Below, in pieces: positions 1 through 64,000 of a stretch of DNA of 64,000 nt (its first letter is position 1; every line of letters begins with the position of its first letter). Source of the stretch: Sphingomonas brevis. Its GTDB lineage: Bacteria > Pseudomonadota > Alphaproteobacteria > Sphingomonadales > Sphingomonadaceae. The notes under the pieces were generated by a model, which saw nothing but the letters and a program-made list of their open reading frames with translations, did no database searches and was not told the origin of the DNA. Position numbers and translations under genes: made by a program. The stretch spans positions 186,001-250,000 of the forward strand of contig NZ_JAMGBB010000001.1 of the NCBI RefSeq assembly GCF_023516505.1, written 5' to 3'.

Positions 1-54
1 AATTGCACCGAAAATGCCATCCACGGCGGCAACTGCTAAGCAGCTAAGGCCGGA

Positions 55-100
55 CAAAAAAGAAGCCCCGCCGGATCGTCTCCGGCGGGGCTTTTTTATT
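55..100 (-). terminator. Bidirectional rho-independent terminator downstream of rpoC
   Basis: A perfect 13-bp GC-rich stem (63-75 pairs with 81-93) has a 5-nt loop and T-runs on both sides: six T after the stem on the plus strand, and a T-run on the minus strand from the A-run at 56-61. It lies about 24 nt past the rpoC stop, so it should end the rpoBC transcript. It could also stop transcription entering from the left. Confidence 0.9.
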
Positions 101-116
101 AGCTCTGTCCGACCGA

Positions 117-4433
<4,317 letters not shown>

Positions 4434-4437
4434 TCAG

Positions 4438-8601
<4,164 letters not shown>

Positions 8602-8787
8602 CTTATTCCCTGCGCTCCGGGCGCGCGTCGAGGCACGCAGCCCTTGATCAAGTCAGGCGCGGCTCCTGGAAATTCCTCACCATACGTTCGGACCGTTGCG
8701 CTGGATCGGTCCGTGTCCCGGTGAGGACAGGAAAAGCCCCGGGCGCACGATACCGTGCGGCGGAGCCGTTAAATGTTGGATAGGGTG

Positions 8788-8815
8788 GATATAGACTTTT
8801 TCAGGCCTGTTGCAA
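8788..8815 (-). promoter_or_regulatory. Candidate sigma-70-type promoter of rpoBC
   Basis: Read on the minus strand: TTGCAA, a 16-bp spacer, then TATATC. It would give a leader of roughly 180 nt before the rpoB start. It lies between rpoB and the L,D-transpeptidase terminator-like hairpin. This is a motif match only. Confidence 0.55.
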
Positions 8816-8830
8816 GGGGCCGGAAATTAT

Positions 8831-8862
8831 TGCCGGCGAAGATGAGTCCATCCTCGCCGGCA
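8831..8862 (-). terminator. Hairpin downstream of the L,D-transpeptidase gene
   Basis: The inverted repeat TGCCGGCGA / TCGCCGGCA is followed on the minus strand by AATAATTT rather than a clean T-run. It lies 20 bp past the stop of the gene at 8882. It would insulate rpoB from read-through; strength is uncertain. Confidence 0.5.
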
Positions 8863-8881
8863 CGGAGTAATTTGGTTCGGA

Positions 8882-9442
8882 TCAGGCGCCGATCATCACC
8901 GTCGCACCGACTTCGGTTACTCCAAAGAGGCGCTTGGCGAATTCGACCGGCAGCCGGATGCAGCCGTGACTGGCGGCATAGCCCGGATTGTGCCCGGCAT
9001 GGAGCGCGGTCCCATATTCGTCGAACCGCTGCATGAAGGGCATCGGCGCATCGTCGTACTTCTTGCTGCGATGCATCACCTTCTTGTCGAGAATGGTGAA
9101 AATGCCCTTCGGGGTCGGCTTGTCGTCCTTGCCGGTGGAGATGGCCGCGACCGCGACGAGGTCGCCGCCGCGATATAGGTAAGCCTGCTGGTCGCTTAGG
9201 CTGACGATCACGCGCGGGTCGCCGTCGAAGCTGCCCTTGCGCCAGACATATTGGCCGGGCTTCAGCATCTTCGGCCCGAACACTTCATCCATGTCGGACC
9301 GGGCCACCATGGCCGCATCGGCCGCTTCGGCCTTTGCTTCAGGAGTTTCAATTGCGGCAACCGCAGGCGCGGCCGACAGCAACAGGGCGCAGGCCACCGC
9401 TGCCGAGAGGCCCCGCCCCCGGGTGTTTTTGAACGCGAACAT
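8882..9442 (-). CDS. Secreted L,D-transpeptidase (YkuD/ErfK domain)
   Basis: Predicted peptidoglycan cross-linking or anchoring enzyme, 186 aa, exported. A signal peptide covers about residues 1-30 (hydrophobic core, ending AVAA). The YkuD domain spans roughly 75-186 with the catalytic signature H148 then S158-H159-G160-C161-I-R-L; C161 is the expected nucleophile. The gene is monocistronic between rpoB and a divergent gene at 9603. It is one of two L,D-transpeptidases in the window; the other, near 31 kb, is of the larger YcbB type. It is not normally part of the rpl-rpoBC cluster. Confidence 0.9.
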   Translation of the reverse strand: MFAFKNTRGRGLSAAVACALLLSAAPAVAAIETPEAKAEAADAAMVARSDMDEVFGPKMLKPGQYVWRKGSFDGDPRVIVSLSDQQAYLYRGGDLVAVAAISTGKDDKPTPKGIFTILDKKVMHRSKKYDDAPMPFMQRFDEYGTALHAGHNPGYAASHGCIRLPVEFAKRLFGVTEVGATVMIGA

Positions 9443-9602
9443 TTTTCAAATCCTTGTTTGATTTGCACAATGCACTGCGCCCCCTACAAGTTCCAAATTC
9501 GGGCGACGTGCAATCCGGGAAACCGTTGGGAAACAGCGATTTTTTCCTGCATCCATACTTGATTTCCCGGGGCAAGCGCCCAGCTAGCGGGCAGGAGGAT
9601 TC

Positions 9603-9938
9603 ATGCCCGAGCCGACAATCCGCGACTTCCACGCACATATTTACTACGATGCCTCGGAGGTCAGCCAGGCAAAGGCGCTGGCGGCCGCGGTGCGGGACCG
9701 GTTCGCAGTGGCCGTTGGCCATTTCCACCTCGCCCCGGTGGGTCCGCATCCGCGCGGCAGCGTTCAGATGACGGTACCGACCGACCGATTTGGAGAGGTT
9801 GCGACCTGGCTGGCGGTCAACCGTGCCGGCATGACGATTTTCGCGCATGCCTCAACTGGCGACGATTTGCGTGACCACAGCCACAATGTCCTTTGGTTCG
9901 GTCCTAGCGAGCCGCTCAACCTGGCGATCTTCGACTGA
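9603..9938 (+). CDS. DOPA 4,5-dioxygenase family protein
   Basis: Small 111-aa cytosolic protein matching the DOPA-dioxygenase-like family, single-domain proteins related to fungal and plant extradiol dioxygenases. Family features are the N-terminal FHAHIYYD, the central VGHFHLAPVGPHPRG and the C-terminal HSHNVLWFG, which supply conserved histidines for a metal site. The ATG is preceded by a GGAGG box. The bacterial substrate is generally unknown, so aromatic-ring cleavage is family inference only. It sits alone between the divergent L,D-transpeptidase and the convergent rplL. Confidence 0.8.
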   Translation: MPEPTIRDFHAHIYYDASEVSQAKALAAAVRDRFAVAVGHFHLAPVGPHPRGSVQMTVPTDRFGEVATWLAVNRAGMTIFAHASTGDDLRDHSHNVLWFGPSEPLNLAIFD

Positions 9939-9945
9939 CGGAATC

Positions 9946-9977
9946 GAAAAAGGGCGACCCCTTGCGGAGCCGCCCTT
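9946..9977 (-). terminator. Rho-independent terminator of rplJL
   Basis: On the minus strand an AAGGGCG...CGCCCTT stem is followed by TTTTTC. It lies about 100 bp past the rplL stop. Two further hairpins lie between it and rplL: ATCCCGGC/GCCGGGAT at 10025-10044 and GCGGCCC/GGGCCGC near 10051-10069. Confidence 0.75.
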
Positions 9978-10024
9978 CCCATCCACGGGCGCTTCAAGAC
10001 ACCCGTGAAACTGTAGCAGTCTGG

Positions 10025-10044
10025 ATCCCGGCCTTCGCCGGGAT
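10025..10044. repeat. Short dispersed palindrome (CCGGC type)
   Basis: ATCCCGGC, loop CTTC, GCCGGGAT: a perfect 8-bp stem in the rplL 3' region. It is flanked by GTCTGG and is similar in form to the palindromes at 16834, 23041 and 24089. Sphingomonad genomes commonly carry such intergenic palindromes. Confidence 0.6.
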
Positions 10045-10073
10045 AACCTGCGCGGCCCTTGCGGGCCGCTTGG

Positions 10074-10454
10074 TTACTTGAGCTCGACGGTGCCGCCGGC
10101 TTCCTCGATCTGCTTCTTGATCTTTTCGGCTTCGTCCTTGTTGACGCCTTCCTTGACGGCCTTCGGCGCGCCTTCGACGAGCGCCTTGGCTTCGCCCAGG
10201 CCCAGGCCGGTGATGGCGCGGACTTCCTTGATGACGTTGATCTTCTTGCCACCGTCGCCGGTGAGGATCACGTCGAACTCGGTCTGCTCTTCAGCAGCCG
10301 GGCCAGCGGCGGCGGCGCCAGCGGCCGGGCCGGCAACGGCGACGGCGGCGGCGGCCGAAACGCCCCACTTTTCTTCGAGCAGCTTCGAAAGCTCAGCAGC
10401 TTCGAGGACGGTCAGAGCCGACAGGTCGTCGACGATTTTGTTCAGGTCAGCCAT
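10074..10454 (-). CDS. rplL: 50S ribosomal protein L7/L12
   Basis: Stalk protein of the large ribosomal subunit that recruits translation GTPases. 126 aa. The N-terminal dimerisation helix is followed by an Ala/Gly-rich hinge (about residues 36-56) and the conserved C-terminal domain beginning [23 protein letters not shown] 10454 has an AGGAG box at good spacing. It follows rplJ with a 58-bp gap, the usual co-transcribed pair. L7/L12 is needed in several copies per ribosome, so extra control in this gap would be normal. Confidence 0.98.
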
Positions 10455-10512
10455 TTTAGTCTCCTAGTGGGGCAGCGGCCCCAAATGTCGTGCGTGGTTT
10501 GAAACGAAAAAC

Positions 10513-11019
10513 TTAAGCTGCGGCCTTGGCGGCGAGAACGCGCGCCAGCTGGCCACCCGGCTCCTTGGCGATGCGGGCGATCTTGGTCGCGGGCGCCTGG
10601 ATGAGGCCCACGATAGTGCCGCGCAGCTGATCAAGCGACGGAAGCGCGGCGAGTGCCTTGATCCCGTTCACGTCGAGCAGCGTATCGCCCATCGCGCCGC
10701 CAACGATCTCAAGCCGATCGTTGGACTTGGCGAACTCCACCGCGACCTTTGCCGCCGCGACGGGATCGACCGAGGTGGCCAAGGCGGTCGGGCCGGTCAG
10801 CATGTCGCCGATCGATCCGTACTTGGTGCCCTCGAGCGCGATTTTGGCAAGCCGGTTCTTCGCAACTTTGAACTGGGCACCGGCATCGCGCATCTTCAGG
10901 CGCAGTTCGGTCGATTGTGCGACCGACAGCCCGAGATTGCGGGTGATTACCACCACGCTGGTCTCGGTGAAGACGTTCTTCAGCTCGGCAACCAGATCGG
11001 CTTTTTGCGAACGATCCAT
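10513..11019 (-). CDS. rplJ: 50S ribosomal protein L10
   Basis: Base of the ribosomal stalk; binds 23S rRNA and the L7/L12 dimers. 168 aa, normal length. The N-terminal region (MDRSQKADLVAELKNVFTE) and the block LGLSVAQSTELRLKMRDAG are typical. The C-terminal helix rich in Ala carries the L12 binding sites. ATG 11019 has an AGGAG box seven bases upstream. It is preceded by a long leader (11020 to about 11280) and a candidate promoter. In most bacteria L10 or the L10-L12 complex represses its own mRNA through that leader. Confidence 0.98.
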   Translation of the reverse strand: MDRSQKADLVAELKNVFTETSVVVITRNLGLSVAQSTELRLKMRDAGAQFKVAKNRLAKIALEGTKYGSIGDMLTGPTALATSVDPVAAAKVAVEFAKSNDRLEIVGGAMGDTLLDVNGIKALAALPSLDQLRGTIVGLIQAPATKIARIAKEPGGQLARVLAAKAAA

Positions 11020-11322
11020 GCCATACTCCTAGTCATTCCCCCTGCCGGACCATCCGGCAAAGGGTTGGAGGCGCAGGCTTCCATTGGGGAAACCCACGTC
11101 TCCGAGATGTCCGGGGGATGGATCGCGAGGCGTCGTTTGAAATCCGACGCACGACGGGAACGCAATGGCGGCCCGTTCTTGAATTCCTTATCCCCGTCTA
11201 GGCCGCGGATTAAGCCACAGACTGGATCTGGGGCAGCGACTGTCTCGGACGAGCGTCACGACCCGAAGGAACGCGACCGCGCGGCCTCTACAGGCAAGTC
11301 GGTGAAAGTCAAGGTACGGGGA
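11020..11322 (-). promoter_or_regulatory. rplJ leader and promoter region (no gene)
   Basis: Three hundred bases upstream of rplJ with no credible coding sequence. A promoter-like TTGACT - 16 bp - TAGAGG lies at 11285-11312 on the minus strand, giving a leader of about 260 nt. Several inverted repeats occur near the gene, for example GCCGGACCATCCGGC at 11044-11058. This fits an autoregulatory L10 leader by position and length. I could not fold it or match it to a known leader family. Confidence 0.5.
11285..11312 (-). promoter_or_regulatory. Candidate promoter of rplJL
   Basis: Minus strand TTGACT (five of six to the -35 consensus), 16-bp spacer, TAGAGG as a weak -10. It lies just past the end of the convergent-side cupredoxin gene. 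An own promoter is expected because rplJ is detached from rplKA here. Confidence 0.5.
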
Positions 11323-11706
11323 CTAACGCACGACGATCTCGCCCGACATTCCAAACATTTTGTGGAAGCTGTGCGAGCATTTCAGGCTGTAGTGCCCTGC
11401 TGCCGGGGCAGTGAGGTGAATGTCGACCGCCTGGCCCGGGGCAACTTCGACTACGCCGTCCGAAATATAGCGTCGATCGGCAGCCACGACACTCGCGGCT
11501 GCAAAGAAATCCGATGCCGTGAAGTCGTGCCCACCGCTCGCGGCATTGGCCACATGCAGAACGTAAGACTGGCCGTGATCCAAAACGATCTTGCTTGGAG
11601 CGAATTTGAAATTCGACATTTGGACCGAGATCGTCGCCGGCTGGGCCAGCGCGGGCGACCCGACAAGCACAATAAGCGGGACTGCAAACAAAAGGGCGAT
11701 GCGCAT
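11323..11706 (-). CDS. Secreted azurin-like cupredoxin (type 1 copper protein)
   Basis: Predicted periplasmic electron carrier or copper-binding protein, 127 aa. The start at ATG 11706 (MRIALLFAVP) is chosen because it gives a clean signal peptide (residues 1-22, ending ALAQ) and has GGGAG upstream; a longer reading frame to 11847 would bury the signal. The candidate copper ligands are H60 and the C-terminal set C110, H115, M120, with the azurin spacing Cys-X4-His-X4-Met. H112 and M117 are nearby alternatives. It is divergent from the secreted phosphatase at 11823, with a short shared upstream region. The redox partner is unknown. Confidence 0.8.
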   Translation of the reverse strand: MRIALLFAVPLIVLVGSPALAQPATISVQMSNFKFAPSKIVLDHGQSYVLHVANAASGGHDFTASDFFAAASVVAADRRYISDGVVEVAPGQAVDIHLTAPAAGHYSLKCSHSFHKMFGMSGEIVVR

Positions 11707-11822
11707 CGTAAGTGCTCCCACGGTGATTGCCCCTGCCGTAAAAGCCTCTATCTGAACGGCGGGTTGCTTGACAAAGCGGCCGCCAAAGTGCCCCTTCCAC
11801 CCCAGTCCGCCGGGGAGCATCG

Positions 11823-12881
11823 ATGTTGAGGCTTTGGGTCTGGCCATTCTTGATATTCGCTTCGGCGCTGGTTTCCGGCGTCGCTACCGCCAAGCCGGCT
11901 CCGGCCCGAATTGTCGCAGTTGGCGATCTTCATGGCGACTATGACGCTTGGGAGGCCATCGCTCGCGGGGCTGGCGTCGTCGACGCCAAGGGAAAATGGG
12001 CGGGCGGGTCCACGGTGCTGGTACAGATGGGCGATGTCGTCGATCGCGGCCCCGACAGCCTCAAGATCATTCATCAATTGATGAGGCTGCAGCGCGAAGC
12101 GCGCAGCAAGGGTGGTCAGGTAATCGCGCTGGTCGGCAATCACGAAGCGATGAACATGACGCGGGACCTGCGCTATGTGCATCCCGGGGAATATCTGGCG
12201 TTCACCGACCGCGATTCCGAGGCTCGACGAAGCAGGATCTACGAAGCCAATAAAACGGCAATCGAGGCCGCCTATCGATCCAGGGATCCGAAAATGACGG
12301 CTGAAGCAATCCGTGCGGCCTGGATCAAGGAAACGCCGCTTGGAATGCTCGAGCATCAATCGGCCTGGGGACCGGAGGGCGAGGTCGGCAAATGGGTGAT
12401 CGGCAATCCCGCGGTTGCCAAGGTCGGCGATTCTCTGTTCGTGCACGGCGGGATCAGCGCCAAATATGCGACCATGTCGCTGGGTGACATCAACCTTGCG
12501 GTGGCGACGGCACTGAAGCGGCGCGACGAAACGCCGGCCTCGATCATCAACGATGGGGCGGGGCCATTATGGTATCGCGGACTGGTAACCCGCGAGCCGG
12601 GCGACGAGGCCACCGTTGCCCCTGTCCCAGCGGGCGCCGCTGCGCCGCTTACGATCGATCAGGAGATCGACCTGGTGTTGACCCATTTCGGGGTCAAACG
12701 GATCGTGGTCGGGCATACGCCTTCGTTGCAGGGGATCATTTCGAACCCTGGCGGGACATTGTGGCGCACGGACAGCGCCATCAGCCGCGCCTATAATGGC
12801 AAGCTGACTTATCTCGAGATTGTTGGGGATCAAGCGACATCGCATGAAGTGACCAGGCCGGCGGGCAAACCATGGGGGTAG
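11823..12881 (+). CDS. Secreted PPP-family / Shewanella-like phosphatase (metallophosphoesterase)
   Basis: Predicted exported metal-dependent phosphatase, 352 aa. A signal peptide covers residues 1-23 (ending ATAK). All calcineurin-fold motifs are present in order: GDLHGD (34-39), GDVVDRG (70-76), GNHEAMN (105-111), HGGI (208-211) and GHTPS (297-301). The pattern VxGNHEAMN with GPLWYRG (247-253) resembles the Shewanella-like branch of PPP phosphatases, whose characterised members act on phosphoproteins; that branch assignment is mine from memory. It ends 3 bp before the CotH-like gene at 12885, so the two are almost certainly one transcript. Substrate unknown. Confidence 0.85.
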   Translation: MLRLWVWPFLIFASALVSGVATAKPAPARIVAVGDLHGDYDAWEAIARGAGVVDAKGKWAGGSTVLVQMGDVVDRGPDSLKIIHQLMRLQREARSKGGQVIALVGNHEAMNMTRDLRYVHPGEYLAFTDRDSEARRSRIYEANKTAIEAAYRSRDPKMTAEAIRAAWIKETPLGMLEHQSAWGPEGEVGKWVIGNPAVAKVGDSLFVHGGISAKYATMSLGDINLAVATALKRRDETPASIINDGAGPLWYRGLVTREPGDEATVAPVPAGAAAPLTIDQEIDLVLTHFGVKRIVVGHTPSLQGIISNPGGTLWRTDSAISRAYNGKLTYLEIVGDQATSHEVTRPAGKPWG

Positions 12882-12884
12882 GTT

Positions 12885-13901
12885 ATGAAATGGTTGATCG
12901 GGGCATTCACAATCCTGGCAACGCCGGCCGCGGCACAGACGACGCCGCTATTCGCGAGTGACGAGCCGCTCAAGCTGACCATAACCGGGCCGCTTGGGGA
13001 CATTGCTCGAACCGCGGAACGATCTGTTGAGCCCCGCGACGCGTCGTTGACCCTGGGCGGAACGGCGGAAACCTATCCGATCAAACTCGCTCCGCGCGGC
13101 ATTACCCGGCGCAAGCGTGAGATTTGCACCTTCCCGCCATTGCGGGTCGAATTCCCGCAAAAGCCGGCGGCGACGTCCCTGTTTGCCCACCAAAGCCGGT
13201 TGAAGCTGGTGACTCACTGCCGGTCATCGGAAGACTTCCAGCAGCATCTGCTGCTCGAATATTCGGCGTATCGCATCTTCAACCTGATCACACCGACAAG
13301 CCTGAAGGCTCGGCTTCTGGCGGTCGACTATGTCGATCCCCAGGCAAAGCGCACGACCAGCCGATGGGGAATGTTCCTTGAGGATTACGACGATGCCGCA
13401 CATCGGCTCGGCCTGACCCGGGCCAATGTCGGCGATCGCGTTGCCGCCAACCAGCTCCAGGCGCGCCAGGCGGCAACCGTTGCGCTGTTCCAATATATGA
13501 TCGGCAATCTCGACTGGTCGATGCGGGCTGGGCCGGCCGGGGAGGGCTGCTGCCACAACAGCCGCCTGCTCGCCGCCAAGACGCCCGGCCTAATTCCAGT
13601 GCCGTACGACTTCGATTATTCGGGCCTGGTCGACGCGCCGTATGCGGCCGTGCCTGAAGGCTTCAAGGTCGAAAGCGTTCGAGAGCGCTCCTACCAGGGC
13701 TATTGCTGGCTCAACAATGACGTGATCGCGGTGGCAGCCGAGTTTCGTGCCCGTCGCCCGGCAATCAATGCCTTGTTCGGACAGATTCCGGGGATGACAG
13801 AGCGGACTGCGCGCAACGCGGTTGCCTATCTGAACGAGTTCTACGCCGAGATCGCAACCGACGATTCGCTCCGCTCGAAGATCCTTAAGCAGTGCCTGTA
13901 G
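12885..13901 (+). CDS. Secreted CotH-like kinase-fold protein (uncharacterised)
   Basis: 338 aa with a signal peptide (1-18, ending AAAQ). Usually such genes are annotated hypothetical. I read a CotH-type atypical kinase pattern: an Arg-Gly plus basic segment near 71-78, KLVTHC (107-112), a conserved Glu in LLLEY (122-126), GNLDWS (207-212, D210 as catalytic-type Asp), N225 downstream and PYDFDYSG (240-247, D242/D244 as metal-type Asp). CotH proteins phosphorylate spore-coat proteins; activity here is inference. Cysteines at 81, 112, 222 and 223 could form disulfides. The gene is coupled to the phosphatase upstream and overlaps the convergent DUF4956 gene by 17 bp. Confidence 0.6.
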   Translation: MKWLIGAFTILATPAAAQTTPLFASDEPLKLTITGPLGDIARTAERSVEPRDASLTLGGTAETYPIKLAPRGITRRKREICTFPPLRVEFPQKPAATSLFAHQSRLKLVTHCRSSEDFQQHLLLEYSAYRIFNLITPTSLKARLLAVDYVDPQAKRTTSRWGMFLEDYDDAAHRLGLTRANVGDRVAANQLQARQAATVALFQYMIGNLDWSMRAGPAGEGCCHNSRLLAAKTPGLIPVPYDFDYSGLVDAPYAAVPEGFKVESVRERSYQGYCWLNNDVIAVAAEFRARRPAINALFGQIPGMTERTARNAVAYLNEFYAEIATDDSLRSKILKQCL

Positions 13902-14589
13902 GCGGAGGCGGAGGCGGAGGCGGTGGCGGCATTTCGGCGTCGGGCGTTGCCGCGCTGCCCGGTCCCTTGGCCGGGTTGAAGTCGCTGAGGTAGCGCTTCA
14001 TCCCCTCGCGCTCGCCATATTCGCTGATCCACAGGGCCATGAAGCAATAGTTGAAGGCAAGGCTCATCACGAGCGCCAGCTCGACCGCCCCGATCCCCGA
14101 AGAAAGGCCGATGCCGACCGACAGCAGGATGTAGAGGGCGTCGCCCGAGCTTTTGAGGCTGTTCTTGAAGCGGACCGCACCGGCGATCCCGCCAAGCGCA
14201 AAGGCCAGGGCGAGGCTGTGCTGGACGACCACGACAATCGAGGTCACGACAGACGGCAGGATCAGGATCGTGCTGATGATCGACTGATCATATTCGTCGG
14301 CTGTGCGCGTCCCCATATAGACCCAGGTCACCGGGAACGAGGTGATGAGGGCACCGATGATGGCGACGAACATCCAGCCCAGGCTTTGGCCGAGAGTCCT
14401 GACCTCTTGCGCCCGGGCGACAGTTTCAAAGGCGCTCGACTTGCCGCCGCCGGCATTGATCAGCGCTTCGGCGCCGCCGATCGGCAAATAGTTTTGCATT
14501 TCCGGATTGTTGTGAATGACCAGCCAGGCGCCCCCGAATATGATGACGTAGTAGATGGTCAGCTGAATTAGTAATCTGGTCGCGCGCAT
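13885..14589 (-). CDS. DUF4956 domain membrane protein
   Basis: Inner-membrane protein of about 234 aa. One transmembrane helix lies near the N-terminus (LLIQLTIYYVIIFGGAWLVI) and several follow at about 75-175. The family signature GGIAGAVRFKNSLKSSGDAL sits in the loop after the middle helices. ATG 14589 is preferred over TTG 14604 because GGGGG lies eight bases upstream. The C-terminus is a run of ten prolines encoded by a GGC/GGA-rich tandem repeat. In other bacteria I recall DUF4956 genes beside CotH and polyphosphate-polymerase (VTC-domain) genes; here it lies between a CotH-like gene and ppk2. Confidence 0.85.
   Translation of the reverse strand: MRATRLLIQLTIYYVIIFGGAWLVIHNNPEMQNYLPIGGAEALINAGGGKSSAFETVARAQEVRTLGQSLGWMFVAIIGALITSFPVTWVYMGTRTADEYDQSIISTILILPSVVTSIVVVVQHSLALAFALGGIAGAVRFKNSLKSSGDALYILLSVGIGLSSGIGAVELALVMSLAFNYCFMALWISEYGEREGMKRYLSDFNPAKGPGSAATPDAEMPPPPPPPPPPTGTA
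13902..13932. repeat. GGAGGC tandem repeat encoding the proline run
   Basis: Several near-perfect copies of the hexamer GGAGGC lie at the 3' end of the DUF4956 gene. On the minus strand they encode the ten-proline tail. Such a repeat can change length by slippage without breaking the frame. Translation of the run should depend on elongation factor P. Confidence 0.8.
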
Positions 14590-14623
14590 GATCGAAGCCC
14601 CCAATTCCCCCGACTAGCTTAGG

Positions 14624-15415
14624 TTAATCGTTCTTGTCATGCCAGCGGTAGGCCGGGATCGGTTTCATCACCCCGTACCGCTCCTTGATCGGATCATGTC
14701 CCAGCTTCGGCCATGGGATGTTCTCGGATGGCAATTTGGTGTCCGGCAGCCGGTCGAGAAGGTCGCGGAGCAGGGTCAGGCGGCCAAGGCGCTGGTCGTT
14801 GAAATCGACCAGGGTCCACGGTGCGTGCGGTGCATCCGTCGCGGCCAGCATCCGCTCCCGAGCCTCGGTGTAAGCGTCGTAAAGGGCGCGGGCCTTGATA
14901 TCGATCGGCGAAAGCTTCCACCGCCGAAGCGGATTGTTGAGCCGGTCGGCGAACCGCTCCTCCTGCTGCTCCTGGTCGCAGCACAGCCAATATTTGTAGA
15001 GGTAGATGCCGTCATCGACGAGCTGCTGCTCGAAGTCGGGGACGGACTTCAGGAACGCGGTGACCTGCTGCGAGGTGCAGAAACCCATTACGGCTTCGAC
15101 GCCGGCACGATTGTACCAGCTGCGGTCGAACAGGCTGATTTCGCCCTTCGCCGGCAGATGCTCGACGTAGCGCTGGAAATACCATTGGTCGCGCTCGCGC
15201 TCCGACGGCGAGGGCAAGGCGATGACATGGCATTGGCGCGGGTTGAGCGTGCGGGCGATCATGTCGATCGAGCCGCCCTTGCCGGCGGTGTCGCGCCCCT
15301 CGAATACTACCACCAAACGCTGCTTGGTTTCCTGGATCCATCGCGCCGCGTCGCTTAGCTCGTGGAGCAACGGCTCCAGCGCATCCTCATATTCCTTCTG
15401 GCTAAGGTGACCCAT
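14624..15415 (-). CDS. ppk2: Polyphosphate kinase 2 family protein
   Basis: Cytosolic enzyme of the PPK2 family, which moves phosphate between polyphosphate and nucleotides. 263 aa, one-domain length. The Walker A loop GRDTAGKGG lies at residues 40-48 and the Walker B-type block LFDRSWYNR at 95-103; the lid-region basic residues appear in ERERDQWYFQRYVEH. Single-domain members usually phosphorylate NDPs or NMPs using polyphosphate; class cannot be fixed by eye. The start MGHLSQ follows the usual N-terminus. It lies 34 bp upstream of the DUF4956 gene on the same strand, so the two may be co-transcribed. Confidence 0.9.
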   Translation of the reverse strand: MGHLSQKEYEDALEPLLHELSDAARWIQETKQRLVVVFEGRDTAGKGGSIDMIARTLNPRQCHVIALPSPSERERDQWYFQRYVEHLPAKGEISLFDRSWYNRAGVEAVMGFCTSQQVTAFLKSVPDFEQQLVDDGIYLYKYWLCCDQEQQEERFADRLNNPLRRWKLSPIDIKARALYDAYTEARERMLAATDAPHAPWTLVDFNDQRLGRLTLLRDLLDRLPDTKLPSENIPWPKLGHDPIKERYGVMKPIPAYRWHDKND

Positions 15416-15465
15416 TACATCCCCCCTGCAGCAAGTGCGGGGACCTTAGCGGTCGCAGCGCATAA

Positions 15466-15505
15466 GAAAAGGGCCGAACCCCGGATCAAGTCCGGGGCCG
15501 GCCCT
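15466..15505 (-). terminator. Terminator of rplKA built from a dispersed palindrome
   Basis: A two-tier stem: outer AGGGCC/GGCCCT (15470-15475 with 15500-15505) and inner CCCCGGA/TCCGGGG (15479-15485 with 15491-15497). On the minus strand it is followed by TTTTC. It starts about 25 bp past the rplA stop. The inner palindrome matches the dispersed repeat type seen at 16834 and 23041. Confidence 0.75.
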
Positions 15506-15529
15506 CAATCTCTCGCAAAGGCGCAGCGC

Positions 15530-16228
15530 TTAGGCGCCGGCGACTTCCGTCGTGTCGAGGCGAACGCCCGGCCCCATCGAGGAGCTGATGGCGATCTTCT
15601 TGACGTACTTGCCCTTGGCACCCGACGGCTTAGCCTTGACGATGGCGTCGACGAACGCATCGAAATTGGCCTTGAGGTCGGCTTCGGGGAAGCTCGCCTT
15701 GCCGATGCCGGCATGGATGATCCCGGCCTTTTCGACGCGGAACTCGACCTGGCCGGACTTGGCGTCCTTGACCGCCTGGCCGACGTTCGGAGTGACGGTG
15801 CCCAGCTTCGGGTTCGGCATCAGGCCCTTGGGGCCCAGCACCTTACCGAGGCGGCCGACGATGCCCATCATGTCCGGGGTCGCGATGACCCGGTCATAAT
15901 TGGTGTCGCCGCCCTGCATGGCTTCCATCAGGTCCTCGGCGCCGACGATCTCGGCACCCGCCTTCTTGGCTTCCTCGGCCTTGTCGCCCTTGGCGAACAC
16001 GGCGACGCGGACGTCCTTGCCGGTGCCCTTGGGCAGGTTGACCACACCGCGGACCATCTGGTCGGCATGGCGCGGGTCGACGCCCAGGTTGATCGCCACT
16101 TCGACGGTTTCGTCGAACTTGGACGTGGCCAGGCTCTTCACCAGGCCGATCGCCTCGGCGACGCCATAATGATTGTTGGGATCGACCTTGCCGTCGAACG
16201 CCTTCTGCTTCTTCGTGAGCTTTGCCAT
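15530..16228 (-). CDS. rplA: 50S ribosomal protein L1
   Basis: L1 stalk protein of the large subunit that binds 23S rRNA and helps release E-site tRNA. 232 aa, normal. Typical blocks are [44 protein letters not shown] and the C-terminal [10 protein letters not shown]. It follows rplK with a 4-bp gap, the standard L11 operon. In many bacteria free L1 represses translation of rplK-rplA mRNA; a site near rplK was not resolved here. Confidence 0.98.
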
Positions 16229-16232
16229 CGCC

Positions 16233-16664
16233 TTAGCCCTCCACTACCTGGAGGCCCATCGCGCGAGCGGAGCCTTCGATGATCTTGGTCGCGGCCTCAA
16301 GGTCGTTGGCATTGAGGTCCTTCATCTTCGCGGTGGCGATTTCCGCCAGCTGCGAGCGCTTGATCGTTCCCGCGCTGACCTTGCCCGGCTCCTTCGAACC
16401 CGACTTCAACTTGGCCGCCTTCTTCAGCAGGAAGCTCGCCGGCGGTGTCTTGGTGGTGAAGGAGAAGCTACGATCCGCGTAGACGGTGATCACCGTCGGG
16501 ATCGGCGCGCTCTTTTCAAGGTCCTGCGTCGCGGCGTTGAACGCCTTGCAGAATTCCATGATGTTGACGCCGCGCTGGCCCAGGGCGGGACCGATCGGCG
16601 GGGAGGGATTGGCGGTGCCAGCCGGCACCTGGAGCTTGATATAGCCCGTGATTTTCTTAGCCAT
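16233..16664 (-). CDS. rplK: 50S ribosomal protein L11
   Basis: Binds the GTPase-associated centre of 23S rRNA and is needed for the stringent response to uncharged tRNA. 143 aa. The family start is [16 protein letters not shown], so ATG 16664 is chosen over the in-frame upstream codon at 16673. The block [22 protein letters not shown] is diagnostic. It heads the rplK-rplA pair. A candidate promoter lies at 16796-16824. It is separated from nusG by the efflux cassette, which is unusual. Confidence 0.98.
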
Positions 16665-16795
16665 TTTTCTCACTCTGTAGTGGAGTTGGGCAGGGCAGGC
16701 CCCGCTTGCGTCCGTTCAAGTTTAGCGGTCCAGACGGCTTCGTCCCGAAGAACTCGGCCTCCCGCAATCCAATGCTGATGCTTTGGAAGGCGGCG

Positions 16796-16824
16796 CCTTT
16801 AGCGGAACGATCACAGTTTGTGAA
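16796..16824 (-). promoter_or_regulatory. Candidate promoter of rplKA
   Basis: Minus strand TTCACA (one mismatch to TTGACA), 17-bp spacer, TAAAGG. It would give a leader of about 125 nt before rplK. Confidence 0.55.
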
Positions 16825-16833
16825 GACCATCCC

Positions 16834-16857
16834 GTCACCCCGGACCTGATCCGGGGT
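16834..16857. repeat. Dispersed palindrome (CCCCGGA type)
   Basis: ACCCCGGA, loop CCTGA, TCCGGGGT, preceded by CGTC. Same core as the inner stem of the rplA terminator at 15479 and close to the copy at 23041. Confidence 0.7.
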
Positions 16858-17016
16858 CTGCCTGCTACCTTACGACGGTGGAAAGAAAAGGCGGATCCAT
16901 GACCGGACCGGCACTGTCCCCCAGACAGTCCCGCATGCCGATCATCTAGCCCGGGATGACGAGACAGTGGATTCCTGATTAACTCCGGGCTGACGAGTTG
17001 GGGGAGGGGTGAGGGC

Positions 17017-17637
17017 ATGAGCGCATCGCGGATCGTAGCGGGAATCGCGGCGCTGGTCGGCTGGGCCGGGCTGGTGCTGCAATATGTCATCTTCGCCGAT
17101 CGGGTCGGACTGGGCCTCGCGACCTGGCGCTATGTCGGCTTTTTCACCGTCCTGTCGAACATCGGCATCGCCTGCATCGCCAGTGCCATCGCGCTTGGGC
17201 GGCGGAACAGGCTGACGGCTGCGCGGGCACGGCTGATGGGGCTGACGGCGATCGTCACCGTGGGCTTCGTCTATTCGATCCTCTTGAGGTCGATGTGGAA
17301 CCCGACCGGCCTGCAGAAGCTGGTCGATGCCGCGCTGCACGACTGGACGCCGATCCTCTACGCGATCCTGTGGGCGCTGATGCCGCACGGCGAGCTTAAA
17401 TGGAGCGACCTTAAATGGGCGCTGGTCCCTCCCGCTCTCTACCTCGCCTATGCGATGGCGCGCGGGGCGGTGGACGGCTGGTATCCCTATTATTTCCTCA
17501 ACCCGGCGCTGCAGAGCGGGATCGAGCTGGCAATGAGCATCGTCGGCATGATCGGCGTGTTCGCCATCATTGCCGGGTGCGGGGTGGCGCTTGATATGAG
17601 GTTGGCAGGTAAGAAAGGGCAAGCCGTCACGGAGTGA
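17017..17637 (+). CDS. Pr6Pr family integral membrane protein
   Basis: 206 aa with about six hydrophobic segments, matching the Pr6Pr family (six-helix membrane proteins of unknown function). Recognisable features are TWRYVGFFTVLSNIGI near the second helix, the MWNPTGLQ loop, and the segment with W-Y-P-Y-Y-F-L-N-P before the last helix. The ATG at 17017 is preceded by GGGGAGGGGTGAGGG. It stands alone, divergent from rplK and convergent with the ABC permease gene. No role can be assigned from context. Confidence 0.75.
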   Translation: MSASRIVAGIAALVGWAGLVLQYVIFADRVGLGLATWRYVGFFTVLSNIGIACIASAIALGRRNRLTAARARLMGLTAIVTVGFVYSILLRSMWNPTGLQKLVDAALHDWTPILYAILWALMPHGELKWSDLKWALVPPALYLAYAMARGAVDGWYPYYFLNPALQSGIELAMSIVGMIGVFAIIAGCGVALDMRLAGKKGQAVTE

Positions 17638-17748
17638 ATCCGTGACGTCGATCGGGTTCGGCTCCGCCGACCCGTCGGCCGGCACTCGCCGTCTCTCGCG
17701 TAGCGACGCTCGCTTTGCTCCGCTCTCGTTACGCTCGGCGGCTCGTGC

Positions 17749-18882
17749 TCAATCCAGCGTTGTCCGGTACTTCATCACGGCGATTCCGGCGACGATCACC
17801 ACGAACAGCAGCAGCGCGCCAAGGCTCGGCGCCGCCTCGGCGATGCCGACGCCCTTCAGCATCGCTCCGCGCACGACCCGCAGCATGTGGGTGACGGGCA
17901 GGGCCGAGCCAAGCCACTGCGCCCATTGCGGCATGCCGCGGAACGGGAACAGGAACCCAGACAGCAGGATCGACGGCAGGAAATAGAAGAAACTCATCTG
18001 CATCGCCTGGAGCTGGTTCCTGGCGAGAGTCGAAATCAGGAAGCCAAGGCTGAGGCTGCCGATAATGAACAGGAACAGGCCGAGGATGAGCGCTGCCCAG
18101 CCGCCCGCCATCGGCACGCCGAACAGCAGCCGTGCCATCGTGATGATCAGGGTCGCCTGGATGATTCCGACCAGGACAAATGGGGTGAGCTTGCCGACCA
18201 TGACCTCGATCGGGCGAAGCGGTGTGGACAGCAGCGTCTCCATCGTGCCGCGCTCGGTCTCGCGGGTCATCGCCAGAGCCGTCATCATGACCAGGGTCAT
18301 GGTGAGGATAGTCGCGACCAGGCCGGGGACGATGTTGTAGCTGGTGATGTTTTCCGGATTGTAGCGGCGCTGGATGATGACCTCGAACGGCTGCGGACCG
18401 GCGCCGATACTCGCCAGCGGGCCTTTGAGGTCATGGCTCAGCCCTTCGTTCGGGAGCGAGGCGAGAGCGGCTACGGCGGGCCCGGTCGCGGACGGATCCG
18501 AGGCGTCCGCCTCGACCAATATCTGCGGCTTGTCCCGGCGCACGACGCGCCGCGTGAAATCGCCCGGGATGGTGATGGCGAACTGGACCGCGCCGCGCTC
18601 GATCAGCTTATCCATCTCCGCCGGGCTGCGGGCGACATGGTCGATGCTGAAATATTCGCTGCGCTGGAGCGCGCCGACGATCGAGCGGGAGAATTGCCCC
18701 TGGTCCTGGACCAGCACGGCCGTCGGCAAATGCTTGGGATCGGTATTGATGGCATAGCCGAACAGCAGCAGCTGGAAGACCGGGATGCCGATCATCATGG
18801 CGTAGGTCAGCCGGTCGCGGACCAGCTGGGTGAACTCCTTGGCCAGCACGGCCAGCATGCGCGAAAGCGACAGGCCCATCAT
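17749..18882 (-). CDS. ABC-2 type transporter permease (YhhJ/YbhR-like)
   Basis: Inner-membrane permease, 377 aa. One transmembrane helix (about 30-48) is followed by a large periplasmic domain to about 175, then five helices at 180-375, the usual ABC-2 exporter plan. The C-terminal PFRGMPQWAQWLGSALPVTHMLRVVRG is characteristic. Its start overlaps the ATPase stop by 4 bp. It is the last gene of a TetR-OMF-HlyD-ATPase-permease operon. Only one permease is present; the related YbhFSR system uses two, so this one may work as a homodimer. Confidence 0.9.
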   Translation of the reverse strand: MMGLSLSRMLAVLAKEFTQLVRDRLTYAMMIGIPVFQLLLFGYAINTDPKHLPTAVLVQDQGQFSRSIVGALQRSEYFSIDHVARSPAEMDKLIERGAVQFAITIPGDFTRRVVRRDKPQILVEADASDPSATGPAVAALASLPNEGLSHDLKGPLASIGAGPQPFEVIIQRRYNPENITSYNIVPGLVATILTMTLVMMTALAMTRETERGTMETLLSTPLRPIEVMVGKLTPFVLVGIIQATLIITMARLLFGVPMAGGWAALILGLFLFIIGSLSLGFLISTLARNQLQAMQMSFFYFLPSILLSGFLFPFRGMPQWAQWLGSALPVTHMLRVVRGAMLKGVGIAEAAPSLGALLLFVVIVAGIAVMKYRTTLD

Positions 18883-19805
18883 GCTGCCTTGACCTCGGGC
18901 GGGGCGTGGGTGCGCATCAGGTGGATGAACACATCCTCCAGCGTCGGCTGAACTTCGGCCCAGCGGATGGGGTCCTTGCGATAGGGCGCGATCGCCGCCT
19001 CAAGGGCTGCTCGATCGGTTCCGCTGACGTGCAGTGCCTCGCCGAACGGCGCGGCCATGTCGACGCCGGGCAGGGATGCCAGCTCGCGGGACAGGCGGTC
19101 GGCTCGCGGTCCCTCCGCTTCGAACGTCACAAGCCCGCTCTGGGCGATCACGGCCTCGCCCGTGCCGCGGGCGATCAGCTTGCCGTTGAAGATATAGGCG
19201 ATCTCGTGACAGCGCTCGGCCTCGTCCATGTAATGGGTCGACACCATCACGGTCATGCCGTCGTCGGCCAGGCGGTGGATCTCGTCCCAAAAGTCGCGCC
19301 GGGCCTGCGGGTCGACGCCGGCGGTGGGCTCGTCGAGCAGCAGCAACTTGGGTTCGTGCATGACCGCGGCGGCCAACGCCAACCGTTGTTTCCAGCCGCC
19401 CGACAGATTTCCCGCCAGCTGCTTGCGGCGATGGGTCAGTCCAAGCTTGTCGAGCGTCTCGTCGACACGGGCGAAGACGTTGTCGAGGCTGTAGACCCTG
19501 GCGATGAACGCCAGATTTTCCTCGATCGTCAGGTCTTCGTACAGCGAGAAGCGCTGGGTCATGTAGCCTGTCTGGCGCTTGATCAATTCGGCCTGGCTGG
19601 GGAAGTCATAATCGAGAACACGGCCATGGCCGCCATCCGGCGTCAGCAGCCCGCACAGCATCCTGAGGCTGGTCGTCTTGCCTGAGCCATTGGGACCGAG
19701 GAAGCCGGTGATATGCCCCTGCTCGATCTGCAGCGACACATTGTCGACCGCCTGGAGCGAACCGAAGCGCTTGCTCAGACCTTGGACGTCGATGGCAAGA
19801 GTCAC
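18879..19805 (-). CDS. ABC transporter ATP-binding protein (drug/lipid exporter type)
   Basis: Energising subunit of the exporter, 308 aa. Walker A GPNGSGKTT lies at residues 37-45, the signature is LSGGWKQRLALA, and Walker B LLLLDEPTAGVDP follows with H-loop STHYMDEAERC. The C-terminal extension of about 80 aa is usual for CcmA/YbhF-type proteins. Only one ATPase domain is present. The start overlaps the HlyD stop by 4 bp and the end overlaps the permease start by 4 bp, pointing to coupled translation. Substrate is unknown. Confidence 0.93.
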   Translation of the reverse strand: MTLAIDVQGLSKRFGSLQAVDNVSLQIEQGHITGFLGPNGSGKTTSLRMLCGLLTPDGGHGRVLDYDFPSQAELIKRQTGYMTQRFSLYEDLTIEENLAFIARVYSLDNVFARVDETLDKLGLTHRRKQLAGNLSGGWKQRLALAAAVMHEPKLLLLDEPTAGVDPQARRDFWDEIHRLADDGMTVMVSTHYMDEAERCHEIAYIFNGKLIARGTGEAVIAQSGLVTFEAEGPRADRLSRELASLPGVDMAAPFGEALHVSGTDRAALEAAIAPYRKDPIRWAEVQPTLEDVFIHLMRTHAPPEVKAA

Positions 19806-20749
19806 GGCAACGGCTCGACGTCGACCGGCAGGCCGGGCATCAGGCCGGCCGGCTTCGCGGGCAAGGCTTCGACCATGAACACCAGCCGGTCGCGGCTGTC
19901 GCGACTGAAGATGATTGGCGGAGTGAATTCGGACCGCGGGCTGACATAGCTGATTTTCGCGGTCAGGCCGGGTGCGCAGCTATCGCAGGAGAAGCGAACC
20001 GACTGGCCCGGACGATAGCGCGCCACATCCTGTTCGGGGACGAAGAAGCGCACCTTGATCCGGTCGTCCGGCAGGATGCTGACCACCGGCTGGTTGGCCG
20101 CGACCCATTCGCCCGGCCGGAAGAATATCTCTTCGACCCGCGCCGGAGACGGCGACGGCGGCGAAAGCTGGCCGACCCTGATGTCGACTTCGCGCGATCC
20201 GCCCTTTGCCTGGTTTTCCTGCGCCCGGGCGGCGGCAACCTGGGCCCGTCGCGCCTCGGCGGTCTGCTGCGCCGCCCGAAGCCTGGCCGAGGCTTCGCGG
20301 AGCGCTGCCTCAGCGGTATCGATTTCGGTTCCGGCAACGGCCGCAGCGTCGTCGCGCCGCACGCCGAGAAGTCGATTGAGGTCGCGGCGCGCCTTGTCGG
20401 CATCGGCTGCCGCTGCCGCCACCTCGGCCTCGGCCTGCTGGGCATTGGCCTGGGCAGAAGCGATTTGCGTGCGCGCCTCGGTGACCTGGGCCTGGGCCTG
20501 CTCGCCCTGCGCGGACAGGGTTGCAGGGTCGATCGCGAACAGCCGTGCGCCGCCGGCTATGCGCTGGCCTTCCTCGGCCATGATCGAGCCGACCGTGCCG
20601 GCGACCGGCGCGGCGAGGAACAGGCTTTCGCCCTCGACATAGCCCGAAAGATATCGCTCGCGTGGGCCTGGGCCGAACCAGCGCCAGGCCAGATATGCCA
20701 CGGCGACGATCGCCACGAGCAGGATCAGGATTCTCACCCCCCGGGTCAT
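19802..20749 (-). CDS. HlyD-family periplasmic adaptor protein
   Basis: Membrane fusion protein bridging the ABC permease and the outer-membrane factor, 315 aa. One N-terminal transmembrane anchor (about 5-24) is followed by a split lipoyl/biotinyl-like domain (VAGTVGSIMAEEGQRIAGG near 49-67). A long Ala/Gln/Glu-rich coiled-coil hairpin runs from about 75 to 185, and a beta-barrel region carries VRFSCDSCAPGLTAKISYV. Two close cysteines there are unusual for the family. It overlaps both neighbours by 4 bp. Confidence 0.9.
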   Translation of the reverse strand: MTRGVRILILLVAIVAVAYLAWRWFGPGPRERYLSGYVEGESLFLAAPVAGTVGSIMAEEGQRIAGGARLFAIDPATLSAQGEQAQAQVTEARTQIASAQANAQQAEAEVAAAAADADKARRDLNRLLGVRRDDAAAVAGTEIDTAEAALREASARLRAAQQTAEARRAQVAAARAQENQAKGGSREVDIRVGQLSPPSPSPARVEEIFFRPGEWVAANQPVVSILPDDRIKVRFFVPEQDVARYRPGQSVRFSCDSCAPGLTAKISYVSPRSEFTPPIIFSRDSRDRLVFMVEALPAKPAGLMPGLPVDVEPLP

Positions 20750-22299
20750 TGCTTGATCTCCATCGATTCCTCGCTCCAGCCTCCGCCGAGCGCCTTCACC
20801 AGAGCGACCGTATCGCGCGCCAGTGCCCCCCTGGTTTCAAGCAGCTGCTCTTTCAGGGACAGACGGCGCTCCTGCGCCTGAAGGACATCGGCAAGCGTGA
20901 CCAGGCCGCCGCGATGGCGGGTCCCGGCGATCTCCTCGGCCCGCGCCGCGGTGGCATGCGCCTGCTCCAGTTCCGCCAGTTTGCGCCGGTCGCCGTCGAC
21001 GTTGCCGAGCGCGTCCTCGACGTCTTGCAGGGCGGCCAGAACGGACTTGCGATAGGCAATCAGCGCCTGTTCCTGCCGAGCATTCTGTACCTCGATATTG
21101 GCGCGCCGTCGGCCGCCATCGAAAATCGGCCAGTCGAGTGCTGCTCCGGCGGAGAAGCCGCGGCTGCCCCATTCAAGCAGCGAGCCGAGCGCGGTGCTGA
21201 CCAGTGCCGGAGCGGCTGTCAGTGAAATTCGCGGGTAGAGGTCTGCGGTCGCAACGCCGATATCGGCAGTTGCCGCGGCCAGTTCGCGCTCGGCGGCGCG
21301 GATGTCCGGCCGCCGCCGGAGCAGGTCCGACGGCAGGCCGGGAGGCACGGCCGGGGATGTCACCGTTCCGGACTGCTGGGGGCAGTCCGGCGTGCGGTGA
21401 CATGGCAGGTTCCCCGGTCCCGACAGCTCATTGGCAAGTGCTTCGGGTGCCTGCCCGGTCAGCACGCCGAGCGCGTGAATTTCAGCCTTTGCATCGGCCT
21501 GCAGCGCAGGAATGGCAGCCGCGGCGGCAGAACGTTCCGAGCGCTGCTGTTCGAGAATCTGCCCGGTAACCAGGCCGCCCTTGGCCTGCGCCTCGACCAA
21601 CCGCTCCAAACGGTCCTGGCGGGCCAGTTCGGCCTCGGCGTTGGCGATCAGGGCCTGAAGCGTGCGCAGGCGCAGATAGGCGCCGGAAACCTCGGCGGCC
21701 ACCGCGACTTCGACATCGGTCCGATTCCAGATTGCGGCGCCGGTTCGCGCCGCGGCCGCCTCGCGTTCGCGGCGGTTGCGGCCGAACAGGTCGAGTTCCC
21801 AGCTGGCGTCAAAGCCGGCCCGCCACGTGGTGAACTCCTCGCCCGGTAGCGCAAAGCCGGCACCGCCGGCGCCGCCCGATCCCGGAGGAGCGGGGATTGC
21901 ATGTTCGCTGATCCGCTGGCGGATGACCGATGCTTCCGCCGCGACCTGTGGCGACGATCCTGCGCCGGCCACCCGTTCTTGGGCACGGGCCTCGCGGATC
22001 CGCGCTACCGCCAGCTCTATGTCGAGATTTTGGCGAAGCGACTGCTCCACCAGGCTGGACAGCCGCGCATCGCCGAAGCCGTTCCACCAACGGTCGAGCT
22101 CAGACTGTCCGCTGGCGGATGGTTCGAGATAGCCGCCGGGCACAGCTACGTCGGGTCGCTGATAATCGGGCCCGACCGTCGTGCATCCTGTGAGCATGAG
22201 AGCGCATATCAAGGCCGTTCGTCCCGAGCGAAGTCGAGGGACGTATCTCGACTTCGCTTCGCTTCGCTCGATACGAATGGAGATTGGATGCAACCTCAT
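20746..22299 (-). CDS. NodT-family efflux outer-membrane lipoprotein
   Basis: TolC-like outer-membrane channel of the ABC efflux system, 517 aa. A lipobox L-T-G-C is followed by TTVGPDYQRPDVAVPGGY, the typical mature NodT start. Two repeated coiled-coil OEP domains follow. The ATG at 22299 overlaps the TetR stop as ATGA, supporting translational coupling. The first 34 codons before the lipoprotein signal are unusual: they are largely a dispersed repeat (22216-22277) read as protein, giving a charged leader (IERSEAKSRYVPRLRSGR). A shorter start at a TTG just before the signal is possible but leaves no basic n-region. Confidence 0.9.
   Translation of the reverse strand: MRLHPISIRIERSEAKSRYVPRLRSGRTALICALMLTGCTTVGPDYQRPDVAVPGGYLEPSASGQSELDRWWNGFGDARLSSLVEQSLRQNLDIELAVARIREARAQERVAGAGSSPQVAAEASVIRQRISEHAIPAPPGSGGAGGAGFALPGEEFTTWRAGFDASWELDLFGRNRREREAAAARTGAAIWNRTDVEVAVAAEVSGAYLRLRTLQALIANAEAELARQDRLERLVEAQAKGGLVTGQILEQQRSERSAAAAAIPALQADAKAEIHALGVLTGQAPEALANELSGPGNLPCHRTPDCPQQSGTVTSPAVPPGLPSDLLRRRPDIRAAERELAAATADIGVATADLYPRISLTAAPALVSTALGSLLEWGSRGFSAGAALDWPIFDGGRRRANIEVQNARQEQALIAYRKSVLAALQDVEDALGNVDGDRRKLAELEQAHATAARAEEIAGTRHRGGLVTLADVLQAQERRLSLKEQLLETRGALARDTVALVKALGGGWSEESMEIKQ
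22216..22277. repeat. Dispersed repeat (AGCGAAGTCGAG type) inside the OMF gene
   Basis: Two inverted arms: CGTTCGTCCCGAGCGAAGTC... and ...CGACTTCGC(TTCGC)TTCGCTCGATACGAA. The same kind of element lies at 46789-46857. Here it falls inside the 5' end of the NodT gene and stays open in frame. Confidence 0.85.
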
Positions 22300-22925
22300 G
22301 CTGGCTGTCCAATCAGCAAGCCGTCCAACACCGTCTCGACATGCTGCTTGGCGAGTTCGCCAAGGTCGAGCGGCTCGCCGCCGATGGGCTCCAGCGTCTG
22401 GCGGTAGAGGATGCCCATCAACATCGGCCCGAGGAGCGAGAATGTGTGCAGGCGCGCATCGCCGGCGCGGACCTCGCCCTTGGCCTGAGCCATTTCAATC
22501 AGGGCGGTCATCGTGCCAATGGCCTTGGACACCACTTCGTCATGCCACACCTTGGCGAGCTCCGGGAAGTTGCCGGATTCGCTGATCACCATCTTGGCGA
22601 CGGCGCCGATCGGAACTCGGGCCGTCACCTCGACAAAGTTGGAAAAGAACAGGCGCACGAGATCGCCGAACGGTAGGCCCGCCTGGATCAGCGCGGCGCG
22701 CAGCCGTTCGACATTGGGCACGACCGCATCGCGTATCACCGCGCGAAACAGCTGCTCCTTGTCGGCGAAATAGAGATAGAGCGTGCCCTTCGACACGCCG
22801 GCCCGCTTGGCGATCTCATCCAGCTTCGCGGAAGCAAACCCCTTTTCCGCGAACACCTCAAGGGCCGCCGCGCAAATCTCGCGCGGCCGATCCTCTGCCC
22901 GGCGCTGGAATTTGGGTTGCTTCAC
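22296..22925 (-). CDS. TetR/AcrR family repressor of the efflux operon
   Basis: 209 aa. The N-terminal helix-turn-helix is clear: AALEVFAEKGFASAKLDEIA then GVSKGTLYLYFADKEQLF (about residues 21-60). The C-terminal ligand domain is of the AcrR C-terminal type. The start is GTG 22925 with AGGAG seven bases upstream. A perfect 14-bp palindrome ACTGACCGGTCAGT lies just upstream, so autoregulation is likely. It is the first gene of its own target operon and is coupled to the OMF gene by an ATGA overlap. The ligand is probably a substrate of the exporter. Confidence 0.93.
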   Translation of the reverse strand: MKQPKFQRRAEDRPREICAAALEVFAEKGFASAKLDEIAKRAGVSKGTLYLYFADKEQLFRAVIRDAVVPNVERLRAALIQAGLPFGDLVRLFFSNFVEVTARVPIGAVAKMVISESGNFPELAKVWHDEVVSKAIGTMTALIEMAQAKGEVRAGDARLHTFSLLGPMLMGILYRQTLEPIGGEPLDLGELAKQHVETVLDGLLIGQPA

Positions 22926-22937
22926 GAATCGCTCCTA

Positions 22938-22951
22938 ACTGACCGGTCAGT
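22938..22951. promoter_or_regulatory. TetR operator palindrome
   Basis: The perfect palindrome ACTGACCGGTCAGT is 12 bp upstream of the TetR GTG start, next to its AGGAG box. TTGCGT lies about 17 bp further upstream as a possible -35 (TTGCGT, 17 bp, TTACTG), which would place the operator over the -10/start region. Confidence 0.8.
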
Positions 22952-22998
22952 AAGTTAAATGATGATCGAAACGCAAGCGTTATCTGTTTGGCGCAACG

Positions 22999-23032
22999 AA
23001 AAAGGGCCGGCGTATGGCGCCAGCCCTTTTTT
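22999..23032 (-). terminator. Bidirectional terminator downstream of nusG
   Basis: Stem AAAAAGGGC / GCCCTTTTTT with inner GGCG/CGCC and a short loop; T-runs on both strands. It lies about 50 bp past the nusG stop and separates the secE-nusG unit from the TetR operon promoter region. Confidence 0.88.
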
Positions 23033-23040
23033 GAAAGCGG

Positions 23041-23064
23041 ATCCCGGACCAAGTCCGGGATGAC
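23041..23064. repeat. Dispersed palindrome (TCCCGGAC type)
   Basis: TCCCGGAC, loop CAA, GTCCGGGA, followed by TGACG. Lies between the nusG stop and its terminator. Confidence 0.75.
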
Positions 23065-23079
23065 GACCTTATCGGGTCG

Positions 23080-23616
23080 TCACTTCACTCTTTCGACCTG
23101 CTCGAACTCGAGCTCGACCGGCGTTGCGCGGCCGAAGATCGACACCGAAACCTTGACCCGGGCGCGGTCGAAATCGAGCTCCTCGACGACGCCGTTGAAG
23201 CTTGCGAACGGGCCGTCGAGCACCTTGACCGAATCGCCGATCTCATAGTCGACCTTGATCTTGGTCTTGGGCGCTGCCGCGGCCTCTTCCTTGGTGTCGA
23301 GCATCCGGTGGGCCTGGGCGTCCGGAATTGCTTGCGGCTTGCCGTTCGGCCCCAGGAAGCCGGTCACTTTCGGCGTATTCTTGACCAGGTGATAAACATC
23401 GTCGTTCATCGCCAGCTTGGCGAGCACGTAGCCCGGCATGAACTTGCGTTCGGCCTGGACCTTCTTGCCGCGCTTGATCTCGGTAACCGTTTCGGTCGGA
23501 ACCTCGACAGCCTCGACCAGGCTTTCGAGGCCGAGACGCTTGGCTTCGGACATGATCGCGTCGCGAACCTTGTTCTCGAAGCCGGAATAAGCGTGGATGA
23601 TGTACCAGCGGGACAT
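23080..23616 (-). CDS. nusG: Transcription termination/antitermination protein NusG
   Basis: Binds RNA polymerase beta', suppresses pausing and links to Rho or the ribosome. 178 aa. The N-terminal NGN domain starts MSRWYIIHAYSGFENKVR and contains KFMPGYVLAKLAM and TGFLGPNGKPQAIP. The C-terminal KOW domain is GDSVKVLDGPFASFNGVVEE. It sits 20 bp downstream of secE, the standard pair. It ends at a strong terminator, so unlike in many bacteria it is not read through into rplK. Confidence 0.98.
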   Translation of the reverse strand: MSRWYIIHAYSGFENKVRDAIMSEAKRLGLESLVEAVEVPTETVTEIKRGKKVQAERKFMPGYVLAKLAMNDDVYHLVKNTPKVTGFLGPNGKPQAIPDAQAHRMLDTKEEAAAAPKTKIKVDYEIGDSVKVLDGPFASFNGVVEELDFDRARVKVSVSIFGRATPVELEFEQVERVK

Positions 23617-23636
23617 TGGGTAACCTTCGAAAATCG

Positions 23637-23834
23637 TTAGCCGAGCAGGCCGAGGAGGAATTTGACGATCGCGCTGAACGCCGAATCGACACCGAAGAAG
23701 AAGATGGCGAGCATGGCGGTCATGATCAGCACCATGATGGCGGTGGTGCGGGTTTCCTTCATCGACGGCCAGACGACCTTGCTGCCTTCGGCACGCACCT
23801 GCCGGATGAATTCGCCTGGATTGACCTTTGCCAC
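23637..23834 (-). CDS. secE: Preprotein translocase subunit SecE
   Basis: Small essential subunit of SecYEG. The start is taken as GTG 23834, giving a 65-aa protein beginning VAKVNPGEFIRQVRAEGSKV, the normal single-helix SecE length; the open frame extends upstream to 23948 but that part is not SecE-like and runs toward tRNA-Trp. The conserved amphipathic segment RQVRAEGSKVVWPSMKET precedes one transmembrane helix. A GAAGG box lies about 11 bases upstream. It is followed closely by nusG. Confidence 0.95.
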   Translation of the reverse strand: MAKVNPGEFIRQVRAEGSKVVWPSMKETRTTAIMVLIMTAMLAIFFFGVDSAFSAIVKFLLGLLG

Positions 23835-23952
23835 TGTCTCGATGCCTTCAAACGGATAGAAAAACGAGGTCCGCGACCATCGTCGCAGGACCTCGAACGC
23901 GGGCGATGTAGCGCGGTTGCTGTCGCCCTTCAAGGCTGCGACGTTCACGACC

Positions 23953-24028
23953 TGGCAGGGGCAGAGGGACTCGAACCCACGACCCTCGGTTTTGGAGACC
24001 GATGCTCTACCAACTGAGCTATACCCCT
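23953..24028 (-). tRNA. trnW: tRNA-Trp (anticodon CCA)
   Basis: 76 nt on the minus strand beginning AGGGGTATAGCTCAGTTGG. The acceptor arm AGGGGTA pairs with TGCCCCT. The D-loop and the T-arm GTTCGAGTC are normal. The anticodon loop CT-CCA-AA reads UGG. The 3' CCA is encoded. A tRNA-Trp directly before secE-nusG is the common bacterial arrangement. Confidence 0.97.
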
Positions 24029-24088
24029 AGGCCGTGGCGCGACCTAATGTGCTGAGGGGATGCGCGCAAGTGCTGCCGCAACCATTAT

Positions 24089-24191
24089 CGTCATCCCCGC
24101 GAGGGTCCCATCGAAGTAGTACTTCGATGGGCGCCCGAATGCGGGGACCTAGCAAAAGAAAAACTGGGTTCCCGCTTTCGCGGGAATGACG
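24089..24191. repeat. Composite palindromic element with nested 25-nt palindrome
   Basis: The outer ends CGTCATCCCCGCGAG (24089-24103) and TTTCGCGGGAATGACG (24176-24191) are inverted copies. Inside is a perfect palindrome, 12-bp arms with a 1-nt centre (24107-24131, CCCATCGAAGTA / TACTTCGATGGG). It lies between tRNA-Trp and the acyl-AMP ligase gene and looks like a REP/BIME-type or small non-autonomous element. Confidence 0.8.
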
Positions 24192-24203
24192 AGGAATTGA
24201 TAC

Positions 24204-25967
24204 CTAGGCCGCGACGTCGAACGGAACGATCTCACCCGTAAGATAGAGGTTGCGCGCCTTGGTCCGCGACAGCTTGCCCGAACTGGTGCGGGGCAGGGTG
24301 CGCGGCGGGATCAGCTCGACCACTGGCGAAATGCCGGTAATCGCGCGGACCCGCTCGCGGATATCGTCGCGCAACCGGCTGCGCTCTTGCGCGTCGCTGA
24401 CCCGGCAGTGGACCAGCACGGCCGGCGTTTCCTCGCCGCTCGGGCCGGTAATAGCGAAGGCGGCGATGTCGCCGGCCTTGAAGCCGGGCAGCTGCTCCAC
24501 CGCCCACTCAATGTCCTGCGGCCAATGGTTCTTGCCATTAATGATGATCATGTCCTTGGCGCGGCCGACGATGAAAATATAGCCGCCCGACATGTAGCCC
24601 ATGTCGCCGGTGTCGAGCCAACCGCCCTTCATGCAGGCTTCAGTCGACTCCGGATCGCGGAAATAGCCCACCATGACGCTCGATCCGCGGACCCAGACCT
24701 TGCCGATCGAACGATCGTTCATCGGCCTGCCATCCGCGTCGCGGATCTCAATTTCCATGCCCTCGACCGGCTTGCCGCAGTTAACGATCGCGCGGTAACG
24801 ACGCGGCCGCTCCTGTGCCGGAGTGCCGACCCCCGACAGCTCGCTTTCCTCGACCAGCTCGAGCCGGATTCCCTCGCCCGGCGGCATGATCGATACCGCC
24901 AGCGTTGCTTCGGCAAGGCCGTAGCTGGGGCAGAAAGCCGAGGCCTTGAAGCCTGCGTCGGCGAAGCTGTCGACGAACGCCTGCATCACGTCCGGACGGA
25001 TCATGTCGGCACCGTTGCCGGCCAGCCGCCACCGCGACAGATCGAAACGGTCGGCGGCGCGGGTCTGCGACGACATGCGGCGCGAACAAATGTCGTATCC
25101 GAATGTCGGCGAATAGGAGAGGCTGGTGCCGGGATTGCGGGTGATGAGGTCGAGCCAGGCCAGCGGGCGCCGAGCGAAATCCTCAGTCTTCAGATAGTCC
25201 GTCGATACCTGCAGCGCGAGCGGGGACAGCATGCAGCCGACCAGGCCCATGTCATGGTACCAGGGCAGCCAACTGACGACGCGGTCGGTCTGTTCGATAT
25301 TGGTGCTGATGCCGTGCGCACGAAGATTGTCGAGCAGCGCGCGATGGGTCACCGCTACGCCATGCGGGAAGCGGGTCGATCCGGAGCTGTACTGAAGATA
25401 GGCGATTTCATGCTGGTCAGCTGAGGGCAACTCGGCGGCAACGGGCTCTACCTCGGCGAGGCTGTCCCAATCCCGGGCCGCGATACCGCGCCTATCCGCG
25501 GCGGCGGTTGCGAAATCGGCCAGTTCGGCCGGATACAGGAAAAGCTTCGGATCGCTGCTGGTCAGCATCACCACCAGCTGTTCGACATAGGCGTCGCGCC
25601 CGCCGAAGCTGGTCGGAAGGGGCAGCGGCACGGGCCACAGCCCGGCGTAAATTGCGCCGAAGAAACATGCGGCGAACTCGGGGCCGGTTTCCGCGATCAG
25701 CGCCAGTCGATCGCCTTTTTCCAGGCCCAGCGCCATGAAACGATGGGCGTGACGAAGCGCGTCCTCGCGCAATTCGGCATAGGGATAGGCACGAACCAGG
25801 GTCCCGCGCGCGTCGTGAAAATTCATTCCGCGATGGCCGCGAGCAGCATAGTCGAGCGCGTCGCCCAGCGTCGGAAAATCGGCAATTCGCCGCTCAAGCC
25901 GGTCAAGCGTCGGCGTATATCCGTCGAGCGTCAGGGTAGCGTCGATCCTATCCTTGCGGTCGAGCAC
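24204..25967 (-). CDS. Fatty acyl-AMP ligase
   Basis: Adenylating enzyme, 587 aa, of the FAAL branch that activates fatty acids as acyl-adenylates and hands them to a carrier protein. The AMP-binding loop YSSGSTRFPHGVAVTH lies near 193-208, then WLPWYHDMGLVGCMLSPL, SYGLAEAT and the hinge region GRAKDMIIINGKNHWPQDIE, which is typical of FAALs. The C-terminus keeps the TSSGKLSR lysine motif. The start is GTG 25967. No polyketide synthase or dedicated carrier protein is adjacent. Sphingomonads use acyl activation in sphingolipid synthesis, but a role there is only a guess. Confidence 0.88.
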   Translation of the reverse strand: MLDRKDRIDATLTLDGYTPTLDRLERRIADFPTLGDALDYAARGHRGMNFHDARGTLVRAYPYAELREDALRHAHRFMALGLEKGDRLALIAETGPEFAACFFGAIYAGLWPVPLPLPTSFGGRDAYVEQLVVMLTSSDPKLFLYPAELADFATAAADRRGIAARDWDSLAEVEPVAAELPSADQHEIAYLQYSSGSTRFPHGVAVTHRALLDNLRAHGISTNIEQTDRVVSWLPWYHDMGLVGCMLSPLALQVSTDYLKTEDFARRPLAWLDLITRNPGTSLSYSPTFGYDICSRRMSSQTRAADRFDLSRWRLAGNGADMIRPDVMQAFVDSFADAGFKASAFCPSYGLAEATLAVSIMPPGEGIRLELVEESELSGVGTPAQERPRRYRAIVNCGKPVEGMEIEIRDADGRPMNDRSIGKVWVRGSSVMVGYFRDPESTEACMKGGWLDTGDMGYMSGGYIFIVGRAKDMIIINGKNHWPQDIEWAVEQLPGFKAGDIAAFAITGPSGEETPAVLVHCRVSDAQERSRLRDDIRERVRAITGISPVVELIPPRTLPRTSSGKLSRTKARNLYLTGEIVPFDVAA

Positions 25968-26069
25968 GCGGCAAATTCCTGTTCGTTGGTCCCAATTGGC
26001 AGCCCTCAGGCCAGCAAACCCGCCAGGAGCAGGTCTTTTTGCCTGATGGTGGGGGAGTGTGGCACAAAC

Positions 26070-26615
26070 ATGGCCATGGCCGCCAGCCCATCCCGCAAGC
26101 CGCGCCCGCCGCTGACCGCCGAAAAGCTGGACGAATTGGCCATTTCCTATGTCGGTCGCTTTGCCACCAGCCGCGCCAAGCTCAATGCTTTCCTGACGCG
26201 CAAACTGCGCGAGCGCGGCTGGGCCGGAGCCGGCGAACCGCCAATCGACGAGCTAACGGAGAAACTGGTCCGGCTCGGATACATCGACGATCGCGCCTAT
26301 GCGCTGGCCAAGGCGCGCTCGCTGACCGCCCATGGATATGGCAGTCGCCGCGTTCGCCAGGCGCTGTCGCATGCCGGGATCGCCGAAGAGGATTCTGGCG
26401 ATGCCAATGATCTGGCAACTGCGGAGGCATATGAGGCCGCGCTCCGCTTTGCCCGGCGAAAGCGTATCGGACCCTATGCCGAAGCCAGGCCCGATCCGAA
26501 GCTCCGCGAACGGGCCCTGGCGGCCATGATCCGTGCCGGTCACGGCTTCGCGGTGGCTCGGGCGGTGGTCGATCTTGGTCCCGGTGAAGTCCCCGATATG
26601 GTCGTTGACAGCTAA
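26070..26615 (+). CDS. recX: RecX-family regulatory protein
   Basis: 181 aa; RecX proteins bind and cap RecA filaments. The pattern of three-helix repeats is visible: SRAKLNAFLTRKLRERG, then LVRLGYIDDRAYALAKARSL and GYGSRRVRQALSHAGI, close to the RecX consensus for a residue stretch leading to D-D-x-x-(Y/F)-A. Start ATG 26070 (MAMAASPSRK) is chosen because the open frame extends upstream into the divergent ligase gene; a GGGGGAG box lies about 12 bases upstream, and ATG 26076 is an alternative. recA is not in the window. Confidence 0.85.
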   Translation: MAMAASPSRKPRPPLTAEKLDELAISYVGRFATSRAKLNAFLTRKLRERGWAGAGEPPIDELTEKLVRLGYIDDRAYALAKARSLTAHGYGSRRVRQALSHAGIAEEDSGDANDLATAEAYEAALRFARRKRIGPYAEARPDPKLRERALAAMIRAGHGFAVARAVVDLGPGEVPDMVVDS

Positions 26616-26662
26616 TGCTTATGTCGGTTTCGCGACACAACGGTCCATGGTAAGGAACTGGC

Positions 26663-27253
26663 GTGCAGCGTTTGAGCGCCGAAACGACTCAGGAGGTAGG
26701 CCCGGAACTGATGGCTGCGGGCGACGATTCTCTTCCTGAAGGTCTCCAGTGTACGGGTCGGGTCAAGTGGTTCGACGCGACGAGGGGCTTTGGCTTCCTG
26801 ATTTCGGATGATTGTGACGGCGACATCCTGATCCATTTCAGCGTGCTCAAGGAGCATGGGCGGCGGTCGTTGCCGGAAGGCGCAACCGTCGAATGCCTTG
26901 CCGAGCACCAGGACCGGGGCTTCCAGGCTCGCAAGATTTTATCGATTGACCTTAGTACGGCCTTGCCGATGCCGGCCCGTCCGGTCCAAGCTTCCGGCGA
27001 GCGCGCGGACCGCAAGGCCTTGGCCGATGCCGCGGGCGAGTATGAGCCGGTGGAGGTCAAATGGTTCAATCGGGTAAAGGGCTACGGCTTCCTCAATCGC
27101 GCCGGGGAGTCGGAGACGGGCGAGGATATTTTCGTCCACATGGAGACTGTGCGGCAGTCGCAGATCGTCGACCTGCAGCCCGGCCAGCAGCTGGAAGCCC
27201 GGATTGCCGAGGGACGCAAGGGCCTGACAGCAGTCGAGCTTCGAGAGGTCTGA
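26663..27253 (+). CDS. Cold-shock protein with two CSD domains
   Basis: 196 aa with two cold-shock domains, each with RNP1-type motifs: domain 1 about 28-95 (GRVKWFDATRGFGFL, DILIHFSVL) and domain 2 about 129-196 (VEVKWFNRVKGYGFLNR, DIFVHMETV). A 30-residue linker joins them. Double-CSD proteins are typical of alphaproteobacteria. GTG 26663 has AAGGA at ideal spacing; ATG 26711 with AGGAGG 14 bases upstream is an alternative that leaves both domains intact. RNA-chaperone function is family inference. It is followed closely by the DUF192 gene. Confidence 0.92.
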   Translation: MQRLSAETTQEVGPELMAAGDDSLPEGLQCTGRVKWFDATRGFGFLISDDCDGDILIHFSVLKEHGRRSLPEGATVECLAEHQDRGFQARKILSIDLSTALPMPARPVQASGERADRKALADAAGEYEPVEVKWFNRVKGYGFLNRAGESETGEDIFVHMETVRQSQIVDLQPGQQLEARIAEGRKGLTAVELREV

Positions 27254-27276
27254 TCGCTCGCGCAATCGCGTTCGGG

Positions 27277-27720
27277 ATGGTGGCATCGCTCGCCGCTTGC
27301 CAGCCGTCCGCCTCCAGCGCCGTCGAACTTGGCCAGTCGCCGGCGGGCCTTGAGCAAGTGCCGCTGACCATTACCTCGGGCGGCGCCAAGCATCGCTTCA
27401 CCGTTGAGGTCGCCAGCACCGGCGAGCAGCAGGCAATGGGCCTGATGTACCGCAACAGGCTTGATCCCGACCGCGGCATGATCTTCCCGTTCGATACTGT
27501 GCGGCAAGCGAGCTTTTGGATGAAGAATACTTTGATCCCGCTCGACCTGATTTTCATCCGTCCCGACGGCAGGATTGCCAACATCGAGGCGAACGCCGTG
27601 CCGCTGTCGCTCCAGCCGATTTATTCGGATGGCGAAGTTACCGCGGTGCTGGAGGTCGCCGGGGGGCGTGCGGCGGAGCTTGGCGTCCGACCGGGCGACA
27701 AGGTCGAGTGGAAGCGATGA
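27277..27720 (+). CDS. DUF192 family lipoprotein
   Basis: About 147 aa of the DUF192 family. Conserved family features are AMGLMYRNRLDPDRGMIF and ASFWMKNTLIPLDLIFI, with D-G-x-I downstream. A lipobox-like S-L-A-A-C lies near the N-terminus. ATG 27277 leaves only seven residues before the cysteine with no basic residue. A CTG at 27250, overlapping the upstream stop, would give a more normal lipoprotein signal (ARAIAFGMVASLAAC), so the start is uncertain. Function of the family is unknown. The gene is probably cotranscribed with the cold-shock gene. Confidence 0.82.
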   Translation: MVASLAACQPSASSAVELGQSPAGLEQVPLTITSGGAKHRFTVEVASTGEQQAMGLMYRNRLDPDRGMIFPFDTVRQASFWMKNTLIPLDLIFIRPDGRIANIEANAVPLSLQPIYSDGEVTAVLEVAGGRAAELGVRPGDKVEWKR

Positions 27721-27792
27721 GCGCATGCGCGATGCTCGCGAGTGCCCCATCACGCTTGCCTAGCCCCGCGTAAAGCGGCAAAGGCGCGGGCC

Positions 27793-28176
27793 ATGGGAAT
27801 CCTCGCAAACGCATTTACCTGGTGGAACGGCGCCTCGTGGGGCACCATGATCAATTCCCGCCGCAACGGCGAGGAAGTCGGCCGCGACGAGGCCGGCAAC
27901 ATCTATTTCCGTCATCGCAAGGATCCGAAGCGCCGTTGGGTGATTTACGCCGGCTCCAACGACGCCAGCCGCACCCCTCCGGGCTGGAACGCCTGGCTGC
28001 GCGGGACGATCGATGACCTTCCCGAAAAGGGCCTGCCGCCACGCCGGAAGTTCGAACAGGCGCCGCAGCCGAACCTCACTGGAACAATGGCCGCTTACCG
28101 CCCCGGCGGATCGCTGGCCGCAAATCGCATTCGCCCCGCCAGCACCGGCGATTATGAGGCGTGGAAGCCCGAATAA
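27793..28176 (+). CDS. NDUFA12-family complex I accessory subunit
   Basis: 127 aa, homologous to the mitochondrial complex I subunit NDUFA12 (B17.2), found in alphaproteobacteria. Typical features are a GNIYFRHRKD block, RRWVIYAG and the W-N-A-W-L-R core, followed by P-x-R-K-F-E. Start ATG 27793 (MGILANAFTWW) is used; an upstream in-frame ATG at 27742 adds 17 residues outside the family. It stands away from any nuo cluster, as is usual. It is followed 2 bp later by the DUF2155 gene, a common alphaproteobacterial neighbour. Confidence 0.92.
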   Translation: MGILANAFTWWNGASWGTMINSRRNGEEVGRDEAGNIYFRHRKDPKRRWVIYAGSNDASRTPPGWNAWLRGTIDDLPEKGLPPRRKFEQAPQPNLTGTMAAYRPGGSLAANRIRPASTGDYEAWKPE

Positions 28177-28178
28177 GA

Positions 28179-28802
28179 GTGAAGCGATTGCGCGCCTCTT
28201 TCATGCTGGTGCCGCTGGCGCTGCTCGCTGGCTGCAACAAATCCGAAGAGCCCGGCAATGAAGTTCTGACGGTCGAGGTTCCCCGCTCGTCAGGGGACCA
28301 ACCGGGAGTCACGCCGATGGCGGAACGGGTCGCGGTGCTGGGTCTGCTCAACAAGCGTAACGGCATTGTCCGCGACCTGACCTTGAAGCCCGGCCAGGCG
28401 ATGCGGGTCAAGGACGTCACTGTCCGTCTCAAGGCGTGCGACACTTCCGCGCCATGGGAGCTGGAGAAGCTGACCGGGGCCTTTGTCCAGGTCGATGTTC
28501 GCCGGCCGGACGGCCAGTGGGTCAGAAAATTCTCGGGGTGGCTCTACAAGGAAAGCCCGTCGCTCAATGTGGTCGAGGATCCCGTTTACGACGTGTGGCC
28601 CAAGAGCTGCGCAATGAACTGGCCCTCAGGGCCGGCGGCGCCAGCGGCTCCATCAGATTCCAGAAGGGCGTCGAGCGCTTCAAACTCGGGCGGCGGGAGC
28701 GACTCGGCTGACGAAACGCCGATCGGCAATGAATCAGCGCCAGCCGTCAGTACGCCGGCGCCTGCGGTCGACGACAGCGCCGCGGTTAGCAATTCGACAT
28801 AA
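28179..28802 (+). CDS. DUF2155 domain lipoprotein
   Basis: 207 aa. Start GTG 28179 lies two bases after the NDUFA12 stop and gives a classic lipoprotein signal (KRLRASFMLVPLALLAGC). The DUF2155 domain spans roughly 50-150 with LNKRNGIVRDLTLKPGQ, VRLKACDTSAPWE and FSGWLYKESPSLN. The last 60 residues are a Ser/Ala/Pro-rich tail, entirely antisense to the 3' end of aat. The tail may be under relaxed constraint while the opposite strand codes. Function is unknown. Confidence 0.87.
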   Translation: MKRLRASFMLVPLALLAGCNKSEEPGNEVLTVEVPRSSGDQPGVTPMAERVAVLGLLNKRNGIVRDLTLKPGQAMRVKDVTVRLKACDTSAPWELEKLTGAFVQVDVRRPDGQWVRKFSGWLYKESPSLNVVEDPVYDVWPKSCAMNWPSGPAAPAAPSDSRRASSASNSGGGSDSADETPIGNESAPAVSTPAPAVDDSAAVSNST

Positions 28803-29335
28803 TGTTCACGGCTTACCGCCCGCGCCCCAAGCCTTTCCAGATGGGGCGTGATGAACTGGCAATCGAGCAAGGTAAAATTGCCGACTTTCAGCCGCGCCAC
28901 CAGCCAGGCCAGAGCGACCTTTGATGCGTCCGTCACGCGGCTGAACATCGATTCCCCAAAGAAGGCGCGGCCAAGCTTGACGCCGTATAGGCCTCCAACC
29001 AGCTGGCCGTCCTGCCAACACTCGATCGAGTGGGCGTGGCCGACGGCGTGAAGGCCAAGGGTAGCCCGCTCGATGACCCGGTTGATCCAGGTTTCCTCGC
29101 GATCGGCACAGGCCAGCAGCACTTCATGAAAAGCCGTGTCTCGGGTGACCTGGAATTTCCCCGACCGGACGCGTTTGGCCAGCGATCGCGAAAGGTGAAA
29201 CTCATCGAGGGGGATGATTGCCCGGCTACGCGGCTCAACCCAGAAGATGTCGCCCGCGCCGCGGCTGTCGGCCATGGGAAATATGCCGGCAGCATAGCCG
29301 CGCAAGAGCATCCGCGGATCCAGGCCCTCGCTCAC
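28586..29335 (-). CDS. aat: Leucyl/phenylalanyl-tRNA-protein transferase
   Basis: Adds Leu or Phe to N-terminal Lys/Arg, marking proteins for the N-end-rule ClpS/ClpAP pathway. 249 aa from GTG 29335, chosen because it makes a GTGA overlap with the arsC stop; an upstream ATG at 29368 is possible. Family blocks are LLRGYAAGIFPMA, FWVEPRSRAIIPL, W-I-N-R-V-I, CWQDGQLVGGLYGV, G-E-S-M-F and LLDCQFITPHLERLGA. The 3' 217 bp overlap DUF2155 on the other strand. The C-terminal end (FIAQLLGHTS) is family-like, so this end looks genuine. Confidence 0.93.
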   Translation of the reverse strand: MSEGLDPRMLLRGYAAGIFPMADSRGAGDIFWVEPRSRAIIPLDEFHLSRSLAKRVRSGKFQVTRDTAFHEVLLACADREETWINRVIERATLGLHAVGHAHSIECWQDGQLVGGLYGVKLGRAFFGESMFSRVTDASKVALAWLVARLKVGNFTLLDCQFITPHLERLGARAVSREHYVELLTAALSSTAGAGVLTAGADSLPIGVSSAESLPPPEFEALDALLESDGAAGAAGPEGQFIAQLLGHTS

Positions 29336-29679
29336 AGAATCTGGCGCACCTCGTCCTGTGGGCGGCACAGTCGCACGCCCTTTTCGGTTTCAACCAGCGG
29401 ACGCTGAATCAGGATCGGATGTTCCATCATCGCGTTCAAAATCACGCCGTCGCTAACCGATGGGTCGGTCAGGCCCAGCTCGACGGCCAGCGGCTCCTTG
29501 TCGCGCAGCCCCTGGCGTGGGGTGATTCCGGCGCGTAGATAGAGCCGTTGCAGCTCGTCCCTGCTTGGCGGCGCTTTCAGATATTCGACAACGTCGATGT
29601 CGGCGCCTTCATTTTCCAGAATTTCCAGCGTCTTGCGGGACGTACCGCACATTGGGTTGTGATAAATGGTGGCCTTCAT
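29332..29679 (-). CDS. arsC: Arsenate reductase (ArsC/Spx-fold, glutaredoxin type)
   Basis: 115 aa. MKATIYHNPMCGTSRKT carries the catalytic C11 in the H-N-P-x-C-G-T-S-R context of ArsC. The downstream motifs EYLKAPPS, ILIQRPLV and the arginines of the C-terminal region are family-like. ATG 29679 is chosen (GGA box upstream); the open frame reaches 29868 but that part is unrelated. No arsR, arsB or acr3 is nearby, so it could be an ArsC homologue with another role. It is coupled to aat by a 4-bp overlap. Confidence 0.88.
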   Translation of the reverse strand: MKATIYHNPMCGTSRKTLEILENEGADIDVVEYLKAPPSRDELQRLYLRAGITPRQGLRDKEPLAVELGLTDPSVSDGVILNAMMEHPILIQRPLVETEKGVRLCRPQDEVRQIL

Positions 29680-29884
29680 TTCGATTCCGTTCATTGCACC
29701 ATTTAAGCGTGCCACAGAGAGACGGCGCATAACAGCGATTACGGCGAACTGATGCCCATGGGCGTTGTCTTGCCGGAACCTCCTCCGTCGACTCTCGTTT
29801 GGCGAACGTGACTTGTGCACCGCTGCCGGGGGCGTTGGGTCCTGGGGCACGGTCCATTCATAGAACATAAAAGGGAGTCAGAAG

Positions 29885-30442
29885 ATGCGTAAGTCGATGA
29901 TTGCAGTTCTGCTCGCCGGTACCCTGTCGCTCGGCGCATGCGCCGCGAATAGCGAACAAGCGGGCAACATTGCCCAGGGCGCGGCGATCGGAGCAACGGG
30001 CGGTGCGGCGGTTGGCGCCGTGGTGCCTGGCGTGAACGTGATCGAAGGGGCCGCGGTTGGCGCGGCGATCGGCGGTCTGGCCGGTGCGGTTTGGGCCGAT
30101 AACAACAATGACGGCTATGCCGACGGTTATGTCCACAACGGCACCTATTATGCCGGGACGCCGTCGGGATACGATCCGACGCTTCGCCGGGTCGCCACCG
30201 GCGCTGCCGTCGGCGCGGTTGGCGGCGCCGTTGCCGGTGCGGTAATTCCGGGCCTCAGCCCGATCACTGGCGCTGTCGTCGGCGCAGCGATCGGCGGCCT
30301 GGTCGGTGCAGTCTGGGCCGACAATGATCGTGACGGACAGGCCGATGGCTATGTCTATAACGGTCAATATTACCAGGGCACCCCGTCCGGCTATGCGCCG
30401 AACACGGCACCTCCCCCGCCAGCCTCAGGTGAACGTGGCTAA
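29885..30442 (+). CDS. Glycine-zipper lipoprotein with internal duplication
   Basis: 185 aa. The lipobox L-G-A-C19 ends the signal. Two tandem repeats of about 71 aa follow, residues 28-98 and 102-172. Each has a glycine zipper (AIGGLAGAVWA and AIGGLVGAVWA) then D-N-x-x-D-G-x-A-D-G-Y-V, N-G-x-Y-Y and GTPSGY. The DNNNDG/DNDRDG loops look like EF-hand-type calcium loops. The C-terminus is Pro-rich. Likely an outer-membrane-associated surface lipoprotein; function unknown. Its TAA stop overlaps the next ATG (TAATG), suggesting coupling to the L,D-transpeptidase. Confidence 0.8.
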   Translation: MRKSMIAVLLAGTLSLGACAANSEQAGNIAQGAAIGATGGAAVGAVVPGVNVIEGAAVGAAIGGLAGAVWADNNNDGYADGYVHNGTYYAGTPSGYDPTLRRVATGAAVGAVGGAVAGAVIPGLSPITGAVVGAAIGGLVGAVWADNDRDGQADGYVYNGQYYQGTPSGYAPNTAPPPPASGERG

Positions 30443-31785
30443 TGGGGTCAAGGACCAAGATTAGTGGGTCCGAAAAGCCCGCCGGACGCCCCCTGCGTCC
30501 GGCGGGCTTCGCCATGCTGGCCGTGGCAAGCCTGCTGGCGCTTGCGCCGGTACAGCCAGCCTTGGCTTCTCGCGCGGCACTGGCAGCGGAAAAAATCGAC
30601 CCTGCGTCTGGCCCGCAGTGGGTCACATCGGACCAGCGGGCAGCGAGCCATTTTCTTGCCCTGCTTCAGACATCCGACCTCGATGGGCTCGATCCCGCCC
30701 GATTCAAGCTAAAGCCAATGCTGAAGGCGCTGCGTTCGGCGTCCGAAGGGAAATTGAAAGCCGTCGATCGGGCCAATGCTTTGTTTGACCGGGCGCTGGT
30801 CGATTATGTGACCGCGCTTCGTTCGACGCCTTCTAAGGAATGGGCGATCGTCGATCGCGGTGCCGTTCCTGCTGCGCCTTCGGCCTCCGCGCTGCTGGCG
30901 CAAGCCGCGGCTGCTCCCTCGCTGGAGCGGTGGGTCGACGCCATGCCTTTCATGCATCCCAGCTATGCCGATCTGCGCCGCGCCGTCGCGGCCGCCAGGA
31001 ACAGCGGCGATGCCCGAGCCGAAGCGGTGCTTCGGGTCAATCTCAATCGCGTGCGGATCCTCCCTTCCAGCGGTCGTTATGTGCTGGTCAACATCGCGGC
31101 GCAGCGCCTCTACATGTACGAGGATGGGCGCCCGGCGGACTCGATGAAGGTCGTCGTCGGTCAGGGCCGCGATGACCGCAAGACGCCGATGATGGCCGGG
31201 GCGCTGACCTATGCATCGCTCAATCCATACTGGAACGTCCCGCCCGACCTGGTCGGCGACGATGTCGGCATCTACGTCCAGAAATACGGCCTCGGCTACC
31301 TCAAGTCGCGTGGTTACCAGGTGCTGTCAGATTGGGGAGAAAATCCGGCCGTCATCGATCCCGCGACTGTTGACTGGCAGGCCGTCAATGACGGCAAGGT
31401 GCGAGTCCGCGTCCGCCAGCTGCCCGGCCCCCGCAATGTGCTGGGCAAAATCAAATATACCTTCCCCAACCCCTATGGGGTTTACCTGCACGACACGTCG
31501 CAGCCGCAATTGCTGACGCATGAGGTGCGGCTGTTCAGTGGCGGCTGCATCAGGCTGGAAGATGCAGCGCGGCTGGGGCGGTGGCTGTTCGGAAGGTCGC
31601 TCAAGGCCGCATCCGAGGAGCCTGACATCAAGGTGCCGCTCGACAAGCCCGTCCCGATCTATGTCGCTTACTTGACCGCCGTGCCCGACGGGACTTCGAT
31701 TACTTATCTCGAAGACGTTTATGGCTGGGATGCGAAGCGCCTGACCGAAAGTGGCGCGGGCAGCAGCCTCGTCGCTGCCAACTAA
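30442..31785 (+). CDS. YcbB-like L,D-transpeptidase
   Basis: Predicted periplasmic peptidoglycan cross-linking enzyme, 447 aa. An N-terminal signal segment (about 24-43, LAVASLLALAPVQPALAS) is followed by a variable region and the YkuD domain from about 212. The catalytic motif is YLHDTS (348-353) then SGGCIRL (366-372) with nucleophile C369. The second motif residue is Gly rather than the usual His of SHGC, as in YcbB-type enzymes. Start 30442 is supported by TAATG overlap; ATG 30514 is an alternative but lies 4 bp after a 15-bp hairpin. Confidence 0.9.
   Translation: MGSRTKISGSEKPAGRPLRPAGFAMLAVASLLALAPVQPALASRAALAAEKIDPASGPQWVTSDQRAASHFLALLQTSDLDGLDPARFKLKPMLKALRSASEGKLKAVDRANALFDRALVDYVTALRSTPSKEWAIVDRGAVPAAPSASALLAQAAAAPSLERWVDAMPFMHPSYADLRRAVAAARNSGDARAEAVLRVNLNRVRILPSSGRYVLVNIAAQRLYMYEDGRPADSMKVVVGQGRDDRKTPMMAGALTYASLNPYWNVPPDLVGDDVGIYVQKYGLGYLKSRGYQVLSDWGENPAVIDPATVDWQAVNDGKVRVRVRQLPGPRNVLGKIKYTFPNPYGVYLHDTSQPQLLTHEVRLFSGGCIRLEDAARLGRWLFGRSLKAASEEPDIKVPLDKPVPIYVAYLTAVPDGTSITYLEDVYGWDAKRLTESGAGSSLVAAN
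30475..30509. repeat. Perfect 15-bp stem hairpin at the start of the transpeptidase gene
   Basis: 30475-30489 pairs perfectly with 30495-30509 around a CCCCT loop. The stem is GC-rich and lies within codons 12-23 of the longer reading frame. On the plus strand no T-run follows; on the minus strand TTTTCGG follows. It may reduce read-through or translation from the upstream lipoprotein gene. Confidence 0.85.
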
Positions 31786-32495
31786 TAACGGCGGAAATTG
31801 ATTCCCCAGGTATAGTCGCTGCCGAGCTCGCTCTGGATAGGAACACCGGAATTGGTGGTTGCTGGACGGAAGCGCAGCCGCTTTGTCAGCAACCGGCATG
31901 TGGTCGCATCAAGCAGCGGGCTGCCGCTCGATGCCGTGATGCGGCAATTGGCGATGCGGCCGCTGGTCAAGACGGTAAAGCGCACGCTGACCCGTCCCTG
32001 CAGCCTGTCGTGCAATGCGGTGCGCGGATAGTCGCTGTTCTGGAGGCCGCCAGAGATCCATTGTGCCGGCGATCCGCCACCTCCCGTACCGCCGCCCCCG
32101 CTGCCCACTCCAGACCCTCCGGCTCCGGGTCCTATGCCGGCGTTCGCAGCGCCGGCGGTCGATTCCGCGCCGGTTCCGGCGACTGGCGCTGCCGCGACCG
32201 GGGATTTCGCCGGAACGACCTGCTTCGGCTTGGGGACGACGACTTCGGTCGGCTCGGCTTTCCTGCCGGATGCGCCTTCCTCTTCCTTGGCCTTTCCAGG
32301 CTGCTCGTCTGGCGGCGGCTGGGGCTCCGGGATTTCGTTGATGTCGATCAGGGCGGTCGGCTGGTCTTCGCCAAGCCGCAACGGCGATCCGGCCGGGATC
32401 AGCAGCACGGCCCCGATAATCAGCGCGTAGATCGCGACAACCGCGACGACGGCTTTCGTGCGATCGGCTCCCGATGGAGTAGCGCGATAGGGCAT
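31782..32495 (-). CDS. TonB-family energy-transducing protein
   Basis: 237 aa. One N-terminal transmembrane helix (about 15-34, VVAVVAIYALIIGAVLLIPA) is followed by a periplasmic Pro/Glu/Lys-rich region (PEPQPPPDEQPGKAKEEE) and a Gly-rich linker. The TonB C-terminal domain (about 150-237) shows YPRTALHDRLQGRVSVRFTV and the CRITASSGSPLLDATTCRLL block. No exbBD is adjacent, so it probably shares a motor encoded elsewhere. It is convergent with the transpeptidase gene (4-bp overlap). It may serve one of the many TonB-dependent receptors typical of sphingomonads. Confidence 0.85.
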   Translation of the reverse strand: MPYRATPSGADRTKAVVAVVAIYALIIGAVLLIPAGSPLRLGEDQPTALIDINEIPEPQPPPDEQPGKAKEEEGASGRKAEPTEVVVPKPKQVVPAKSPVAAAPVAGTGAESTAGAANAGIGPGAGGSGVGSGGGGTGGGGSPAQWISGGLQNSDYPRTALHDRLQGRVSVRFTVLTSGRIANCRITASSGSPLLDATTCRLLTKRLRFRPATTNSGVPIQSELGSDYTWGINFRRY

Positions 32496-32534
32496 TGCAG
32501 CGGCTGAAACGCGCTAACCCGCCCATGGATGCGC

Positions 32535-33899
32535 CTATTCGGCGGGCGTCGGCACCGGGCTCTCGTCGAGCCAGCGCTCGAGCCATTTGATGGTGTAATC
32601 GCCGGTCTTGAAAGCGTCGGTGGCGATGATCCGCTGGTGCAGCGGAACCGTGGTCTTCATCCCTTCAACCACGAACTCCTCAAGAGCGCGCTTCAATCGG
32701 CGGATGCAGCTTTCGCGATCGATGCCATAGACGATCAACTTGCCGATCATGCTGTCGTAATAGGGCGGCACCTTATAGCCGGCGTAGAGCCCGCTATCGA
32801 CGCGGACGTGCATGCCGCCTGGCGCGACGTAGTTTTTCACCAGGCCCGGCGATGGGGCAAAAGTCTGCGGGTCCTCGGCGTTGATCCGGCACTCGATCGC
32901 ATGGCCGTGAAGCTGGACCTGGCTTTGCGTCACCGACAGCCCGTCGCCCTGGGCGACCCGGATCTGCTCGGCGACCAGGTCGATGTCGCTGATCAGCTCG
33001 GTCACCGGATGCTCGACCTGCAGCCGGGTGTTCATCTCGATGAAGTAGAATTTGCCGTCCTCGTAGAGGAACTCGATCGTACCGGCGCCGCGATAACCCA
33101 TCTCGGCCATGGCCTGGGCGACCAGAGCCCCCATTTCCGCGCGCTGGTCAGCGGAGATTACAGGAGAGGGCGCCTCCTCGATGACTTTCTGGTGGCGGCG
33201 CTGGATCGAGCAATCGCGCTCGCCGAGATGGATCGCCTTGCCGTTGCCATCGCCGAACACCTGGAACTCGATGTGACGCGGGTCGCCGAGGTATTTTTCC
33301 ATGTAGACGGTCGGGTCGCCGAACGCCGCATTGGCTTCTGACGACGCCTGGCCCATCAGGCTTTCAAGCTGGTCTTCCGATGGGACGACCTTCATGCCGC
33401 GGCCACCGCCGCCGGACGCGGCCTTGACCAGCACCGGATAGCCGATCTCGCGGGCGATTAGCTTGGCTTCGTCGACACTGTGCAGCGGGCCGGGTGAACC
33501 GGGGACCAGCGGCAGGCCGAGCTTCGCGGCGGTGTTCTTCGCCTCGATCTTGTCGCCCATGATTCTGATATGCTCCGGCTTCGGGCCGACCCAGATCAGA
33601 TTGTGGCTCTCGACGATTTCGGCAAACTGGGCGTTCTCGCTCAGGAAGCCGTAGCCGGGATGGACCGCATCGGCGTGGGTAATCTCCGCCGCCGAGATGA
33701 TGTTGGCGACATTGAGATAGCTGTCCTTGGCCGGCGGCGGGCCGATACAGACTGCTTCATCGGCAAGGCGGACGTGCATCGCGTCTGCGTCGGCGGTCGA
33801 ATGGACCGCGACCGTCTTTATGCCCAACTCGTGGCAGGCACGGTGAATGCGCAACGCAATCTCGCCGCGGTTGGCGATCAAGAGCTTCTGGATCGTCAT
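32535..33899 (-). CDS. accC: Acetyl-CoA carboxylase, biotin carboxylase subunit
   Basis: First half-reaction of malonyl-CoA synthesis: ATP-dependent carboxylation of biotin on AccB. 454 aa. The N-terminal domain is IQKLLIANRGEIALRIHRAC, the ATP-grasp glycine loop is KAASGGGGRGMKVV, and active-site blocks RDCSIQRRHQKVIEEAP and FIEMNTRLQVEHPVTE are intact. It follows accB with a 6-bp gap, as last gene of aroQ-accB-accC. Confidence 0.98.
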   Translation of the reverse strand: MTIQKLLIANRGEIALRIHRACHELGIKTVAVHSTADADAMHVRLADEAVCIGPPPAKDSYLNVANIISAAEITHADAVHPGYGFLSENAQFAEIVESHNLIWVGPKPEHIRIMGDKIEAKNTAAKLGLPLVPGSPGPLHSVDEAKLIAREIGYPVLVKAASGGGGRGMKVVPSEDQLESLMGQASSEANAAFGDPTVYMEKYLGDPRHIEFQVFGDGNGKAIHLGERDCSIQRRHQKVIEEAPSPVISADQRAEMGALVAQAMAEMGYRGAGTIEFLYEDGKFYFIEMNTRLQVEHPVTELISDIDLVAEQIRVAQGDGLSVTQSQVQLHGHAIECRINAEDPQTFAPSPGLVKNYVAPGGMHVRVDSGLYAGYKVPPYYDSMIGKLIVYGIDRESCIRRLKRALEEFVVEGMKTTVPLHQRIIATDAFKTGDYTIKWLERWLDESPVPTPAE

Positions 33900-33905
33900 C
33901 CGGTC

Positions 33906-34385
33906 TTACTCGATGACGACGAGCGGCTGGTCGAACTCGACCGGCTGGGAGTCGCTAATCAGGATCTGCGAGATCTTGCCGCCCTTTGGAGCGGTAATCG
34001 GGTTCATCACCTTCATCGCTTCAATGATCAGCAGCGTGTCGCCCTGCTTGACTGGCGATCCGACCGCGATGAACGGCTTTGCGCCCGGTTCCGGCGACAG
34101 ATAGGCGGTTCCGACCATCGGCGATTTTACGGCATCGACCGGAGCGGCAGGTGCCGCCTCCGCTACCGGTGCGGCAGCCGGCGCCTGGGTGGCTGCGGCA
34201 GGCATGGAATTATAGGATGGGCCGGAGGCAAGCACTTCGCGAATGGCCTGGCGAACGACCTTGATCCGGCGGCCCCCGTCCTCGACCTCTATTTCGGTCA
34301 GTTCGTTGGCGGACAGCAACTCGGCGAGCTCTTTTACCAGCGCGGTATCGACGCGCATCGCCTGCTGTTCCTTGGGATCGACCAT
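33906..34385 (-). CDS. accB: Biotin carboxyl carrier protein of acetyl-CoA carboxylase
   Basis: 159 aa. The N-terminal helical segment and a Pro/Ala-rich linker lead to the biotinyl domain, starting at [18 protein letters not shown]. The biotinylated lysine is in EAMKVMN near the C-terminal end. It acts as the carrier between AccC and the AccAD transferase. It lies 37 bp downstream of aroQ; the aroQ-accBC order is widespread. Confidence 0.97.
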
Positions 34386-34422
34386 TTCACAAACCCTTTG
34401 AAATCCGTAGCGGCGCTCCCTG

Positions 34423-34863
34423 TCAGAGCCGGGCCGCCGCGTCCAGTGCCAGTGCGTATCCAGTCACGCCTTTGCCCTTGATGACCTGGTTCGCGGCAAG
34501 CGCGACGAGATCGGTATGGCGGAAGGATTCGCGCGTTTCCGGGTCGCTCAAATGAACTTCGATCACAGGAGTCGAAATCGCCTTTACCGCGTCGTGAAGG
34601 GCCACCGAGGTGTGGCTGTAGCCGCCCGGGTTGATGATCACCGCCCTGGCGCCAACCGCCTGGGCTTCGTGCAGCCAGTCGATCAAATGGCCCTCATGAT
34701 TCGATTGTCGGATTTCGACACTCACGCCAAGCGCCCCGGCCTGCTCGCTCAACCTTTCGGCAATCTCGTCGAGCGTGTCCGATCCGTAGATTTCCGGTTC
34801 GCGGCTTCCGAGGAGATTGAGGTTCGGCCCGTTGAGGACGAAGATCAGCGGTGGCGTCGCCAT
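34423..34863 (-). CDS. aroQ: Type II 3-dehydroquinate dehydratase
   Basis: Third step of the shikimate pathway, 146 aa, forming a dodecamer in the family. The diagnostic start [20 protein letters not shown] contains the catalytic-loop Tyr and Arg region; the N-x-G-G-Y-S-H-T-S block ([17 protein letters not shown]) and the [15 protein letters not shown] motif are present. It heads the aroQ-accB-accC operon. Confidence 0.97.
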
Positions 34864-34914
34864 GGCCAGCCCCTATATGGGCGCCAGGTTCATCCGTGAA
34901 GCGAAAGCGTGACA

Positions 34915-35133
34915 ATGTCCCTCGACGGCACCGCAGGCGTTATGATCAATGGCGAGCACCGCCGGGTGCCGGCCGGGACCAATCTGGCACAACTCATCGC
35001 CGAAGTTGGTCTCGATCCGCTCAGGGTCGCGGTCGAACGCAACCTGGAAATCGTCCCGCGGTCGACGTTCGGCGAGGTGATGGTCGAGGACGGTGACGCC
35101 TACGAGATCGTCCATTTTGTCGGCGGCGGCTGA
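34915..35133 (+). CDS. thiS: Sulfur carrier protein ThiS
   Basis: Ubiquitin-like sulfur donor for thiazole formation, 72 aa. It carries VMINGEHRRVPAGTNLAQLI, then V-A-V-E-R-N and the essential C-terminal Gly-Gly (HFVGGG). ATG 34915 is used; GTG 34909 in frame is an alternative. It is not directly followed by thiG: a gene on the opposite strand (35140-35571) lies between. No TPP riboswitch-like sequence was recognised upstream, though the gap to aroQ is only 51 bp. Confidence 0.92.
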   Translation: MSLDGTAGVMINGEHRRVPAGTNLAQLIAEVGLDPLRVAVERNLEIVPRSTFGEVMVEDGDAYEIVHFVGGG

Positions 35134-35139
35134 GCCCGC

Positions 35140-35571
35140 TCAGGCCATTCGCCGGACTTCGCCGATTGGTATCGGGATTTTCGCGCCATAGCTGCGCGCG
35201 ATGCTCTCGACCAAGTCGAAGGTCAGGTTGATCGCCCCCTCGGCATTGTCCAGCGCTTCGGGCGGGACATCGTCACCTTCATCCATTTCGCCATCGGTCA
35301 GCTCGGCAAGATGGACCCATGCGTCGACGTGAATTTGATAGGCCTGCCAGAAATCGTCAGGGGCGCGGCCGCGCGGGATTGAGGCGAGCAGGTCGGCGAC
35401 GTCCTGCGGACTGAGCTGTTCGGTGTCGAGATTGTCGGCGTTGAGGATGCGCTCAATCTCCGATCGGGCGACGTCGGCGCGGACGACGATGTCGGAATCG
35501 GCCGGCGAAGCATGGGCCGCGGACGCCAAAGGGGTCAGCAAAAGCAGGACAAGGCTTACGCTGGCTCGCAT
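35140..35571 (-). CDS. Hypothetical secreted protein
   Basis: 143 aa from ATG 35571 ([20 protein letters not shown]), which gives a clean signal peptide ending near AHAS; the open frame upstream to 35634 would precede it and overlaps thiG. The mature part is acidic and probably helical ([38 protein letters not shown]). I do not recognise a family. It lies between thiS and thiG on the opposite strand, divergent from thiG with 45 bp between starts. Confidence 0.65.
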
Positions 35572-35616
35572 CGGGACTATATCGCTCCTCTCGAGTCCTG
35601 CGGCAGGTGTAGAATC

Positions 35617-36426
35617 GTGAATGTAGAATACCAAGTTTCGAAAGATATTGCTGATTCTACCGACAGTTGGACCGTTGCCGGCCGCAGCTTCACGTCGCGG
35701 CTGATCGTCGGCACCGGCAAGTATAAGGATTTCGAGCAGAACGCCGCGGCGGTCGAGGCATCGGGCGCGGAAATTGTCACGGTCGCGGTGCGGCGGGTCA
35801 ACATCAGCGATCCCAAGCAGCCGATGCTGATGGATTTCATCGATCCCAAGAAGATCACTTACCTTCCCAACACGGCCGGCTGTTTCACCGCCGAGGAGGC
35901 GATCCGCACGCTCAGGCTGGCGCGCGAGGCGGGCGGCTGGGACCTGGTCAAGCTGGAAGTGCTGGGTGAAGCCAAGACGCTTTACCCCGACATGCGGGAA
36001 ACGCTTCGTGCCACGGAGGTGTTGGCCAAGGAGGGTTTCCAGCCGATGGTCTATTGTGTTGATGACCCGATCGCGGCCAGGCAGCTGGAAGAGGCGGGTG
36101 CGGTGGCGATCATGCCCTTGGGCGCGCCGATCGGTTCAGGGCTCGGCATCCAGAATCTCGTCACCATCAGGTTGATCGTCGAAGGCGCCAAGGTGCCGGT
36201 GCTGGTCGATGCCGGGGTTGGCACCGCCAGCGATGCGGCGGTGGCGATGGAGCTGGGTTGCGACGGAGTGCTGATGAATACCGCCATCGCCGAGGCCAAG
36301 GACCCGATCATGATGGCACGGGCGATGAAGCTCGCGGTCGAAAGCGGCCGGTTGGCTTACCTCTCGGGCCGCATGGCCAAGCGGCGCTATGCCGACCCTA
36401 GCAGCCCGCTTGCGGGGCTGATCTAG
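35617..36426 (+). CDS. thiG: Thiazole synthase ThiG
   Basis: Builds the thiazole phosphate of thiamine from ThiS-thiocarboxylate, dehydroglycine and DXP. 269 aa from GTG 35617 (AGGTG box, seven bases). The blocks [29 protein letters not shown], the catalytic Lys in [10 protein letters not shown] and [12 protein letters not shown] are typical. The first 15 residues ([15 protein letters not shown]) are outside the core. Partner thiS is nearby but separated by an opposing gene. Confidence 0.95.
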
Positions 36427-36451
36427 ACGACGATTCCTCCGCTCGCCGGGC

Positions 36452-37258
36452 TTATTTGATCGCGGTGACTATCCGCGCCGACATTGGCGCGTCGAACCCG
36501 TCCGGTCCTTCATATTGACGCAGCGCCGCTTCGGCGGCGTCGGTGGCTTCGCCGAGGCGGCCCGGATCGATCTGCTCGATATCGGAACGCACCGGAGTGC
36601 CCTGGACCAGCGCGATCGCGGCGTCGCGGGCGGAGTCCGCGTGGCTGTTCAACTCGACCGTTTCCAGTTCGATGTCGGTAAAGCCGGCGTCGAGCAGGTC
36701 CTGCTCAATCTGGCCGACGTCATGGTAGCGGAACGGCACCCGCTCGTAGAAGCGCAGTTCCTCGCCCGGGAACAGGTCGGCGACCGCTCGCCCGGCCGTC
36801 CGCGTCGCCAGGTTACGCTCGATCTTGTCCCAGATGACGAGCAGGTAACGGCCGCCGTCGCGGAGCACGCGATATGCTTCGGAATTGGCCCCTACCTTGT
36901 CCGGAAAGAACATGACCCCAAACTGGCAGACAACCAGATCGAAGCTGGCGTCGTCGAAGGGCAGTGCCTGGGCATCTGCGACGCTAAAGCGGACGTTTGG
37001 GCCGCTGACTCGCAGGGCGGCCTGCTCAAGCATCGGTCCGTTGAGATCGGTCGCGACAATTTCGGCGGTGGGAACGGCGCGGTGAAGCTGTTCGGTGACC
37101 ACACCGGTGCCCGCGGCCGTTTCAAGGATTCGGCGCGGTGCCAATTCGCTGGCCCGCTCGCCAACCAGGCGCGCATAGGGCGCAAATACCAGCGGCACCA
37201 TGTAAAGATCGTAGATCGCCGGGATCGACCCGGCGAAGACGGTGTCAGTGGCCGTCAT
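36452..37258 (-). CDS. Class I SAM-dependent methyltransferase
   Basis: 268 aa. The Rossmann SAM motif I is LETAAGTGVVTEQL (about 45-58), with ATDLNGPML as motif II, VADAQALPFDDASFDLVVCQ as the acidic loop and VLRDGGRYLLVIW following. This is a Methyltransf_11/UbiE-like pattern; substrate cannot be inferred. It is divergent from pcm with a short (about 40-bp) shared upstream region. Confidence 0.88.
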   Translation of the reverse strand: MTATDTVFAGSIPAIYDLYMVPLVFAPYARLVGERASELAPRRILETAAGTGVVTEQLHRAVPTAEIVATDLNGPMLEQAALRVSGPNVRFSVADAQALPFDDASFDLVVCQFGVMFFPDKVGANSEAYRVLRDGGRYLLVIWDKIERNLATRTAGRAVADLFPGEELRFYERVPFRYHDVGQIEQDLLDAGFTDIELETVELNSHADSARDAAIALVQGTPVRSDIEQIDPGRLGEATDAAEAALRQYEGPDGFDAPMSARIVTAIK

Positions 37259-37298
37259 TGGAACGCCTCCGCTCCGATAGGAATTGGAACCGTGGCTT

Positions 37299-37949
37299 AT
37301 GGCAAATTTTGCAAAGCTTCGCGAGGAGATGGTCCAGCGCCAGATTGCTGCGCGAGGGCTCGACGATCCAAAGCTCCTCGCGGCCTTCCGCGCCGTCCCC
37401 AGGGAGCAATTCGTCGGCGCGGAGTACGCCGCCTACGCCTATCAGGATTCGCCGCTGCCGATCGAAAGCGGTCAAACGATCAGCCAGCCATATATCGTCG
37501 CGCTGACGATAGACGCGGCCGAGATAAAAGCAGGAGACAAGGTGCTCGAGGTCGGCGCTGGATCAGGCTACGCCGCCGCGGTGATCGGCCGGATTGCTGG
37601 CGAAGTGATCGCCATTGAACGACACGATCAATTGGTGGGGATCGCCCGTCAACGGATGGAGCGGCTCGGCTACGCCAATGTCCGCGTCGTCGAAGGCGAT
37701 GGCACGCTTGGTTGGCCGGAAGAAGCGCCGTTCGACGTGATCGTCGCCGCGGCCAGCGGAAGCCATGTTCCGCAAAGCTGGATCGACCAGCTGAAGCCCG
37801 GCGGCCGAATTGTCATGCCAATCGGCGAGCCGCAGTCCCTCCAGTATCTGGTCAAGGTCACCAAGCAACCCAACGGATCTCTCAAGCGCGAAGAATTGTG
37901 CCCGGTCCGTTTCGTGCCGCTGATCGGTGCCGAAGGGTTTCCGGGTTAG
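37299..37949 (+). CDS. pcm: Protein-L-isoaspartate O-methyltransferase
   Basis: Repairs isoaspartyl residues in aged proteins; 216 aa from ATG 37299. Family blocks are REEMVQRQIAARGLDDPKLL, VPREQFV, GQTISQPYIVA, VLEVGAGSGYAAAV (SAM motif) and GDGTLGWPEEAPFDVI. The PIGEPQSLQYL region also fits. It is convergent with the TPP enzyme gene (2-bp gap). Confidence 0.95.
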   Translation: MANFAKLREEMVQRQIAARGLDDPKLLAAFRAVPREQFVGAEYAAYAYQDSPLPIESGQTISQPYIVALTIDAAEIKAGDKVLEVGAGSGYAAAVIGRIAGEVIAIERHDQLVGIARQRMERLGYANVRVVEGDGTLGWPEEAPFDVIVAAASGSHVPQSWIDQLKPGGRIVMPIGEPQSLQYLVKVTKQPNGSLKREELCPVRFVPLIGAEGFPG

Positions 37950-37951
37950 AT

Positions 37952-39613
37952 TCAGCGCGCGTGAATTGCCGAGATCGTCGTCTGATTGGTGATCACTTCG
38001 ACGTCGGTCACGCAGTGCAATAGCCGGATGCCCCCGCGCTCCATCGATCGGGCGAGTGCGGGCGCAAAGCCTTCCGTCGTATCGATCCGTTCGCCCCAGC
38101 CGCCATAGGCCTCGGCCAGTTTGACGAAGTCCGGATTGGCGAGCTTGGTCGCGCTGATCCGCTTGGGATAGTCGCGCTCCTGGTGCATACGAATGGTGCC
38201 ATAGGCGCCATTGTCGACCAGGATGACCAGCAGGTCGGCGCCATATTGGGCCGCCGTCGCCAGTTCCTGTCCATTCATCAGGAAATCGCCATCCCCGGCG
38301 ACGCACACGACCGGCCGGTCCTTGAAGCGCAGCGCGGCCGCAACCGAGGCAGGCAGGCCATAGCCCATCGTCCCGCTGGTTGGCGCCAGCTGGGTCGGCA
38401 TTACGCCATAATGCCAGTAGCGGTGCCACCAGCCCGAGAAATTGCCGGCGCCGTTGCAGATGATCGTATTGTCGGGGAGCGCATCACGCATCGCCTTGAC
38501 GCAAGGACCGAGGTCGAGCGCCACTTCTTCACGTGGGGAGGGCTCGGACCATTCGAGCCATTCCTTGTGCGCTTCTTCGCCATCCTTGAACCGGACCAGC
38601 TCTGGGTCGGCCCAGTCGGCCGCCATTTCGGCGAACTCGCCCATGTCGGCGCAGATCGGCAGGTCCGCCTTGAATACCCGGCCAAGCTCATTGGGATCGG
38701 GATGGACATGGATCAGCAGCTGGTCGGGATGGTCGGGCGTTACCAGCTTGTAGCCGTCGGTGGTCGACTCGCCGAGCCGGGCGCCGACCACAAGCAGCAA
38801 ATCGGCTTCGCGGATGCGTTGTTGCAGCTTGGGGTTGGGTCCGTAGCCAAGCTGGCCGGCATAGACCGCGCAGTCGTTGTCGATCGCGTCCTGGCGGCGG
38901 AAGGCGGCGGCGGTCGGGATTCCGTAGCGATAGGCGAAAGTCGCGAAATGATGGGCCGCGTCGCGATCCCATCCGGCACCGCCGATGATCGCTACTGGAT
39001 TGGTCGCGTCCTTCAATAGCCCGAACATGGCTTCCATCGCCCCGGCGCAGGGCGGCTGGGCGATCGGCGCGATCTTCGGCCGATCGATCGCTTCGACCTC
39101 GTCGCGCAGCATATCCTCGGGGATCGCCAGCACGACTGGACCAGGGCGACCGGCGGTGGCGACGCGAAAAGCGCGGGCGACATATTCTGGAATGCGGCGG
39201 GCGTCGTCGATCCGCGCCGCCCATTTGCAGATCGGGCCGAAGAAAGCGGCCATATCGATTTCCTGGAATCCTTCGCGATCGCGGTCGGCACGGTCGAGAT
39301 CGCCGACGAACAAGATCATTGGCGTCGAATCCTGGAAAGCGACATGAACCCCGGCGCTGGCATTTGTCGCGCCGGGGCCGCGAGTGACAAAGGCGACGCC
39401 GGGCTTGCCGGTCATCTTCCCGTCGGCATCGGCCATGTAGCTGACGCCGCCTTCCTGACGGCAAACCACCACATCGATTTCCGGCGCGTCATGAAACGCG
39501 TCCAGGACCGCGAGGAAACTTTCGCCGGGTACGGTGAAGATGCGATCGCAACCCTGGATCTTGAGTTGCTCGACAAGGATCCGGCCGCCGGTGCGGAGCG
39601 AGATTTCAGACAT
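37952..39613 (-). CDS. Thiamine-diphosphate-dependent enzyme (acetolactate-synthase-like)
   Basis: 553 aa with the three TPP-enzyme domains. The N-terminal pyrimidine-binding domain has the catalytic Glu in VCRQEGGVSYMADADG. The C-terminal diphosphate domain has the metal motif AGDGDFLMNGQELATAAQYG followed by N. This is the acetolactate synthase/benzoylformate-decarboxylase-like superfamily. No ilvH-type regulatory subunit is adjacent, so it is probably not the biosynthetic acetolactate synthase; a decarboxylase or oxalyl/sulfo-type enzyme is possible. Substrate unknown. Confidence 0.85.
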   Translation of the reverse strand: MSEISLRTGGRILVEQLKIQGCDRIFTVPGESFLAVLDAFHDAPEIDVVVCRQEGGVSYMADADGKMTGKPGVAFVTRGPGATNASAGVHVAFQDSTPMILFVGDLDRADRDREGFQEIDMAAFFGPICKWAARIDDARRIPEYVARAFRVATAGRPGPVVLAIPEDMLRDEVEAIDRPKIAPIAQPPCAGAMEAMFGLLKDATNPVAIIGGAGWDRDAAHHFATFAYRYGIPTAAAFRRQDAIDNDCAVYAGQLGYGPNPKLQQRIREADLLLVVGARLGESTTDGYKLVTPDHPDQLLIHVHPDPNELGRVFKADLPICADMGEFAEMAADWADPELVRFKDGEEAHKEWLEWSEPSPREEVALDLGPCVKAMRDALPDNTIICNGAGNFSGWWHRYWHYGVMPTQLAPTSGTMGYGLPASVAAALRFKDRPVVCVAGDGDFLMNGQELATAAQYGADLLVILVDNGAYGTIRMHQERDYPKRISATKLANPDFVKLAEAYGGWGERIDTTEGFAPALARSMERGGIRLLHCVTDVEVITNQTTISAIHAR

Positions 39614-39730
39614 GGGCGGCCTCTAGCCCGCAAAGTGCCGCTTGTGGAGTGCCCGCTTGCGCTGCCTTGATTTTACGCTCAGACGGGCGGCGGGGGACGG
39701 CGCGTAATTCCCGAGAAGCGGGGGGCGCAT

Positions 39731-41515
39731 ATGGGAATATTGGTTGCGGCAATGCTGGCCGCGGCACCTGCCGCGACGCCATTGGCATATCATTTCGAAA
39801 TTCGCCGGGCACAGGGCACGCTCTACAATCCCTGGACGCTGAGCGACGACAAGGTCGAATTGCGGTCCTTTGTCGGATCGGGCGCCAAGCCGGGCGATTT
39901 CGTTGCCCCGACCATCAGGGTCGCACCCGGCCAGCAACTGTCGATCGAACTCGACAACAAGCTCGAGCCCTGCACCGACAAGCAGCGCGCCGATCACACC
40001 TGTTTCAGCACCACCAACCTGCACACCCATGGGCTGTGGGTCTCCCCCGCAGGGCACAGCGACAATGTCATGGTCTCCATCCCCCCGGGTGAGACATTTC
40101 GATACGAATATGACATCCCCGCCGACCATCCGGCCGGGACATTCTGGTACCATCCGCATGCACATGGCGCGGGCTTTGCCCAGGTCGGCAGCGGCATGGC
40201 AGGCGCCCTGATTGTCGTCGGTAACCGCCTCCCGACGGCGACTAGGCCAGGCGACATCGACATACTGCTGAAGGACCAGCGCGGCCGGCCTTTTCCGGAG
40301 CGAGTCATGATCCTCCAGCAAATCGAATATGGCTGCATGAACGACAAGGGCGTCATCGAGGGCGAGCGCGACAAAGAGGGTGTTCCCATTCGCCCGTTCA
40401 CCTGCTCGCCGGGCAAGATCGGCCGCATCGAAAGCTTCGACAATGACTGGGGCTGGCGATTCACGGGCCGCTACACCGGCATCAATGGCAAGGTGGAGCC
40501 GCAGTTGAGCGACGCCAAGGCTGGCGAGTTCGAGCGCTGGCGGCTGATCAACGGCGGCACCGGGGAATCGATGCGGATGCGGATCTATCGCCTTGATCCT
40601 GCCGCGCCGCCGCTTCGATCGGTCAAGGCGGAGGAGCAAATCGCCTGGCGGGAGCGATATTGCGGCGGAGCGCCGCTGCCGATGTGGCAGATCGCGCTCG
40701 ACGGCCTGACGCGATCCCAAATTCGCAAGGTGGACGAGGCGGTCCTGTTCGCCGGCGAGCGGGTGGACATGCTTGTGCGGCTGCCGGAAGCCGGCCTCTA
40801 TTGCATGGTCAACGATACCAGCCGCAACAACGCCGAGAAGAAGAACCCATCAAGAATGGTTGCCTTGGTGGGCGCAAGTGGCACTAGCCGGGGGAAAGAC
40901 GACCCGGACCTGCTGCTCCGGTCGATGCTGATCAGCTCAGCGGAAAAATCGCTGGCGGATGAGGAAGCGGCCGTGCGCACTCGCGTCGTTAGCGACCTCA
41001 ACGACGGCCTGAAGCTGTCGTCGTTCGTTTGGCACAAGCCGATCGAGGAAAAGGAGGTCAACGGATACCGCGAAGCACTGCTCGATATCGTCGGCGGTCC
41101 TGAAGAGACGGCTTTTCGAGTCAATGGCCTCAACTATGACCATCATCGCATCGACGCGGTTCTGCCGTTGGGGAAAGCCGAGGAATGGCGCACGACGTCG
41201 CTGAACGAGAACCACCCGCTGCATATTCACGTCAATCCGTTCCAGATCGTTTCGATTACCAATGCCAGCGGTGTCGACATAACCGACGCCAAGAGCCCGG
41301 CATTTGATCCCGACTACGCCGGCCTGAAGGGCGAGTGGAAGGACACGGTCTTCGTAAAGGAGAACGTCCGCGTCACCTTCCGCACCCGCTACGAGCGCTT
41401 CACCGGCGATTTCCTGATCCATTGCCACATCATGTTCCATGGCGATCATGGCATGATGCAGAACCTCCGCATCGCCGCGGAGGGGGAGCCGGCAGCGACG
41501 CATTCGGCGCATTAG
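39731..41515 (+). CDS. Secreted multicopper oxidase
   Basis: 594 aa with a short signal segment (residues 1-15). All four copper-binding motifs are present: LHTHG (97-101), WYHPHAHG (139-146), HPLHIHVNPF, and HCHIMFHGDHGMM near the C-terminus, giving the T1 Cys-His and T2/T3 histidines. Oxidises a substrate while reducing dioxygen to water; laccase- or cuproxidase-like. There is no Met-rich insert like that of CueO that I can see. Two cysteines around 81 and 91 may pair. It stands alone between divergent and tandem metabolic genes. Confidence 0.88.
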   Translation: MGILVAAMLAAAPAATPLAYHFEIRRAQGTLYNPWTLSDDKVELRSFVGSGAKPGDFVAPTIRVAPGQQLSIELDNKLEPCTDKQRADHTCFSTTNLHTHGLWVSPAGHSDNVMVSIPPGETFRYEYDIPADHPAGTFWYHPHAHGAGFAQVGSGMAGALIVVGNRLPTATRPGDIDILLKDQRGRPFPERVMILQQIEYGCMNDKGVIEGERDKEGVPIRPFTCSPGKIGRIESFDNDWGWRFTGRYTGINGKVEPQLSDAKAGEFERWRLINGGTGESMRMRIYRLDPAAPPLRSVKAEEQIAWRERYCGGAPLPMWQIALDGLTRSQIRKVDEAVLFAGERVDMLVRLPEAGLYCMVNDTSRNNAEKKNPSRMVALVGASGTSRGKDDPDLLLRSMLISSAEKSLADEEAAVRTRVVSDLNDGLKLSSFVWHKPIEEKEVNGYREALLDIVGGPEETAFRVNGLNYDHHRIDAVLPLGKAEEWRTTSLNENHPLHIHVNPFQIVSITNASGVDITDAKSPAFDPDYAGLKGEWKDTVFVKENVRVTFRTRYERFTGDFLIHCHIMFHGDHGMMQNLRIAAEGEPAATHSAH

Positions 41516-41633
41516 CCCCGGCCACGGCGCGAACTACAAAATCTGTAGCAGTCTAATTCAGAAGCTGAACTAGTTACTCGCCGCCGGCAAACTGTAGGCG
41601 CTTCCCATCCCGAACGAATTGCAGGATGGAGAT

Positions 41634-42776
41634 ATGCCGATGTTGGCGCTTGTCGAGAGAGTCATGACGACCGACTGGACCCAAAAGGCCGAGGAAATCG
41701 CGGCCGTAATTGCCGAGCATGCGGCCAGGCACGACGCGGACGACAGCTTTGTCAGCGAAGGCTTCGCCGCGCTGGAGGAAGCCGGCTTCTTCATCGCGCT
41801 GGTGCCCGAAGAGCTGGGCGGCGGCGGCGCATCCATCAGCGAGGTCGCCGAAGCGCTGAAGGTCATCGGCGCTGCCTGCGGCTCGACCGCGCTTGCGGCC
41901 TCGATGCACAGCCATATCGTCGCGGTCGCGGCGTGGCGCTGGAAGAACCAGGGCGCGCCGACCGATGGCCTGCTGAAGCGCGTGGTCGCCGAAAAGCTGA
42001 AGCTGGTCTCCAGCGGCGGGTCGGACTGGCTGCAAAGCGCCGGCACGATGGAAAAGGTCGAGGGCGGCTTCAAGCTGACCGCGCGCAAGGCCTTCGCCAG
42101 CGGCTCGACCGTCGGCAACATCCTCAACACCAGTGCGGTCTATGACGATCCCGACGAAGGACCGACCGTGCTCCATTTTGGCGCGCCGCTGAAAGGTGAG
42201 GGCGTAAGCATCGCCCCGACCTGGCAGGTGATGGGCATGCGCGGCACCGGCTCCGACGATGTCGTGTTCGACGGGCTGTTCATTCCCGACGCGGCGATTG
42301 CCGGCAAACGGCCGCAGGGCCAGTGGCACATGCTGTTCCACATCATCAGCATGATCGCATTCGGCCTGATCTACTCCGCTTATGTCGGAGTGGCCGAGGG
42401 CGCCCGAAAGCGGGCACTTGAAATGGCCAAGAAGCGGCCGGTCGATCCGCTGCTGGCGCAGAATGTCGGCGAAATGGAAAACCGGCTGCTCGTGGCGCGG
42501 CTGGCGCAGCGCCGAATGATCGAGATCGCCGAGACCGGGACCCCGGGAGCCGAAACCACCAGCGAGGCGATGCAGTGCCGAACGCTGGTTGGACAGGCGT
42601 GCATCGACACGGTCGGCAAGGCGATGGAAGTTGCGGGCGGCGCTGCTTTCTATCGCAAGACCGGGCTGGAGCGGGCCTTCCGTGACGTTCAGGCAGCACG
42701 CTTCCATCCGATGCAGGAGAAGCCGCAGCTCGACTTCACCGCTCGCGTCGCACTGGGCTGGGACATCGACGGCTGA
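41634..42776 (+). CDS. Acyl-CoA dehydrogenase family flavoprotein
   Basis: 380 aa. ATG 41634 has AGGA seven bases upstream. N-terminal helical domain, then the middle beta domain with the FAD-contacting segment around SSGGSDWLQSAGTMEKVEGG and ARKAFASGS, and the C-terminal helical domain with AMQCRTLVGQ and AFYRKTGLERAFRDVQAARFHP. The last resembles the DszC/HpaB-like hydroxylase branch of the superfamily, so an acyl-CoA dehydrogenase name may overstate it. Followed by a small DUF4242 gene on the same strand. Confidence 0.8.
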   Translation: MPMLALVERVMTTDWTQKAEEIAAVIAEHAARHDADDSFVSEGFAALEEAGFFIALVPEELGGGGASISEVAEALKVIGAACGSTALAASMHSHIVAVAAWRWKNQGAPTDGLLKRVVAEKLKLVSSGGSDWLQSAGTMEKVEGGFKLTARKAFASGSTVGNILNTSAVYDDPDEGPTVLHFGAPLKGEGVSIAPTWQVMGMRGTGSDDVVFDGLFIPDAAIAGKRPQGQWHMLFHIISMIAFGLIYSAYVGVAEGARKRALEMAKKRPVDPLLAQNVGEMENRLLVARLAQRRMIEIAETGTPGAETTSEAMQCRTLVGQACIDTVGKAMEVAGGAAFYRKTGLERAFRDVQAARFHPMQEKPQLDFTARVALGWDIDG

Positions 42777-42825
42777 GAAGGTGGGCCGCGATCACATTTC
42801 CAAATCGATTTAAGGGAACATCCTC

Positions 42826-43098
42826 ATGCCACGCTATATGGTCGAACGTACCTTCCCCGACGGATTGCATGTCCCCACTGACGGAGAGGGCGCGGCAGCC
42901 TTGCTCAATGTCGTCGAAATCAATGCCGGCAGCGGCGTCACATGGGTCCACAGCTATGTGACGCCCGACAAGAAAAAGACATTTTGCGTCTACGACGGGC
43001 CGAACCCGGAGGCGATCCGCGAAGTTGCGACCCGCAACTCCGTGCCGGTCGACGAGATCACGGAAGTCAGGGTGCTCGATCCCTATTTCTATCATTGA
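42826..43098 (+). CDS. DUF4242 (SCO4226-like) small protein
   Basis: 90 aa, beginning MPRYMVERTFPDGL, with VTWVHSYVTPDKKKTFCVYDGP and the conserved block PVDEITEVRVLDPYFYH. It matches the DUF4242 family; one member (SCO4226) has been reported as a nickel-binding ferredoxin-like protein. The function here is unknown. It lies 49 bp downstream of the acyl-CoA dehydrogenase-like gene and probably shares its transcript. Confidence 0.85.
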   Translation: MPRYMVERTFPDGLHVPTDGEGAAALLNVVEINAGSGVTWVHSYVTPDKKKTFCVYDGPNPEAIREVATRNSVPVDEITEVRVLDPYFYH

Positions 43099-43250
43099 GT
43101 GGGTATTCCGGCGCGAAGTAAATTGCCCTGCGGTCACCTTCGCTTCCGCGCCGTCGGTCCTGTCGCCTTGCAGGCGCAGGCCGTCCGACTTTCGCTAGCA
43201 CTTCACGCTGCTCGCGATTGCCAGGCAATCGCTTCGCTGCGCTCGGTAGC

Positions 43251-44678
43251 TCAAGCCTGATGGATCGCCTTCACCACCTGATAGCTTTCCAGCCCTTCCT
43301 TGCCGCCTTCGGAGCCGAAACCTGAATCCTTGACGCCGCCGAACGGGGCGTCGGCGACCGAGATTGCGAAGGTGTTGATGCCGACCATGCCGCTTTCGAT
43401 CAGGTCGCCGATCAGGTTCGCGCGGCGGCCGTTCTCGGTGAAGGCAAAGGCGGCGAGGCCGAACGGCAGGCGGTTGGCCTGCTCCATCACCTCGTCGAAG
43501 GTCGAGAAGGACTTGGTCACCGCCACCGGGCCGAACGGCTCATCGTTCATGATGTCGGCGGTGTTGGGAACGTCGGCGAGCAAGGTCGGCTGGAAGAAGA
43601 ATCCGCCTTCGCCCTTCTGTCCTCCGGCGAGCACGCGCGCGCCCTTGGCCGCGGCGTCCTCGATCAGCGCGCCTACAGCGTCGGGCCGCCGTGCATTTGC
43701 AAGCGGGCCCATGCGGGTATCTTCATCCAGTCCGTTGCCGATCTTCACCTTGGCGGTGCGCTCGGCGAAGCCCTTGAGGAACGCATCGTAAATCGATTCC
43801 TGGACGTAGAAGCGGGTCGGCGAGACGCACACCTGGCCGGCGTTCCGGAATTTCTGCGGGACGACCATGTCGAGCGTCTTTTCAAGGTCGCAATCGTCGA
43901 AGATCAGGACCGGCGCATGACCGCCCAGCTCCATCGTGATCCGCGTCATGCTGTCGGCGGCGAGGCGCATCAAATGCTTGCCGACGTTGGTCGAACCGGT
44001 GAAGCTGACCTTGCGGATTTCCTTGCTGCCGATGAGGGTCGTGCTGATCAGATCGGCATCGCCGTGAACCAACTGCGCGACACCCTTGGGGATGCCAGCG
44101 TCGGCCAGCGCGCGGAATAATTCGGTAGCGACACCTGGCGTGTCATGCGGCGGGCGTGAAACTACGGTGCAGCCTGCGGCAAGCGCGGCCGCGACCTTCT
44201 TGGCCAGCAAATAGATCGGGAAATTCCACGGGCTGAAGGTGGCGACCGGACCGACCGGCTGACGGATCACCCGCGACAATTGTCCCGCCGGGCGAACCAG
44301 CGTGCGGCCATAGTCGCGCTTGATCTCCTCGGCGTACCAATCAAACAGCTGCGCCGAGCCCAGCACCTCGAGCCGCGCCTCGTTCAAAATCTTGCCCTGT
44401 TCCTGGGTCAGTGTGGCGGCGATATGGTCAGCGCGTTCGCGCAGCAGCGCGGCGGCTTTGTGCAGGATCGCGCCCCGCTTTTCGACATCGGTGGACCGCC
44501 ATTCGGGGAATGCCCGGTCGGCGGCGGCAAGCGCCTCATCAAGGTCGGCCCTGGAGGCGTAGGGCACTTCGGCGATGCCGCTGCCGTTGGCGGGATTGAC
44601 GACCGTGTGCGCGTCGCGGCCTTCGCCGCTTTTCCACACGCCGTCGATGAATAGCTGGAGGTCGGTTTCGTAGCTCAT
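43251..44678 (-). CDS. gabD: NAD(P)-dependent succinate-semialdehyde dehydrogenase
   Basis: Aldehyde dehydrogenase superfamily, 475 aa. Substrate-class features: TFSPWNFPIYLLAKK, FTGSTNVGKHLM, the general-base Glu in MELGGHAPVLIF and the catalytic Cys in NAGQVCVSPTRFYVQ. The C-terminal GVKDSGFGSEGGKEGLE is typical of SSADH. It oxidises succinate semialdehyde to succinate, linking GABA breakdown to the TCA cycle; the exact aldehyde is inferred by family resemblance. No GABA transaminase is adjacent. Confidence 0.85.
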   Translation of the reverse strand: MSYETDLQLFIDGVWKSGEGRDAHTVVNPANGSGIAEVPYASRADLDEALAAADRAFPEWRSTDVEKRGAILHKAAALLRERADHIAATLTQEQGKILNEARLEVLGSAQLFDWYAEEIKRDYGRTLVRPAGQLSRVIRQPVGPVATFSPWNFPIYLLAKKVAAALAAGCTVVSRPPHDTPGVATELFRALADAGIPKGVAQLVHGDADLISTTLIGSKEIRKVSFTGSTNVGKHLMRLAADSMTRITMELGGHAPVLIFDDCDLEKTLDMVVPQKFRNAGQVCVSPTRFYVQESIYDAFLKGFAERTAKVKIGNGLDEDTRMGPLANARRPDAVGALIEDAAAKGARVLAGGQKGEGGFFFQPTLLADVPNTADIMNDEPFGPVAVTKSFSTFDEVMEQANRLPFGLAAFAFTENGRRANLIGDLIESGMVGINTFAISVADAPFGGVKDSGFGSEGGKEGLESYQVVKAIHQA

Positions 44679-44779
44679 GTGGCGTCAGATAGGCGTCTGT
44701 CGGCTTGCCGCCAAGACTGCCTTGAACGGAAGCTGGCCAGTCGCTAGTCGCAACTCATATTCATGACGGGAGAGTTTCG

Positions 44780-45082
44780 ATGACCAAGGCGGATCTGCTG
44801 GCCAAGATGCAGGATGCGGGGGCCTGGCTTCCGGGCAAGACGGTCAAGATCGACTTCGGCGGCGATGACGGCGTGATCCTGATCGACGGCGCCAACAGCC
44901 TGGTCAGCGATGCCGACAATGCGGCCGACACGACCATCAAGGTCAGCTGGGACGATTTCCAGTCGCTCGCCAACGGCACGCTCGACGGCATGACCGCCTT
45001 TATGACCGGCAAGCTCAAGGTCGAAGGCGACATGGGCAACGCCATGCAACTGCAGGGCATCTTCTCGAAGCTGCGCGGCTAG
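44780..45082 (+). CDS. SCP2 sterol-binding domain protein
   Basis: 100 aa, a single SCP2 fold: hydrophobic ligand-binding pocket protein. The pattern IDFGGDDGVILIDG, DTTIKVSWDDFQSLANGTLDGMTAFMTGKLKVEGDMGNAM is typical. Lipid binding is inferred from the family. It lies 3 bp upstream of the ACT-domain gene, so the two are probably co-transcribed. Confidence 0.85.
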   Translation: MTKADLLAKMQDAGAWLPGKTVKIDFGGDDGVILIDGANSLVSDADNAADTTIKVSWDDFQSLANGTLDGMTAFMTGKLKVEGDMGNAMQLQGIFSKLRG

Positions 45083-45085
45083 GCA

Positions 45086-45436
45086 TTGGACGGGGAACGC
45101 GACCTTTCGCGGCTCCTCGCAGCGCTCGATCCCGAGCTGCACGCCGATCGATACAGCATTTCCGAAGCGTCGAAGCCCACGCTTGGCGACGGCGACTTCG
45201 CCATCGTTCGCGAGGCCGAGGGGCTAACCCTGATCCGTCCCGATCCGTCGGGCGAATGGGCACGGATCAGTCTTGGAGTTCACTCAAGCCTGGACGCGGT
45301 TGGGCTAACCGCCGCATTGTCATCGCTGCTGGCGGAAGCCGGAATCAGCGCCAATATCGTCGCGGCGCTGCGTCACGATCATATTTTCGTGCAGTGGGAC
45401 AGGCGCGAGGAAGCGCTTGCGATTCTGCGCGGTTAG
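45086..45436 (+). CDS. ACT domain protein
   Basis: 116 aa from TTG 45086. It matches the small ACT-domain proteins formerly called DUF2241 (LIRPDPSGEWARISLGVHSSLDAVGLTAALSSLLAEAGISANIVAALRHDHIFVQ). ACT domains bind amino acids or other small ligands. TTG initiation four bases after the SCP2 stop indicates coupling. Function unknown. Confidence 0.8.
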   Translation: MDGERDLSRLLAALDPELHADRYSISEASKPTLGDGDFAIVREAEGLTLIRPDPSGEWARISLGVHSSLDAVGLTAALSSLLAEAGISANIVAALRHDHIFVQWDRREEALAILRG

Positions 45437-45460
45437 TTTGTCGAAACAGGTTTGATTGTC

Positions 45461-45526
45461 CCGTCGCCCCAGCGGAGGCTGGGGCCCACATAACGGTCAT
45501 GGATGCCAGCCTTCGCTGGCATGACG
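45461..45526. repeat. Double-hairpin dispersed repeat (CCCCAGC / ATGCCAGC)
   Basis: Two adjacent perfect 8-bp hairpins: GCCCCAGC-GGAG-GCTGGGGC (45466-45485) and ATGCCAGC-CTTC-GCTGGCAT (45503-45522), then GACG. It sits just before the start of the GlcG/HbpS-like gene at 45535. Confidence 0.85.
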
Positions 45527-45534
45527 TGGAGGGA

Positions 45535-46008
45535 ATGATGCGACCAGCACTTCTCCTGATTCTACTCACTTCGGCCGCGACAGCCCAGTCCGCGCCAACC
45601 CTCAATGCAGCATCCGCCCAGGCGATCGTCGCCGGCTGTGCGGCGCACGCTACCGCGAAGAAGCAAAGCCACGCCATCGTCGTGGTCGATAGCGGCGGCC
45701 ATATCGTCGCGGCGCTTCGGATGGACGGCAATGGAACCGGCATCTTCGATTTCGCCCGGGCCAAGGCCGAAGCCGCTGCGGCGTGGGGGTTCTCGACCGC
45801 GCAAATGATCGAAGGTGCGCGGAGTACGCCCGGGTTTGGCGACGCGCCCCATGTCGTCATCGTGCCCGGTGGCGTTCCCCTGTTCAGCGCCGACGGCAAG
45901 GCCCGGATCGGCGCGGTCGGCGTGTCGGGCGAGGATCCCGCCGACGACGCTGCCTGCGCCGAAGCGGGGATCGTCGCTGCAAAGCTTCGCAGCAGCCGCG
46001 CAAACTAA
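45535..46008 (+). CDS. Secreted GlcG/HbpS-family heme-binding-like protein
   Basis: 157 aa. A signal peptide (1-17, ending ATAQ) precedes the GlcG/HbpS (DUF336) domain: AIVVVDSGGHIVAALRMDG, F-A-x-A-K-A-x-A-A-A and GGVPLFSADGKARIGAVGVSG, with D-A-x-C-A-x-A-G-I at the end. Family members bind heme or cobalamin-like ligands; specifics are unknown. ATG 45535 (with 45538 close behind) has GGAGGGA upstream. The dispersed repeat ends only about 8 bp upstream. Confidence 0.85.
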   Translation: MMRPALLLILLTSAATAQSAPTLNAASAQAIVAGCAAHATAKKQSHAIVVVDSGGHIVAALRMDGNGTGIFDFARAKAEAAAAWGFSTAQMIEGARSTPGFGDAPHVVIVPGGVPLFSADGKARIGAVGVSGEDPADDAACAEAGIVAAKLRSSRAN

Positions 46009-46063
46009 CCCGGCTTGACCCTTGGGAATGCGGACGGCAGAGCCGCAGCCAAGGAGATCGGTC

Positions 46064-46768
46064 TTGCAGAAAATCTATCCCAATGCCGCGGACGCGCTCG
46101 ACGGGCTGCTGTTCGACGGCATGACCATCGCGGCGGGCGGGTTCGGCCTGTGCGGAATTCCCGAGCGGCTGATCGATGCTGTCCAGGCCAGCGGGGTCAA
46201 GAACCTCACCATCGCTTCCAACAATGCCGGGATCGACAATGAGGGGCTCGGCAAGCTGCTGCGCACGCGCCAGGTCAGGAAGATGATCAGCTCCTACGTC
46301 GGCGAGAATAAGGAGTTCGAGCGGCAGTATCTGGCCGGCGAGCTGGAGGTGGAATTCTGCCCGCAGGGAACGCTGGCCGAGCGCATGCGCGCCGGCGGCG
46401 CCGGCATCCCCGGATTTTACACGAAGACCGGCGTCGGCACGCAGGTGGCCGAGGGCAAGGAGGTCAAGAATTTCGACGGCGAGGATTATATCCTCGAGCG
46501 CGGCATCCGGGCCGACCTAAGCATCATCAAGGGCTGGAAGGCCGACGAGAGCGGCAACCTGATGTTCCGCAAGACTGCCCGCAACTTCAACCAGCCGGCT
46601 GCGACCTCGGGCAAGATTTGCGTCGCCGAAGTCGAGGAGATCGTGCCGGTCGGAAGCCTCGATCCTGACTGCATCCATTTGCCGTCGATCTACGTTAAGC
46701 GGCTGATACTCGGTGCGCCCTATGACAAGAAGATCGAATTCATGACCACGCGGGAGCGGGCAGCATGA
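46064..46768 (+). CDS. scoA: 3-oxoacid CoA-transferase subunit A
   Basis: 234 aa; moves CoA between succinyl-CoA and 3-oxoacids such as acetoacetate. The start is TTG 46064, preceded by AAGGAG at seven bases; an upstream ATG at 46022 lacks such a box. Blocks DGMTIAAGGFGLCGIP, GNNAGIDNEGLGKLL-like (SNNAGIDNEGLG) and the C-terminal GGAGIPGFYTKTGVGT are typical. Subunit B follows 107 bp downstream across a dispersed repeat, a larger gap than the near-contiguous pair common elsewhere. Confidence 0.93.
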   Translation: MQKIYPNAADALDGLLFDGMTIAAGGFGLCGIPERLIDAVQASGVKNLTIASNNAGIDNEGLGKLLRTRQVRKMISSYVGENKEFERQYLAGELEVEFCPQGTLAERMRAGGAGIPGFYTKTGVGTQVAEGKEVKNFDGEDYILERGIRADLSIIKGWKADESGNLMFRKTARNFNQPAATSGKICVAEVEEIVPVGSLDPDCIHLPSIYVKRLILGAPYDKKIEFMTTRERAA

Positions 46769-46788
46769 TCGCGATTTTCAAACGTTTT

Positions 46789-46857
46789 CCGTTCGTGTCG
46801 AGCGAAGTCGAGACACGTCTGCGCAACGGCCCCTCGACTTCGCTCGGGGCGAACGGG
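46789..46857. repeat. Dispersed repeat (AGCGAAGTCGAG type) between CoA-transferase subunits
   Basis: Inverted arms CCGTTCGTGTCGAGCGAAGTC... (46789-46817) and ...GACTTCGCTCGGGGCGAACGGG (46830-46857). Same family as the copy inside the OMF gene at 22216. It lies between scoA and scoB. Confidence 0.85.
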
Positions 46858-46875
46858 TTTGGGAGTAGCAAGTAG

Positions 46876-47511
46876 ATGGCTTGGGACCGCAACCAGATGG
46901 CGGCGAGGGCCGCCAAGGAGCTGAAGGACGGCTATTACGTCAACCTCGGCATCGGCATCCCGACGCTGGTCGCCAACAATATCCCGGCGGGGATGACGGT
47001 CACGCTGCAGAGCGAGAACGGAATGCTCGGCATTGGCCCGTTCCCCTATCCGGACGAGGTCGATCCCGACTTGATCAACGCGGGCAAGCAGACCATCAGC
47101 GAGCTGCCGAGCTCCAGCTACTTCAGCTCGTCGGACAGCTTCGCGATGATCCGGGGCGGGCACATTGACCTCACCGTGCTGGGCGCAATGGAAGTCAGCG
47201 AAGGCGGCGACATCGCCAACTGGATGATCCCCGGAAAGATGATCAAGGGCATGGGCGGTGCGATGGACCTCGTCGCCGGAGTCAAGAAGATCATCGTCGT
47301 GATGGAGCATAATTCGAAGGCCGGCGATCCCAAGTTCATCCCCGAATGCACGCTGCCGCTGACCGGCAAGAATGTGGTCGACATGATCATCACCGACCTG
47401 TGCGTCTTCCATCGGCCCGACCATCAGTCGCCGTTCAAGCTGATCGAGCTGGCCCCGGGCGTCACGGCCGAAGAGGTCCGCTCCAGGACCGCCGCGAACT
47501 ACGTCGAGTGA
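46876..47511 (+). CDS. scoB: 3-oxoacid CoA-transferase subunit B
   Basis: 211 aa. The catalytic Glu lies in the SENGMLGIGPFP motif, which forms the CoA thioester intermediate. GIPTLVANNIPAG, GGHIDLTVLGAMEVSEGGD and MGGAMDLVAGVKKIIVVMEH are typical. The TGA stop overlaps a GTG start of the next small lipoprotein gene (GTGA). Confidence 0.95.
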   Translation: MAWDRNQMAARAAKELKDGYYVNLGIGIPTLVANNIPAGMTVTLQSENGMLGIGPFPYPDEVDPDLINAGKQTISELPSSSYFSSSDSFAMIRGGHIDLTVLGAMEVSEGGDIANWMIPGKMIKGMGGAMDLVAGVKKIIVVMEHNSKAGDPKFIPECTLPLTGKNVVDMIITDLCVFHRPDHQSPFKLIELAPGVTAEEVRSRTAANYVE

Positions 47512-47789
47512 AAAGGGTCGCGGTCCTCGCTTTGGTCGCCTTGCTTGGCGCCTGCTCTCGGGAGCCGACCGTTATCGATGGGTCCAGCCAGCAAGCGTTC
47601 GAAAAGACGACCGAGAAGGCGCGCCGCGACCTGCCGATCAAGGACCGGCTGACCTTCGACGCGGCGCTGCACAATCCGGGCGGCGTCGGCTTTGGCCACC
47701 GCGATACCGCCGCCGCTACAAGGCAAGCCTATAATGGCATGACCGCGGTTGACGTCGTCGAGGACGCCCGGGTGCGGGGGATCGAATGA
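47508..47789 (+). CDS. Small lipoprotein (DUF6694-like)
   Basis: 93 aa from GTG 47508, coupled to scoB by GTGA. The lipoprotein signal KRVAVLALVALLGAC ends at a lipobox cysteine. The segment VIDGSSQQAFEKTTEKARRD resembles the small DUF6694 lipoproteins as I remember them; confidence in the family name is low. The stop overlaps the next start as ATGA. A lipoprotein coupled on both sides to metabolic enzymes is odd and has no obvious explanation. Confidence 0.65.
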   Translation: MKRVAVLALVALLGACSREPTVIDGSSQQAFEKTTEKARRDLPIKDRLTFDAALHNPGGVGFGHRDTAAATRQAYNGMTAVDVVEDARVRGIE

Positions 47790-48784
47790 AGGCCCTTCTG
47801 TCCCATGAGCCGGGCGGGCCGGACACGCTTCGGCTGACCGAGCTGCCTGACCCGGTGCCGGGACCGGGCGAGCTGCTGGTGAGGGTACGCGCCGCGGCGG
47901 TAAATTACCCAGACGTGCTGATCATCGAGGACAAATATCAGTTCAAGCCGCCGCGCCCGTTCGCGCCGGGCGGCGAAATTGCTGGCGAGGTCGAGATGGT
48001 CGGCGAGGGAGTCGAGGGCTGGAGCGCCGGCGACCGGCTGATCGCGGTTCCGGGCTGGGGCGGCATGGCCGAAAAGATCGTCATCGCGGCCAAGAGCGCC
48101 ATTCCGTTGCCGCCGGAGCGCAGCTTCAAGGACGGCGCCGCGCTGTTGCTGACCTACGCCACGTCGATCCACGCGCTCTATGATCGCGGCAAGCTGCAGG
48201 CCGGTCAGACGTTGCTGGTGCTCGGGGCGGCTGGGGGCGTCGGGCTCGCCGCGGTCGAACTGGGGAAGGCGAGGGGAGCCCGAGTGATCGCGGCCGTTTC
48301 GTCGGAGGAAAAGGCCGCCGCGGCGCGCCAAGCCGGCGCGGACGACGCGATCGTCTACCCCCGCGGACCGTTCGACAAGGACGGGCAGAAGGCGCTGGCC
48401 CAGCTGTTCAAAGACGCGGTCGGTCCTGACGGAGCCAATGTCATCTACGATCCTGTCGGCGGCGATTATGCCGAGCCGGCGCTGCGCAGCATCGCCTGGG
48501 AGGGCCGCTACCTGGTTGTCGGCTTTCCGGCCGGCATCCCGAAGCTTCCGCTCAACCTCACCCTGCTCAAGAGCTGCGATGTATGCGGCGTCTTCTGGGG
48601 CGCCTTCGCCGCGCGCGATCCGAAGGCCAATGCGGCCCATGTCGCCGAGCTGTTCCAGCTATGGGACGAGGGCAAGATCAGGCCCCACGTCAGCGCGACC
48701 TATCCGCTGGCACGCGGCGGCGAGGCGATCGCGGCGATGGCCGCTCGCCAGGTAATCGGCAAGCTGGTGGTGACGCCAGATTAG
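47786..48784 (+). CDS. NADPH:quinone oxidoreductase-like (zinc-free MDR family)
   Basis: 332 aa, medium-chain reductase fold. N-terminal GroES-like domain (EPGGPDTLRLTELPDPVPGP, VNYPDVLIIEDKYQFKP), then Rossmann fold with GAAGGVGLAAVELGKARGARV. No catalytic zinc ligands are seen, matching the quinone-reductase branch. The ATGA overlap couples it to the lipoprotein gene, so scoB-lipoprotein-oxidoreductase form one coupled run. Confidence 0.88.
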   Translation: MKALLSHEPGGPDTLRLTELPDPVPGPGELLVRVRAAAVNYPDVLIIEDKYQFKPPRPFAPGGEIAGEVEMVGEGVEGWSAGDRLIAVPGWGGMAEKIVIAAKSAIPLPPERSFKDGAALLLTYATSIHALYDRGKLQAGQTLLVLGAAGGVGLAAVELGKARGARVIAAVSSEEKAAAARQAGADDAIVYPRGPFDKDGQKALAQLFKDAVGPDGANVIYDPVGGDYAEPALRSIAWEGRYLVVGFPAGIPKLPLNLTLLKSCDVCGVFWGAFAARDPKANAAHVAELFQLWDEGKIRPHVSATYPLARGGEAIAAMAARQVIGKLVVTPD

Positions 48785-48794
48785 CCTTTGGCGA

Positions 48795-49400
48795 CTAGGG
48801 CTTCAGGCAATAGCGATCGCATATCTGGTCGACGACCTTGTTCACCCACTCATCGTTCAGTGGCTGGGACGAGACGTATCGACGGAAGTACATCGGGCCG
48901 GCGGCCATGGCGAAAACCTCATCGAGATTGACGTCGGCCGGCAGCTCGCCGCGCTCGATCGCCGCCTCGAACATCGGCGCCAGCTGCTTTTGCCGGTTCG
49001 TCCAAAAACGTTGGGACTGCCCCGGCGCAACGCCGGATTGAAGTGCTCCCGCCACTTCCATCAGCGATGGGCCGACCGGGCTGTTAAGCACCGTGACCAG
49101 GTTGAGCAGGGTCTCCGTGAGATCGGCTCGAAACGACCCGGTGTCGACGGCCGGCGTTTGGCGGTCCGCCAGGTCGATCAGGGCATCTACTATCGTCGGC
49201 CAGCGATCGGGATTGCGCCGGTAAAGGGTCGAACGCTCGACGCCGGCGCGCGCTGCCACATTCTGGAAAGTGCAGGCCTCAAGCCCGCCCTCTGCGAGCA
49301 GTTCGATCAACGCCTCGTTGATCCGCCGGGTGACGTCCGCGGTGCGGCCGCCGGGCCGGCGCTGGCGTACCGCATCGTCCAAAGTTGAAGCTTGATTCAA
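48795..49400 (-). CDS. TetR family regulator
   Basis: 201 aa. The HTH is INEALIELLAEGGLEACTFQNVAARAGVERSTLYRRNPDRW (about 27-68). The C-terminal domain is of the usual helical TetR_C type. It is divergent from the SDR-like gene at 49515. A GCAACA-CTT-TGTTGC palindrome lies about 30 bp upstream of its start, in the shared region, as a probable operator. It is convergent with the quinone reductase gene. Confidence 0.9.
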   Translation of the reverse strand: MNQASTLDDAVRQRRPGGRTADVTRRINEALIELLAEGGLEACTFQNVAARAGVERSTLYRRNPDRWPTIVDALIDLADRQTPAVDTGSFRADLTETLLNLVTVLNSPVGPSLMEVAGALQSGVAPGQSQRFWTNRQKQLAPMFEAAIERGELPADVNLDEVFAMAAGPMYFRRYVSSQPLNDEWVNKVVDQICDRYCLKP

Positions 49401-49430
49401 TGTTGACTCCCCGACACCCCATAGCTAAAT

Positions 49431-49445
49431 GCAACACTTTGTTGC
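49431..49445. promoter_or_regulatory. Probable TetR operator in the TetR/SDR divergent region
   Basis: Perfect inverted repeat GCAACA, 3-bp centre CTT, TGTTGC, 31 bp upstream of the TetR start and 69 bp upstream of the SDR start. The surrounding DNA is AT-rich compared with the window (TGTTGCTTTAAATC), fitting promoter DNA. Confidence 0.65.
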
Positions 49446-49514
49446 TTTAAATCAACCCTCAAAATAGATAATGCCAAGCCGCCTCGTCGGGGGACGCGGG
49501 CGGCGGAGACCTTG

Positions 49515-50153
49515 ATGCGACTCGACCTCCCTCCACGCGTCCTCATTACCGGTGCGGGGACCGGTATTGGCCGGGCCTGCGCCGAAGCGCTCAGCGCCCG
49601 CGGCGCCAGGCTGATCCTGTGTGACGACGACGCTTCCTCGCTGCGGCAGGCAACCGAAGAGCTGGGCGCCGTCGGCCGCTATTGCGACGCCGCGTCAGAA
49701 GCCAGTGTCGCGGTTTTCGCGGCCGACATTATTGAATCCTTCCAGTCGCTTGACCTGCTGATCAATGCCGCGGGCGGCGGATATGAGCGCACGCTCGGCA
49801 TGTACCGCGTCTCGCGGGCACTGCTTCCGGCGCTGCGGCGCGGCCCGCATTTCAAGCTGCTGCTCAACATCCCGCCGGAAGAAGAGCCCAATGTGGCGAT
49901 CTTCCCTTATGCGAGTTCGGGGCAGGCTTTCCAGCGCCTGTCAGCGGCCCTCGCCGCGGAAACCAAGGGCACTGGCGTCAGCGTACTGATCGGTGACCCT
50001 GTCAGCGGGCTGTCGCAAGTTGTCCCCGATCCCGACGCCGGGCCCCGTGCGGCCGCCTATCGACTGCCCGCGCAGCGGCATGACAGGTCCCTGGAGCTGA
50101 AGGTCGCCGACTTGCTGGGGCCAGGCAGATGGGGCCAGCGCAAGGCGGGCTGA
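49515..50153 (+). CDS. SDR-family protein lacking the usual catalytic lysine
   Basis: 212 aa. The N-terminal NAD(P) motif ITGAGTGIGRACAEAL and the NAAGG motif (INAAGGGYERTLG) show an SDR fold. The usual YxxxK motif is degraded: PYASSGQAFQR has Gly at the Lys position. The protein is also short for a classical SDR (about 250 aa). It may bind nucleotide without normal dehydrogenase activity, or be decaying. ATG 49515 has GGAG six bases upstream. Confidence 0.75.
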   Translation: MRLDLPPRVLITGAGTGIGRACAEALSARGARLILCDDDASSLRQATEELGAVGRYCDAASEASVAVFAADIIESFQSLDLLINAAGGGYERTLGMYRVSRALLPALRRGPHFKLLLNIPPEEEPNVAIFPYASSGQAFQRLSAALAAETKGTGVSVLIGDPVSGLSQVVPDPDAGPRAAAYRLPAQRHDRSLELKVADLLGPGRWGQRKAG

Positions 50154-50215
50154 ACCATGCTGGACGAGCGCCGACGCAAACACTATCTGCGGGGCCGAGC
50201 CAGACAGGAACATCC

Positions 50216-50545
50216 ATGACCCAGTTCGACGACCGTGAGCGTGCCTTTGAAGCCAAATTTGCGCGGGACGAAGAGATGCAGTTCCGCATCGTCGCAAGTC
50301 GCAACCGTTTGCTCGGCGAATGGGCCGCCCGGCTGATGGGCCTGTCGGAAGTCGAAACAGAGTCATACGCCAAGGATGTCGTTCGCGCCGACTTCGAGGA
50401 AGCCGGCGACGAGGATGTCATCCGCAAGGTGCTTGGCGACCTGACCTCCGCGGGGGTCGATGCAGACGAAGGCCGGATCCGCGATGCGCTCGGTCACAAG
50501 CTGGTCGAGGCCCGTCGGCAGGTCATCGAACAGACCAATTTGTAG
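50216..50545 (+). CDS. DUF1476 protein (F1Fo-ATPase inhibitor zeta subunit type)
   Basis: 109 aa. The N-terminal FDDRERAFEAKFARDEEMQFRI matches the DUF1476 family, whose characterised alphaproteobacterial member inhibits F1-ATPase. Four-helix architecture is plausible (RNRLLGEWAARLMG, VVRADFEEAGDEDVI, RDALGHKLVEARRQV). ATG 50216 follows an AGGAA box. A common gene order in alphaproteobacteria puts it near bolA-grxD, as here. Confidence 0.9.
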   Translation: MTQFDDRERAFEAKFARDEEMQFRIVASRNRLLGEWAARLMGLSEVETESYAKDVVRADFEEAGDEDVIRKVLGDLTSAGVDADEGRIRDALGHKLVEARRQVIEQTNL

Positions 50546-50556
50546 GGGCTGATGCC

Positions 50557-50802
50557 ATGCCAATGGCGGCCAATGACATCGAGACGCTGATCCGAGCTGC
50601 GCTCCCCGACGCGGAAATCGAAATCCGCGACCTGGCGGGCGACGGCGACCATTATGCCGCGCGGGTAGTGTCGGCCTGCTTCGCGGGCTTGAACCGCGTC
50701 AAACAACACCAACTTGTGTACCGGGCACTCGGCTCCCGCATGGGCGGAGAGCTCCATGCGCTGCAGCTCGAGACCGCGCTGCCCGACGGAGAAGAACAAT
50801 GA
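50557..50802 (+). CDS. bolA: BolA-family protein
   Basis: 81 aa. The BolA fold shows IETLIRAALPDAEIEIRDLAGDGDHYAARVVS and the signature with HQLVYRAL; one His lies in the helix and another near the C-terminus. BolA proteins pair with CGFS glutaredoxins to bind 2Fe-2S clusters. It is coupled to grxD by an ATGA overlap. ATG 50557 is used; ATG 50563 is an alternative. Confidence 0.93.
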   Translation: MPMAANDIETLIRAALPDAEIEIRDLAGDGDHYAARVVSACFAGLNRVKQHQLVYRALGSRMGGELHALQLETALPDGEEQ

Positions 50803-51113
50803 ACGAAGCGAAGGGTCGGATCGACGCGCTGGTGAAGGCCAATGACGTCGTCCTGTTCATGAAGGGCAGCGTGCTGTTCCCCCAGTGCGGATTTTCAAGC
50901 CGGGCGGTGGCGATCCTCGACCATCTGGGCGTGCCGTTCGAAACGGTCGACGTGCTCCAGGACCAGGAAATCCGCGCCGGAATCAAGGAATATTCCGACT
51001 GGCCGACTATCCCCCAGCTTTATGTGAAGGGTGAATTCGTCGGCGGATCCGACATCATGATGGAAATGTTCGAGAGCGGTGAGCTTCAGCAGCTGGTCAG
51101 CGCCGAAGCATAA
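50799..51113 (+). CDS. grxD: Monothiol glutaredoxin (Grx4/GrxD)
   Basis: 104 aa. The active site is CGFS (FPQCGFSSRA), with KGSVLFP before it and WPTIPQLYVKGEFVGGSDIM after it, which bind glutathione. It carries and transfers iron-sulfur clusters together with BolA. It is the last gene of the DUF1476-bolA-grxD run and is followed by two hairpins. Confidence 0.97.
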   Translation: MNEAKGRIDALVKANDVVLFMKGSVLFPQCGFSSRAVAILDHLGVPFETVDVLQDQEIRAGIKEYSDWPTIPQLYVKGEFVGGSDIMMEMFESGELQQLVSAEA

Positions 51114-51187
51114 GGACCCTAAAAACTCGGCTCCCCCCTCCACAGGGGTGAAGAAAGGGGAGCCGCCCCCGAGTCTCGTTGAAACTA

Positions 51188-51237
51188 AAAGGGGACGGCG
51201 AACGCGGGACCAGAAAACCGCTGTTGCCGTCCCCTTT
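51188..51237 (+). terminator. Large two-tier hairpin, probable terminator after grxD
   Basis: A perfect 12-bp stem with a 26-nt loop that contains a further GCGG/CCGC pairing. It ends in CCCCTTTGTG on the plus strand, a weak T-run. An A-run precedes it on the opposite strand. Confidence 0.5.
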
Positions 51238-51407
51238 GTGTTGGCGTGGAACCAAGTGGACGCCTTACCTTTTGCAACCGCCGTGCCAAATCACGCGAAT
51301 GGCGGATTTCTAAGAAAAAATACGTTCTCCGATCGTCGCGAATGCAGCGAGGCGTAAAGAATTCCGACGCCAGGACCGCTGTTCGTCCATTCGTCGAATT
51401 GCTCTGT

Positions 51408-51440
51408 TTACAACTGTAATCGGATCGCTTACGCATGTAG
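51408..51440. promoter_or_regulatory. Twin BlaI/MecI-type operators
   Basis: TTACAACTGTAA at 51408-51419 and TTACGCATGTAG at 51429-51440 both show the TACA/TGTA-type half-sites known for BlaI/MecI. Their centres are 21 bp apart, two helical turns. They lie 20-50 bp before the BlaI-like start at 51460. TGTAAT (51415-51420) inside the first site could be a -10 box. Confidence 0.7.
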
Positions 51441-51459
51441 TCGAAAGGGGCAGAGTCGG

Positions 51460-51831
51460 ATGGATCTCAGGATCAGTGAAGCCGAGCTGGAAGTGATGGA
51501 GGCGCTCTGGAGCGCAGGCCATCCGTTGACCGCCGCCGAGGCCGCCGACCGGATCGGCGCCGAACGCGGTTGGACCCTGGCCACCGTCAAGACCATGTTG
51601 TCCCGATTGGCGGCCAAGGGCGCGGTCAAGCATCGCGAGGACGGCCGCCGCTTCCTATATTCGCCGACGATCAAGCGCGAAGCCTATGTCGGCCATGAAT
51701 CGGTGCGGTTCGTCGAACGGTTGTTCGGTGGTCGCATATCTCCGCTGGTCGCGCGCCTCGCCGAAGAGGATGCGCTGGACGATGAGGACATCGCCGCCAT
51801 CGAGGCGCTATTGAAGGAGCTCAAGTCGTGA
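51460..51831 (+). CDS. BlaI/MecI/CopY-family repressor
   Basis: 123 aa. Winged-helix N-terminus ISEAELEVMEALWSAGHPLTAAEAA and GWTLATVKTMLSRLAAKGAVKHREDGRRFLYSP is diagnostic. The C-terminal dimerisation part ends in an acidic helix. BlaI proteins are inactivated by proteolysis triggered by their M56 partner. The stop overlaps the partner start (ATGA-type, 51828-51831). It probably represses its own operon through the twin sites. Confidence 0.92.
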   Translation: MDLRISEAELEVMEALWSAGHPLTAAEAADRIGAERGWTLATVKTMLSRLAAKGAVKHREDGRRFLYSPTIKREAYVGHESVRFVERLFGGRISPLVARLAEEDALDDEDIAAIEALLKELKS

Positions 51832-53426
51832 TCGACTGGCTGCTTGGCACGCTGATCGCCACTACCGCGCTGATCTTCCTCGTCCTGCTCATCAGGGAGC
51901 CGGTCCGGCGCCAGTTCGGCGCCCGGGTAGCTTATGGCTTGTGGCTGATCCCGGCGGCGCGCCTGCTGATGCCGACGCTGACGCAGACCGTCGAGCGCAC
52001 GGTCCCGGAGGCGACACCGATCCAGCCATTCGTCCCGATCATGATGTCCGAACCCAAATTGCTGGCCTCGGTCGCCCCGCCCGAACCGTCTCTCCTGGAA
52101 CAGGTCGGCGGGATGCAGACGGTTCTGCTGGTGCTGTGGCTGGGTATCGGGCTCGGCCTGTTCATCGCCCGAATGGCGGCATTCCACCGCGAGCGGGCGG
52201 CCATCTTGCGTGACGCTTCGGAATTGGGCCGGATTGGATCGATCCGCATTGTCCGATCGCCCGATGTCAAAGGCCCGCTGGCGTTTGGCGTGCTCGACCG
52301 GGTGATCGCTGTCCCCGCCGATTTCGAGCGGCTTTATGACGAGCGGGAGCGCGGCCTCGCGCTGGAGCATGAACTCGCCCACCACCGCTCCGGCGACCTT
52401 GTCGCCAACCTTATCGCCTTTGTCCTGCTCTGCCTCCAGTGGTTCAATCCACTCGCCTGGGTCGCCCACGCCGCTTTTCGCTTCGATCAGGAAGCGGCGT
52501 GCGATGCCCGGGTGCTGGACAAGGCCAAGGCCGACGATCGCGCCGACTATGGTCGGACGATCGCCAAGGCCGCTTCGGGGAGGGCGCTGCTATTCGCCAG
52601 CGCTCTCGATCGACGCAACACCCTTCACAGGAGGCTGAAGTCCATGCTTACCAATCCAACCGCGGGCCGGCGATTTGCCGGGCGGCTGACGGTAATCGCC
52701 GCCGTGGCGGTTGCCCTGCCGCTGACCGCTACGCGGGCGATCGAATATGTCGACAAGGTCGTGCCGGCGGAACCCGCTCCGGTAGCGCAGGTTGCGCAGG
52801 TCGCGCCCGCCGCTGTCCCGGCGCCGGTTGCTCCGGTTGCTCCGGTCGCGCCCCTAGCGACGGTCGCGCCGGCACCCACCGTCGCGGATTCTGGCGACGG
52901 TAGCTATCGGCACAAGGATCTCTCGTTCGAGCGCGACGGGACGATTTCCATCGACGGCAAGTCCAAGCGCTGGAACGAACTCACCGCCGCCGAGAAGGCC
53001 AGGTGCCGTGAGGCGATCGCCCAGGCCAAGCGCGAATTGGCCCGTGCCCGTGTCGAGGTCGACCAAGAGCAGATCCAGCGGGACGTTCGCGAGGCGCTCG
53101 AAGAAGCCAAGTTCGACCAGGAAGACCTGCGCCGCGACCTCGCCGAAGCGCGCCGGGAGATCGAACAGGCGGTTCGGGAAGTCGACCGCAACGCCAGGCA
53201 TATCCGTCGGTCGGGGCAGGATCCCGAACAGATCAAGGCGACCATCCGGGAATCGCTGAAATCGGTCGAAGCGATCGATATCGACCAGATCCGCCGCCAG
53301 GCGCTGGCGTCAGTCGATCAGCGCGCGATCGCGACAAGCGTCGCTTCCGCCCAGGCCTCCATCGCCAAGGCCGAGCAAGAAGTAGATCGGATCGAAGACA
53401 GCATCGACGAGGGCGACGACGAATAG
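51828..53426 (+). CDS. M56-family (BlaR1-like) membrane metallopeptidase with coiled-coil sensor
   Basis: 532 aa. Transmembrane helices lie near 5-20, 30-45 and about 100-118. The zinc motif HELAHH is in ALEHELAHHRSGD (about residue 183), with the further zinc-type E-x-x-C-D in DQEAACDARVLD. After a helix near 285-305 comes an Ala/Pro/Val-rich linker (about 310-355) and then a long charged coiled-coil of about 150 aa. There is no penicillin-binding sensor domain like that of BlaR1, so the signal is not obviously a beta-lactam. Confidence 0.9.
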   Translation: MIDWLLGTLIATTALIFLVLLIREPVRRQFGARVAYGLWLIPAARLLMPTLTQTVERTVPEATPIQPFVPIMMSEPKLLASVAPPEPSLLEQVGGMQTVLLVLWLGIGLGLFIARMAAFHRERAAILRDASELGRIGSIRIVRSPDVKGPLAFGVLDRVIAVPADFERLYDERERGLALEHELAHHRSGDLVANLIAFVLLCLQWFNPLAWVAHAAFRFDQEAACDARVLDKAKADDRADYGRTIAKAASGRALLFASALDRRNTLHRRLKSMLTNPTAGRRFAGRLTVIAAVAVALPLTATRAIEYVDKVVPAEPAPVAQVAQVAPAAVPAPVAPVAPVAPLATVAPAPTVADSGDGSYRHKDLSFERDGTISIDGKSKRWNELTAAEKARCREAIAQAKRELARARVEVDQEQIQRDVREALEEAKFDQEDLRRDLAEARREIEQAVREVDRNARHIRRSGQDPEQIKATIRESLKSVEAIDIDQIRRQALASVDQRAIATSVASAQASIAKAEQEVDRIEDSIDEGDDE

Positions 53427-53557
53427 AGCTCGAAGCGGCGCAAGGCTGGCCTTGCGATCGATGGAGGCGTCGCTCGCTGGGAGGCAGTGAGCGGCGCTTC
53501 TAATTCATGTAGGGCTCATCATCGGCACTTAATGGCCTCCTGAGTGTTGGAGAGCCG

Positions 53558-54808
53558 ATGACCCCCCAGGACCGTACCGACCAAAATCTGCTGATTGCCG
53601 ACCTCACCCAAAGCTGGTCCGACGTCGGCGGGGGCGTGCGCACCTATTTGCGCCACAAGCGCCGCCACATTCTCGACAATACGCCGCACCGGCATTTGCT
53701 GATTGTGCCCGGGCCGCGCGATGCCGTGGAAGTTGAGGAAGGCGGGCGGGCCATTACCGCTTATGTCGCGTCGCCCAAGGTGCCGGGCAGCCCGCACTAC
53801 CGCTTCCTCCTGCGCAACCGCGCCGTCCGATCGGTACTGGCCGATCGGCTGCCCGACCTGATCGAGTGCCAGGATGCCTACAACCTGCCCTGGGCGGCGA
53901 TTGCCCATGGCCGCCGATATCCAGAAACGGCGCTGGTGGCCGCTTATTGCACCGATTTTCCGACGGTCTATGTCGATCGACCTTTCTCAAAATGGCTAGG
54001 CACGGCGATCGGCGCCTGGGCCAGTCGAGTTAGCTATGATTATTGCGGGCGGCTCTACGGCCGGTTCGATGCGGTTTACGCGATGAGCGAGAATGGCGGC
54101 GCGGCGAAATTGCGCTCGCTTGGCGTCCCGGAAGTCGACGTGGTCCCGCTCGGCGTCGAACTCGGCCAATTCTCGCCCGCCAAACGTAGTTCCCGGATCC
54201 GGCATTCCCTGAACATCGGCGATGAGCAGCCCTTGCTCATCTATGTCGGACGACTGGATTTCGAGAAGCGTGCGCATATCGTCGTCGAGGCATTCCGGCG
54301 ATTGCCGGCTTCGCTCGGGGCGAAGCTGATGCTGCTCGGTGATGGCCCGCTGAGGGAGCAATTTGTCGGGCTGGGGGACGAGCGGATTTATGCGCCCGGC
54401 TATTGCCGCGACCGAGACGACCTCGCCGCCTGGCTGGCCAGCGCCGACATCTATGTTTCGGGCATGGCCGACGAAACCTTCGGCATTTCGGTGATCGAGG
54501 CCCAAGCGTCCGGCCTGCCGGTTGTGGGCGTTGCCGCAGGGGCGATGGTCGATCGGGTTCCGCACGGCCTTGGACTGGTGGGAAGGGTCGACGATGCCGA
54601 GGTGATGGCCGCCAACATTATGTCGGTCCTGTCCGGCGATCGGCCGGCAATGGCCGAGCGCGCCCGAGAGCACGCCCTGCAGTTCAGCTGGGACGAAAGC
54701 ATGGAGCGATTGTTCGGCCGGGTCTATCACTCGGCTCTGGCCCGCGCCGCCGATCGGGCCGGGATCGCGCCGCTTCCGCAGGAGGCGGTGCTGGCCGAGG
54801 CGGCCTAG
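53558..54808 (+). CDS. GT4-type glycosyltransferase
   Basis: 416 aa, GT-B fold. N-terminal QSWSDVGGGVRTYLRHK is the acceptor-side glycine-rich loop. The C-terminal nucleotide-sugar domain has LLIYVGRLDFEKRAHIVVEAF and the family E-x7-E motif in ETFGISVIEAQASGLPVVG. Acceptor and donor are unknown. The following gene encodes an MBL hydrolase, 33 bp later. Confidence 0.9.
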   Translation: MTPQDRTDQNLLIADLTQSWSDVGGGVRTYLRHKRRHILDNTPHRHLLIVPGPRDAVEVEEGGRAITAYVASPKVPGSPHYRFLLRNRAVRSVLADRLPDLIECQDAYNLPWAAIAHGRRYPETALVAAYCTDFPTVYVDRPFSKWLGTAIGAWASRVSYDYCGRLYGRFDAVYAMSENGGAAKLRSLGVPEVDVVPLGVELGQFSPAKRSSRIRHSLNIGDEQPLLIYVGRLDFEKRAHIVVEAFRRLPASLGAKLMLLGDGPLREQFVGLGDERIYAPGYCRDRDDLAAWLASADIYVSGMADETFGISVIEAQASGLPVVGVAAGAMVDRVPHGLGLVGRVDDAEVMAANIMSVLSGDRPAMAERAREHALQFSWDESMERLFGRVYHSALARAADRAGIAPLPQEAVLAEAA

Positions 54809-54841
54809 CGGGCACGCCCGGATCATGGCACAGGCGCTGAG

Positions 54842-55705
54842 GTGGATGCGCCTTACGCAAAGTTGGAACCGCTCGAGCCCGGCGTTGCCCGGCTGCTGGC
54901 GCATAATCCGTCGCCCTTCACCTATTTCGGTACGCAGACTTATCTGGTCGGGGACGATGAGCTGGTGGTGATCGATCCCGGCCCCGAGCTCGACGAGCAT
55001 GTCGCGGCGATCGTCGAGGCGGTCGACGGACGAAATGTCGCGGCGATTTCCTGCACCCACACCCATCGCGACCATTCGCCGGCCAGCCGCGCATTGCAGC
55101 AGGCGACCGGCGCGCCGATCATCGGCTGCGCACCGCTGGTGCTGGAGAGCATCGGGCCGCGCGCCGACGCCAGCTTCGACAAGCAATATGTTCCGGACCG
55201 GGTGCTCGCGGATGGCGAAACGATCGAGTTCGATGGCGGCAAGAAGCTCACCGCCGTCGCTACGCCTGGGCACACCTCCAACCATCTCTGCTTCGCGTTT
55301 AATGACGCACTGTTCACCGGCGATCATGTGATGGGCTGGTCGACCACAGTGGTCGTGCCGCCTGACGGCGACATGGCCGCATACATGCGCAGCATGGATC
55401 TGCTTCGGCAGCGCGGCGACCGACTCTACTATCCGGCGCACGGCCCGGCGGTGACCAAGCCGGCGCAGCTGGTGCGCGGCATGATCGGCCACCGCATGCA
55501 GCGCGAACGGCAGATATTGAAGCTGGTCGGGCAAAGGCCACGCGACATTCCCGACATTGTCGCCCACGCCTATCCCGGGCTCGACCAACGGCTGGTCCCT
55601 GCAGCGGGTGGATCGGTCTACGCGCATCTGCTGGACCTTCAGCAGCGCGGACTCGTTGAAGCCGGCGAGGGTGAGACATGGACGAGAATAGCCCAACCGG
55701 ATTGA
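54842..55705 (+). CDS. Metallo-beta-lactamase-fold hydrolase (LACTB2-like)
   Basis: 287 aa from GTG 54842. The metal-binding motif THTHRDHSP is followed by ATPGHTSNHLCF and GDHVMGWSTTVVVPPDGDM, the pattern of the LACTB2/glyoxalase-like branch. The C-terminal winged-helix region (VGQRPRDIPDIVAHAYPGLDQ) is also typical. Human LACTB2 is an endoribonuclease; activity here cannot be told. It overlaps the DUF4230 start by 28 bp. Confidence 0.88.
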   Translation: MDAPYAKLEPLEPGVARLLAHNPSPFTYFGTQTYLVGDDELVVIDPGPELDEHVAAIVEAVDGRNVAAISCTHTHRDHSPASRALQQATGAPIIGCAPLVLESIGPRADASFDKQYVPDRVLADGETIEFDGGKKLTAVATPGHTSNHLCFAFNDALFTGDHVMGWSTTVVVPPDGDMAAYMRSMDLLRQRGDRLYYPAHGPAVTKPAQLVRGMIGHRMQRERQILKLVGQRPRDIPDIVAHAYPGLDQRLVPAAGGSVYAHLLDLQQRGLVEAGEGETWTRIAQPD

Positions 55706-56397
55706 ACAAGCCTTTGGCGATCGGCGCGGTGATCGTCGCGCTGCTGCTCGGCCTGGTGGTCGGCGGAGCGCTGGACATCGGCAAGAGCCTGTTCGGCAGC
55801 AATCCTGAAACCGTCGCTTCGTCGGCGCTGCAATCGATGCGCGCGCAAAACCGGCTTGTGCCGTTCGTCGCCCGCTATGTCTCGGTGGTCAGCAGCCGGC
55901 AGGAGCGGCTGGGCGGGCTGGTCAGCGCCGAGCGCACCCTGATCCTGCCCGGCGACGTCCGCTATGAGCTCGACCTGGCGAAGTTGGAACCCGAGGACGT
56001 CAAATGGGATGCGGCGACCCGAACGCTGGCCGTGACCCTGCCGGAAATCGAGATAGCCGGCCCGGAAGTCGATCTCGCCGCCGCGCGGGAATATGGGGAG
56101 AGCGGCGTGCTGTCGGCGGTGACCGACGCCGACTCCGCGCTCGATCGCAACAACCGCGCCCGCGCGGTCGCCGATTTGCGCAAGCAGGCCGGCACGGCAG
56201 TGCCGATGAGGCTGGCGCGCGAGGCTGGGCGCCAGGCGGTCGAGCGCAGCTTCTCGCTGCCGCTCCAGGCCGCCGGTTTCGGCGACGCAAAAGTGGTCGC
56301 GCGCTATCCCACGGAGGGCTCGCCGGTGACGGTGCCCCTTGACCACAGCCGCAGCTATAACGAAGTGCTTGATGAAGCCGCGCAGAAACAGCGCTGA
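55678..56397 (+). CDS. DUF4230 membrane-anchored protein
   Basis: 239 aa. One N-terminal transmembrane helix (about 12-32, LAIGAVIVALLLGLVVGGAL) followed by the DUF4230 domain: LVPFVARYVSVVSSRQERLGG, LPGDVRYELDL and the conserved-looking LPEIEIAGPEVDL. Function of the family is unknown. It overlaps the MBL gene (28 bp) and is followed 19 bp later by nadA, so the run 53558-57418 may be one transcript. Confidence 0.83.
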   Translation: MDENSPTGLNKPLAIGAVIVALLLGLVVGGALDIGKSLFGSNPETVASSALQSMRAQNRLVPFVARYVSVVSSRQERLGGLVSAERTLILPGDVRYELDLAKLEPEDVKWDAATRTLAVTLPEIEIAGPEVDLAAAREYGESGVLSAVTDADSALDRNNRARAVADLRKQAGTAVPMRLAREAGRQAVERSFSLPLQAAGFGDAKVVARYPTEGSPVTVPLDHSRSYNEVLDEAAQKQR

Positions 56398-56416
56398 CGC
56401 CTAAGGAACCAGGATC

Positions 56417-57418
56417 ATGACCGCCCAGACAGAGTCGCTGAAGGGCCTCGATCTCCTCGCCGAGATCAAGCGCCTCAAGGAGGAGCGCAACGCGGTCATC
56501 CTCGCCCATTATTACCAGAAGCCGCAGATCCAGGACCTCGCCGACTTCGTCGGCGACAGCCTCGACCTGTCGCGGAAGGCGGCGGCGACCGACGCCGAAG
56601 TGATCGCCTTTTGCGGCGTACGGTTCATGGCCGAGACGGCGAAGATATTGAGCCCGGAAAAGATCGTGGTCCTGCCGGACATGGATGCCGGCTGCAGCCT
56701 CGAGGACAGCTGCCCGCCCGACCAGTTCAAGGCTTTCCGCGAGGCCCATCCGGACCATATCGCGCTGACCTACATCAACTGCTCGGCGGCGGTGAAGGCC
56801 TTGAGCGACATCATCGTCACCTCATCGTCTGCCGACGTGATCCTGAAGCAGATCCCCAAGGATCAGAAGATCATCTTCGGACCCGACAGGCATCTCGGCG
56901 GCTATCTTGCCCGCAGGACCGGTCGCGACATGCTGTTGTGGCCCGGCATCTGCATCGTGCACCAGGCGTTCAGCGAGACCGAGCTTCTGAAGCTCAAGGC
57001 CGAGAATCCCGGCGCTCCGGTCGCCGCGCATCCCGAATGCCCGCCGCACATCATCGACCATAGCGACCATGTCGGTTCGACCAAGTCGATCCTCGACTTC
57101 GCCATCCATTCGCCGAGCAAGACGATCCTGGTCGCGACCGAACCGCACATCATCCACCAGATGGAAAAGGCGGCGCCCGACAAGACCTTCATCGGCGTGC
57201 CGGGGGGCGACGGAAACTGCAACTGCAACATGTGCCCCTACATGGCACTCAACACGCTGGAGAAGCTGTACGTCGCGCTGCGCGACCTCCGGCCCCGGAT
57301 CGAGCTCGATGACGAGACCATGGCCAAGGCCCGGGTGCCGTTGGAGCGGATGCTGGAAATGGCCGGCCGCACCGTCGGCCAGGGCGATGTCGGGAGGCCG
57401 AAGATCAGCGGCGACTGA
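56417..57418 (+). CDS. nadA: Quinolinate synthase A
   Basis: Makes quinolinate from iminoaspartate and DHAP in de novo NAD synthesis, using a 4Fe-4S cluster. 333 aa. Family blocks: AVILAHYYQKPQIQDLADFVGDSL, AFCGVRFMAETAKILSPEK, LPDMDAGCSLEDSCPPDQF, AHPECPPHIIDHSDHVGST and GNCNCNMCPYMALNTLEKLY. Cluster-ligand cysteines are present. nadB and nadC are not adjacent. Confidence 0.97.
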   Translation: MTAQTESLKGLDLLAEIKRLKEERNAVILAHYYQKPQIQDLADFVGDSLDLSRKAAATDAEVIAFCGVRFMAETAKILSPEKIVVLPDMDAGCSLEDSCPPDQFKAFREAHPDHIALTYINCSAAVKALSDIIVTSSSADVILKQIPKDQKIIFGPDRHLGGYLARRTGRDMLLWPGICIVHQAFSETELLKLKAENPGAPVAAHPECPPHIIDHSDHVGSTKSILDFAIHSPSKTILVATEPHIIHQMEKAAPDKTFIGVPGGDGNCNCNMCPYMALNTLEKLYVALRDLRPRIELDDETMAKARVPLERMLEMAGRTVGQGDVGRPKISGD

Positions 57419-57502
57419 TTTTCCGCCACTCGTCGAAACCCGCGTTGACGCACTTGCGCCCCGCCGCCACCGTTTTGCGCAAATTTCCGGAGAGGTTCTC
57501 AC

Positions 57503-59596
57503 TTGCGCAAGCTTTTCATCGCCGCCGCGACCGCGGTGCTCGCCACCGCTGCCGTCGCCCAAAGCGACGACCCTTATCTCTGGCTTGAGGACATCCAGGG
57601 CCTAAAGCCGCTTGAGCAGGTAAAAGTCTGGAACGCCGAGACCGAGGCGGATCTCACCAGGATTTCGGGATTCGAAGACCATCGCCAGCGCGCCCTGGCC
57701 ATTCTCAACGATCCCAACCAGATCGCGGCACCCGACCAGGTGATGGGCGACCTGGTCGCCAACCATTGGGTCGACGCCGATCACAAGCGGGGGCTGTGGC
57801 GCGTATCGCCGCTCAATGCCTATCTTTCCGGCAAGCCGACATGGCGGACGGTGATCGACGTCGACGCTCTCGGCAAGGCCGAGGGCAAGAGCTGGGTATG
57901 GCACGGCGCCGATTGCCTGCCGCCCGAATATCAGCGCTGCCTCATCTCTCTCAGCCCCGGCGGCAGCGACGCCGACGTGGTTCGCGAATTCGATCTCGTC
58001 TCGGGCACCTTTGTCGAGGGCGGGTTCGTCGTTCCGGAGAGCAAGAATGCGGTGGCCTGGGCCGACCGCGACACGCTGCTCGTGGCGATGGCCGAAGGCG
58101 AAGGGACGGCAACCAAGTCCGGCTACGCGCGGATCGTCAAGGAATGGAAGCGCGGCACGCCGTGGAGCGCAGCGACCAAGGTCGCCGAGGTCGACGAGAC
58201 AGCGATCGGGATCGGCCCGTTCGCGGTGATGGACGGTAACGTCCGCCGCGTCGCGATCAGCCGCAATGTCGGCTTCTATGAATCGCGCGTATCAATGCGT
58301 GCGCCCGACGGCCGCTGGGTCGAGCTTCCGATCCCGCAAACCGCCGAATTCAACACGGTGGTTTCGGGCCAGGCGATTGCGACGCTGGTCGAGCCGCTCG
58401 GCCAATTTCAGCCCGGATCGGTCGTCGCGTTCGACATACAGCAGATGCTGGCCGGCCAGAGCCCCGCGCCGAAGCTGGTGATGGCGCCAAGCAAGACCCA
58501 GGCGATCGAGGAAGTCTCCGCCACCGACAATATCTTGTGGATCAAGGCGCTCGACGATGTTTCCGGCAAACTGTTCGCGCTTCGCCGCCAAGCCGACGGC
58601 AGCTGGGCGAGCAAGCCAATGCCGCTGCCCGGGAATAGCACTGTTCACATCGTCGGGACCGCCGACAAGCAGGACATTGCCTTCGCCACCGTCGAAGGGA
58701 TGTTGACCCCGACGACCCTGATGTCGGTCGACGCGGCCGGCAAGCTTGGCACCGTCCAGGCGCTTCCGGCCCAGTTCGACGCCTCCAACCTCACCGTCGT
58801 GCAGCGCTTCGCAGCGTCGAAGGACGGCACCCGTGTCCCCTATTTCCTGGTCCGGAAGAAGGGCGTGACCAAGCCGACCGGCACGCTGATCCATGCCTAT
58901 GGCGGCTTTCGCAATGCCCAGACGCCGACCTATTTGACCGGCCAGCCCTATCGGTCCGGCCCGCTCGGCCTGTTCTGGGCCGAGAATGGCGGCGCGTTCG
59001 TGCTCGCTAACATCCGCGGCGGCGGCGAATATGGTCCCAGATGGTGGCGCGACGCGCTGCGCGAAAAGCGCCAGAACAGCTTCGACGACCTGGAGGCGGT
59101 GGCTCGCGACCTGATCCGCACCGGCGTTGCTCGCAAGGACGGGGTAGCCATCTCTGGAAGGTCCAACGGCGGTGTGCTGGTCGGAGCGGCGATGACGCAG
59201 CATCCGGCGCTTTATTCCGCGGTGATCTCCGGTTCACCGCTGATCGACATGAAGCGCTATTCTCAACTTCTCGCCGGCGCATCCTGGATCGACGAATATG
59301 GCGATCCCGACAAACCGGAGGATTGGGCGTTCATGTCCAAATATTCGCCATATCAGGCGATCAGGCCAGGCGTCCGTTACCCGCCGACATTTTTCTACCT
59401 GTCGACCAAGGACGACCGCGTTCATCCGGGACATGCGCGCAAGGCGACGGCGAAGCTCAAGGCCTTCGGCAACCAGGTCTATTACCATGAGTATGTCGAG
59501 GGCGGCCATTCGGTTGGCGCCGACCGTGCGGAGGATGCGACCCGGGCCGCGCTGCTGTGGGCCTTCCTCACCAAGGAAATCGGGACGAAGCGCTAG
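57503..59596 (+). CDS. Secreted prolyl oligopeptidase family serine peptidase (S9A)
   Basis: 697 aa. A signal peptide (1-19, ending AVAQ) precedes SDDPYLWLEDIQG, the typical S9A mature start. An N-terminal beta-propeller is followed by the alpha/beta hydrolase domain with the oxyanion-region NIRGGGEYGP and the nucleophile Ser in ISGRSNGGVLVG. A late Asp (K-D-D-R-V-H) and His (GGHSVGAD) complete the triad. It cleaves short peptides, most often after proline. The gene ends 4 bp into the convergent ridA-like gene. Confidence 0.92.
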   Translation: MRKLFIAAATAVLATAAVAQSDDPYLWLEDIQGLKPLEQVKVWNAETEADLTRISGFEDHRQRALAILNDPNQIAAPDQVMGDLVANHWVDADHKRGLWRVSPLNAYLSGKPTWRTVIDVDALGKAEGKSWVWHGADCLPPEYQRCLISLSPGGSDADVVREFDLVSGTFVEGGFVVPESKNAVAWADRDTLLVAMAEGEGTATKSGYARIVKEWKRGTPWSAATKVAEVDETAIGIGPFAVMDGNVRRVAISRNVGFYESRVSMRAPDGRWVELPIPQTAEFNTVVSGQAIATLVEPLGQFQPGSVVAFDIQQMLAGQSPAPKLVMAPSKTQAIEEVSATDNILWIKALDDVSGKLFALRRQADGSWASKPMPLPGNSTVHIVGTADKQDIAFATVEGMLTPTTLMSVDAAGKLGTVQALPAQFDASNLTVVQRFAASKDGTRVPYFLVRKKGVTKPTGTLIHAYGGFRNAQTPTYLTGQPYRSGPLGLFWAENGGAFVLANIRGGGEYGPRWWRDALREKRQNSFDDLEAVARDLIRTGVARKDGVAISGRSNGGVLVGAAMTQHPALYSAVISGSPLIDMKRYSQLLAGASWIDEYGDPDKPEDWAFMSKYSPYQAIRPGVRYPPTFFYLSTKDDRVHPGHARKATAKLKAFGNQVYYHEYVEGGHSVGADRAEDATRAALLWAFLTKEIGTKR

Positions 59597-60039
59597 CCGG
59601 CCGCCGAAACCGATGGATAAGCGGCAATAATTGCCAGCGCTTCCAGTGTGACCGCATTATTATTGGGAAGGGTCGAACAGCCGATCGCGGTCCGGGCATG
59701 CCGCCCGCGCTCCCCCAGCCGCTCGACCAGCAGTTCCGACGCCGCATCGATCACCTTGTGCACCATGGTGAAATCTTCGGTGGCGTTGACCTGGCCCCTC
59801 ACCAGCAGGATCCGCTGGATCGCACCGTCATCCTGACCGGCGGCCTGGCGCAGCACGGCCAGCAAATTCTCCGCGGCGCGCCTGGCTGCCTCGCACCCTT
59901 GTTCGAAGCTCAGCTCCCGCCCGACCTTGCCGGCGATCGTCTCGCCAGCGCGCGCCGGGCTGATCCCCGATACTGCGACCAGTTCGCCATGTCGGACATA
60001 GGACTCATATAATCCAATAGGCGCCGGCGGCTGGGCCAA
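59593..60039 (-). CDS. RidA/YjgF-family protein
   Basis: 148 aa, RidA fold. The conserved Arg is in HARTAIGCSTLPNNNAVTLEALA; RGQVNATEDFTMVHKVIDAAS and ELSFEQGCEAARRAAENLLAVL are typical. RidA proteins deaminate reactive enamine/imine intermediates; this is the YjgF/chorismate-mutase-like subgroup, with substrate unknown. It lies 1 bp after the DUF4112 stop on the same strand. Confidence 0.88.
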   Translation of the reverse strand: MAQPPAPIGLYESYVRHGELVAVSGISPARAGETIAGKVGRELSFEQGCEAARRAAENLLAVLRQAAGQDDGAIQRILLVRGQVNATEDFTMVHKVIDAASELLVERLGERGRHARTAIGCSTLPNNNAVTLEALAIIAAYPSVSAAG

Positions 60040-60040
60040 G

Positions 60041-60472
60041 TCAGCGAGCCTCGACGTCGATGGTGCGGGTGTCGGGGTGATGCTTGTCGAGGTGGCGCTT
60101 GATCATCCTGACGTTGCGCGTGTTCGACCGGAAGAAAAAGTCGGGGATTGCGCCGATCCAGGGGATGGCGCCGAGCAGCATGTCGAACCCGATGTTTCCT
60201 GCCATCCGTGCGATCTGCCACTTCGACATGCCGAGGTTGCGCGCTTCCCAGGCGATATAGCTGCCCAACGCGGCGGCCGAGATGGTGCCGACGCCCGGAA
60301 TGATGTCGAGAATAACGTCGAGGCCGACAGGCTTGTTGATGCCCGGGATGACGAACATCCGCTCGAGCAGCTTCTCCATGCCCTCGATCCGTTGCCTGAC
60401 GGATCGCGGATCGGTCCCGAACGACAGCTCGCGGCGCATTTTCGGAGTTGGCGGATCGATGATTTCCGTCAT
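60041..60472 (-). CDS. DUF4112 membrane protein
   Basis: 143 aa. The core LLERMFVIPGINKPVGLDVILDIIPGVGTISAAALGSYI and NIGFDMLLGAIPWIGAIPDFFFRSNTRNV match DUF4112, with two hydrophobic stretches. Function unknown. It is probably co-transcribed with the RidA-like gene that follows. Confidence 0.87.
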   Translation of the reverse strand: MTEIIDPPTPKMRRELSFGTDPRSVRQRIEGMEKLLERMFVIPGINKPVGLDVILDIIPGVGTISAAALGSYIAWEARNLGMSKWQIARMAGNIGFDMLLGAIPWIGAIPDFFFRSNTRNVRMIKRHLDKHHPDTRTIDVEAR

Positions 60473-60582
60473 GCTATCCTACATAGGCATCGCCGCACGC
60501 GCTGGAAATGGCCGGGGCCGGCGATGGTTTACCCCATCGTAATCAGCGCCTGATACCTCCGTTGGGTTCCAGGGAGCTGTCG

Positions 60583-61560
60583 ATGTTTCCAACGTTGCGT
60601 TACTGGCTGGTGGCCGCGCAGGCGGCGTTCGTGCTGTCGCTGGCGGCGATCAGCGCGCGGCCGATTCCGTTCGAATATTCGCGGCCGATGGGCGCGGCGC
60701 TGATGATCTGGTCGGCCGGCTTCCTGTTCCTGCTGGTGCGGACGGCGATGTTCGAAACCCGGGCCGACCGCCCCGTCACTTCCTTCGTGCTTGGCATCAA
60801 GGGAGAGGCGGGTACGCTGTGGAAGGCTTTCACCTATGCCTTGCTGCTGGGGCTGGCGATGGCGCTTCACGGCTGGGCCAAGACGATGATACCGCATGTC
60901 GGCGGTTACTGGGCCGACCCGATGCTGGCCGACCTCGATTACCGGCTGTTCGGCCAGGATCCCTGGCACCTGTTCAGGTTCGATGGCCTCGGCCCGCTAT
61001 TCTCCAAAATCTATGTCAGCTGGTTCCCGGTGACGTTTGGCACGATGGGCCTATTGGCGTTCAGCAAGCGCGATCATAGCGTATTGCTGACCTCTTTCCT
61101 GGCTATCCTGATCATTATCGGCACGATGGGCCAATATGTCCTGCCTTCGGCCGGGCCGATTTTTTACGAGCGGTTGGGACTTGGAGCCCGGTTCGACGAG
61201 CTGATCGTCACCACCGACCCCAGCGTCAACTTCCTCGCCGACTATCTGTGGCGAAACTTCGAATCCGGCGGTGCCAACCTCGGCACCGGGATCAGCGCAA
61301 TGCCGTCGATGCACGTCACCATGGCCGTGTGGACCGCCTTTGCCGCTCGAGCCATCTGGCGGCCATTGGTCGTACCCGCGGTGCTCTACGCGTTGATCAT
61401 TTACATCACGTCGGTCGCATCGGGCTGGCATTACGCAACTGACGGGCTTGTCGGCGCTGCCCTGGCCACAATAACCTGCCTGTGGCTGTCGAGAAGGGCG
61501 CAACAGGCACCCAAGTCCGGGTTGGCCGCGGAACCGGCAGCGGCCGGGGCCCTGGCCTAA
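60583..61560 (+). CDS. PAP2/AUR1-like integral membrane phosphotransferase or phosphatase
   Basis: 325 aa, about six to seven hydrophobic segments. The acid-phosphatase motifs are in two late loops: AMPSMHVTMAVW (C2-type S-x-H) and SVASGWHYATDGLVG (C3-type S-G-x-H-x-x-x-D). The arrangement fits the PAP2_3/AUR1-like group, which includes inositolphosphoryl-ceramide synthases. ATG 60583 has AGGGAG six bases upstream. Substrate is unknown; a role in membrane (sphingo)lipids would be reasonable in a sphingomonad but is only a guess. Confidence 0.82.
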   Translation: MFPTLRYWLVAAQAAFVLSLAAISARPIPFEYSRPMGAALMIWSAGFLFLLVRTAMFETRADRPVTSFVLGIKGEAGTLWKAFTYALLLGLAMALHGWAKTMIPHVGGYWADPMLADLDYRLFGQDPWHLFRFDGLGPLFSKIYVSWFPVTFGTMGLLAFSKRDHSVLLTSFLAILIIIGTMGQYVLPSAGPIFYERLGLGARFDELIVTTDPSVNFLADYLWRNFESGGANLGTGISAMPSMHVTMAVWTAFAARAIWRPLVVPAVLYALIIYITSVASGWHYATDGLVGAALATITCLWLSRRAQQAPKSGLAAEPAAAGALA

Positions 61561-61569
61561 TTCGGCCGC

Positions 61570-63075
61570 CTATCGGCCATCACTGAAACGCTCGTTGGCA
61601 AGACCGACCAATGTGTGGCGGGCGAACTGGTTCTCGGCAAATCCGGGCGCCCGCCCGGAAACCAGCGACCAACGGATGGGCGCGGCAATCGGAATGAATA
61701 ATTGCTCGCGGTCCATTTGCTCGGCGGCCTCGAGGAAGAGGGCGGCCCGCTGCTCAGCGAAGAGCGTGGAGCGGGCCTGCGCCAACAGCGCCTCACTCTC
61801 CTCGACGCAGATCGGGGCAATGCCGCAGCGGAACCGGCGCAGGAACCAGGCGGGAGAGGCCGAAGGCGCCACCTCGTCTATCCATACCAGGTCTGCCGAA
61901 GCCTCACTTGGAGCGCGTTCGACCTTGATTCCGATTGGCGCCCAATCATAGGCGAGGCGGGCCAGCAGATATTTCCCGCCCGGGCCATTGGGCAGGGCGA
62001 TCCGCAGTGTTGGCCGTTCGGTACTGCCGAACAGCCGCCTGGCTTCGCTGACCAATGCCGTGCGGCGTTCCGTGGCCGGCTGATCAAGCCAGCTGGGCTG
62101 GGCCGGACTTCCAATTCCTTCCAGCCCGGCCTGAAGCAGGGTGGCACGCGGAACCAAACCGCCTACTCGAAGCCCGCCAACCAGCCCGGCGCGATCGAGC
62201 GCCCTGCTGAGCAGTCGGCGAACCTCGACCTCCTGAAGCGCGTCGTTGCGTTTGGTCGGCATCAGCCCGAACAGGCCGGCGACGGGGTCGAAGCGCAGCG
62301 CTCCTCGTGGCATTTTCTGGGCCAGGGCGGTCGGCAAATCGTCGACCGTACCGCCGACGACCAGGTCGAGCTTGCCGTCGGCGAAAGCCGCGGCGAGCGC
62401 CTTGGCGTTGCCGCCGCTGATGCGGACCCGTTCGACCGGATCCTCGGCATCCGGGATGCGGATGCGATGCGCCAACAGCAAGGCGCCCTTGGCTTCCTCG
62501 TCGGCGGGGAAGGCGGCCGCATCTTCCGGTGCGGGAATAAGGAAGGGACCGGTACCGACGCTGGCGCGCACCAGCCCGAACTCGGGTTGGGCAAGCAGTT
62601 GCAGCAGGTTCGGTCGCGGAGCCAGCAACCGGATCTCGATCACCCGGTCGGTCATCGCCACGATCTCGCCGACTGCGCCCAGCGTATCCTTGAGCGGATT
62701 GGTGCTTGACGGGCGAAGCTGCCGGCTCAGGATGCGGGCGACGTCGTCGGCGCGGATCTTGCGGCCATCGGGCCATTCGCCGGTCTGCAGCCTGAAGATG
62801 TAGCTCAGGCCGTCGTCGCTGACGTTCCATCGTTCGGCCAGTCCGGGGACGACCTGGCCGCGCTCGTCGAACCGCACCAGCCCCTGGGCCATGGTCTGCC
62901 GGACCAGCGCATCGCCAGGTGAGAGCGGCGCGACCACGGTCTCGACCAGCTTCGGCATCGGACCGATCGCCGCGACTCGCGCAACGCCCTCGCTTTGCTT
63001 GCCGCAATTCGATAGCAGCAGCCCTGCTGCGGCCAGCGCGGCAAGCAGTGCTCGTTTGGGCGTCAGGCCAGCCAT
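61570..63075 (-). CDS. Peptide/nickel-type ABC solute-binding lipoprotein
   Basis: 501 aa. The lipoprotein signal KRALLAALAAAGLLLSNC ends at a lipobox cysteine, residue 24. The SBP_bac_5 (DppA/OppA) pattern is visible: LVRQTMAQGLVRFDERGQVVPGLAERWNVSDDGLSYIFRL near the start of the mature protein. No permease or ATPase genes are adjacent, so it may work with a transporter encoded elsewhere. Confidence 0.88.
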   Translation of the reverse strand: MAGLTPKRALLAALAAAGLLLSNCGKQSEGVARVAAIGPMPKLVETVVAPLSPGDALVRQTMAQGLVRFDERGQVVPGLAERWNVSDDGLSYIFRLQTGEWPDGRKIRADDVARILSRQLRPSSTNPLKDTLGAVGEIVAMTDRVIEIRLLAPRPNLLQLLAQPEFGLVRASVGTGPFLIPAPEDAAAFPADEEAKGALLLAHRIRIPDAEDPVERVRISGGNAKALAAAFADGKLDLVVGGTVDDLPTALAQKMPRGALRFDPVAGLFGLMPTKRNDALQEVEVRRLLSRALDRAGLVGGLRVGGLVPRATLLQAGLEGIGSPAQPSWLDQPATERRTALVSEARRLFGSTERPTLRIALPNGPGGKYLLARLAYDWAPIGIKVERAPSEASADLVWIDEVAPSASPAWFLRRFRCGIAPICVEESEALLAQARSTLFAEQRAALFLEAAEQMDREQLFIPIAAPIRWSLVSGRAPGFAENQFARHTLVGLANERFSDGR

Positions 63076-63186
63076 CGGAACGGGTTTAGCTCACATGTGG
63101 AGTTCATCAACCACTGGATATTGGCATTGGGCTGTATTACCTGTCTAAGGCAGTACGACCGGCGTTGACGGGCCGGAAGGGGAGAG

Positions 63187-64000
63187 ATGGCCGAAAACGA
63201 CGCCTTCGGGCATGGCATCTGGCAGCGCGGCGGGGCCGATGTGGAGGTTTTGCCCGACCCGTTCGGCCGGGACGCCACCCGGCCGCCGCACTTTCCCGCT
63301 GGCGAGCCAAAGCCGTCAAAGCGGCGCTGGCTGCGGTGGGGATTCACGGCGTTCGGCGCGCTTCTGCTGATCACGTTGCTGTGGCTGATCGTCACCGCAC
63401 CCCTCAGCCGCGCGCTCGAACCGCTCAAGGATCCGGCGATGCTGCTGTTGTCGCAGGAGGGTCGGCCGATCGCCAGGCGCGGCGCGGTGAAGGACGAGCC
63501 GGTTGAAGTCGCCAAGCTTGATCCGCTTACGTCGGCCGCGTTCATCGCCATTGAGGATCGCCGGTTTCGCAGTCATTGGGGGATCGATCCGCGCGCCATC
63601 GGCCGGGCGATGGTGGCCAATGCGCGGGCGGGCGGAGTTCGCCAGGGCGGCAGCACGCTGACCCAGCAACTGGCCAAGACCAGCTTCCTGTCCGCCGACC
63701 GATCGCTGAAGCGCAAGGCGCAGGAAGTGATCATCGCATTCTGGCTGGAAGGATGGCTGACCAAGGATGAAATCCTGTCGCGCTATCTGTCGTCAGTCTA
63801 TTTCGGCGACGGCGTCTACGGACTGCGTGCCGCCTCCCGCCATTATTTCGATCGGGAGCCGGAGCGGCTGACGCTGGCTCAGTCGGCAATGCTGGCGGGA
63901 TTGGTGCAGGCTCCATCGCGACTTGCACCTACCCGCAACCTGGCGGCGGCTCAGAAGCGCAGCAGGCTGGTTCTCCAGGAAATGGCGGACAATGGCTACA
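63187..64000 (+). CDS. GT51 peptidoglycan glycosyltransferase, penicillin-binding protein 1 type (5' part, runs off the window)
   Basis: 271 codons are visible; the frame is open at the right edge, so the C-terminus is not seen. ATG 63187 is preceded by GGGGAGAG. A cytoplasmic N-terminus (Pro/Arg-rich) is followed by a transmembrane helix at about 53-71. The GT51 motifs are EDRRFRSHWGID (catalytic E123), RQGGSTLTQQLAK (152-164) and KDEILSRYLSSVYFG. It polymerises glycan strands. Whether a transpeptidase domain follows cannot be decided from this window. Confidence 0.92.
   Translation, partial: MAENDAFGHGIWQRGGADVEVLPDPFGRDATRPPHFPAGEPKPSKRRWLRWGFTAFGALLLITLLWLIVTAPLSRALEPLKDPAMLLLSQEGRPIARRGAVKDEPVEVAKLDPLTSAAFIAIEDRRFRSHWGIDPRAIGRAMVANARAGGVRQGGSTLTQQLAKTSFLSADRSLKRKAQEVIIAFWLEGWLTKDEILSRYLSSVYFGDGVYGLRAASRHYFDREPERLTLAQSAMLAGLVQAPSRLAPTRNLAAAQKRSRLVLQEMADNGY

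Follow-up and report, generated by a model that had tools for sequence, protein, structure and literature searches.

A predicted CotH-fold kinase-like protein encoded with a Shewanella-like phosphatase, a DUF4956 protein and a PPK2 in Sphingomonas brevis

We analysed a 64,000-nucleotide stretch of the Sphingomonas brevis genome (the window), in which a preliminary description had placed four adjacent genes for a phosphatase, a CotH-like protein, a DUF4956 membrane protein and a PPK2 polyphosphate kinase. All four open reading frames were found where that description had placed them, which confirms the observation of the four-gene set (Table 1). They form a block of 3.6 kb in which two gene pairs converge, phosphatase and CotH-like on the forward strand and PPK2 and DUF4956 on the reverse strand. 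The phosphatase and CotH-like genes are separated by only 3 bp and may be co-transcribed, and the convergent CotH-like and DUF4956 frames share 17 bp. Immediately upstream of DUF4956 is PPK2, 19 bp from the listed open reading frame and 34 bp from ATG 14589, which is the better start because 20 aligned homologues begin there.

Table 1. Genes and putative active-site codons of the block (window positions)
Feature	Position	Strand	Basis and remarks
PPP phosphatase, Shewanella-like (SLP)	11823..12881	+	Pfam Metallophos, PPP motifs, solved relatives; secretion probable
CotH-fold kinase-like protein, 338 aa	12885..13901	+	Predicted fold; conserved cysteines; N-terminus signal-like, as judged by reading
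D210 codon	13512..13514	+	N-x-D motif; probable counterpart of CotH catalytic Asp, by motif and spacing
N225 codon	13557..13559	+	HN motif
D242-F-D244 codons	13608..13616	+	Probable counterpart of CotH W-D-Y-D site
DUF4956 membrane protein	13885..14604 (listed ORF)	-	Likely start ATG at 14589; predicted helices
PPK2, TIGR03707 type	14624..15415	-	NCBIfam model; no export signal seen by reading

A cupredoxin gene (11323-11847, reverse strand) accompanies the block within window positions 10074-16673. Judging by their products, we take the flanking genes to be rplK/rplA on one side and rplJ/rplL/rpoB on the other. These two groups are usually contiguous; if the names are right, the block and the cupredoxin gene interrupt this run.

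The phosphatase matched Pfam Metallophos with 55.1 bits. Its closest solved relatives were the Shewanella-like PPP phosphatases 1v73, 2zbm and 2z72 (E about 1e-28), and sequence comparison placed it nearer to the Shewanella phosphatase than to ApaH or PPP5. It shares the metal-site motifs of this family, all of which were present as GDLHGD, GDVVDRG, GNHE and GHTP (PPP: GDxHG, GDxxDRG, GNHE, GHT). Among 18 aligned phosphatases, the metal-site residues were kept in 17 or 18, and the GHT histidine in 16; two of the rows are cut stretches. An N-terminal hydrophobic, signal-like segment suggests that the protein is probably secreted. In the window, the phosphatase gene adjoins a kinase-like gene. 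A phosphatase from Bacteroidota (L072) was also of the Shewanella type (E 3e-44 to 2z72). Two of ten close phosphatase homologues (G103, G120) had an in-match stop, at residue 348 of 350 and 351 of 352, so these proteins end slightly earlier.

For the CotH-like protein, searches of Pfam, NCBIfam and PDB sequences with its own sequence gave no match, nor did a profile built from 88 CotH-like sequences when compared with PDB sequences. Structure prediction and comparison yielded the CotH kinase fold, as the preliminary description had proposed, and this match was specific, standing 7 Z units ahead of the next family. Of 88 relatives, 7 gave PF08757 (CotH) matches with E-values no higher than 0.1, the best being 1.4e-4; the three of these viewed in detail were all below the cut-off, which the window protein did not reach either. 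On the predicted structure, we filed the protein as a putative CotH-fold family outside PF08757. An hhalign comparison with 21 CotH stretches of the Pfam type, many of them from one genus, was weak (probability 5.3%, E 0.007) and counts against membership at the sequence level; the N and D-x-D columns were nonetheless aligned. The spore-coat CotH kinases of PF08757, such as B. cereus 5jd9/5jda and B. subtilis CotH, share the predicted fold, whereas Pfam similarity is weak and confined to relatives, the hosts are Gram-negative, the protein is probably secreted and the gene adjoins a phosphatase.

D210 and D242 were kept in all 88 CotH-like loci. The D228Q and D251A variants of B. subtilis CotH were reported to be inactive (PMC7821199). 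D210 and D242 are probably the counterparts of D228 and D251; the 5jd9 chain served as the bridge for this equivalence, which is drawn from motifs and their spacing and not from a structural superposition. As D210 and N225 lie inside the peptide patterns that retrieved the loci, their conservation was partly selected; D242, D244, E125, E166 and R174 lie outside those patterns. The hydropathy scan did not flag the N-terminus, so secretion of this protein, which we consider probable, is judged from reading its signal-like start.

The DUF4956 protein scored 25.3 bits against PF16316 (cut-off 30.6). Relatives at L032, L059 and L099 exceeded this cut-off, a near-identical protein (P0121) is annotated PF16316, and at least 120 homologues among the matches listed carry this annotation. 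The predicted structure comprised six long helices of moderate confidence (pLDDT 76.4) and a proline-rich tail, and its comparison with solved structures gave no clear match. At three loci (L027, L034, L042), DUF4956 came from another subfamily with about 25-28% identity to most others and an extra C-terminal stretch. On the CotH-like tree these loci sit in two distinct places, and this exchange suggests that the system needs some DUF4956-type protein.

We compared neighbourhoods across 88 loci, consisting of the window, seven further genomes and the best 80 of 93 relatives among genome contigs, these being mostly from Alpha-/Gammaproteobacteria and Bacteroidota, with one from Hydrogenophilaceae and one from Gemmatimonadetes. 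Short copies (L001-L010, L091 and similar) and duplicates (G103 and G120, of L012 and L024) were excluded, and two pairs of loci (L026/L033, L041/L045) each came from one genome. Within 6 kb of the CotH-like gene, a phosphatase was found at 71 loci, DUF4956 at 54, a propeller-like protein at 30 and PPK2 at 15. Restricting the comparison to the 55 loci flanked by 4.5 kb or more on each side gave counts of 46, 38, 19 and 11, respectively. Phosphatase, CotH-like and DUF4956 genes were also present at L092/L170 (G364), outside the 88.

Among 147 genomes of the order, the CotH-like gene was detected in 10, which span three genera. DUF4956 was detected in the same cluster of these 10 genomes and, as a fragment, in one more (G037). 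A phosphatase query matched 79 of the 147 genomes at E up to 0.001, and the strong matches (E 1e-66 or better) fell in exactly the 10 CotH-like genomes, in the same cluster, with the next best at 6.9e-17. None of the three genes was found at that strength in other sampled genomes from two of the three genera (g7 and g30), so the trio seems to be acquired or lost jointly. Of the 289 genomes in the class sample, 2 carried the CotH-like gene, one of them being the window genome. Partner distances correlated with CotH-like distances for the phosphatase (r 0.69, n 71), DUF4956 (0.50, n 54), the propeller-like protein (0.83, n 30) and PPK2 (0.58, n 15), with 0 of 2000 permutations in each case. Such correlations are expected of co-inheritance and do not separate function from shared ancestry. 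The gene set goes beyond chance association. The DUF4956 fragment in G037 (L169), a 93-aa open frame without a CotH-like gene, is perhaps a remnant.

Given the conserved gene set, the predicted CotH fold and the retained catalytic-type residues, we favour, with some confidence, the view that the block is a reversible cell-envelope phosphorylation system, most likely built on a secreted kinase-phosphatase pair. The secreted CotH-fold kinase would phosphorylate a target in the envelope or elsewhere outside the cytoplasm, and the SLP, also secreted and encoded next to it on the same strand, would take the phosphate off again. DUF4956 may serve as the inner-membrane partner, either as an anchor or as a route for a phosphate-bearing donor. 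Since distant bacteria carry the trio as well, its products may attach phosphate to targets outside the cell and take it off. A recurrent, probably secreted pair of this kind in Gram-negatives would offer a tractable system in cultured sphingomonads for finding substrates and the phosphate donor; Sphingomonas rhizophila and S. edaphi are examples of cultured relatives that carry the block.

Several observations count against this view. Depending on lineage, the phosphatase gene precedes the CotH-like gene in the same orientation, follows it in the same or in convergent orientation, or is divergent from it; 3 changes on the CotH-like tree suffice for these four states, so there were few independent events. 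At 17 of the 88 loci no SLP was nearby, in at least one case (L026) because of a contig end. The weak profile comparison with Pfam-type CotH also counts against it. The open-access literature searched reported no activity for the proteins of this block, and proteins with a kinase fold may lack activity or act on sugars instead. In the main rival, the CotH-like protein would be a glycan kinase acting on an exopolysaccharide or envelope sugar, and the SLP would trim the phosphate, so that the target is a polymer and not a protein. We consider this unlikely, as ten neighbour-cluster representatives scanned with Pfam contained no glycan-synthesis family and CotH itself is a protein kinase (PMC7821199). 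The open-access literature searched contained no report of a bacterial CotH-like and SLP pair, nothing on CotH together with PPK2, and nothing on CotH with both gene neighbourhood and a protein phosphatase. Independently, CotH has been reported in combination with a PPP phosphatase in Phycomyces blakesleeanus, where an ApaH-like phosphatase carries a CotH domain (PMC8220851). Both cases pair a PPP-family phosphatase with CotH, but the Phycomyces protein is fungal, fused and of the ApaH-like, not the Shewanella-like, branch.

The secreted-looking propeller-like protein is a recurrent fourth partner (e.g. L023, L035, L049, L096), though it was found at none of the 15 PPK2-bearing loci. It gave SdiA-regulated Pfam matches, and one of three members scanned had a sub-threshold phytase-like match. 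This partner would fit periplasmic phosphate handling instead of signalling, in which the phosphatase would scavenge phosphate and the kinase-fold protein would have a small-molecule substrate. That reading appears improbable, since the fold match is specific to CotH and the propeller-like gene is absent at the window locus.

TIGR03707-type PPK2 enzymes interconvert polyphosphate and nucleotides in the cytoplasm. The window PPK2 exceeded the TIGR03707 cut-off (322.5 versus 301.8 bits), its closest solved chains were PPK2s, and its N-terminus was not flagged by the hydropathy scan. Within the Sphingomonas clade of the window, PPK2, which is presumably cytoplasmic and lies in tandem with DUF4956, could tie the proposed phosphorylation system to cytoplasmic polyphosphate or nucleotide turnover. 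The window genome carries three PPK2 genes and no VTC, so that "PPK2 in place of VTC", as first described, is a fair description.

The association of CotH genes with DUF4956 and VTC in other bacteria, on which the preliminary description drew, was seen in the phylum sample. Pfam DUF4956 was present in 7 of 200 genomes of the phylum sample; outside the window genome, 8 DUF4956 genes occurred in 6 genomes, all 8 with VTC within about 3.5 kb and 5 of the 8 with Pfam CotH in the same stretch. Our DUF4956 profile also detected the DUF4956 proteins encoded in the five regions that have CotH, with E-values from 2.8e-13 to 2.4e-21. These regions (L161-L165) carry the three genes together on one strand, with a large CotH protein, in the order DUF4956-CotH-VTC in four and CotH-VTC-DUF4956 in L161. 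A set of CotH, poly-phosphate polymerase, DUF4956 and DUF4832 beside pel genes is described for streptococci and clostridia (PMC7112168); beyond this pel-linked set, the open-access literature searched mentioned DUF4956 solely in expression tables or text. The window resembles such clusters in having a CotH-fold gene beside DUF4956 and a polyphosphate enzyme gene, but differs in having PPK2 and an SLP and lacking VTC; the SLP profile gave no match in the 8 VTC/DUF4956 regions, some of which are short contigs. The recurrent kinase-phosphatase pair, whose membrane partner is elsewhere found with polyphosphate polymerase genes, also provides a functional hypothesis for DUF4956.

Across the CotH-like loci, the polyphosphate link was restricted. 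VTC occurred in 2 of 43 CotH-like genomes and in none of the 33 with DUF4956 at the locus, and 39 of the 54 DUF4956-bearing loci had no PPK2 within 6 kb. This, together with the apparent lack of an export signal in PPK2, argues against a general polyphosphate role. The extracytoplasmic module linked to polyphosphate that was originally proposed is partly supported: the trio recurs and a CotH fold is predicted, and PPK2 joined the gene set only in the window's own lineage. The 15 linked PPK2 genes formed one clade (support 99/96) separate from 18 unlinked rows, in a tree in which three long rows were flagged and from which three further PPK2 rows were left out.

In this clade, PPK2 may keep a donor pool or the polyphosphate level for the system, or may be a hitchhiker. 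Chance landing beside DUF4956 in one ancestor, with no functional tie to the trio, is a serious though not the favoured possibility: linkage requires 2 changes on the CotH-like tree (61 rows counted), fitting one gain and one loss, it is limited to 15 of the 88 loci, and all six order-sample trio genomes without a linked copy carry PPK2 elsewhere. The four-gene block falls into six left-flank and five right-flank groups; that 10 of the 15 share one group also fits hitchhiking. The persistence of PPK2 next to DUF4956 across five or more flank contexts argues against it, as do the separate clade of the linked copies and the constant pairing of DUF4956 with another polyphosphate enzyme gene, VTC, in the phylum sample. 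Extracytoplasmic kinases have no obvious ATP supply. It is conceivable, but very improbable in our estimate, that DUF4956 is an inner-membrane conduit or anchor for polyphosphate, that CotH-type kinases outside use or attach polyphosphate instead of ATP, that either VTC or PPK2 can act as the supplier in the cytoplasm and that the SLP is the eraser. If true, this would explain where extracytoplasmic protein kinases obtain their phosphate.

In place of a phosphatase gene, several phosphatase-less loci had genes for a histidine kinase-like protein and a sigma-54 regulator upstream. At L071, L080, L083 and L084, which lack the phosphatase, the CotH-like gene adjoined a histidine kinase-like ATPase domain cluster (scanned in L071) and a sigma-54 response regulator cluster (scanned in L084), and a small secreted-looking protein of 138 aa nearby could be a substrate. 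In Bacteroidota (L068, L069, L072, L076), the genes for the CotH-like protein and the phosphatase follow a gene of one cluster, which is Bestrophin-like judging by its member at L076.
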